Origin: a virus
Strand: one strand, 5' to 3'
Length of the DNA: 28,673 bases
Virus record (IMG/VR): IMGVR_UViG_3300042923_000296
Location: 1 to 28,673 of that record
Shown here: one piece after another, positions 1-28,673 of the stretch
How positions within the stretch are numbered: position 1 is the stretch's first letter
Layout of the letters: each line of letters begins with the position of its first letter
Translations under genes and position numbers: made by a program
Notes under the pieces: generated by a model
Told to the model about the DNA's origin: nothing
Databases searched by the model: none
The model's input: the letters and a program-made list of their open reading frames with translations, nothing else

Positions 1-268
1 CAGCAACATCCGCGTCGTCGCCGAACACGTACTGCACCTCGACGGTCTCCGTGATCTTGCCGGGACGCTCAAGGATCTGCTTCAGCGTCAGCCGCGGGTC
101 TTCGATCCGCGCCTCGTTGATCGTGCGCGTCAGCGTCTTCAGCGAGTACGTCAGGTCGACGCCCGCAATGAGGTCCGCCGCGGACTTCGGGTCGTCAGCC
201 TCCGCAGTCCAAGTGATGCGAAGGTTGTCGTCCCAGTTCACGGACTGGGGAACGTCCTCAAGAGCCAT
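1..268 (-). CDS. Major tail (tube) protein, N-terminal part, cut by left edge
   Basis: An open frame starts at ATG 268 and continues without a stop through the left edge, giving about 89 residues beginning MALEDVPQSVNWDDN. It is acidic, with a repeated-strand pattern and the segment DPKSAADLIAGVDLTYSLKT. I call it the tail tube protein mainly from position: it directly follows the tail terminator and one small gene, where siphoviruses usually place the major tail protein. The start lies one base beyond the upstream stop (270-272), so translation is probably coupled; upstream AGGAGAAC is a good ribosome site. The family assignment is inference, since only the N-terminus is present. Confidence 0.6.
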   Translation of the reverse strand, partial: MALEDVPQSVNWDDNLRITWTAEADDPKSAADLIAGVDLTYSLKTLTRTINEARIEDPRLTLKQILERPGKITETVEVQYVFGDDADVA

Positions 269-269
269 G

Positions 270-476
270 TCAGTTCTCCTCTGTCTTGTCGCCCGTGGGC
301 GGCTCAATGGACACGGATGTGTCCGGTGTCTCCGCCACGGGGCGGAAGGTCTGTGAAAGCGCCACCATCCAGCGACGCCAATGCGCTTCGGTCACCGTCA
401 CCCGGTTCCCGTTCGCGTCCTCGAGCACGATGTGGCCCGGTGCGGTCGGTGTCGCCGGCTGCTTTCGCTTCGCCAT
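270..476 (-). CDS. Small protein between tail terminator and tail tube (68 aa)
   Basis: A 68-residue protein starting MAKRKQPATPTAPGH. I chose ATG 476 because AAGGGGG lies at the right distance upstream; a longer in-frame start at 578 would run through a hairpin and into the tail terminator gene. It has a basic, Pro/Thr-rich N-terminus, then a compact middle (GHIVLEDANGNRVTVTEAHW) and an acidic tail. No function recognised. It ends one base before the tail tube start, so the two are probably translated together. It might be a tail assembly accessory protein, by position only. Confidence 0.6.
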   Translation of the reverse strand: MAKRKQPATPTAPGHIVLEDANGNRVTVTEAHWRRWMVALSQTFRPVAETPDTSVSIEPPTGDKTEEN

Positions 477-495
477 GCGGACCCCCTTAACTGGA

Positions 496-522
496 GAAGC
501 CCCCGCACACGGCGAGGGCTTC
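496..522 (-). terminator. Hairpin between tail terminator gene and next gene
   Basis: On the minus strand GAAGCCCTCGC and GCGGGGGCTTC form an 11-bp stem with one G-U wobble and a 5-nt loop (CGTGT). The wobble pairs only in minus-strand RNA, matching the direction of transcription. No U-tract follows, so this may be a weak terminator, an RNA-processing or stabilising hairpin, or a way to set the ratio of neck to tail-tube mRNA. Confidence 0.45.
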
Positions 523-537
523 GTGGAATGGAACCGG

Positions 538-963
538 TCAAGCAGGATCAGCGGACCAACCCACCTCAACCACGGCATAGATCACCGGGGGCAGCGGGTC
601 CATCGACACCTGAATAGGCAGCGGAGACGAGAACCAGACAGGCTTCGACACCTCACCCGCAACCGTCAACGTGATACCGCGACCGGCCGGGACCAACTTC
701 GCCTCAAGCAGATCCAGAAGAACCTGAACCTGATCCGCCGACTCCCCAACAATGTGCCCGGTATAGCGGGGGTTCTTACGCACCCGCGGACCCGTAACCC
801 CGGTCTGCGCGTTCTCACCCTGCGCCGGATGCCACACGATGTAAGGCGCCGCCGGCTTCGCCGTACTCCCCGGAACCACCGCGACACTGATGAACGTCTT
901 AGACGCGAACGCGGTGATCTCCTGCGTCTTCGCCTTGAGCGCGTCCGTGTGCTTCTTAGACAT
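538..963 (-). CDS. Tail terminator protein (141 aa)
   Basis: A 141-residue protein of the size and position of siphovirus tail terminators, which cap the finished tail tube and join it to the neck. It begins MSKKHTDALKAKTQEI and contains the segment PRYTGHIVGESADQVQVLLDLLEAKL, a strand-helix pattern typical of the family, then a Pro-rich C-terminus. The start ATG overlaps the upstream stop as TGATG, so it is translationally coupled to the neck gene. Assignment rests on order (after HK97-gp10-like protein, before tail tube) plus the fold pattern; no catalytic motif is expected. Confidence 0.65.
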   Translation of the reverse strand: MSKKHTDALKAKTQEITAFASKTFISVAVVPGSTAKPAAPYIVWHPAQGENAQTGVTGPRVRKNPRYTGHIVGESADQVQVLLDLLEAKLVPAGRGITLTVAGEVSKPVWFSSPLPIQVSMDPLPPVIYAVVEVGWSADPA

Positions 964-1388
964 CAGAGGCCCGCTTTCTTGTGCGCGTCATCGACAGCAC
1001 GCTCAATGCCCTTGATGAAGTCCGCCTGCTCCTCATGGAGGGTCGTGACGAGCTCGCTACCCGGCGTCAACGCGTTCGGAGAATTGGGGGCGCCGAACTC
1101 CACAAGGTTGCCGAGCTGGCCCACATCCTTGTCCTTGTTGTAACCAATCTCAGACTGGACAACCTCAGCCCCGAACCCCTTGAAATGCTTCACATCAAAG
1201 TCGATCGCAGCCGCCGCCTGCTTGAAATGCCTACGTCGGCCAACCTTCCGCGCCGCACCACGCTTGATACGCACCGACGTGAACTTGATCGCAGACTCAA
1301 GGAACGGCCCGATGTTCTTCGGAACCGACTCAAGATCCGCAGCCAGGCGGTCCAGATCATCGAAGTTGAAGGTGATGCCGTCAGCCAT
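963..1388 (-). CDS. HK97 gp10-like neck/tail-completion protein (141 aa)
   Basis: This 141-residue protein has the hallmarks of the HK97-gp10 family: a helical N-terminus (FDDLDRLAADLESVPKN), a basic middle (KRGAARKVGRRRHF), and the motif GNLVEFGAPNSPNALTP followed by a helical C-terminus. Proteins of this family sit at the head-tail joint. It overlaps the upstream head-closure gene by one base and the downstream tail terminator through TGATG. Family assignment is good; its exact structural role is inference from position. Confidence 0.75.
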   Translation of the reverse strand: MADGITFNFDDLDRLAADLESVPKNIGPFLESAIKFTSVRIKRGAARKVGRRRHFKQAAAAIDFDVKHFKGFGAEVVQSEIGYNKDKDVGQLGNLVEFGAPNSPNALTPGSELVTTLHEEQADFIKGIERAVDDAHKKAGL

Positions 1389-1786
1389 CAGGTGACCCGT
1401 TCAACCGGATACCGGGACGCAGTAACCTGCCCCGCCTGCGCCTCACCCTTGGTGCGGAACACCCGACCGACAAGTGCGGCGTCCGCGGTGGATGCGGTGA
1501 CCCGCCACAAGACGTTCACCCCCACGTTCGGGGTTGCGCCGACAGCGACATGAATATGCACGTCCTGAATGGCCGGGACTTGTGATCCCTGTTCCCTTTC
1601 AGAAACCGTCAGGGTCGGGTACTTCACCCGACCCGGAACAGCCGCGTAGACCGTCACCTCTGTATCGGTGTACAGCCCATCAGCATCCGGCCCAGTACGT
1701 GTCACCGTGTACGCCTTGAACGTCTCGGTGAACCGTGCCTCAGCCTGCGCGCGACCCATGCTCAGCGCGCCGCTAAGGACGCTCAC
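1388..1786 (-). CDS. Head closure / stopper protein, DUF6093-like (132 aa)
   Basis: A 132-residue protein starting MSVLSGALSMGRAQAEARFTE. The order RAQAEARF, then TVTRTGPDADGLYTDTEVTVYAAVPGRV and a C-terminal strand region with WRVTASTADAALVGRVFRT, resembles DUF6093-type head-closure proteins of actinobacterial phages. Such proteins lie below the connector and hold DNA in. The stop overlaps the next start by one base, and its own start overlaps the upstream adaptor stop (1783-1786, ATGA). Confidence 0.65.
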   Translation of the reverse strand: MSVLSGALSMGRAQAEARFTETFKAYTVTRTGPDADGLYTDTEVTVYAAVPGRVKYPTLTVSEREQGSQVPAIQDVHIHVAVGATPNVGVNVLWRVTASTADAALVGRVFRTKGEAQAGQVTASRYPVERVT

Positions 1787-2343
1787 CGGGTCTCCACCAC
1801 CGTCACGTCCCCACGCCCAAACTGACGCCGGATAAGCGCCTGCTGAGGCTCCGGGAGCACCATTCCGGACTGGGCGCCACCGTCAGCGAACGCAGCCCTG
1901 AAGTCATCAAGCGCGACCGACGACAGCCCACCAAACGTGAGCCCCGTCCCCGTCTCGACCGCAAGGATCGCCTGCGACACGAGAACAGCGGAGAACGACA
2001 CCAGCACAGGCGGCGCCGTAGCAACACCCCACGTGAACGTCACATCCACCGGTTCATCACACGACACCGTCAAATACCCGGGCCGGTACGTGTAATCCAC
2101 CGCAACCGCATCCCGCTCAACCGCGTCCACGGACACGACCGGATACTGAGGCAGATCAACCCGCCCAGCATCCGGCCACGCCGTGAACGTCGAAGTCGTC
2201 GTCGGGTAAACGTCCTGCCCGATAACCGACCGAAGGTACGCGGAAGCGTCCACCAACAGTGTGGTGACCCACTCGTCCTCCGCACTCGTAAAAGTACGGT
2301 TCAGACGAGCGGCGACAGCGTCAGAGTTGGTGAACGCAACCAC
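1783..2343 (-). CDS. Head-tail connector / adaptor protein (186 aa)
   Basis: A 186-residue protein with an N-terminal helical region (SDAVAARLNRTFTSAEDEWV) followed by strands (PQYPVVSVDAVERDAVAVDYTY) and C-terminal helices, the pattern of HK97 gp6/SPP1 gp15-type adaptors that dock under the portal. It lies directly after the capsid gene (18-bp gap) and before head closure, the usual place. Upstream AGGAGG gives a strong ribosome site. I am fairly sure of the role from order and fold pattern. Confidence 0.7.
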   Translation of the reverse strand: MVAFTNSDAVAARLNRTFTSAEDEWVTTLLVDASAYLRSVIGQDVYPTTTSTFTAWPDAGRVDLPQYPVVSVDAVERDAVAVDYTYRPGYLTVSCDEPVDVTFTWGVATAPPVLVSFSAVLVSQAILAVETGTGLTFGGLSSVALDDFRAAFADGGAQSGMVLPEPQQALIRRQFGRGDVTVVETR

Positions 2344-2361
2344 GATGACCTCCTAGATGAC

Positions 2362-3222
2362 TTACGCGGTGGCGTCGAACTCGACCACGGCAAGAGCGGT
2401 CGGACGGACCACCTTCGCGCCGTAGACGTGGAGGCCCTTGAGGCCGTCAGCGAACCGCTTCTCGAGACGCACGGCCTCAACCGAAGTGATCTGCTCCGCG
2501 AACGTGGTCGCCATGCTGTGACCAGCGATCGCGAGACCACCCGTCGCAGCCGCGTCAGTGACAGCGGGGAGGTTGTTCGACTTGTAGATGTCGAGACCAG
2601 CGATCGAACCGATGTACCCGTTGAGACGCGCAGCCGGCGCAGCCTGGTCACCGGGAGTGATGAAGGTGTCCAGCTTCAGCAGGCGACCGTGAAGCGACGG
2701 CGACACAACAGCCCAACGACCCTCCTCGGGCACGTTGTCGACGTCGAGCGTCACCGCAAGGTCAACGAACGAGTCGTACAGGTTCTTCGCGGTCGTGTGA
2801 ATCGCGACCGTACCGAGGTCGTTGCCGGTGCCCTGGATCGCGTCGTTCATCGCGTCGAGCAGGAACGCGTCAGCGATGTCGCGAAGCTGGTACGTCGCGT
2901 TGTCGAGCGCCTGGTTCATCACCGCGCCACCGTTGACGGACTGTGCCCGCTCGATGTCGTCGATCTCGAACGCGAAGTAACGCTGCTGGTCGATAACCAG
3001 GGCGCGAGTCGCGTCGTCGATGTCCTCGAACGTGATGTCCGTGTGCTCGGTGTAGGTGCCGATCGTCACGTCATTGATCGACGTGATGTTGACCGTGTTA
3101 CCGGCGCGCTTGATCTCGCCTTCGTAGTCACGGTTGACAAGCTGACCTGCAACGGCCTTCTTGCGGAGCGCGACGAGGATCTTCGCTGTCCAGAGCTCCG
3201 GGATGAAATTGGCAATAGCCAT
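2362..3222 (-). CDS. Major capsid protein, HK97 fold (286 aa)
   Basis: A 286-residue capsid protein. The N-terminus (MAIANFIPELWTAKILVALR) and the central segments ITFEDIDDATRALVIDQQRY, DAFLLDAMNDAI and WAVVSPSLHGRLLKLD are typical of actinophage coat proteins with the HK97 fold. No N-terminal delta domain is seen, consistent with the separate scaffold gene next upstream. The ribosome site AGAAGGA lies 8 nt before ATG. It should form the icosahedral shell with the scaffold and portal encoded upstream. Confidence 0.9.
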   Translation of the reverse strand: MAIANFIPELWTAKILVALRKKAVAGQLVNRDYEGEIKRAGNTVNITSINDVTIGTYTEHTDITFEDIDDATRALVIDQQRYFAFEIDDIERAQSVNGGAVMNQALDNATYQLRDIADAFLLDAMNDAIQGTGNDLGTVAIHTTAKNLYDSFVDLAVTLDVDNVPEEGRWAVVSPSLHGRLLKLDTFITPGDQAAPAARLNGYIGSIAGLDIYKSNNLPAVTDAAATGGLAIAGHSMATTFAEQITSVEAVRLEKRFADGLKGLHVYGAKVVRPTALAVVEFDATA

Positions 3223-3243
3223 GATTGGTTCCTTCTGGTTTGG

Positions 3244-3876
3244 TTAGCCCCTCCCGCCGAGAAGGTCGTCGAGCTGCCCATTTGCATGGGCTTCGACACG
3301 TCCCTCGGGGGAAAGTGCTGCGAGTTCTTCACGTGACAGTTGGTGCGGCCGGGTGGCCTTGCCCTTCGACCCCTGATCCGCCGTTCCGGTGAACTTCTTC
3401 ACGTCAGACGGCCTCAGTTCCGGGTACTGGGAGAGCGCGGAATCGATCGCGTCCGTCACGGACTGCGGGTCGACCTCACCGTTCGCATCGACGTCAATCA
3501 CTGACGTGTCGATGACCTTGAGTGCGAGCGCAGGGTTGTTGACCTTGCCCACAAGAGCGGCCTTCAGTTCGGCCTGCACGAGGCGCTGGTTGAAAGCCGT
3601 CTGGGCTTCCTCCCGCGCCTCACGTCGCGCCTGCTCGAGAGCCTGTTCAGCAGGTTCCTTGTCCGCGTCCGCACGGGCCGCTTCAAGAGCAGAGGCTTTC
3701 TTCTCTGCATCCCGGCGAGCCTTGCGTTCTGCGGCAAGAGCCTTCTTCAGTCCTGCGGTGGGATCTTCCGTCTCCGTGGCCTCTTCTTCACCGGAGGTGT
3801 CGGAGGTGGTGGTGGCGGAATCGTCGACCGCGTTCTGATCCGTGTCCGTCGTCTCAACGGATTCGCTTTCTGGCAT
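3244..3876 (-). CDS. Capsid scaffolding protein (210 aa)
   Basis: A 210-residue protein with the usual scaffold make-up: an acidic Ser/Thr-rich N-terminus (about residues 1-40), a long charged coiled coil rich in Ala, Glu, Lys and Arg (about 45-115), and a basic C-terminal part that would bind the coat protein. It sits just upstream of the capsid gene, as expected. Its own start has AGGAG upstream. It is preceded by three tandem hairpins that may reduce readthrough from the MuF gene. Confidence 0.85.
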   Translation of the reverse strand: MPESESVETTDTDQNAVDDSATTTSDTSGEEEATETEDPTAGLKKALAAERKARRDAEKKASALEAARADADKEPAEQALEQARREAREEAQTAFNQRLVQAELKAALVGKVNNPALALKVIDTSVIDVDANGEVDPQSVTDAIDSALSQYPELRPSDVKKFTGTADQGSKGKATRPHQLSREELAALSPEGRVEAHANGQLDDLLGGRG

Positions 3877-3900
3877 GTTGGAATCACTCCTGTTGATGGG

Positions 3901-3968
3901 ATAGAAAAAGGAGCCCCGTCACGGGACTCCTTGCCACCCCATGCGGGGTGATTCACCGCGTCACGCGG
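3901..3968 (-). terminator. Three tandem hairpins, the last an intrinsic terminator
   Basis: Between MuF and scaffold the minus strand forms, in transcription order: CCGCG/CGCGG with a 3-nt loop (3956-3968), CACCCC/GGGGTG with a 4-nt loop (3935-3950), and AAGGAG(U-G)CCCG with a 3-nt loop (3908-3932). The last is an 11-bp stem with one wobble and is followed by TTTTTCTAT, a classical rho-independent terminator in the direction of the late genes. This probably sets MuF and portal mRNA apart from scaffold and capsid mRNA. Confidence 0.75.
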
Positions 3969-3975
3969 GAAGTTG

Positions 3976-5010
3976 TTAGTAGAGGTAGCCGTACCGCTCG
4001 AGCAGTTCGACAGCACGCTCAGGCGTCGAAGCCATCGACATGATCTGCTCAGGCATCAGCCGCAGCGTCCGCGTGCGGCGGTACCGCTGGTCGCCGGTCT
4101 TGTACAGGTCGTTCTGCGCCCGAGCCCACGACGAACGCGCCGTAGTACCCTCCGGGGTCGCATAGACCATGAGAGGAGACCCGTCAGCCTTCCGACCGAT
4201 CTGAACCGGCCGCAACGACGCACGCGAGTACGACCCGTCAGGACGCTTCGTGGAGGTGAGCGCACCGCGGCGAGAATTGACCACCTTCACCGGGTCAGCA
4301 CCAGCCCGAATCGCCTCCGCACCCGCCTTCGTGAACACCCGCTCCTGTTCAGCGTCACTCAGCGATTGGAAGTACGAGTCGGGCGAGTCGTGGAACCCTG
4401 CCGGGACATTCCCGTCCGGGATCGGCATGGACGTGCAACGGCAGTTCGGGTGACGGTCGAAGTCCGTCCGATACCCGGTCACGCCCGCGAGAATCGCGCA
4501 CCTCGAGCACGCACCAGCGGACACAACCCGCACGGAGAGGGTGTAACCCTTCCCCGTGGAGAGAGTCTTGTCCGCCGACCGGCCCGCGTCCGTCACCAGC
4601 GTCTTCGCGATGATCGCCATGACCGTTGCGCCTGCGCGAAACGCCGCAGGAACCCCACTGCCAGCCGATATCAGCCGCTTAGTTGTCGTGACCGCCGCGA
4701 ACATTTCCGGGGCCACAGAACGCCCCTCACGAGACACCCCGCCGAACGCTTCCGGAACCAGCAACGGCCCGCCACGGGGCACGTCGGTAGCATCCATCAC
4801 CGCGTTGGTGTACGGGACAGCCTGACGTGCCGCCGTGACCTGAGCCGCCGCCACCACCCCGGTCAGGACCGGCGCGACCCGGTCCCATCCGGCATCAATC
4901 GCCGCAGGGTCAATAGACCGCCACAACCGGAGTGCCTGACGAGAAGTCTTGTCGGCTAGTGAGTCGCGGCGCCGCTGATGCTCAACCGCAACATCACGCA
5001 GCGTCAACAT
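3976..5010 (-). CDS. MuF-like minor head protein (344 aa)
   Basis: A 344-residue protein. A helical N-terminal half (residues 1-150) leads to a cysteine motif, ACSRCAILAG at about 192 and HPNCRC at about 215, typical of the MuF/SPP1 gp7 family, whose members associate with the portal and are often ejected or needed for assembly. The rest is helical and basic. I chose ATG 5010 (MLTLRDVAVEHQRR) because the longer frame from 5088 has an unlikely Arg/Trp-rich N-terminus lying inside the portal gene. It overlaps the portal stop by 17 nt. Protease activity, often annotated for this position, is not supported by any motif seen here. Confidence 0.8.
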   Translation of the reverse strand: MLTLRDVAVEHQRRRDSLADKTSRQALRLWRSIDPAAIDAGWDRVAPVLTGVVAAAQVTAARQAVPYTNAVMDATDVPRGGPLLVPEAFGGVSREGRSVAPEMFAAVTTTKRLISAGSGVPAAFRAGATVMAIIAKTLVTDAGRSADKTLSTGKGYTLSVRVVSAGACSRCAILAGVTGYRTDFDRHPNCRCTSMPIPDGNVPAGFHDSPDSYFQSLSDAEQERVFTKAGAEAIRAGADPVKVVNSRRGALTSTKRPDGSYSRASLRPVQIGRKADGSPLMVYATPEGTTARSSWARAQNDLYKTGDQRYRRTRTLRLMPEQIMSMASTPERAVELLERYGYLY

Positions 5011-6454
5011 CAGGATCAACCAGACCCATTTCGCCCTGCACCGCCGCCTGAACACCAGCACCCAGCGCGTCGTCGAGCTCCTTCTCACGCATCTTCATAA
5101 TGCGGCGGATCTCAGCCGGCGAACGCCCATCAAGCTCAAGCAGGTACTCAAACGGGTATCCCATCTGAGACTTCTTCAGCAGAGCATCCGCAAGCTGCGC
5201 CTCAGACCGGATCTCAGGCGACTCCCATACGATCTTCGCCAACCGGGTAGCCTCAGCAGCCTTCGCGTCACCCTTCACAAGCGCCACGAGCCGCAGCACC
5301 TCCCGCAATTGCGGGTCAGTGAACGTGATGAACTCGCCAGCCTTCTTGTTCAGACCGATCTCAGCCGACTTCAACGCGTCACCCGACAGGTTCGAGATGC
5401 CCTTGTTCGCGACAAGGTAGTGCGGGGGTGTGCGAGTCTGAGCCGCAATATGCCCAACCGCAATCTCAATGGTGTCCGTGAAGATGTTGAGCTGCGCGGC
5501 AGACCACGAATCGATCTTTGCGTTGTCGCCCGTGATCGTCAGGAGACGCTTCTCACGCAGATCCTTCATGTCCACCGGACGCGACCCGATGATCTTGCCG
5601 TCCGTGTCGAGAATGGGGATCGTCGGCGGGGTTGTGCCCAGCATCACCCGGGCATCCATCGACGCATAGTCCGCGGCGAGGAACAGGTACGCCCACAGAA
5701 GGTTGATCGCGTCCTGCATGGGCATAACACCCTGAATCTCGGACAGCGGGTCGCCCTTGAGGGTGGGCCGGTTCGCGATCTCCACCACCGGCACCACACC
5801 AAGCGGGTTCTTCACAGGCCATGCGTCATCCGCAGAACCGTCACGCTGAACCCACCCACCAGAAGCGGCATACTCTTCCCGCTGCTGCTCCGACATCGAC
5901 TCAAGCTCATTCGCCGGCGTCACACGCGGACGAATCCACTTGAACACCCACTCAGCCGTGTACAGCGTCGCGTACTCGTCCTTCTCATCCACCCACGTCT
6001 TCAACGCAGCCGTCCGCAGACGCGGATTCTCCCAGTCGTACTCAATCTCCACGCTCGACGGGTGCTCAAACGTGACAATCGGCTCCCCCGAAGAGTCGCC
6101 CCACACAATCACGTAACAACGCTTCGCCGTCAACGCCGTCACAGCACCCTGCGAGAACTGAGCATCAAACTCGTTCATCTGCAACGCATCCCACAGCTTC
6201 GACGCGGCAGTCTTCGGCATGTTCGTCACACCGATGGGCTTCAGACGCTCAGCCTCCGCATTGACGACCGTCCCACACCAGTTGTCGGAGAAATCCGCAT
6301 ACCGGGACGCGTTCGCCTTCTTCCACTCATCCGTAGCGAAGTTGAGAGGCTGATCACCCTCGTAATACTTCTCCGCCCGCTCAATGTCAGGTCGACGATT
6401 GTTCAGACGCGTGTAGATCCGCTGAGTCAGTTTCCGGGCGTCATCCGCGTCCAT
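4994..6454 (-). CDS. Portal protein (486 aa)
   Basis: A 486-residue portal of the SPP1 gp6-like family. The N-terminus (DDARKLTQRIYTRLNNRRPD, then AEKYYEGDQPLNF) and the segment DFSDNWCGTVVNAEAERL are characteristic. The C-terminus is the expected helical crown region. The portal is the dodecameric ring through which DNA is packaged and leaves. ATG 6454 is preceded by GGAGGGC, which decides this start over upstream in-frame codons inside the terminase gene. It sits 16 nt after the terminase stop. Confidence 0.9.
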   Translation of the reverse strand: MDADDARKLTQRIYTRLNNRRPDIERAEKYYEGDQPLNFATDEWKKANASRYADFSDNWCGTVVNAEAERLKPIGVTNMPKTAASKLWDALQMNEFDAQFSQGAVTALTAKRCYVIVWGDSSGEPIVTFEHPSSVEIEYDWENPRLRTAALKTWVDEKDEYATLYTAEWVFKWIRPRVTPANELESMSEQQREEYAASGGWVQRDGSADDAWPVKNPLGVVPVVEIANRPTLKGDPLSEIQGVMPMQDAINLLWAYLFLAADYASMDARVMLGTTPPTIPILDTDGKIIGSRPVDMKDLREKRLLTITGDNAKIDSWSAAQLNIFTDTIEIAVGHIAAQTRTPPHYLVANKGISNLSGDALKSAEIGLNKKAGEFITFTDPQLREVLRLVALVKGDAKAAEATRLAKIVWESPEIRSEAQLADALLKKSQMGYPFEYLLELDGRSPAEIRRIMKMREKELDDALGAGVQAAVQGEMGLVDPDVDAA

Positions 6455-6470
6455 GCGCCCTCCAAAGGGG

Positions 6471-8117
6471 TTAGTAGTAAATGAAGTTGTCGGATGTCGC
6501 GAGTGCGCCGTCAGCGATCGCGTCCATGCGTGCCTCATGGGCGAGTACCGACGTCATAGCGAGGTCGATCTTTTGCGGGTCGGTCGGTTTGCCGATGAAG
6601 TACCGGTTGATGCCCGTCGCCGGGTCCACCCCACGCGCCCGGAGGATCGCGTTACGCAGATGCGCCTCAACGTCCACGTCCCCGTCGTGCCGGAAGTCCG
6701 ACTCGGTGTTGTAGACGTCGGTACGGAACCGCTCGAGAGCCGCATGCATCGGGTTCAGGCGGTTACACGCCCACTTGATGAACACCTTGTCGCCATGCTC
6801 AGCCGCGAGAGTGTCAGCCTCGGACTCCCAGAACGCGGGGTCCAGGTAAGCGCGCACAATCTCGAACTCAGACGCGAGCTCCGACCATGCAGCCATGACC
6901 TCGGCGCGCGGGATACGACCGTCCCAGTCCTGCGGGCGCCAATGTGTCCGGCGCCGCGCATCCCCATACGTCGGGGTGAACTGGTACCCGTCAAGCGTCT
7001 CCAACCGGATGCCCGTGTGGTCGTCGTTGTTCGACCCGTCGAACCCGGCACACACCTTCGTCCGCGCCTTGACGGTGATGGGCTCAACCTTCCGGTCAGC
7101 CCACTTCGTCATCTCAAACCACGCACCCGAACCAGCAACAATCCGGTTACCGAAGAACCGCTCCGCCTCAGCCGGATTAGCCTCCGCAAGCGCCGACGCC
7201 TCAGCCTCAATCGACCGCTGATCGACCCACGGCGAACCGCCATAGTTGAACGCGAAAATCAGCGCCCGATCCTTCTTCAAATCCCACCGAAGAGTCGCCG
7301 GCGGCGGAAAGTAATGCTTGAGAACGTCCTTACGCTTCGACTCATGCGTGTCCTGCGCCTGAGAAGCCTCAGCAGGGTCATACGGGTTCGTCGTCTCCGA
7401 CACCCGCCCACCCATACCCGCAGCACCGCGCCGCAAAGTACGCATGAACTTCTTCATCTTGTTCGAGTCAGTCCACAGACCCGTCTCATCACACTTCCCC
7501 GCAGAAATACGGGCACCAAGCTTGCCGTCAGCCTTCGACGTCACAATCTCAACCCGCGAATCACGGTTCCCGTTCGGATGACGAATGAACGCCTCACCCG
7601 TACGGATCATGTTCGACAACGGACCCGAATCGATCATCGGGATAAGCGCACCCCAGGTGTTCTCCACCTGATCCTCAACCACCGCCGCAAGCTGGATGCG
7701 CGGGGTAGGCCAGTGGCGGCCCTTCGGCTCCCCGACCTCGTAGAAGTACACGCCACCACACGGGCACCCATGATCGGCGCACGCGTAGTAGTCGCCCTCG
7801 ACCGCCCAACCATCGAAAAGCGCCGGCCCCACGAACTCGAGACACGTCTCCGCAGCCACACCCGGCGACTTACCGACCTTCTGAGCGGCCATCCACTGCC
7901 CCGTGCGGTACCGGAACGCGACGTTACGCTCACCAGGCTTCGCAGTCGGACGAACCTCATACCAATTCGCCAACCACACACGGTGGTCCAGCGTCGGCTG
8001 GAACGGGTCGCCAGCAGTGTCGCCCTCCGGGACAACACAGTGGTTCTCAATCCACCACATGCCGAGGTAGCCAAGGGAACGTGTACGGGGCGGGATCTTG
8101 TAGTCAGGCCCCTTCAA
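6471..8117 (-). CDS. Terminase large subunit (548 aa)
   Basis: A 548-residue packaging ATPase/nuclease. A P-loop-like AAQKVGKSPGVAAE at about residue 77 serves as Walker A. The C-terminal RNase H-like nuclease begins with CAGFDGSNNDDHTGIRLE at about 355, whose first Asp is the expected metal ligand, and YLDPAFWESE and PQKIDLAMTSVLA supply further acidic positions. An inserted Cys/His segment (CADHGCPCGG, about residue 118) may bind zinc. It overlaps the small terminase gene by 14 nt. Confidence 0.92.
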   Translation of the reverse strand: MKGPDYKIPPRTRSLGYLGMWWIENHCVVPEGDTAGDPFQPTLDHRVWLANWYEVRPTAKPGERNVAFRYRTGQWMAAQKVGKSPGVAAETCLEFVGPALFDGWAVEGDYYACADHGCPCGGVYFYEVGEPKGRHWPTPRIQLAAVVEDQVENTWGALIPMIDSGPLSNMIRTGEAFIRHPNGNRDSRVEIVTSKADGKLGARISAGKCDETGLWTDSNKMKKFMRTLRRGAAGMGGRVSETTNPYDPAEASQAQDTHESKRKDVLKHYFPPPATLRWDLKKDRALIFAFNYGGSPWVDQRSIEAEASALAEANPAEAERFFGNRIVAGSGAWFEMTKWADRKVEPITVKARTKVCAGFDGSNNDDHTGIRLETLDGYQFTPTYGDARRRTHWRPQDWDGRIPRAEVMAAWSELASEFEIVRAYLDPAFWESEADTLAAEHGDKVFIKWACNRLNPMHAALERFRTDVYNTESDFRHDGDVDVEAHLRNAILRARGVDPATGINRYFIGKPTDPQKIDLAMTSVLAHEARMDAIADGALATSDNFIYY

Positions 8118-8556
8118 CGGAGACAGCCTTCAGCCAGTCACCCGAAGAAGTCTGCCGAGCGGCAGGAACAGGGACAGACGGCGCCGCAGAACCATCAGAG
8201 ATCCGCCAACCATTCGACCGCATCCCCGGAACGTTCAAACCGAGCTCAGCTTCCATCCGAAGAACCGCCGTCTTCAGACCAGCCGACGCCTTCTCCGCAA
8301 CAGACTCGAGATATGCGCGCACATACGCCGCCACCTGAAACTTCAGGCCCAGAGCATCCCACGCAGCCCCCTGCGGCTTCCGCCACAACTCATCCCACAA
8401 CTCAACCTCCACCGACAGAGCGTCAGGCAGAGGGAACGCAGGGATCGTGCCGGCGAAACCATCGGCAGGAAGGTCAACCCAGTCCCGATCAAGAGACCGG
8501 TACGAGTTCGGGTCAGGTGCAGGGCCACTACGGGCACGGGCTCCACCAGAAGGCAT
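8104..8556 (-). CDS. Terminase small subunit (150 aa)
   Basis: A 150-residue protein starting MPSGGARARSGPAPDPNSYR, an N-terminus seen widely in small terminases of actinobacterial phages. The middle holds helices with LWRKPQGAAWDALGLKFQVAAYVRAYLE, fitting the oligomerisation core, and a Pro/Ala-rich C-terminus that may touch the large subunit. The role is recognition of the packaging site and delivery to the large terminase, encoded next with a 14-nt overlap. Confidence 0.85.
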   Translation of the reverse strand: MPSGGARARSGPAPDPNSYRSLDRDWVDLPADGFAGTIPAFPLPDALSVEVELWDELWRKPQGAAWDALGLKFQVAAYVRAYLESVAEKASAGLKTAVLRMEAELGLNVPGMRSNGWRISDGSAAPSVPVPAARQTSSGDWLKAVSVEGA

Positions 8557-8724
8557 GACATCACATCCTCAGCATCACGCTGCGCGGCATCTCGCCACAT
8601 CGGAACAGTCGAACAAAGGTGCGGGCAGAACGTTTTGAACCCGTCTGACGTTTTTTTCACCTCACCGGCGGGCTTCTAGGGGAAGGCGATCAGGGGGCAT
8701 CCCCCTATGCGTTCGAACACTTGT
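8557..8724. other. Noncoding gap next to terminase; possible packaging (cos/pac) region
   Basis: This 168-bp stretch has no convincing gene. It carries a T7 run with a short inverted repeat ending at 8657, a GC-rich block (CACCGGCGGGC, about 8662-8672) and the perfect inverted repeat AGGGGG-CAT-CCCCCT (8692-8706). Packaging sites of phages often lie beside the small terminase gene, so this is a candidate, but nothing in the sequence proves it. Confidence 0.25.
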
Positions 8725-9075
8725 TCACCGCTGGTTCCAGCCTCCTGGCTGTCTGCCTGCGGTTTGTGTTGAGTCGCATGGTTTGCAGAGTCCACGTCCT
8801 GCGTTCGGGTCGTTGGGGTTGAGTCCACGTGCGACGAGTTCGTCGCGTCCGAGTGGGTAGTGGTCTGCGATGACTGAGGGTGCACTGTGGCAGAGGACGC
8901 AGATGGGGTCGCGGTTGAGTACTGCGAGCCGGAACGTCTTGTGTCCGCGCGTGTTGGTGTATCTGTCCCTGGTTGCGTCCCTGTCCCTGGATGCTGCACG
9001 CCTGTGTGTGTCGCATCTTGAGCCCTCGGTGGAGGGGTAGAGGTTGGGGCATCCGTGAACGGAACACACGCGCAT
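8725..9075 (-). CDS. HNH endonuclease near the terminase (116 aa)
   Basis: A 116-residue protein with a Cys pair (CVLC at about residue 60), the HNH core IADHYPLGRDELV, and GRGLCKPCDSTQTA near the C-terminus, completing a zinc-binding HNH fold. An additional N-terminal Cys/His set (CSVHGCPNLYP, CDTH) may bind another zinc. Small HNH proteins encoded next to the terminase stimulate cohesive-end cleavage in some phages such as HK97, so a packaging role is likely by position. A homing role is the alternative. Confidence 0.85.
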   Translation of the reverse strand: MRVCSVHGCPNLYPSTEGSRCDTHRRAASRDRDATRDRYTNTRGHKTFRLAVLNRDPICVLCHSAPSVIADHYPLGRDELVARGLNPNDPNAGRGLCKPCDSTQTAGRQPGGWNQR

Positions 9076-9111
9076 GGTCTGCCTCGTGCTCAGTGTCGAA
9101 GGGAATCTATG

Positions 9112-9185
9112 CGGTACTGACCGGACTTGAACCGGCGACCTCCCGCGTGACAGGCGGGCGCTCTAACCAACTGAGCTACAGAACC
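9112..9185 (-). tRNA. tRNA-Asp (GTC)
   Basis: A full cloverleaf on the minus strand. The D-arm is GCTC/GAGC with loop AGTTGGTTA, the anticodon stem CCCGC/GCGGG with loop CTGTCAC (anticodon GTC), the variable loop AGGTC, and the T-arm GCCGG/CCGGT with loop TTCAAGT. The acceptor stem GGTTCTG/CAGTACC has six pairs and a U-U mismatch at 4-69. The discriminator is G, as needed for Asp. CCA is not encoded. It lies 36 nt before the HNH start and would be transcribed with the leftward genes. Confidence 0.9.
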
Positions 9186-9593
9186 ATGCACACCCCGCAG
9201 AGGCGCATCGTTGTCGACGCGCTTACGGGGTGGCGGACACGTGGAGCTCACTACGCCCCCTGGGCGAAGCGCTCCTCCCGACCTTGACGATGCAGAGGGT
9301 CAGGCGTTCGGTCTCGCGTACGACCGTCCCCCGATATACCGCATCTCACGCCTCGGAATGGGCATAGCGTGAGCATCTTTCATGGTGCCGGCGTCGCCCG
9401 CGCGCTAAGGACGACTGGCTTATTGCGCGTGGCTCCGGGGCCATGTCTCCCAGAGTGGACCTGCCGGCATCGAAACCGGGTGACCGTATTAGAACGAACG
9501 CGTGGGGCGCTCACTCTAATATCGGGCTGACCTGTCAGGCCCGTGGTGTGGTTTGCGCCGTCACCCCGGCGAGATACGGAACCCCCTACAGGA
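9186..9593. other. 408-bp noncoding stretch upstream of tRNA-Asp
   Basis: No gene is supported here. Apart from the tRNA-like structure at 9456-9542 I see one more inverted repeat, CTCACGC/GCGTGAG, around 9344-9373. Any promoter for the tRNA would be here or further right, but no clear -35/-10 pair is visible. Confidence 0.5.
9456..9542 (-). ncRNA. tRNA-like structured RNA without a recognisable D-arm
   Basis: The minus strand folds into a tRNA-like junction 87 nt long. The ends pair as GGGCCTG/CAGGTCC (7 bp, one G-U) followed by an A. The 3' arm is CCGG-TTTCGATG-CCGG, a T-arm with an 8-nt loop. Between them lies one long hairpin (9484-9525) of about 17 pairs with a single bulge and three G-U wobbles that pair only in minus-strand RNA. 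No D-arm is seen and no 7-nt anticodon loop with U33, so it is unlikely to be a translating tRNA. The first strand can also form CTGA-CAGG-TCAG, a competing fold. Confidence 0.4.
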
Positions 9594-9857
9594 TCAGTCG
9601 TCTTCGTCGTCGTCCGCGTCGGTCATGAGTGCGTCGGTGTAGCGGCGGTGGTCGTACGCACCCCGATCCAACAGCCCCTGCGTGTGGTGCGAGGGTTGCG
9701 TTTCGGGCCACTCACGCAGGTAACGCCAGTCCGCTGATTCCGGGTCTTGCCCGTAAGCAACGATCACCCATTCGGCGACATACGTGGACCCGCCGAACTC
9801 GTCACCGAAGTGTGCTGCGATCGCGGCGTCTAGAGCGTTCTTCGTCTGGTCGCTCAT
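9594..9857 (-). CDS. Hypothetical acidic protein (87 aa)
   Basis: An 87-residue protein starting MSDQTKNALDAAIAAHFGDE and ending in a run of Asp/Glu. The pattern of an N-terminal helix ending in AAIAAH, then a strand segment (YVAEWVIVAYGQ) and an aromatic linker, resembles small proteins of unknown function frequent in actinobacterial phages. The start ATG overlaps the upstream stop by four bases (ATGA). No catalytic motif. Confidence 0.7.
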   Translation of the reverse strand: MSDQTKNALDAAIAAHFGDEFGGSTYVAEWVIVAYGQDPESADWRYLREWPETQPSHHTQGLLDRGAYDHRRYTDALMTDADDDEDD

Positions 9858-9991
9858 CTGGTCACCTGTTCGATCCAGTGGACTCCACCGCCGTGCCCGA
9901 TGCAGTAGTGCATGCCCGGGTGTCCGGGGATGAGTTGGCAGGTGAGGTTATCGAAGTCGATAACAAGCGTCACCGTGCAATGCTCACCCAT
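9854..9991 (-). CDS. Small hypothetical protein (45 aa)
   Basis: A 45-residue ORF, MGEHCTVTLVIDFDNLTCQL followed by a His/Gly-rich end. It fits exactly between its neighbours: TGATG with the gene upstream and ATGA with the one downstream. The perfect double coupling is the main support. It has two Cys and several His and could bind a metal, but this is a guess. Confidence 0.6.
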   Translation of the reverse strand: MGEHCTVTLVIDFDNLTCQLIPGHPGMHYCIGHGGGVHWIEQVTR

Positions 9992-10161
9992 CAGTCGCTT
10001 CCTTTGTCCCAGTGGTCGTCGAACCGGCGCGCCATCTCGGGGGTCGGCTGGCGTCTCTCACGCCACCGCCGGAGGATCTCGCGCTCAGCGTCCGTAGGCA
10101 ACCCGCCGCCCGGGGCTCGATACCGCTCTGAGTCAGCCATCAGTCGCACGAATCCAGGCAT
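9991..10161 (-). CDS. Small basic/acidic helical protein (56 aa)
   Basis: Starts at ATG 10161 (MPGFVRLMADSERYRAP), chosen over ATG 10140 because AGGGAGACCAAGGC lies directly upstream of the former while the latter has no ribosome site. The core EREILRRWRERRQPTPEMARRF is helical and highly charged. The stop overlaps the next start as TGATG. Function unknown. Confidence 0.6.
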   Translation of the reverse strand: MPGFVRLMADSERYRAPGGGLPTDAEREILRRWRERRQPTPEMARRFDDHWDKGSD

Positions 10162-10238
10162 GCCTTGGTCTCCCTAACAGCTGCGACGACCCCTTACGGG
10201 GCTGCGGGTCTTTCGGGGTCACTGGTTTGGAGACTCGC
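10162..10238 (-). other. Short spacer with two competing hairpins
   Basis: The CCCC at 10190-10193 can pair with GGGG at 10198-10201 (loop TTAC) or, as part of GACCCC, with GGGGTC at 10215-10220. The two folds exclude each other. In minus-strand RNA this lies between two small genes and may be an attenuator or partial terminator; there is no U-tract. Confidence 0.35.
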
Positions 10239-10379
10239 CTACTGTTGACCCTTGTTCGGCTCCGGGTCGGCTTGTTCCTGCACGAGATCCTCAATCCGAG
10301 GTCGACGGCGCCGCGCAACAAACTCCGCCACGATCTGCTTCCGCTGTTCGTCGGACAGCCCGTTGTGATCACACGTCAT
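10239..10379 (-). CDS. Small hypothetical protein (46 aa)
   Basis: A 46-residue ORF beginning MTCDHNGLSDEQRKQIVAEF with a basic patch VARRRRPR. The start overlaps the upstream stop (ATGA, 10376-10379). The first part is a likely helix. The Arg run suggests nucleic-acid contact, but no family is recognised. Confidence 0.6.
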   Translation of the reverse strand: MTCDHNGLSDEQRKQIVAEFVARRRRPRIEDLVQEQADPEPNKGQQ

Positions 10380-10561
10380 GGCATGTCCAACATGAAACGG
10401 AAATCACGGATACGGGTAGCGAGCTCGACGAGCTTCTTCTCTCCGGTGGCGTAGTGATGCACACACCACAGCAAGTCCGTGCTGTTGATGGTGGTCATGA
10501 CCCATGCTTGGGCGCGGCAGTTGTCGCACCTGTCGGCCGCGTTCGGTCGCCAATCGTCCAT
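10376..10561 (-). CDS. DUF7455-like zinc-ribbon protein (61 aa)
   Basis: A 61-residue protein with RCDNCRAQAWVM at residue 11 and LLWCVHHYATGEKKL at about 31. The CxxC...CxHH arrangement is that of the small DUF7455-type proteins common in actinobacteria and their phages (consensus CDRCGAQA...LLFCGHH). It probably binds one zinc. Role unknown. It lies 10 nt after the phosphoesterase gene. Confidence 0.75.
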   Translation of the reverse strand: MDDWRPNAADRCDNCRAQAWVMTTINSTDLLWCVHHYATGEKKLVELATRIRDFRFMLDMP

Positions 10562-10571
10562 GACGCACCGC

Positions 10572-11726
10572 CTACAGCACCGTGAGGGATGAGAGGTCGA
10601 ACCCGTCCTCGGTCACGTCGAACACGAGCAGGCCCGGGTCGCTGTCGGACCCGCCGTGCGCGTTCGCGAACCAAGACGAACCAGAGTCCGTCGTGGGGCA
10701 TTGGAGCCACCATTTCGAACGCCCGGTCACAGGGTTACGTCCCGAGGGCATCACGGTCAGGTTGTGATAGTGGCCCGACAAAAGCACGTCCGCGCGGGCT
10801 GTTGGTCCGCCGCCATGCTGCTGCTTCTGCCACCACGTGACCGCCTGGCCCGGGTTGAACTGGTTCCCATGAACCACACCCACATGCGTGCCCAGGACGT
10901 CGAGGACGACGGACTCTGAGTACATTTCGGGGAACGTCCAGTGAGCGTCGATCCCGGCCGCTTCCGCAACCTTCCGGACCTGCTTGTGAACGAACAGGCC
11001 CAGGTCGTCACCGGGACGCCCGAGCTGCTGTTTCCCGTTCCGCCACGCAGTGTGGTTCGAGGTGACCGCGACCACGTCGACACGACCGTGGCGTTGCATC
11101 ACCTCAAGGAACCGGTACAGTTCCGTGCCGGCGAGGTCCATCTGCTGCGCCAACGAAAGGTCGTTGGTGAACATGGGGTTCCCGCCGGATTCGAACCCTT
11201 CGAACAGGTCACCCACCTCGGCGAGGACCGTGCGTGACGGTTTCCTCGCCTTGAGGTGTGCGGCGAGCCTGTCCCTCATACCGGCGAGCCGGTCGATAAG
11301 TTCCGGGGTTCCTCCGCGGTGGTCTACCTTGCCCGCTTGAACGTCCGATAGTGCGACGACAGTAACTCGGCTGTCAGCCGTAGCCCGGATGGGCTTTCGC
11401 GGTGTGCGTCTCGCCTCGGCGTAGAGGGCAGGGAGGTCAATGGCCTCTTCTTCGTCGGGACGGATCATCTCCGTCTGGAAGAAGAACGAGTAGGTGTCTT
11501 CGCGGTCGTGGTGCGTTTTCGTCCATTGGGCGATGCGGCCCACGATGCGGAAGTTGTCGGCGTCGAACCCTGCGAGCTCGAGCAGCTGGCGGTGGTCGGT
11601 GATCTTCACCCGGACGGGACCGGTGGCGCCTTCGCCTTTGCCGGTTTCCGTGTCGTACTCGGCCCGCTTCTCGTACTTGGTGGGGACGAGAACGGGCGGG
11701 TTCGCGAGGTTGTCGGAGAGGCTCAT
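10572..11726 (-). CDS. Metallophosphoesterase, Mre11/SbcD-like (384 aa)
   Basis: A 384-residue calcineurin-like phosphoesterase. The metal-binding motifs are visible in order: SDVQAGKVD (in place of GDxH), VGDLFE, TSNHTAW, HGNQFN and SGHYHN. Phage members are often annotated as Mre11-like nucleases. ATG 11726 overlaps the upstream stop (ATGA), which decides the start over an in-frame codon nine residues earlier. The first 110 residues lie before the catalytic domain and are not recognised. The natural substrate, DNA or other phosphodiester, cannot be read from sequence. Confidence 0.85.
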   Translation of the reverse strand: MSLSDNLANPPVLVPTKYEKRAEYDTETGKGEGATGPVRVKITDHRQLLELAGFDADNFRIVGRIAQWTKTHHDREDTYSFFFQTEMIRPDEEEAIDLPALYAEARRTPRKPIRATADSRVTVVALSDVQAGKVDHRGGTPELIDRLAGMRDRLAAHLKARKPSRTVLAEVGDLFEGFESGGNPMFTNDLSLAQQMDLAGTELYRFLEVMQRHGRVDVVAVTSNHTAWRNGKQQLGRPGDDLGLFVHKQVRKVAEAAGIDAHWTFPEMYSESVVLDVLGTHVGVVHGNQFNPGQAVTWWQKQQHGGGPTARADVLLSGHYHNLTVMPSGRNPVTGRSKWWLQCPTTDSGSSWFANAHGGSDSDPGLLVFDVTEDGFDLSSLTVL

Positions 11727-11959
11727 GATTCGTACCCGACCTTCACGCGCCACATCCGGAACGACGTGTCCGACATGGAAGGTGCACCCTCAGCGACCAG
11801 TTCTTTTAGGAGTGCGACGTGACCCCATGCTTTGTTGCGGGCGGCGTCGAGGATCGCTGCCTGCTCCGTTTCGGGGCGGGTTTCGACCCACACGTCCATG
11901 ATGGATTTGCCTGTGGGGCGTCCGGTCGGGGGTGTTGCGAGCTTGCTGACGAGATCCAC
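11723..11959 (-). CDS. Small HTH-type protein upstream of the phosphoesterase (78 aa)
   Basis: A 78-residue protein from GTG 11959 (MDLVSKLATPPTGRPTGKS). The C-terminal part, ILDAARNKAWGHVALLKELVAEGAPSMSDTSFRMWRVK, has the spacing of a helix-turn-helix like that of small DNA-binding proteins found at this place in actinophages. GGGGAG upstream is the ribosome site. It is the first gene after the structured leader at 11960-12268 and may report on or control that promoter. Confidence 0.65.
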   Translation of the reverse strand: MDLVSKLATPPTGRPTGKSIMDVWVETRPETEQAAILDAARNKAWGHVALLKELVAEGAPSMSDTSFRMWRVKVGYES

Positions 11960-12298
11960 GGGAACTCCCCTGGTTCGGGTCCGCTCCCGTGACGCGGGAG
12001 CGTGACGGAAACGAATGTGTGCCCCGGAGGGCGCTCGCCTCAGCCGCCGGGTAGCGCTGGCTCGAGCGTTTGTGAGGGTGCGCGGGTAGCGAAGCGCGTC
12101 TTACCCCTGCTTTGTGGATGACGGCCGGCTGCTGCGCCGGCCTTCTCGACCCGTCATTGGCGGTGGTAACTCAGTCGCTCGGCGGGGAGTCTTAACGACG
12201 AAACCCCGGTCTGAGCCGGGGTTGTGGGGGTTCGACGCCATCGGTGCAAGCACACTTGTCGAGCCTCACTAGTGAGTGTACCGGGTTTCTCAGATTTG
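11960..12298 (-). promoter_or_regulatory. Long structured 5' leader (about 310 nt)
   Basis: This gene-free stretch follows the promoter at 12275-12302. It contains four inverted repeats on the transcript: AACCCCGG/CCGGGGTT (12202-12223), GGCCGGC/GCCGGCC (12123-12142) enclosed by ATGAC/GTCAT, GGGTA/TACCC (12084-12106), and GCTCCCG/CGGGAGC (11983-12001). The first is followed by TTTCGTCGTT in the minus direction and may be a weak terminator about 45 nt from the start point, as in attenuation. Function is inference. Confidence 0.5.
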
Positions 12299-12302
12299 TC
12301 AA
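12265..12302 (-). promoter_or_regulatory. Sigma70-type promoter with palindromic operator
   Basis: Minus strand: -35 TTGACA at 12302-12297, a 16-bp spacer, -10 TACACT at 12280-12275, predicted start near 12268. The 12-bp perfect palindrome CTCACTAGTGAG (12265-12276) covers the end of the -10 box and the start point, the classical place for a repressor. The -35 overlaps the stop region of the HTH gene just upstream. This is the best consensus promoter in the window. Confidence 0.7.
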
Positions 12303-12493
12303 CCCTTGTTTACGGGCGGTCTTCCCGGACGCGCAGTTCGCTCCGCTTCTAGAAGATCCGGGACGCTAAGCCACAGTGCGCGCATCGGCCTGATGGTCCG
12401 CACCCTGCCCTCGGCTATCCACCTGTAGATCGTCGGCTTCGCCCGCCCTACCCGTTCGACGGCCTGCTGCACGGTCACCCAGTCGTCTCTCAT
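12299..12493 (-). CDS. MerR/excisionase-type HTH protein (64 aa), nested start
   Basis: A 64-residue winged-helix protein: MRDDWVTVQQAVERVGRAKP, then TIYRWIAEGRVRT, the recognition helix and wing of the HTH_17/excisionase family. It may bind nearby DNA, for example the palindrome just downstream. GGAGACGGAGGAAC upstream of ATG 12493 is a strong ribosome site. Its first two thirds overlap the 3' end of the 207-residue gene in another frame. Confidence 0.8.
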   Translation of the reverse strand: MRDDWVTVQQAVERVGRAKPTIYRWIAEGRVRTIRPMRALWLSVPDLLEAERTARPGRPPVNKG

Positions 12494-12989
12494 GTTCCTC
12501 CGTCTCCATAAGGTGAACGATGAACGCGAACGTGGCTTCGTCCATTACGGTCTTGCAGTCCGCGCACTTGATGACCACGACCCCGTCGCGGGGTGGCATC
12601 CACTTCAGTGACATGCGATGGCACGCCTGGCATCGGACGAACTGCACCCTGTGGGGTTTGTCCTCGTACGGCCAGCGGGCGCCGGCGGTCTCCACCTCAC
12701 GGGTGAGTGTCAGTGCGAGCTCGTGTCCCCTTGTGGCGACGTCCTCGAGGTCTCCGAACTGGTTGATCTCGTGAAGGAGGTTGCTGATCTCTTCCGCTGC
12801 GATCCATGTGGGCGGAAGTCCGAGCGGGTGATCGGACGACCGGTGCTTCATCTCATCGGCGTCACCACCACGGATGTACCCAGCTACCCGAAGCCACGGG
12901 ACGAGTTTCCGGGAGTCGTGGACGGCCCACTCGAAACGGCGCCACTCCTCCCACGTCAGGTAACCGACTCCTTCGTGATCTTCGATCAT
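12366..12989 (-). CDS. Zinc-ribbon protein (207 aa) with C-terminus overlapping HTH gene
   Basis: A 207-residue protein. Residues 1-130 are conserved-looking (LTWEEWRRFEWAVHDSRKLV; SSDHPLGLPPTWIAAEEIS; LALTLTREVETAGARWPYE), then a zinc ribbon at about 130-155 (VRCQACHRMSLKW ... IKCADCKTVMDE). The last 42 residues overlap the HTH gene in another frame and are Arg/Gly/Asp-rich, which probably reflects constraint from that frame. The start overlaps the upstream stop (ATGA). This type of protein recurs in actinophages; its function is unknown. Confidence 0.7.
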   Translation of the reverse strand: MIEDHEGVGYLTWEEWRRFEWAVHDSRKLVPWLRVAGYIRGGDADEMKHRSSDHPLGLPPTWIAAEEISNLLHEINQFGDLEDVATRGHELALTLTREVETAGARWPYEDKPHRVQFVRCQACHRMSLKWMPPRDGVVVIKCADCKTVMDEATFAFIVHLMETEEHERRLGDRAAGRRTGRAGEADDLQVDSRGQGADHQADARTVA

Positions 12990-13357
12990 GTGGTGTCTCC
13001 TGTCGTAGCGGAGGAGGGTGCGGCGGTTCGCTCAAGTTCGTCCCAACGCTCGAATGCGGCCCGGATTTCGGCGGCGTCCGATTTCGCTGCCACTTGGGCG
13101 AGGTGGCGGCGGGCGCCATCGACCCGTTCCGCAAGCCACTGCTTGTCGAGCGCGGGAGTGGGGTGGTCGATTCGAGACATGTTCCAGGTGTCCCCGCCGA
13201 TGAGACGGCCGGTTTCGCGGTTGAATCGCTGCTCTGCTCGCCCCGACTCGACGACTGCCTGCGTCTTGGTAACTCGTACCACTACGGCCTTACGGAGCGC
13301 GCGATACCCAGATGAGTAGACGTAAACCTCATCGCCTTCGTTGAATCGTTCGATCAT
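12986..13357 (-). CDS. Hypothetical protein with SH3-like N-terminus (123 aa)
   Basis: Starts at ATG 13357 (MIERFNEGDEVYVYSSGYRA), overlapping the upstream stop by ATGA. The longer frame to 13450 has an atypical basic N-terminus inside the neighbouring gene. Residues 6-45 (EGDEVYVYSS ... VVVRVTKTQAVVESG) look like a small beta barrel of the SH3/KOW kind. The remainder is helical. No function recognised. Confidence 0.65.
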   Translation of the reverse strand: MIERFNEGDEVYVYSSGYRALRKAVVVRVTKTQAVVESGRAEQRFNRETGRLIGGDTWNMSRIDHPTPALDKQWLAERVDGARRHLAQVAAKSDAAEIRAAFERWDELERTAAPSSATTGDTT

Positions 13358-13479
13358 TGGTGTTCTTTCGTTTGGTGTTCGAGGAGTTCCCATAACGCCG
13401 CCGGTTGCCCGCGCACGGTCCCTGGGGTGGTGTACACGGTTCCGCAGCACTCGTATGGGGTGCCGGTGAATGGGTTCAA
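13354..13479 (-). CDS. Small protein, probable TTG start (41 aa)
   Basis: An open frame of 41 residues (NPFTGTPYECCGTVYTTPG ... LWELLEHQTKEHQ) ends in ATGA with the next gene. Upstream in this frame the first stop is the previous gene's own TGA (13486-13488), so TTG 13479 is the only usable start unless translation reinitiates. The paired Cys and the ordered amphipathic C-terminus look like real coding sequence. There is no ribosome site, so it may rely on coupling to the gene seven bases before. Confidence 0.5.
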   Translation of the reverse strand: MNPFTGTPYECCGTVYTTPGTVRGQPAALWELLEHQTKEHQ

Positions 13480-13485
13480 CGGCCG

Positions 13486-13674
13486 TCAGGATTCGGGGTA
13501 GAACTCAACGCCCTCTTCCCAGAACCGGAGCGTCACTCCATCCGCGGTGCGGAGCTCGAGTTGCATCGGACCGAAGAGGTCAAAGAACGCTTGCGGCATG
13601 TCGGCGCAGACCTTGTCGTATGCGTCGCTGATGGCTGCGGCGAAACGTGCCAGGTCAGTATTGACGGTTGTCAT
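13486..13674 (-). CDS. Hypothetical protein (62 aa)
   Basis: A 62-residue protein starting MTTVNTDLARFAAAISDAY, with GAAAGGAAG at the correct distance from ATG 13674. It has a helical N-terminal half and then strands (QLELRTADGVTLRFWEEGVEF). Not recognised. It lies 13 nt after the gene upstream. Confidence 0.65.
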   Translation of the reverse strand: MTTVNTDLARFAAAISDAYDKVCADMPQAFFDLFGPMQLELRTADGVTLRFWEEGVEFYPES

Positions 13675-13687
13675 CTGTTGCTTCCTT

Positions 13688-14071
13688 TCAACGACGCCGT
13701 GACCCGAGGCGGACACCGTACGTGGTGAAGTCGTCCAGGTTGATCCCGTACGAGGACCCGGATGTGCGGGTCAACGTGACCTTGAGAATGGGTGTCCCGT
13801 CAGATTCCGTGAACGTCACCGAACCGACGTCGACGGTTCCCTGGGATGGGGTGACAGGGTGAACAGTGGCGGTTGTGTCGGTCATGTCGGCTCGAAGGTG
13901 AACGAACCCGGCGTCGAGAATGGCGTTCGTCAGCTTCTCATTGAGCGGCCCCATGTTCTGGCCGAGCAAGCGCGCCTGAACCGGCTCGGGGAAATTCATG
14001 ACGTTGAACAGCACCGCGCCGACTGTCCGCCTCAGCTTGTCGCGATCTTCGAGAGTCGGCTCGACGCTCAT
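13688..14071 (-). CDS. Hypothetical protein (127 aa)
   Basis: Starts at ATG 14071 (MSVEPTLEDRDKLRRTV), overlapping the stop of the MTase companion gene (ATGA), with AAGGAGA upstream. The first 65 residues are helical (RTVGAVLFNVMNFPEPVQARLL). The second half is beta-rich, Thr/Val/Ser-rich and ends basic (GVRLGSRRR). No family recognised. Being coupled to the methyltransferase cassette, it may belong to it. Confidence 0.65.
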   Translation of the reverse strand: MSVEPTLEDRDKLRRTVGAVLFNVMNFPEPVQARLLGQNMGPLNEKLTNAILDAGFVHLRADMTDTTATVHPVTPSQGTVDVGSVTFTESDGTPILKVTLTRTSGSSYGINLDDFTTYGVRLGSRRR

Positions 14072-14316
14072 GGTTGGTCTCCTTGTTGGTTGGTGGGTCG
14101 GTAGAAGCGTTGGAAGTTGTGTTCGCTGATCCGCACCACCACCGCCCGCGAGCCTGGTGGTGTGTCCGTGTACGTCCACCCCAGGTAGTGGCCGGCACGC
14201 CTCGGGAACGCATCAACCACACGTACAGGCCGGGTAAACCTCACCCATTCACGGGGTGCCCCATACTTCTCAAGAAGTTCCCCACGCTTCGTTGCAACAG
14301 CCTCGCTATACCTCAC
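14068..14316 (-). CDS. Methyltransferase companion protein A (82 aa)
   Basis: An 82-residue protein from GTG 14316 that overlaps the C5-methyltransferase stop as GTGA, with AGAAGG upstream. It is clearly a paralogue of the protein at 17910-18155: shared blocks are AVAT-RG, LLEKYG, WVR, PVR, VDA, PRR, YLGW, and NF-RFYR in the same order, about half of the residues by eye. Both copies follow a DNA methyltransferase with the same GTGA junction. The conserved aromatic and Arg residues suggest nucleic-acid or protein binding. I do not recognise the family. Confidence 0.8.
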   Translation of the reverse strand: MRYSEAVATKRGELLEKYGAPREWVRFTRPVRVVDAFPRRAGHYLGWTYTDTPPGSRAVVVRISEHNFQRFYRPTNQQGDQP

Positions 14317-14957
14317 GCCGCCTTCTCCTTCGCGTGGTCGAGGATCTGCCGCCCGAGCCATTCGGTGTATGCCGGCGGGATTGCTTCGCTGAGCTCGCGG
14401 AGTTCCATCCAGTCGATGCCCATCGCTTTCTGCTGCACGTCGAGCGGGATGCGCCACACGCCGACCTCGACCGTGCGGCGGAGGTTGGTGCGGTTGGTGG
14501 CCGGCTTGAATCGGGGCGTCTGCCACGAGTGGTCACAAGGCGGTGCCATCAGCGGGATGTTGGACTCGAAGAGGCGATGCCGACGCACGTCCAGCCCGAA
14601 GCTCGAACCGCACAGCGTCACCGGTTCAATGAGGGGCGCGCCCGGCACGTTCTCGATGATGTACGGCAGACCGGAGTCGATGAGGGCCTCTCGCGTCTCG
14701 GGGATGAGGTTGAGGTAGCTGTCCCCTACCCCGTGCCCCTTGCGGCGGTAGGCGGTGAACGTCTGGCAGGGCGGGCTGGCGTGGATCGCGTCGAACTCGT
14801 GTCCGTGTTGGCGCACGAACTCGATCGCGTCGCCCACATGATGCTCGAACGGGTATCGGGGCTGAGGATTGATGTCCACCCCGACCACCTCGAAGCCGGC
14901 CCGGTGGTAGCCCATCGCGGCTCCGCCGGCGCAACTGAACAGGTCGAGTAGCTTCAC
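14313..14957 (-). CDS. DNA (cytosine-5) methyltransferase (214 aa)
   Basis: A compact C5-cytosine methyltransferase. Motif I is LDLFSCAGGAAMGYHRAGF at residue 4, motif IV ASPPCQTFTAYRR at about 60 with the catalytic Cys, motif VI IIENVPGAPL at about 101, and motif VIII-like DVRRHRLFES at about 123. The target-recognition part is short, so specificity may be simple. It lacks a nearby restriction endonuclease, so it probably protects phage DNA from host restriction. GTG 14957 was chosen for GGAGGTG upstream. It follows the zinc-ribbon gene by two bases. Confidence 0.92.
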   Translation of the reverse strand: MKLLDLFSCAGGAAMGYHRAGFEVVGVDINPQPRYPFEHHVGDAIEFVRQHGHEFDAIHASPPCQTFTAYRRKGHGVGDSYLNLIPETREALIDSGLPYIIENVPGAPLIEPVTLCGSSFGLDVRRHRLFESNIPLMAPPCDHSWQTPRFKPATNRTNLRRTVEVGVWRIPLDVQQKAMGIDWMELRELSEAIPPAYTEWLGRQILDHAKEKAA

Positions 14958-14959
14958 GG

Positions 14960-15115
14960 TCACCTCCGGTTGTTGGGGCAGTCTTCGCGCCCACCGGTAT
15001 ACGGGTTGCGGCATCTGCCGCAGGCGTGGGGGCGGGGTTCTGGTTCGTTCCGCATGACGAACGCCAGGTACTCCGCTTCGACACGAGACGGCCGATACCA
15101 GATGTCCTCACCCAT
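14960..15115 (-). CDS. Small zinc-ribbon protein (51 aa)
   Basis: A 51-residue protein from ATG 15115, two bases after the SSB stop. N-terminal part EDIWYRPSRVEAEYLAFVMR is helical; the C-terminal part HACGRCRNPYTGGREDCPNN has one CxxC and a third Cys. Likely small metal-binding protein of unknown role. The longer frame to 15157 would overlap SSB. Confidence 0.6.
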   Translation of the reverse strand: MGEDIWYRPSRVEAEYLAFVMRNEPEPRPHACGRCRNPYTGGREDCPNNRR

Positions 15116-15117
15116 CG

Positions 15118-15573
15118 TCAGAAAGGCTCCGAGTCGCCGAAACCGGCCGCCGCCCACGTGTCGTCCTGCGCCGTGTTCTGCGCGGCCTGCGCGTTCGCGT
15201 ACCCCCCGCCAGCGGCGCGGGTCACCTGGGCGGTCGCGTACCTGAGCGACGGGCCGATCTCGTCGACCTCGAGTTCAATCGCGGTACGGTTCTGCCCCTC
15301 ACGGTCCTGGTAGCTCCGCTGCTTCAGGCGACCCGTCGCGACCACCCGCATGCCCTTCGTCAGCGACCCGGCGACGTGCTCCGCGAACTCCTTCCAAACG
15401 GATGCGCGGAGGAACAGGGCTTCCCCGTCCACGTACTCGTTCTTCTGTCGGTCGAAGTTGCGGGGTGTTGAGGCGATGGTGAAGTTCGCGACCGCTAGGC
15501 CGTTCTGCGTGTACCGCAGCTCGGGATCAGCCGTCAGGTTCCCGACTACGGTGATGATCGTCTCGCCAGCCAT
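15118..15573 (-). CDS. ssb: Single-stranded DNA-binding protein (151 aa)
   Basis: A 151-residue SSB with the OB fold: [30 protein letters not shown] at the N-terminus, [14 protein letters not shown] and [19 protein letters not shown] in the middle. After a Gly/Ala/Gln-rich linker the protein ends GDSEPF, matching the acidic -PF tip that recruits repair and replication partners. It coats single strands during phage replication and recombination. TGATG couples it to the upstream gene. Confidence 0.95.
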
Positions 15574-15812
15574 CAGTTGCTCTTCTCTTCGGGGTTCTCG
15601 GTGGTCAGGTCGTAGCCGTTGAAGTCGTTGGCGATGAGCCAGGCGACGGGCTTCTCACCCGGGTAGTCCGGGCGAAGCGGGATCACATCGGGGAGCAAGA
15701 GACGCAGACCCTCACTCCAATCGGGTTCCGTTGGCAGTTCATCGTTGATGCGAACGAGTCCTTTGATGTACGTGACCGCATCGCTCAACTGCTCAGGGGT
15801 GAGGCTGCTCAT
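15573..15812 (-). CDS. Hypothetical protein (79 aa)
   Basis: A 79-residue protein ([20 protein letters not shown]), starting at ATG 15812 by ATGA overlap with the RusA stop and ending as TGATG with SSB. It is acidic with a Pro-rich middle ([18 protein letters not shown]). Position between a resolvase and SSB points to replication or recombination, but no family is recognised. Confidence 0.65.
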
Positions 15813-16219
15813 TGGTTGCTCCATTCGGTGACGTCGATTCCGACGCCGGTAGGGTCTCCGGGTGTTGGGTAACGCTTCGTTGCAGTGAGGGTGACGACGA
15901 GGGAGTCGTCAGCGAGTAGCCCGCCATCAGTGAGACCGTCTAAGACGGCCCTGGTCAGCTTGTCGACGTCACCAACACGCCCGGCTGGTACCGCCCAGCG
16001 GGGTTTCTGGGGGCGTGGGAGGACAAACGAAAGGGTCACGATGACCGGACAGTCGAACGTGACCCCAAGGTCCGCATGGGTGGCGATAACGTGCCGCCAC
16101 GGTTTCAGACGGGCGGCGTTCGCATCCCGCAACCACGCCCGCCCCTTCGCCTGCGAAACAGTCTTCGACCCTTGGGGTACTGGTACGCCTTCGATGAAGA
16201 ACGACACTGTGTCTGTCAT
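15809..16219 (-). CDS. RusA-type Holliday junction resolvase (136 aa)
   Basis: A 136-residue protein of the RusA family. The N-terminal FFIEGVPVPQGSKT and the metal site GDVDKLTRAVLDGLTDGGLLADDS, carrying three or more conserved Asp, are diagnostic. RusA proteins cut four-way junctions and so resolve recombination intermediates before packaging. It is coupled at both ends (ATGA) to its neighbours. Confidence 0.9.
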   Translation of the reverse strand: MTDTVSFFIEGVPVPQGSKTVSQAKGRAWLRDANAARLKPWRHVIATHADLGVTFDCPVIVTLSFVLPRPQKPRWAVPAGRVGDVDKLTRAVLDGLTDGGLLADDSLVVTLTATKRYPTPGDPTGVGIDVTEWSNQ

Positions 16220-17139
16220 GCTGCTGTCAACGTCCCGTCTTTGTGGTGGGTGTTCGTTGCGAGGTAGATCGGCAACCCGAGCTCGGCACGCACCCGTTCA
16301 ACCGTCTTCACGTTGCAACCGATGTGTTCAGCGATGCGCCGGCCTGACCAGCGGCGTTCGTTGAGGATGCTGATGACTTCGCGGCGTTGTTCCGGGTTCA
16401 TGTCGGGTTGTTCCCCCGCGATGGCGGAGTCGACGGTCGATGCCCACAGTTCTTCGACGGTGGGGAGTTCGGGTTCCGCCCCCGGGTCGTCGATGGTGTC
16501 GTCATCCCATGCGAGGGGGGACGCCCACCCGTTCTTCACGGCGATGCCACGTGACCGGGTGTACGACTGCTTCTCCACCGTCGTGTCACGGGGTGGGAGG
16601 GTGTTCCACATTTCGTCGTACAGGCGGGCGATGAGGTCGCGGGTGGTGGCGGTGACGACGGTGGAGCGGGTGATGTTGTACGCCCACGTTTTCGCGTGCC
16701 CGGCACGTGCACTGATGGCCCAGAACGTCCAGCCGACTGCGACGAGTGCGCGGATGCGGCGGATGGTGCCGGTGGCGTCGGTTTTGCGGGGTTCGGGTGC
16801 ACGGTGTCGCATCTTCGGGTGGGTGCCGAGGAGTGCGTCAGCGGTTTCCCGTTCCACCCGGACGGTGATGCCGCGCATGATGCGGGAGATGGTGGGGACG
16901 GACACACCGGAGACCGCTTCGATGTCGGCGTATGTCCAGTCCTCACGCATGAGCTGCATGATGCGGGGGACGGTGATGATCGCGTTGACGAACTCTTGGG
17001 TTTCGCCGTTGCGTGCCCGTTCTTCGCGTTCCCGTTCCTGCCGGGCCCGGTGCGCCTTGCAGGAGGTGCAGCGGCAGCGGTGCTTCTGGTAGCAGGTGCC
17101 CGTGGCGCCGTGCTTGTGATCTTCAGGGCACAAAGTCAT
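16216..17139 (-). CDS. Multi-HTH DNA-binding protein with zinc motif (307 aa)
   Basis: Starts at ATG 17139 (MTLCPEDHKHGATGTCYQKH) with AAGGAA upstream. A Cys/His cluster at residues 4-30 (CYQKHRCRCTSCKAHRARQ) may bind zinc. Three helix-turn-helix-like units follow: WTYADIEAVSGVSVPTISRI (about 68), VGWTFWAISARAGHAKTWAY (about 134) and RWSGRRIAEHIGCNVKTVERV (about 270). The architecture suggests a sequence-specific DNA-binding or regulatory protein; its target is unknown. The stop overlaps RusA as ATGA. Confidence 0.7.
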   Translation of the reverse strand: MTLCPEDHKHGATGTCYQKHRCRCTSCKAHRARQEREREERARNGETQEFVNAIITVPRIMQLMREDWTYADIEAVSGVSVPTISRIMRGITVRVERETADALLGTHPKMRHRAPEPRKTDATGTIRRIRALVAVGWTFWAISARAGHAKTWAYNITRSTVVTATTRDLIARLYDEMWNTLPPRDTTVEKQSYTRSRGIAVKNGWASPLAWDDDTIDDPGAEPELPTVEELWASTVDSAIAGEQPDMNPEQRREVISILNERRWSGRRIAEHIGCNVKTVERVRAELGLPIYLATNTHHKDGTLTAA

Positions 17140-17163
17140 GTTGGTTCCTTGGGGGTATGAGAA

Positions 17164-17194
17164 ACGGCCCCCTACCCGAAGGAAAGAGGACCGT
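17164..17194 (-). terminator. Intrinsic-type terminator
   Basis: Minus strand: ACGGTCCTCT and AGGGGGCCGT pair over 10 bp with two G-U wobbles, an 11-nt loop and a following TTTCTC. Wobbles fit only the minus RNA. It lies between the 88-residue gene and the multi-HTH gene, so it probably reduces readthrough into the block that follows. Confidence 0.6.
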
Positions 17195-17213
17195 GAAAGG
17201 TGGTTGGTGTCGG

Positions 17214-17480
17214 CTACGAGTCTCGGCACGAGTCGTTGCCGCACCACTGCCTCGTATGGGCGTGCGTGTACTGGCACGCGGGCGCGTCGTACACGACGCG
17301 GGACCGCTGCCTCGGTGCACCCACGCTGAAGCTCATGCCCCACTGCGAGTAGCGGTGGGCCAGTTGCTCGACCCCGCGGCGGAACGCGGTGAAGTCCTCC
17401 GCGCGAATCTCAGCGACGGATATCTCGACGCGGATGTTGTCGGCAGGCGGGTCGTACAGTTCGATCCTGGGCTCGCTCAC
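17214..17480 (-). CDS. Hypothetical protein (88 aa)
   Basis: An 88-residue protein starting MSEPRIELYDPPADNIRVEI. It has the segment FRRGVEQLAHRYSQWGMSFSVGAP and a Cys-containing end (CQYTHAHTRQWCGNDSC) that could bind metal. The start overlaps the stop of the previous small gene (ATGA). Not recognised. Confidence 0.65.
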   Translation of the reverse strand: MSEPRIELYDPPADNIRVEISVAEIRAEDFTAFRRGVEQLAHRYSQWGMSFSVGAPRQRSRVVYDAPACQYTHAHTRQWCGNDSCRDS

Positions 17481-17587
17481 GTCTGGCTCCGTTCGTTGTG
17501 GTCACAGTCGGTGCAGGTACACGACACCCGCCTGCAACCGTCATGGTTCGGTGTGGATGGGTGGGCGCAGTACCCGGACATGGTCAT
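17477..17587 (-). CDS. Tiny Cys-rich protein (36 aa)
   Basis: An ORF of 36 residues, MTMSGYCAHPSTPNHDGCRR then VSCTCTDCDHNE, with five Cys and three His, typical of tiny zinc-ribbon proteins of actinophages. ATG 17587 or ATG 17581 could start it; neither has a strong ribosome site. The ATGA overlap with the next gene and the patterned Cys support it. Confidence 0.5.
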   Translation of the reverse strand: MTMSGYCAHPSTPNHDGCRRVSCTCTDCDHNERSQT

Positions 17588-17610
17588 AGGGACACGAACA
17601 CGAGGAACAT

Positions 17611-17913
17611 TCACGGGCGATCTCGCGCCATGGCGAGGCGACGCTGGATCTCGCCGTAGGTGAACACCGTGCCGTTCGCGCGTGCCCGATCGAGTTCGAC
17701 CACAAGTGCGAGAAGTTGCTCGCGTGCCGCCTCGATCAGCGCAGACGACTCGACTGCAAGTCCTCGCCGGGAGTAGTCCTGTGCCCACCTGAGCAGGTGG
17801 TCCACGCCGTGCTCGCGGTCATGCTCGGTTGGGTACTTGCCCTCCCGCTGGTGTTTGCGTTCCTCTTGGATGTAGCGGTTCCACCGTTCGGCGGTCGGCA
17901 CGTAGTCACTCAT
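17611..17913 (-). CDS. Hypothetical helical protein (100 aa)
   Basis: A 100-residue protein from ATG 17913 (MSDYVPTAERWNRYIQEERK) that overlaps the companion B stop (ATGA). It is almost wholly helical, highly charged, with HDREHGVDHLLRWAQDYSRRG and a C-terminal segment FTYGEIQRRLAMARDRP. No family recognised. It closes the second methyltransferase cassette. Confidence 0.65.
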   Translation of the reverse strand: MSDYVPTAERWNRYIQEERKHQREGKYPTEHDREHGVDHLLRWAQDYSRRGLAVESSALIEAAREQLLALVVELDRARANGTVFTYGEIQRRLAMARDRP

Positions 17914-18155
17914 TCCTGCACCTTTCGGTAGAACCGGTTGAAGTTGGTTTCGTTGATCCACCGCACCGGGACACGCCCAGACGGCCCAGGTTCCGCGTCG
18001 ACACGCGCCCACCCCAAATAGTTGGGTGTGTTGCGGCGTGGGCGGGCGTCAACAATCCGCACCGGCACCGCGTATCGGACCCAGGTGTGTGGGTGCCCGT
18101 ACTTCTCCAACAGGTCACCGCGGGCCGTCGCAACAGCATCAGACATACGCCTCAC
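17910..18155 (-). CDS. Methyltransferase companion protein B (81 aa)
   Basis: An 81-residue protein from GTG 18155, overlapping the stop of the second methyltransferase as GTGA. It is the paralogue of 14068-14316, sharing the ordered blocks AVAT-RG, LLEKYG, WVR, PVR, VDA, PRR, YLGW and NF-RFYR. The central linkers differ, so the two are not a recent duplication. The association with two unrelated methyltransferases suggests a function that serves methylation or its control. Confidence 0.8.
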   Translation of the reverse strand: MRRMSDAVATARGDLLEKYGHPHTWVRYAVPVRIVDARPRRNTPNYLGWARVDAEPGPSGRVPVRWINETNFNRFYRKVQE

Positions 18156-18892
18156 GACGCGTCCAATGTGGAGAAGTCGAACGCCTGCTGAGATGCGCGC
18201 TTAGCGGCGACCTCTGCGTATCGTTCGTCTGCCTCAATGCCGATGGCCTTGAATCCCATCTCGCGGGCAGCCGTAAGTGCACTCCCAGACCCTGCGAATG
18301 GGTCCAGCACCACGGCGCCCGGAGTGCAGACAACGCTCAGTAGCGTCTTCAGGAGCGCGTCCGGTTTCTCGGTCGGGTGGTCTCCATCCCGGATGGGCGA
18401 GAACCGCAGAACGTTGGCAACGTCCCGGCGAGCTGGTGGCGTTGGTGTCCCGGCCGTCATGTGAACGATGAACTCGTGCTGGTTGCGGAAGATGGCTCCC
18501 ATGCCCAGTCGGTCCTTGTCCCAGACCAACATCGGGTGCTGGCGAAGGTCCGCGGACTCGAGCGCGGCGGCGAGGTGTCCCGCCATGCGCCAGTCAATGA
18601 AGGACAGAACGTGCCCGCCGTCACTCAGCAGACGGCGCCACTGGACTCCGCACTGACGCAGCAGGTAGACGAAACCGTGGGTGCTCATGGCGTCGCCGCG
18701 AATCCAGTCGTCGTCGTCCGTGGACCGGTTCATGGACTTGCGCAGACTCCGCGAGTTCTCGCGCCGACCTCCGCTGCTGTACGGCGGGTCCGTGAGGACA
18801 GTCGTAACGGATCTATCTGGCAGGGAGGCCATCACCTCGAGGCAATCGCCTAGGTAGATGGTCACGCTTTCGTCTTCGTAGTACAGGCTCAT
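18152..18892 (-). CDS. DNA adenine-N6 or cytosine-N4 methyltransferase, beta class (246 aa)
   Basis: A 246-residue amino-methyltransferase. The catalytic motif IV TDPPYSSG lies at about residue 35, followed by a variable target-recognition region, and the S-adenosylmethionine motif VLDPFAGSGSALTAA lies near residue 195. This motif order is the beta class. HPTEKPDALLKTLL before motif I is also typical. No partner endonuclease is nearby, so anti-restriction is the likely role. N6 versus N4 cannot be decided from the motif. ATG 18892 overlaps the upstream stop. Confidence 0.9.
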   Translation of the reverse strand: MSLYYEDESVTIYLGDCLEVMASLPDRSVTTVLTDPPYSSGGRRENSRSLRKSMNRSTDDDDWIRGDAMSTHGFVYLLRQCGVQWRRLLSDGGHVLSFIDWRMAGHLAAALESADLRQHPMLVWDKDRLGMGAIFRNQHEFIVHMTAGTPTPPARRDVANVLRFSPIRDGDHPTEKPDALLKTLLSVVCTPGAVVLDPFAGSGSALTAAREMGFKAIGIEADERYAEVAAKRASQQAFDFSTLDAS

Positions 18893-19152
18893 GACTCCAC
18901 CTCCCGCGCAGCTTCGAGAGCGGCGCGCATATCGTCGTGATCCGTTGGCCCGTCGTTGTGCAGCCAGACGCCGATAGCCGCTTCGACCTGTGCGTCGGTG
19001 ATCTGCCCCTGTCGGCGGAAACCAGCGGCGAGGATCGCATCAACCTGTGGCAACCACCATTCCCAGGTGCCACCCTCCGGGTCCGGCATTACGCCGCCTT
19101 CCGGGTCGCTGTCGTCCAGGATTCGGGCCAACTCCTCGCGCTCGTCGCTCAC
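18889..19152 (-). CDS. Hypothetical protein with ITDAQV domain (87 aa)
   Basis: An 87-residue acidic protein. Its C-terminal 35 residues, ITDAQVEAAIGVW...MRAALEAAREVES, are related to the end of the 80-residue protein at 24814-25056. The N-terminal 45 residues (DDSDPEGGVMPDPEGGTWEW) are unrelated. So a small helical module has been joined to different partners. ATGA overlaps at both ends. Function unknown. Confidence 0.7.
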   Translation of the reverse strand: MSDEREELARILDDSDPEGGVMPDPEGGTWEWWLPQVDAILAAGFRRQGQITDAQVEAAIGVWLHNDGPTDHDDMRAALEAAREVES

Positions 19153-19544
19153 GACTCCACCTCGAACATGAGTCGCGCGGTCTCCCGGTCCCGCTCACGC
19201 GCCTGAAACAGCAACACCTTCACATCCGCAGGCAACGGTTCCCGCGGCGGATACGTCGGCTCGAGCAGTCCCCGCGCCTTCGCGGAACGAACATCCGCCT
19301 CGATGTCAGCGAGCTTGGAACGCGCGTCAACTTCGAGTCGGTCTAGGACGCGCCCCACGGTCAGGTACTCGTTGCGGGTCGCCTGGTCACGGAAGTGAGC
19401 CATGATGACCGCCTGCCCCACCTCGTACGGTGCGTCTGCGATCTCCGGGATGGAGTGCCACGCTTCCACCGTCATCTCGTCCACCTGGCGACGGTCGAAC
19501 CCGGACACGATCGTCAACAGTTTTGCAACCTCTGTCTTGTTCAC
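19149..19544 (-). CDS. Replication-operon protein, possible helicase-loader-like (131 aa)
   Basis: Starts at GTG 19544 (MNKTEVAKLLTIVSGFDRRQ) through GTGA overlap with the replication gene. N-terminal AKLLTIVSGFDRRQVDEMTVEAWHSIPEI is a pattern found in small phage proteins placed right after a replication initiator. The C-terminal half is charged and coiled-coil-like. Association with replication is inferred from coupling to the initiator gene; there is no P-loop. Confidence 0.6.
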   Translation of the reverse strand: MNKTEVAKLLTIVSGFDRRQVDEMTVEAWHSIPEIADAPYEVGQAVIMAHFRDQATRNEYLTVGRVLDRLEVDARSKLADIEADVRSAKARGLLEPTYPPREPLPADVKVLLFQARERDRETARLMFEVES

Positions 19545-20305
19545 GGGGTGAGTCCCTTCTGCTGGACGCCTTCGATAGCGGCGAACTTCGCAACGACGGC
19601 CATGTTCTGTTCTGTGCGGGTAGGGGCATTGCCGTAGACAGGTCTCGGCTTCGCGTTCCCCAACCACGTGCGGAACGATGCGTGCCAGTCGAGTTGCTTC
19701 CGCCCGTTCGCTGCGGCATGGTTCCGGAACTGGTCGGCCTCATGGTTCACATCCACTCCGCGGGTCTGCGCGTAGGCGATGCAATTGGGGTTAGGTGTCC
19801 AGTCGAGGGGCAGCCCTGTGGCGCGCCTCTCCCCTGTTCCCTTTCCCCTGTTCCCCTGTTCCCCTGTTCCCTTTCCAGGGACGGGAGTTCCGACACCAGA
19901 GTCGGACAATCCGCCGCTATCCGCGGACGCTCCGACCCCCGTATTTCCGCGGGCTACAGCCGCTTCCGCAGCCTCAAGCAACCCGTCACGCGGTTTCGCC
20001 TTCTTCTCCGTCCGCTGGTGCTTCTCCCAGCTCGGAATGACATAAAACGGGCGTCCGTGATGCTCGAAGTAGACGACTCCGAAGGCTTCCGACACGTCCG
20101 ACGCCAGCCGCGGATAATCCGCCGCCGAAACGTCGTCGTCGTTGGGGAATGCGAATCCGACGAGTTGCTTCCCGTTGGCGGTGCCGATGCCGTAGTCGTC
20201 AGCCCAGTTCCACATCGCGATGAAGAACAGCCGCGCACGCAGGCTCGCCCTCGCAGTGGCCGGCGAATCCCAGAACTCGGGCTTGATGGTTCGGATGCGC
20301 GCCAT
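19541..20305 (-). CDS. Replication initiation / winged-helix replisome organiser (254 aa)
   Basis: A 254-residue protein starting MARIRTIKPEFWDSPATARA at ATG 20305. The first 95 residues (RARLFFIAMWNWADDYGIG ... YVIPSWEKHQ) are the winged-helix DNA-binding domain of phage replication organisers. A low-complexity linker rich in Gly/Thr/Lys follows (about 135-165), then a helical C-terminus with WHASFRTWLGNAKPRP like DnaT/DnaD-type ends. It probably recruits the host helicase to the origin. It starts inside TGATG, coupled to a 16-residue leader ORF, and lies behind the SOS-box promoter. Confidence 0.8.
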   Translation of the reverse strand: MARIRTIKPEFWDSPATARASLRARLFFIAMWNWADDYGIGTANGKQLVGFAFPNDDDVSAADYPRLASDVSEAFGVVYFEHHGRPFYVIPSWEKHQRTEKKAKPRDGLLEAAEAAVARGNTGVGASADSGGLSDSGVGTPVPGKGTGEQGNRGKGTGERRATGLPLDWTPNPNCIAYAQTRGVDVNHEADQFRNHAAANGRKQLDWHASFRTWLGNAKPRPVYGNAPTRTEQNMAVVAKFAAIEGVQQKGLTP

Positions 20306-20355
20306 CAGGTTCGGGAACCTGTAGAAGTTGCGCACAAAGGTTCGGTAGACTGCAT
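20305..20355 (-). CDS. Leader ORF (16 aa) coupled to the replication gene
   Basis: AAGGAGGGCTGCG precedes ATG 20355, the strongest ribosome site in the area, while the replication gene itself has no own site. The frame reads MQSTEPLCATSTGSRT and stops at TGA 20305-20307, inside TGATG with the replication start. Its 3' part spans two mutually exclusive hairpins (see findings). The likely role is to govern translation of the replication protein. Confidence 0.65.
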   Translation of the reverse strand: MQSTEPLCATSTGSRT

Positions 20356-20393
20356 CGCAGCCCTCCTTATCGGTTCAGTCGATATCAGGGTCA

Positions 20394-20429
20394 GGCCCCG
20401 GCGAGTGTTCCACCACTCGGTTTGGGGCC
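20394..20429 (-). promoter_or_regulatory. 5'-terminal nested hairpin of the replication transcript
   Basis: Minus strand: GGCCCC pairs with GGGGCC and, inside, CGAGTG pairs with CACTCG around a 6-nt loop. The outer stem begins at the predicted transcription start (about 20429). A hairpin at the very 5' end can stabilise mRNA. It lies 39 nt before the leader ORF. Confidence 0.5.
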
Positions 20430-20435
20430 GTTCCC

Positions 20436-20457
20436 ATTCTATCGAAAATCCGTTCGA
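20436..20457 (-). promoter_or_regulatory. LexA (SOS) box over the replication promoter
   Basis: On the minus strand TCGAACGGATTTTCGA (20457-20442) matches 15 of 16 positions of the actinobacterial LexA consensus TCGAAC-RNRY-GTTCGA. The next bases, TAGAAT (20441-20436), look like a -10 box; the -35 region is poor. The box would block RNA polymerase until host DNA damage removes LexA. Two direct repeats CGGGGACT (plus strand, 20460-20467 and 20471-20478) lie just upstream, one helical turn apart, and may bind a second regulator. Confidence 0.75.
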
Positions 20458-20481
20458 AACGGGGACTAATCGGGGACTTTC

Positions 20482-20676
20482 TCAGTCGTCTGTTGTGCGG
20501 TTGATTCCGTCACCCAGTACCACTTGAAGTACCCGCCACTTCGGGAGCCCGGAAGTCTCCACAATCTCGTCGATCGTGAACCCGTACGTATAGGCGGTTC
20601 GGCAGGCGGCGATGCGTTGCGGGCCGTGGGGTGACATCAGGTGGGACTCGATGAACGCCCGTTCCCAAATCTTCAC
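20482..20676 (-). CDS. Small HTH protein (64 aa)
   Basis: Starts at GTG 20676 (MKIWERAFIESHLMSPHGPQ) with AGGAGGCG upstream. The C-terminal half, GFTIDEIVETSGLPKWRVLQVVLG, has a clear helix-turn-helix pattern. It sits directly before the SOS-regulated promoter and so might act on it, for example on the repeats at 20460-20478. It lies nine bases after the HNH gene. Confidence 0.7.
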   Translation of the reverse strand: MKIWERAFIESHLMSPHGPQRIAACRTAYTYGFTIDEIVETSGLPKWRVLQVVLGDGINRTTDD

Positions 20677-20684
20677 GACGCCTC

Positions 20685-21035
20685 CTAAAAGTCGGGTTCG
20701 GGCTTGACATCGACCACGCGCCCGTCGTCGACAAGCCACATCAGGGTTCCCCGGTACAGGACCGGGCGGTGTTTCGGGTTCTCCCACGAGTTACATGACC
20801 ATCCGAGCTCGCCGCCCTCCGCAGAGTGAGCGACACCGTGGCATCCCTCTTTGGCGTTGTTCCCGAACCCGCACAGGTGCAGCAGGTTGGACACCTCATG
20901 CCCACCACCGCGCGAACGGTAGCGACGATGATGAACCTCAGTGGCGCGAGCTCTCCCGCAGCCTTCGCATACCGAGCCGGATCTCTCTTCGACGATGCGG
21001 CGGTTGCCGGGAGGGATAGGTTTCGCGCGACTCAT
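20685..21035 (-). CDS. HNH endonuclease (116 aa)
   Basis: A 116-residue HNH protein: CEGCGRARATEVHHRRYRSRGG at about residue 22 supplies the first Cys pair and the catalytic HH, HEVSNLLHLCGF the Asn and the third Cys, and KEGCHGVAHS the last Cys and His. The C-terminal part (PVLYRGTLMWLVDDGRVVDV) is beta-rich. ATG 21035 overlaps the upstream stop (ATGA). It may be a homing or nicking enzyme; its role is not defined by the motif alone. Confidence 0.85.
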   Translation of the reverse strand: MSRAKPIPPGNRRIVEERSGSVCEGCGRARATEVHHRRYRSRGGGHEVSNLLHLCGFGNNAKEGCHGVAHSAEGGELGWSCNSWENPKHRPVLYRGTLMWLVDDGRVVDVKPEPDF

Positions 21036-21316
21036 ATCGGGCGCCGGCCGATGATCTCCGACAGGCGCGGCTGATACCCGAAGTCGTGACTGCACTCGCT
21101 GCACACAAAGAACCGGTGCGGTTGGAGGATCTGCTTCGACGCCGCCGCGTAGGCGTTGGCGTCGTGATCGTCACAGAGCATGACCTCGGAGCCGCAGCAT
21201 CGCATCGTCCACAGCCACGCGGCCTCAGCGTCCTGCAACCGGCACTCGACGGTTTCGTTGAGGATGGTTTCGTCGAGGATGATCGTGTCTACCCGGGGCG
21301 CGTCAAGAACAGTCAC
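21032..21316 (-). CDS. Zinc-ribbon protein (94 aa)
   Basis: From GTG 21316, overlapping the upstream stop as GTGA. It holds two Cys pairs, RCCGSEVMLCDDHD at about residue 40 and FFVCSECSHDFGYQ near 70, fitting a zinc ribbon. The N-terminus is Thr/Val/Ile-rich. No enzyme motif. A nucleic-acid role is possible. Confidence 0.65.
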   Translation of the reverse strand: MTVLDAPRVDTIILDETILNETVECRLQDAEAAWLWTMRCCGSEVMLCDDHDANAYAAASKQILQPHRFFVCSECSHDFGYQPRLSEIIGRRPI

Positions 21317-21591
21317 GACGACCACCGCTTCCAGGACGGGAACGTTGTCGTCGGCGGTGTTGTCGTGACCCCGTGGCGGGCCATGGCCTCACGGAGCCGG
21401 CGTGCACCCTCGGTGGATGCTTCGTGCACGGCGGTGTCCATCGCTTCCCACAGGAACGCGTAGAAGTGGATGAGTCCTTCGCGGGGGTAGTCGCGGTCGT
21501 ACGCCGGTGCCCATGTGTCGGTCCAGTTCTGCTTCCATACCCCGTACATGCGGCATCCGCAGGGGCAGAGGCGAACGAATGGTCTGTTCAT
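21313..21591 (-). CDS. Hypothetical protein (92 aa)
   Basis: Starts at ATG 21591 (TGATG with the upstream stop) or GTG 21594. N-terminal LCPCGCRMYGVWKQNW has a CxCxC cluster; the rest is helical (EGLIHFYAFLWEAMDTAVHE). Not recognised. It is coupled on both sides. Confidence 0.65.
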   Translation of the reverse strand: MNRPFVRLCPCGCRMYGVWKQNWTDTWAPAYDRDYPREGLIHFYAFLWEAMDTAVHEASTEGARRLREAMARHGVTTTPPTTTFPSWKRWSS

Positions 21592-22145
21592 CACGACTCC
21601 TCCTCGAGTTCGGCGCGCTTCGTCTTGAGTGCTGCGGCGACAGGTTCGTCCCCGGCTATCCCCAGTTGCTTCGCGTGAGCCTCGATCTTGTTCAGCAGTT
21701 CGGTGGTGGTTGCCTTGCTGATCGCGGTGACAGCGGCGTCGATCTTGTCGGCGGCGTCGGTCGGGAGCGGCTGGACGGTGAACGGCGCACGCCGACCGCG
21801 AGTCACAGTCAGCGAGACCGTCAGCGGCTTCTCGATGTGCGAGAGCGCTCGAATCCGGATGCCCCCCACAGCGTCGGCACCGAACTTGATGGTCGGGTCG
21901 CCGTAGAGGGTGATGCGCCGGCCGACATACGCGGATGCCTCAGTCCCCCACGCGGCGATCAACACACGCCGCATCGACTTGCCCGGCTTGTACGGGCGCC
22001 CCGGGTATTCGGCGTTGTGCAGCTCCACCGGCTGATCCGGTCCGCCAGCCTTCACCTCAACGATCGTGATCGTCAGCGGTGTCGAGGCGACGTCGTCGTA
22101 GTTGAGCTGCGAAGAGTCGGGCTCTGTGGTCTTTCTGATATCCAT
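21591..22145 (-). CDS. Recombination-neighbour protein, unknown family (184 aa)
   Basis: Starts at ATG 22145 (MDIRKTTEPDSSQLNYDDV). The core LTITIVEVKAGGPDQPVELH, YKPGKSMRRVLIAAWGTEASAYVGRRITLY and FGADAVGGIRIRALSHIEKPLTVSLTVTRG is a beta-rich domain seen in many actinophages next to a PD-(D/E)XK exonuclease. Here the exonuclease gene lies upstream, now separated from it by an HNH gene. A role as a single-strand annealing or exonuclease partner is likely from context only. Confidence 0.7.
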   Translation of the reverse strand: MDIRKTTEPDSSQLNYDDVASTPLTITIVEVKAGGPDQPVELHNAEYPGRPYKPGKSMRRVLIAAWGTEASAYVGRRITLYGDPTIKFGADAVGGIRIRALSHIEKPLTVSLTVTRGRRAPFTVQPLPTDAADKIDAAVTAISKATTTELLNKIEAHAKQLGIAGDEPVAAALKTKRAELEEES

Positions 22146-22147
22146 GG

Positions 22148-22732
22148 CTACTGTCGCCCCTCTTGGTCTTGCAGTGAGACGGGCATGTTCACGCGCCGCC
22201 ATTCCGTGATCGCACGTTCCGCGTCGGCAAGATCATCGAATCGACCGACTTCGATCGTCTCGGGTCCGATGCACGCTCGGGCAATCCATTGGTTCTGCGC
22301 CCAATACACACCTCGCACACCGGACTTGCTGTTCGCGTTCGCACCCGCCCGGTTCTGCCCGTTCTCCTGATGAGTCAGGAGCCGAAGATGCGAGGGGTTG
22401 ACACAAGAACGGTTGAAGCAGGTGTGGTCGACCTCGTACCCGGGGGCGACGGGTCCGTTCGCCCATGTGTAAGCCACCCGGTGCGCGACCGCGTTGCGCG
22501 AGTCGATCCGGAAGATGCCGTAGCCGCCGGTATTGTTTCTCGCCGCTGTCCAGATCCAGCAATCGTGCGTCTTGTCCACCTTCGCCCAGAAGCGTTCTTC
22601 GTCCGTCGCACCGTGCTTTCTGACGGGCTTGTCCATGTCTTGCCCACGCAGATTTCGCGTGTAGTGCGCGTTGCACCACCCCAGGGCCTTCCCCTTGGGA
22701 TTGACGCAGCCGGGTTGTTTACAGGTGTCCAT
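22148..22732 (-). CDS. HNH homing endonuclease with zinc ribbon and AP2-like end (194 aa)
   Basis: Three parts are visible: an N-terminal zinc ribbon (CKQPGCVNPKGKALGWCNAH), a central HNH domain (FWAKVDKTHDCWIWTAARN ... YEVDHTCFNRSCVNPSHLRLLTH), and a C-terminal AP2/NUMOD-like DNA-binding segment (SGVRGVYWAQNQWIARACIG, RFDDLADAERAITEW). This is the typical build of a free-standing homing endonuclease. It is inserted between the exonuclease and its usual neighbour. It starts in TGATG with the exonuclease stop. Confidence 0.85.
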   Translation of the reverse strand: MDTCKQPGCVNPKGKALGWCNAHYTRNLRGQDMDKPVRKHGATDEERFWAKVDKTHDCWIWTAARNNTGGYGIFRIDSRNAVAHRVAYTWANGPVAPGYEVDHTCFNRSCVNPSHLRLLTHQENGQNRAGANANSKSGVRGVYWAQNQWIARACIGPETIEVGRFDDLADAERAITEWRRVNMPVSLQDQEGRQ

Positions 22733-23583
22733 CAGATTCGGATCTCCTGCTGCTCGTATCGGGTTTCGTGCTCGAACACCACCCAGGTGGGCGGGTCGAG
22801 GAACTGGATGGTCGTGTCGTATCCGGGCCAGGTACCCGAGTCGGTGCACTCCTGGTAGATGCGGCGGGCCTCAGCGGCCTTCGCCTTGCCCATCTGCAAC
22901 CAGAGCTCGGGGAGCCGGAACACTGCGACCTCGTAAGGCGCCGATCGCTCCACGGCCACGAAGTAGAACTCTTCGATGGGGCGACCCTCGGACGCCTCGT
23001 ACACGTCGTCGTAAAACGCGTTCTGAACGTCGTATCCCCACTTCGCGACGGACCGTTCAAACCCGGCCTTCGTCGCGTCGTCACCCGTTTTCAGGTCGGC
23101 GGCGATGATGCCTTTCCGCGTCTCACCGGACAGTGCATCGAACCGTGCCCGCGACGCCACACCATCAACGGGTGCGAACGCGGACACCTCCCGGTACTCG
23201 CACACCTCAAAGATCGGGCGCGCGGTCGGATGCTTCAACACGGCTTCGGACATGCCGGTGATGGGTCGCAGGTCGGCGGCTTTCATGGGAATCTTCCCCT
23301 CGAACCGCACACTGTCTGCCCAGTCCTTCGCGGCTTTCGTGGATGCGGCGCCGTTCGACGCGAGCACATCTTCCGGGTACGCGACGGCTTGTGCACCAAC
23401 CCCGAGAACCTGCGCGTGGACTGCCTTGCCGACGTCGAACGCGGCCGACGTGTATTCGCGTCCTTGCCGGTACTTGAACTTCGCCGGCGACCCACCGAAC
23501 TCGGGCAAAAGAAGACGAGCCCCCGTACTTGAGAGCTCGCTGCGGCCGTGATAATCGGTGTCACTCATGTCGTACTGGATCAC
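22732..23583 (-). CDS. PD-(D/E)XK exonuclease, RecE/Cas4-like (283 aa)
   Basis: A 283-residue nuclease. The core is visible as FDVGKAVHAQVLG (the early His), RARFDALSGETRKGIIAADLKTGDDA (the D...DLK signature, about residue 145-170), and KWGYDVQNAFYDDVYEA (the Q-x-x-x-Y helix). Such phage enzymes (DUF3799-like) degrade one strand for homologous recombination. Coupled by GTGA to the gene before it. I start at GTG 23583; ATG 23568 (MSDTDYHG) is possible. Confidence 0.85.
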   Translation of the reverse strand: MIQYDMSDTDYHGRSELSSTGARLLLPEFGGSPAKFKYRQGREYTSAAFDVGKAVHAQVLGVGAQAVAYPEDVLASNGAASTKAAKDWADSVRFEGKIPMKAADLRPITGMSEAVLKHPTARPIFEVCEYREVSAFAPVDGVASRARFDALSGETRKGIIAADLKTGDDATKAGFERSVAKWGYDVQNAFYDDVYEASEGRPIEEFYFVAVERSAPYEVAVFRLPELWLQMGKAKAAEARRIYQECTDSGTWPGYDTTIQFLDPPTWVVFEHETRYEQQEIRI

Positions 23584-23735
23584 GGTGTCTCCTGGGTGTG
23601 GGTGAAGTATTCGCGGAGTGCGTCAGTGGTTTCCCGGGACAGGTGAATGTTGGGGTACGGGTCGCCCGGGTACTGGCAGGTGATGTAGGTGGGGGTTTCG
23701 ATGACCGTCACCCCGTTCGACGCCGTGAATCTCAT
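23580..23735 (-). CDS. Small protein with TASNG motif (51 aa)
   Basis: A 51-residue protein from ATG 23735 (MRFTASNGVTVIETPTYITC), overlapping the upstream stop as ATGA. It shares the pattern TASNG-(V/I)-x-(V/I) at the N-terminus and ALRE(Y/F)F at the end with the first 45 residues of the next gene upstream, 23732-24235. The long frame to 23789 is less likely. Function unknown. Confidence 0.65.
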   Translation of the reverse strand: MRFTASNGVTVIETPTYITCQYPGDPYPNIHLSRETTDALREYFTHTQETP

Positions 23736-24235
23736 GAGTCCCCCTCGGGGTAGATGCGGTGAGCGGCAGAGATGTCGTCGGCGAGCCATCGGCCGCCGTG
23801 ATCGCGGAACGCATCAGCCTGGAAGATCGCGGGGTACTCGTTCCCCTCCCATGTGATGACCCACACCTCACCCTCTTTGGCGTCGTGCCATGCGGGCTTC
23901 GGTTCCGGATGAGCATCGAAGTAGGCGCGGGCAGCCCGGTAATCCGGTGACTGATTCTCAGGGTCCGCGTCACGGCGGATGACAGGCGAGACAGACCCCG
24001 TGACCTCGCAGAAGACAACGACGCCAGCTGTTGTCGGCTGACCCCAGTAGTAGACGAGGTAGTCGGGAACCTCGGGAGACCTCCACCGTTCGAGTCGGGC
24101 GTCTTCCTCAGCACGGAAGAACTCACGCAGCGCCGCGAACTGATCGAGGGAGACCTTCTTCTTCCCACCGACGAGCCAGTCGGACATGCCGCACCACTCG
24201 ATCTTGATTCCGTTGCTGGCGGTGTATTCGTTCAC
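23732..24235 (-). CDS. Hypothetical protein with TASNG domain (167 aa)
   Basis: From GTG 24235 (MNEYTASNGIKIEWCGMSDW) via GTGA overlap. Residues 1-45 match the 51-residue protein downstream (TASNG ... FAALREFF). The remainder, including PEVPDYLVYYWGQP and a C-terminal EGEVWVITWEGNEYPAIFQADAFRDHGGRW, is beta-rich. No family recognised. Confidence 0.65.
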   Translation of the reverse strand: MNEYTASNGIKIEWCGMSDWLVGGKKKVSLDQFAALREFFRAEEDARLERWRSPEVPDYLVYYWGQPTTAGVVVFCEVTGSVSPVIRRDADPENQSPDYRAARAYFDAHPEPKPAWHDAKEGEVWVITWEGNEYPAIFQADAFRDHGGRWLADDISAAHRIYPEGDS

Positions 24236-24351
24236 AGGGTTACCTCCACGATGATTTGGATGATGACCACGGCGACGAACAGCCACCAGACGGTCACGAG
24301 AATGTTCGGGCCGGCTTCACCCATAGGGCCAAGATCAGTGGGACGGTTCAC
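24232..24351 (-). CDS. Single-pass small membrane protein (39 aa)
   Basis: From GTG 24351 (GTGA overlap): MNRPTDLGPMGEAGPN followed by one hydrophobic helix, LVTVWWLFVAVVIIQIIVEV. There is no signal-peptide cleavage site. It could be a holin-like or membrane-anchored accessory peptide, but its place is far from lysis genes. Confidence 0.6.
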   Translation of the reverse strand: MNRPTDLGPMGEAGPNILVTVWWLFVAVVIIQIIVEVTL

Positions 24352-24587
24352 GACGCCACCGGCTTTCGGAGCGTTGCGCTCAGACCGTCGCCATAGATCC
24401 TCGGCGGCACTGTGATGCCCTGGAATCGGACGATCCACTCGACCGCTCCGTAGCAGACCGTGCACAGCCACGCATCTCCGGCCTTGATCTGGATGCGGGT
24501 GAACCCGCGAGGGGTTTCGTCGCGGCGGAGCGTGCTGGATGCCTTGCACCCGTCGCAGGTGTAGATGGTCACGTCTCGGCGTCCCAT
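24348..24587 (-). CDS. Zinc-ribbon protein (79 aa)
   Basis: A 79-residue protein from ATG 24587 (TGATG). TIYTCDGCKASSTLRRDETP and AWLCTVCYGAVEWIV give two CxxC pairs 34 residues apart, a zinc ribbon. Residues between them resemble a small beta unit. Similar proteins are common in actinobacteria; role unknown. Confidence 0.7.
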   Translation of the reverse strand: MGRRDVTIYTCDGCKASSTLRRDETPRGFTRIQIKAGDAWLCTVCYGAVEWIVRFQGITVPPRIYGDGLSATLRKPVAS

Positions 24588-24817
24588 CACTGGCCTCCGT
24601 CCGGTCGATAGCCCCCGTCGTCTGCGATGGTCAACTCCCGCAACACCCGCTCCCGCTGCCCAACCCACGCATCCATCGCCGCGTAGTGTCGTTCCGCGAA
24701 CCCAAGGTTCTGCGCGGCAACATGTGCGGCGTTCTTCGCACGTTCAAGGGTGATGGCCGCTTCGTCCCGTGCTTCCCGGGCTTCGGTGACTGCATCGTCA
24801 GCATCAGCAGCGTTCAT
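24587..24817 (-). CDS. Short coiled-coil protein (76 aa)
   Basis: MNAADADDAVTEAREARDEA and the next 45 residues form an Ala/Glu/Arg-rich heptad pattern, a probable coiled coil, then a Gly/Asp-rich tail. The start overlaps the upstream stop as ATGA. No family recognised. Confidence 0.65.
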   Translation of the reverse strand: MNAADADDAVTEAREARDEAAITLERAKNAAHVAAQNLGFAERHYAAMDAWVGQRERVLRELTIADDGGYRPDGGQ

Positions 24818-25056
24818 GATGCGTCCCTTGCGGCTTCGAGAACGGCGCGCATGCCAGCCGGACCCACGCTGTGCCAGCGGTATGCAGCGACCGCCGCGTC
24901 CACCTGTGCGTCGGTGATCGGCCCGCGTAGTCGCTCCGTGGCATCAATCAGATTCCTCAGGGCTGACGCGATGTCGGGGCGTTGGCCTGCTTCGTTCCAA
25001 CGCAGGGCCGACTTCGCGACCGCCAGTGCGGCGTCGGCTTCTTCGATTGCGGTCAT
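24814..25056 (-). CDS. Hypothetical protein with ITDAQV domain (80 aa)
   Basis: An 80-residue helical protein. Its last 34 residues (ITDAQVDAAVAAYRW ... MRAVLEAARDAS) are related to the end of 18889-19152. The N-terminal helix begins MTAIEEADAALAVAKSAL, similar to the start of the 49-residue protein at 25201-25350 (MSAIEEARAAVESL). So this small operon shows shuffling of short helical modules. Confidence 0.7.
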   Translation of the reverse strand: MTAIEEADAALAVAKSALRWNEAGQRPDIASALRNLIDATERLRGPITDAQVDAAVAAYRWHSVGPAGMRAVLEAARDAS

Positions 25057-25211
25057 TTCTGCCTCCGTGGGCTGAACGCGATCGTGAAGGCCGCGTGGGT
25101 TATGAGGGCTACGGTGAGCCCGTAGAGGATGGCGTGGCGGATGGTGTGGTTGCGTTCACGGCGAATCCATGCGGGGCGGTCATTCACCCACGCCAACCGG
25201 TCACGGCCCAT
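25053..25211 (-). CDS. Small membrane protein (52 aa)
   Basis: MGRDRLAWVNDRPAWIRRER, then a hydrophobic helix ILYGLTVALITHAAFTIAF and a basic end. The many N-terminal Arg suggest a cytoplasmic N-terminus. The stop overlaps the next start (ATGA) and the first 11 nt overlap the upstream gene. This ORF is too short for a usual length cut-off. Confidence 0.6.
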   Translation of the reverse strand: MGRDRLAWVNDRPAWIRRERNHTIRHAILYGLTVALITHAAFTIAFSPRRQK

Positions 25212-25350
25212 CGCTCGCGGCTTCGATGTAGGAGAGAACCCGATCCCTCGCCGTCCGCGCCGAATCCCGCGCGTCGTTTCCCCAGGCTCGGTCGTGCGCC
25301 ATCACGAACAACGACTCGACTGCGGCCCGAGCTTCTTCAATGGCGCTCAT
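25201..25350 (-). CDS. Small helical protein (49 aa)
   Basis: MSAIEEARAAVESLFVMAHD followed by a charged helical end (RAWGNDARDSARTARDRVLS). It overlaps the zinc-ribbon gene upstream by ATGA and the membrane protein downstream by 11 nt. Its start resembles that of the 80-residue protein at 24814-25056. No function recognised. Confidence 0.6.
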   Translation of the reverse strand: MSAIEEARAAVESLFVMAHDRAWGNDARDSARTARDRVLSYIEAASDGP

Positions 25351-25610
25351 CGGCCTCTCCCCACTGGAATAGCGGAACCACCCCAGGCGCGCGGGCGGTC
25401 ATCGATCAGGACGTTGCATCCCGGGCATCGCCACGTGGAGCAGTCGGTGTATCTGCCGACGACGGTCACCTTGGCGCCGTCATGGACATGTGAGCAGTGG
25501 CGGCACCGCATCGGGTAACTCATGCCATCCGTGGACTCCCACGGCATCTCCCCGGTGAGCGCGTAGTGCATGGCGTCATAGCGCTGGTCCCACCAGTAGT
25601 CGTCGCTCAT
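25347..25610 (-). CDS. Zinc-ribbon protein (87 aa)
   Basis: An 87-residue protein from ATG 25610. RCRHCSHVHDGAKVTVVGRY and STWRCPGCNVLID give two CxxC pairs, a typical zinc ribbon. The N-terminus is aromatic and acidic (DDYWWDQRYDAMHYAL). Unknown role. It comes just after the strong hairpin at 25630-25671. Confidence 0.7.
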   Translation of the reverse strand: MSDDYWWDQRYDAMHYALTGEMPWESTDGMSYPMRCRHCSHVHDGAKVTVVGRYTDCSTWRCPGCNVLIDDRPRAWGGSAIPVGRGR

Positions 25611-25629
25611 GGCTTACTCCCTTTGTGTG

Positions 25630-25671
25630 TTGTGGGGTTCGGTCCCCCCATGGCCGACCCGAACCCCACAA
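25630..25671 (-). terminator. Strong hairpin, 13-bp perfect stem
   Basis: TTGTGGGGTTCGG (25630-25642) is perfectly complementary to CCGAACCCCACAA (25659-25671), with a 16-nt loop. It begins four bases after the membrane protein stop. No U-tract follows, so it may be a rho-independent terminator of the U-less kind reported in actinobacteria, or an RNA-stability element. Confidence 0.65.
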
Positions 25672-25675
25672 GCCA

Positions 25676-26065
25676 TTACTCGGCCGACTGCTCCGCGTGG
25701 AGGATGTTGGGGAAGGCGCTGAGGAAGCCGTTGCGCCAGCCGACCGTCTCGAAGTCGTACGTCTCGCCCACGTCGATGCCGGCGAAGATGTCGGCCGAGT
25801 TCCACTGACCGTTGAGCCAGTCGTCGGCTACAGAGAAGACACCGCAGTCGGTGTAGACCCGCATGTCGGAGCCACCCTTGGCTTTGGCTGCACGATCCTT
25901 GTCTTCGACGGTGCAGTCCGTGGCGGTTGCGTGGGTGTTGGACCAGACGATCCCGTAGCCGAAGATTGCCGCCAGAAGCAGCGGCACGAGGAGTGCCATC
26001 CCGACAACACCCAGGATGGTCTTGTCCCGCTTCGGCTTGCGGTTGTATCGGTTGAGGTAGGTCAT
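25676..26065 (-). CDS. Single-pass membrane protein with exported domain (129 aa)
   Basis: A 129-residue protein: basic cytoplasmic start (MTYLNRYNRKPKRDK), one membrane helix (ILGVVGMALLVPLLLAAIFG), then an outside domain with two Cys (DCTVEDKDRAAKAKGGSDMR, VYTDCGVFSVADDWL). Proteins with this TDC-TVEDKDR pattern occur in many actinophages and have no assigned function. Exclusion or cell-surface action is possible. GAGAGGAAC is the ribosome site. Confidence 0.75.
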   Translation of the reverse strand: MTYLNRYNRKPKRDKTILGVVGMALLVPLLLAAIFGYGIVWSNTHATATDCTVEDKDRAAKAKGGSDMRVYTDCGVFSVADDWLNGQWNSADIFAGIDVGETYDFETVGWRNGFLSAFPNILHAEQSAE

Positions 26066-26095
26066 CGCAGTTCCTCTCGGTGATGGTTGGTTGGT

Positions 26096-26141
26096 GTCCT
26101 GCCGCGACTTGTACGCGGGTGTGTGCCATGCATCTCAGGAC
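26096..26141 (-). ncRNA. tRNA-minihelix-like hairpin 1
   Basis: Minus RNA: GTCCTG, a 17-nt linker, then CCGCG-TACAAGT-CGCGG joined directly to CAGGAC. The stacked stems copy the acceptor plus T-arm of a tRNA, with a 7-nt loop that differs from TTCAAGT at one position. D and anticodon arms are absent. It may be a tRNA remnant or a phage RNA. Confidence 0.3.
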
Positions 26142-26250
26142 CGCGCCAGGTCACCCCAATCGGGCCGTTACGCGACTCACCTGGACTTCTGCGGCGTACA
26201 CCCGGCCGGGATAAGCCCCGGGTATGCCCAGAGCCAGTACGACGCATTGA

Positions 26251-26290
26251 GGGTGTCGGGGACTTGAACCCCGATGTATGCCGTTCACCC
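26251..26290 (-). ncRNA. tRNA-minihelix-like hairpin 2
   Basis: Minus RNA: GGGTG, an 11-nt linker, then TCGGGG-TTCAAGT-CCCCGA joined directly to CACCC. The loop is a perfect T-loop. As for hairpin 1, acceptor-like and T-arm-like stems stack while other arms are missing. A fragment of a host tRNA 3' end (as in an attachment site) is an alternative. Confidence 0.35.
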
Positions 26291-26677
26291 GCCACCGCCT
26301 AACCCGTACGGCACGGTTCCGGGACGACTAACCCCCAGCCAACGAACGCCCTAACCCAAGCGCCCCCGGTTCCGACACGAATGCCGGCCAGTCGTGTATC
26401 AGGGCCGCACACGGCGGCTCCTGCACTTCAAATCGGTTCCCTTCGACAAGAACCTCCACCCCAACAGCGCCGCATCTCACCAGCGAACACCCGTAGACAG
26501 ATGGTCTATTTCGACGCCGCACTGCTCCTAACCGGCCCCTGAGCGGGGATCGGAATCCGCAGTATGGCTATGTAGTTGTTGCGTGCATTGCTCCGCCGTG
26601 ACGCGGGTGTCCACCTGTGTGGAGGCAATGCGGTAGCCAGGCTTCGACCGTCCGGGCCGAAGTTGAGCGGGTTCGGG

Positions 26678-26755
26678 TTACTCGAGCTCTGGGATGTCCG
26701 TGGGGAGTGGGGGGTCTTCTGTGAGGATGTCCGGAACAGGACGAGACGCGTTCAC
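26678..26755 (-). CDS. Micro-protein, acidic Pro-rich (25 aa)
   Basis: GTG 26755 overlaps the upstream stop as GTGA and the frame reads MNASRPVPDILTEDPPLPTD then five more residues to TAA. Only the coupling and the biased composition support it. No function can be given. Confidence 0.4.
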   Translation of the reverse strand: MNASRPVPDILTEDPPLPTDIPELE

Positions 26756-26889
26756 GACGCATCCCCGTTGATGCGGTGAGCGAATGCTGGCCACAGTTCC
26801 CGCGGCATGTCTTCCGCGAGAATCACGACGTCGGTCTCCGGGTGACGGAACCAGTCGGCCGCGAACTGATACGTGTAGTCCGTGTACAT
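26752..26889 (-). CDS. Small hypothetical protein (45 aa)
   Basis: MYTDYTYQFAADWFRHPETD then VVILAEDMPRELWPAFAHRI, a compact mixed fold with a TGATG start and a GTGA end. Composition and coupling point to a real gene; family unknown. Confidence 0.6.
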   Translation of the reverse strand: MYTDYTYQFAADWFRHPETDVVILAEDMPRELWPAFAHRINGDAS

Positions 26890-27017
26890 CAGTTGGCCTC
26901 CGACCGTGAGTCGTCCCAGCCGGCGTTGTAGAGGGACTGCGCGAACTCGACTTGAAGCTCGGTCAGCGGTTCGATGTCGGCGAGGCGCTGGAGGAACGCA
27001 AACTCACGATCCGACAT
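26889..27017 (-). CDS. Small helical protein (42 aa)
   Basis: MSDREFAFLQRLADIEPLTE and a C-terminal helix to SRSEAN. The start overlaps the upstream stop as TGATG and the stop overlaps the next start as TGATG. The strict coupling supports it. Function unknown. Confidence 0.6.
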   Translation of the reverse strand: MSDREFAFLQRLADIEPLTELQVEFAQSLYNAGWDDSRSEAN

Positions 27018-27223
27018 CACACACCCCCCATGTGGTCAACGTCCGACTCAAACCTGGGCCGGCCCTGTACGGGTTCGTGCTGCCGCTTCTCAACCAGCAA
27101 ATCCACCGCAAGCAGACCCGCCCCTATACCAAGCGGCACCCACCCATCCACCCCGAAAAACACAAGGGCGGCGCCGAAGAAGAACAGGAACCCTCCAGCG
27201 ATCGCATTCAACGCACGAAACAT
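27017..27223 (-). CDS. Small two-helix membrane protein (68 aa)
   Basis: MFRALNAIAGGFLFFFGAAL-VFFGVDGWVPLGIGAGLLA gives two hydrophobic helices with a short turn, then a polar tail (VEKRQHEPVQGRP). It directly follows the excisionase-like gene with no gap. Possibly a membrane-acting early protein; not a recognised holin. Confidence 0.7.
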   Translation of the reverse strand: MFRALNAIAGGFLFFFGAALVFFGVDGWVPLGIGAGLLAVDLLVEKRQHEPVQGRPRFESDVDHMGGV

Positions 27224-27424
27224 TCAGGCCACCTCCCGCTCGGAGTCGGCGGGGACGAGGCGGGCCTGGTTCCAAGCGTCAAGATCGGCCGCATAGAACG
27301 CGTTCCGCTTGCCCTGCTTGTAATGCTTCGGACCCTTGCCCTGCGAGATCAGGTTGTAGAGCGTCTGCACTGCCATACCGCAGTAGTCAGCGGCGGCTTT
27401 CGACGTCAGGACGGGGCCGCTCAT
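27224..27424 (-). CDS. Excisionase/MerR-type HTH protein (66 aa)
   Basis: A 66-residue protein with LTSKAAADYCGMAVQTLYNL and QGKGPKHYKQGKRNAFY-AADLDAW: the winged-helix HTH_17 fold used by phage excisionases and small regulators. It is coupled by ATGA to the XRE regulator. It could be a directionality factor for an integrase outside the window, or an operon regulator. Confidence 0.8.
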   Translation of the reverse strand: MSGPVLTSKAAADYCGMAVQTLYNLISQGKGPKHYKQGKRNAFYAADLDAWNQARLVPADSEREVA

Positions 27425-27654
27425 GCTGCACGCTCCCCGATAAGGGCCTCAACGGGCCGGTCGAGTGCTGCTGCGATGCGGAGGAAGTTCTTGACGGTCA
27501 GCGCTTCAGGCTTGACCTTGAGCTGGTGTCGCAGCGTTGACCGTGCGATACCAGACGCTTCGGCCAACCATGAGAACTTGCGCCCCTCGGTCTCGAGGAC
27601 CCGCAAGACTCGCGCGGCTGCTTCGCCGTCTGCGAGGTGTGTGTTGGTTGCCAT
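27421..27654 (-). CDS. XRE-type regulator, Cro/CI-like, first gene of leftward operon (77 aa)
   Basis: A 77-residue helix-turn-helix protein (MATNTHLADGEAAARVLRVL; FSWLAEASGIARSTLRHQLK; FLRIAAALDRPVEALIG). A promoter fits at TTGACG (27689-27684), 17-bp spacer, CAGACT (27666-27661), placing the start of transcription at the A of ATG 27654; there is no ribosome site, so it is probably leaderless. Operator-like GTTGCCATA overlaps the start codon. It likely acts as the Cro-like partner of the switch. Confidence 0.75.
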   Translation of the reverse strand: MATNTHLADGEAAARVLRVLETEGRKFSWLAEASGIARSTLRHQLKVKPEALTVKNFLRIAAALDRPVEALIGERAA

Positions 27655-27710
27655 ACTCAGAGTCTGACACCCATATGGCAACACGTCAACCCTTAACGGC
27701 CATATTCAAC
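27647..27710. promoter_or_regulatory. Switch operators in the divergent control region
   Basis: GTTGCCATA (27647-27655) and TATGGCAAC (27674-27682) form a 9-bp inverted repeat with 18 bp between, flanking the -10 of the leftward promoter. A third related site, GGCCATATTCAAC (27698-27710), lies above the -35. The right half also lies in the palindrome CCATATGG (27671-27678). These are strong candidates for binding sites of one or both XRE regulators. Confidence 0.6.
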
Positions 27711-27764
27711 AACTTTTTGGCTACGCCGATGTATCAGGCGGGCATCTGACGTCTCTGAGGGGGC

Positions 27765-28085
27765 ATGGACAAGACCCAAAAGGCCGCTTCCGCCACGTTT
27801 CTCGCAACAGGAACGGCTAGTATCGACGCCGTGGATGACGCGCCTCTGACCACCGCTGACGTGGTGCGCGAACTAAAGAAGGAAGCCCTCGACGTGTACG
27901 GCACTCGAGGGAAGTTCTCTGACGCCATGAACGAGCCCGACAACACTGTTGGACGCTACTTCCGGGGTGAACGCGAGATGCCGGCCGACTTCCTGCTGCG
28001 GGCCATCGTTCTTCTCGGAGTCACCCCGGAGCAGTTTTTCGCTAATGCACGAGCGACCCGGTCGGTGCCAACCAAGGGTGACTGA
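27765..28085 (+). CDS. XRE-type immunity repressor candidate (106 aa, or 84 aa from GTG 27831)
   Basis: A plus-strand HTH protein, diverging from the leftward operon. The core DAMNEPDNTVGRYFRGEREM-PADFLLRAIVLLGVTPEQFF is an XRE-like DNA-binding domain. ATG 27765 has GAGGGGGC upstream. But TAGTAT (27818-27823) followed by seven bases and GTG 27831 looks like a leaderless promoter-start, and the N-terminal 22 residues look nonconserved, so the shorter 84-residue form may be the real or a second product. Its position facing a Cro-like gene makes it the best candidate for the lysogeny repressor. Confidence 0.75.
   Translation: MDKTQKAASATFLATGTASIDAVDDAPLTTADVVRELKKEALDVYGTRGKFSDAMNEPDNTVGRYFRGEREMPADFLLRAIVLLGVTPEQFFANARATRSVPTKGD
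27818..27833 (+). promoter_or_regulatory. Possible leaderless internal promoter of the repressor
   Basis: TAGTAT at 27818-27823 is a good -10 box. Counting seven bases gives a transcription start at G27831, exactly the in-frame GTG. No good -35 is visible. If real, the repressor is made without a leader. Confidence 0.4.
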
Positions 28086-28263
28086 GCGCTTCGAGCTCTT
28101 GCATCAGTTGCATGAGCCCTGGGCATGAGCGCCCCATCGCCATCACTGGGCAGATCTGTTCGCATGCGGCGCCGGCTCCGCAGATGATGTGTCCCGGGGT
28201 CTGGGGGACGGTATCTGGGTATGCCGAGTCGGGTCCGCTAGTGCTTGCGCGTGCGTCGTTCAA
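28042..28263 (-). CDS. Possible Cys-rich protein convergent with the repressor (73 aa)
   Basis: A minus ORF from TTG 28263 with GGGGGAAC upstream. It contains HIICGAGAACEQICPVMAM and GRSCPGLMQLMQELEALSH, a patterned Cys-rich segment and an amphipathic helix. It overlaps the repressor 3' end by 44 nt in the opposite direction. This could be coding or chance; I keep it at low confidence. Confidence 0.35.
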   Translation of the reverse strand: MNDARASTSGPDSAYPDTVPQTPGHIICGAGAACEQICPVMAMGRSCPGLMQLMQELEALSHPWLAPTGSLVH

Positions 28264-28520
28264 TTTGTTGTTCCCCCAACCCCGGTGTGACTCTGGTCGG
28301 CGGGGGCTTATTAACCCGTCTGGGAGGGTTCCTGCCGACCATTAAGCGAAGGCTAGGTCATGGCTGGGACATAGGAGAGCGCTCGCCTGTCCCCCTTAAG
28401 GCGGACATTCGATAACGATTCGGTAACGACGCTAGCCAAGTTAAACGACTCTCCTTGGTTTCTGTTAATGAAGCCTCAAGTTGTAGCGCTTCCCGCAACG
28501 TTTTGGTATAAGGTGTAGCT
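28264..28520 (+). promoter_or_regulatory. Regulatory intergenic region before the rightward gene
   Basis: Contains a nested inverted repeat GGTCGGC/GCCGACC (28295-28301 and 28334-28340) with AACCC/GGGTT inside, direct repeats CGATAACGA and CGGTAACGA (28410-28418, 28421-28429; 11 bp apart), CCAAG/CTTGG followed by TTTCTG near 28456-28478, and a possible -10 TATGAT (28519-28524). The first repeat may end repressor transcription. No gene is visible. Confidence 0.45.
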
Positions 28521-28565
28521 ATGATCGCAACGATTAGCCGCCCGCTCTACCCCCCGTCGCGATGA
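28521..28565 (+). CDS. Leader ORF (14 aa) coupled to the rightward gene
   Basis: AAGGTG lies six bases before ATG 28521. The frame MIATISRPLYPPSR ends at TGA 28563-28565, overlapping the next ATG as ATGA. The following gene has no ribosome site of its own. This resembles the leader at 20305-20355. Confidence 0.5.
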   Translation: MIATISRPLYPPSR

Positions 28566-28673
28566 GCGCTACAGTCGGGGGCGTGCCCCAGAAGCGAGGA
28601 CTCATCAATGACGCCGATCAGGCACGCATTCGCACAGCACTCGAGCAACGTGACGAGGTGTTGGCGGAGATCC
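28562..28673 (+). CDS. Rightward gene, N-terminal part, cut by right edge
   Basis: From ATG 28562 the frame reads MSATVGGVPQKRGLINDADQ and goes on, charged and helical, to the edge. CCCCCG (28551-28556) and CGGGGG (28576-28581) can pair around the start codon and hide it, which fits the need for coupling to the leader ORF. Too short to identify. Confidence 0.5.
   Translation, partial: MSATVGGVPQKRGLINDADQARIRTALEQRDEVLAEI

Follow-up and report, generated by a model that had tools for sequence, protein, structure and literature searches.

A LexA-type box ahead of a phage replication initiator lies on a portable leader cassette found in actinobacterial phages

Does a LexA-type (SOS) box beside the promoter ahead of a phage replication initiator (Rep) place replication under the host damage response, and if so, by what kind of element? 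The window analysed here is a whole stretch of 28,673 nucleotides (IMG/VR record IMGVR_UViG_3300042923_000296), in which the original prediction saw a host LexA box directly over a replication promoter. The box TCGAACGGATTTTCGA ends with its last base immediately before the −10 element and is identical to the SOS consensus TCGAAC-N4-GTTCGA at 11 of the 12 defined positions, the mismatch falling in the GTTC core; thus, the box and its position stand as predicted, whereas the figure of 15 of 16 counted the four N of the spacer. The consensus is actinobacterial, and any damage response at this promoter assumes a host LexA of that specificity. Taken alone, the match is weak and near chance: 0.15 boxes with at most one mismatch are expected per window under a first-order Markov model of the window, eight such boxes occur in 624 kb of similar loci, and 9% of permuted half-site patterns give at least one such site within the window. 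At the window promoter, no −35 resembling TTGACA was seen and no PafBC-like site (TGTC 16 bp before TAnnnT) was found; a candidate intrinsic terminator at 20462-20450 was rejected because the U-tract is missing. The leader ORF and both methyltransferase genes are present downstream, as described earlier, and the leader ORF overlaps the start of the initiator gene, whereas the gene taken for a second replication gene matches a single family of unknown function (Table 1). The small HTH-like gene and rep are closely preceded by an HNH endonuclease gene (PF01844; 20685-21104, minus strand).

Table 1 Features around the boxed promoter (window coordinates) and sister cassettes with TGTC
Feature	Position or locus	Strand	Remark
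Distal AGTCCCCG copy (CGGGGACT on plus strand)	20471-20478	−	
Proximal AGTCCCCG copy (CGGGGACT on plus strand)	20460-20467	−	Within −35 region
LexA-type (SOS) box TCGAACGGATTTTCGA	20442-20457	−	Adjoins −10 on its upstream side; 1 mismatch in 12
−10 element TAGAAT	20436-20441	−	First conserved element of the cassette
Whole conserved leader cassette	20340-20441	−	Covariance-model match, 102.9 bits
Hairpin 1, GGCCCC/GGGGCC with inner stem CGAGTG/CACTCG	20394-20429	−	Minimum-energy fold; covariation
Hairpin 2, TATCG/CGATA	20368-20384	−	Minimum-energy fold; covariation
Shine-Dalgarno GGAGG	20362-20366	−	
Hairpin 3, GGCTGC/GCAGTC around start codon	20348-20362	−	Minimum-energy fold; covariation
Leader ORF MQSTEPLCATSTGSRT, 16 aa	20305-20355	−	Stop overlaps rep start (TGATG)
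Inverted repeat CAGGTTC/GAACCTG	20306-20321	−	Just 5' of rep ATG
Replication initiator (Rep)	19541-20305	−	phrog_2149, E = 4e-50
Next gene after rep	19149-19667		phrog_37378 only, unknown function
Methyltransferases	18152-18892 and 14313-15014		Both downstream of cassette
Small gene upstream of cassette	20482-20676	−	HTH-like by eye; no PHROG match
Cassettes with TGTC 16 bp before −10	L067, L069, L070, L071, L074, L077, L084, L088, L098, L101, L136, L141, L145, L147		

The −10 element opens a conserved cassette of about 100 nt that extends through codon 4 of the leader ORF, in the order −10, hairpin 1, hairpin 2, Shine-Dalgarno and a hairpin around the start codon (MQST), and all three hairpins are present in the window's own minimum-energy fold. 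In its general form, the cassette consists of TAGAAT; hairpin 1, CGGCCCC..CCGGGGCC, with a variable inner stem and followed by TnACCC; hairpin 2; GGAGGGCT; and the start-codon hairpin, the start consensus being GGAGGGCTGC-n-ATG-CAGTC and variants. The first codons encode MQST in the commonest class and MNGT, MDAT or similar in the others, so that the MQST of the window's leader ORF is the cassette's own. At least 34 different genes have GGAGGGCT or a near variant at their start.

When the gap of the window was compared with all loci by short words, one telling match was obtained, before an HNH endonuclease-like gene in L010; exact-pattern scans, which undercount divergent copies, then showed that dozens of viral contigs carry the unit. 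With 41 cassette copies as its basis, a covariance model yielded 60 matches at E ≤ 1e-6, 57 of them distinct, and also recovered copies outside the pattern selection (one in Corynebacterium yonathiae, L045, and a second copy in L115). The cassette spans many unrelated phages, with 1-3 copies per record (32 records), whereas a scan of 396 actinobacterial genomes gave one clear carrier with two copies, the other matches being weak or hairpin-only. Among isolated phages, blastn with the window cassette matched ReT1v-1/-2 only and blastn with the cassette consensus gave no match, nor did the cassette match plasmids; two further members used as queries detected weak copies in Arthrobacter and Gordonia phages, and weaker copies open an annotated HNH endonuclease gene in the isolated phages 1191A, Phrank15 and Lton. 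No Rfam 15 family matched the cassette in cmscan at the gathering score or at E ≤ 5, and no description of it was found in the open-licence literature, although an earlier account elsewhere is possible; apparently, this is an undescribed, widespread leader cassette of actinobacterial phages.

The predicted RNA structure of the cassette shows strong covariation. RNAalifold misaligned hairpin 2 and predicted the structure in part only; therefore, pairs were counted on the alignment fitted to the model. This alignment favours the structure, and shuffled and slid versions served as controls. Paired cells changed on both sides numbered 109 (shuffled, 28.8; slid, 10-32), and 87% of the cells were paired, compared to 78% in shuffles. 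In the start hairpin, pairing is kept despite sequence change (CTGC/GCAG, TACC/GGTA, TAGC/GCTA, TAGAG/CTCTA).

The proteins encoded downstream of the cassettes match HNH_3 in 22 of 34 cases and PF01844 in four, NUMOD4 is found in 13 of the 34, and the remainder are a few small HTH proteins and unknowns. HNH endonuclease genes are the usual cargo, and most copies of the cassette open them. The idea of a dedicated replication promoter is not supported by this comparison: the element is portable, is mostly located before HNH genes and lends the leader ORF its first codons.

The surroundings of rep in related phages point in the same direction. In L002, where Rep is 97% identical, there is no cassette, box or gap, and another gene runs straight into rep; among homologues of the small upstream gene (seven contigs, L028-L034, 86-95% identity), the next gene follows within a few bases and the cassette is missing. 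Because these relatives lack the cassette, the 126-bp gap that bears the box lies at a mosaic joint and is no standing part of the module, and because they run on with no gap, transcription from the upstream operon is probably the normal way in which rep is read. A conserved replication promoter was accordingly rejected. In L085, a near-identical cassette is flanked by a small HTH-like gene and an initiator-like gene, both different from those of the window; the role of the initiator-like gene is assigned by position and by C-terminal likeness to Rep of L006. The short leader ORF of this cassette, MQSTNPKPTPGNE, ends at the start of the next gene, and the leader ORFs of the window and L085 run for 13-16 codons before the stop. 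In ReT1v-1, a phage of Rhodococcus equi, the box is weaker (ACGAACACAGATTCGA), and the cassette stands at the start of an HTH gene whose sequence overlaps that of a phrog_2149 initiator. Judged by gene order and sequence likeness, LexA-type cassettes thus precede replication initiators in three arrangements, those of the window, L085 and ReT1v-1. No Shine-Dalgarno was seen for rep in the window and an inverted repeat precedes its start, which makes translational coupling of rep to the leader ORF likely.

Given the usual cargo, the cassette might be a passive remnant: an HNH gene that once stood between the small upstream gene and rep would have been lost, leaving a promoter and leader with no replication role. 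The placement at a mosaic joint fits this account, as does L010, which shares its sample set with L002 and has its cassette before an HNH gene. We nevertheless consider a remnant unlikely. In L085, the same cassette is followed by an initiator-like gene of another kind, and in ReT1v-1, a related cassette is followed by an HTH-Rep pair; box, −10, hairpins and Shine-Dalgarno are all intact in the window, as the score of the covariance-model match attests; and in both the window and L085, the leader stop overlaps or nearly overlaps the initiator start. A cassette recruited to express the initiator appears to be the better reading.

What lends the window box significance is that homologous promoters have LexA-type boxes at precisely this register and that the 4-bp spacers of these boxes differ. 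Among 56 distinct promoters, 13 carry such a box (0-4 mismatches, last base touching the −10); L107 matches at 12/12 positions, the window and L085, L096 and L108 at 11/12, and the sister boxes range down to 8/12. The spacers vary (GTCC, GGAT, GCAT, CTGT, GAAT, AAAC, ACAG, CGAT), whereas the half-sites persist; position 11 is variable across the group. Some LexA-type cassettes came through a search pattern containing TTCGA and were tested separately: among cassettes not found via the box, with the window and L085 excluded, boxes with at most two mismatches occur in 3 of 47 (0.006 expected), and among those found through TTCGATAGAAT, the left half-site matches at five or more of six positions in 5 of 8 (0.06 expected). 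In the 43 non-LexA cassettes, TGTC is located 16 bp before the −10 in 14 (0.17 expected; at most two at other offsets), and several of these have TGTCGGTG, resembling PafBC/RecA-NDp damage promoters; 29 of the 56 cassettes have neither signal. The binomial p values for these comparisons are guides that overstate independence, given that the cassettes share ancestry. On a leader tree of about 95 columns, poorly resolved, the LexA-type and TGTC labels are intermixed, and switches of promoter type are not datable on so short an alignment. In actinobacterial genomes (L054, L060, L064 and L053, 1500-2056), exact TCGAAC-N4-GTTCGA boxes lie ahead of dnaE2 in both Rhodococcus and Mycolicibacterium, and in Rhodococcus also ahead of a radical SAM gene of the Rv2578c family; the ORF of L053 looks like the REP13E12/HNH type by eye, with no NCBIfam match.

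A LexA-type operator on the −10 ahead of rep, as originally predicted, is supported by this recurrence. The box could instead serve another regulator with a similar motif, such as an ArsR-family repressor, whose motif resembles the mycobacterial SOS box in a published comparison (PMC8151990), or reflect a constraint of the promoter itself, and the variability at position 11 would be compatible with this. Yet the half-sites persist through spacer changes, as they should in a LexA box, a perfect box is found in one cassette, and the alternative cassettes show the other known actinobacterial damage motif in the same register; cassettes of the non-LexA type show further that −10 and leader do not need TTCGA, so that a different regulator or a promoter constraint seems decidedly improbable. 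That a genome rich in TCGA should contain the 16-mer by chance, which the background rates given above would allow, is largely refuted by the register-specific recurrence in independently found homologous cassettes and has very little probability left. LexA itself is, on these comparisons, the best candidate for the regulator acting at the box.

A further regulator had been proposed at the repeated CGGGGACT sites beside the box, and the repeats lend it no real support. The proximal AGTCCCCG copy falls within the −35 region, where several sister cassettes have CCCC(G), and the two copies are spaced 11 bp apart in the window compared to 12 bp in L085. One-mismatch matches to CGGGGACT number 43, with 42 expected, and a scan of viral contigs for the tandem repeat recovered unrelated sequences only; given these counts and spacings, a phased dimer site was rejected. 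Another CGGGGACT copy, at 26257, lies within a stretch (26250-26340) that looks like a tRNA T-arm by eye, with no ARAGORN or Rfam call there; a tRNA-Asp (GTC) gene is located at 9111-9185 (minus strand). Separately, six unrelated viral contigs (L014, L016, L020, L021, L022 and L026) have in common conserved AGTCCCCGCnnAGTCCCCGC arrays with a flanking inverted GCGGGGACT copy.

We consider it likely, from the comparison of sequences, that actinobacterial phages share a portable, damage-inducible expression cassette and that its copy in the window gives the phage a second, SOS-responsive source of Rep. Host LexA bound to the box beside the −10 would keep the promoter off, and its removal upon DNA damage would turn the promoter on. 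The transcript would begin with the structured leader, that is, two hairpins, the Shine-Dalgarno and the hairpin that holds the start codon, and the leader would start translation of a peptide beginning with MQST, which in most phages would continue as an HNH endonuclease. In the window and L085, where the peptide stops early at the initiator start, translation would probably be passed on to the initiator (Rep in the window). During induction, this source would operate besides the repressor-controlled early operon. The earlier notion of two independent locks is not supported, since rep is probably read from the upstream operon too: with rep in the early operon and also behind an internal LexA promoter, removal of either repressor would suffice for Rep to be made (OR, not AND), and the internal promoter would be an extra way on rather than a second lock. 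Divergent small HTH-like genes at 27421-27654 (minus strand) and 27765-28085 (plus strand) look like an immunity region; the protein of the former weakly matches phage transcriptional repressor families (E = 2e-5), the latter has no PHROG or Pfam match, and no peptidase domain was seen.

A broader reading, to which we give about even credence, is that the cassettes form a portable leader-RNA family with at least two exchangeable damage inputs, LexA repression and PafBC activation, over one covarying start-codon structure, which would make homing-type HNH endonucleases of actinophages damage-inducible and would have been recruited more than once for damage-inducible phage replication. This would offer a testable account of when homing-type endonucleases are expressed, and a route by which a temperate phage could add SOS-driven replication to a repressor with no recognised self-cleaving domain.

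Several known systems share parts of this arrangement. In Bacillus phage GIL01, a host LexA box is located at the replication promoter P1 (PMC6182141), similarly to the LexA-type box at a promoter ahead of a replication gene in the window. However, GIL01 has no dedicated repressor and its lock consists of LexA with gp7, whereas the window phage encodes its own putative HTH regulators, among them the weakly matched repressor-family protein, which argues against a switch by LexA alone, and its boxed promoter is internal and portable. The box resembles actinobacterial SOS boxes in motif, length and tolerance of non-G at position 11: the S. venezuelae SOS box is tCGAAC-N4-GNNCGa, and LexA of that species tightly binds the recA box TCGAACATCCATTC, also with non-G at position 11 (PMC9380542); here, such a box stands on a phage leader cassette. 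The RecA-independent PafBC damage promoter reads tTGTCRgtg-8 nt-TannnT (PMC5656591), or TGTCGG-10N-TA-3N-T (PMC8151990), and the 14 TGTC sister cassettes, not the window copy, share its TGTC(GG)...TAnnnT spacing; phage use of this promoter was not found in the literature searched. In M. tuberculosis, putative HNH endonucleases are among the genes whose damage induction needs RecA; these are chromosomal, and such a leader is not described in the part of that source consulted (PMC8151990). Here, the PafBC/RecA-NDp signal occurs on phage cassettes that have a structured leader in common.

Start-associated sequences of actinophages have, to our knowledge, been known for over a decade with no function assigned. 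SAS and ESAS elements occur in Cluster K mycobacteriophages and Cluster EF Microbacterium phages, their role in expression being unknown (PMC7302621, PMC12699233). The cassette resembles them in combining a conserved Shine-Dalgarno and start sequence with an upstream intergenic element, common to unrelated genes, and differs in size and content: SAS is 13 bp (GGGATAGGAGCCC; GGGAAAGGACCCC), neither consensus being present at the cassette start, whereas the cassette has about 100 nt with three covarying hairpins and includes the −10 and the start codon. Within a single phage cluster, SAS often numbers about 10 or more per genome, compared to the few cassette copies per record spread over many unrelated phages, and, unlike SAS, the cassette is mostly located before HNH genes. 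Through the cassette, a start element would be tied to DNA damage as its physiological input, the signals of two damage regulators occupying one register, and to HNH endonucleases, sometimes replication initiators, as a defined cargo.
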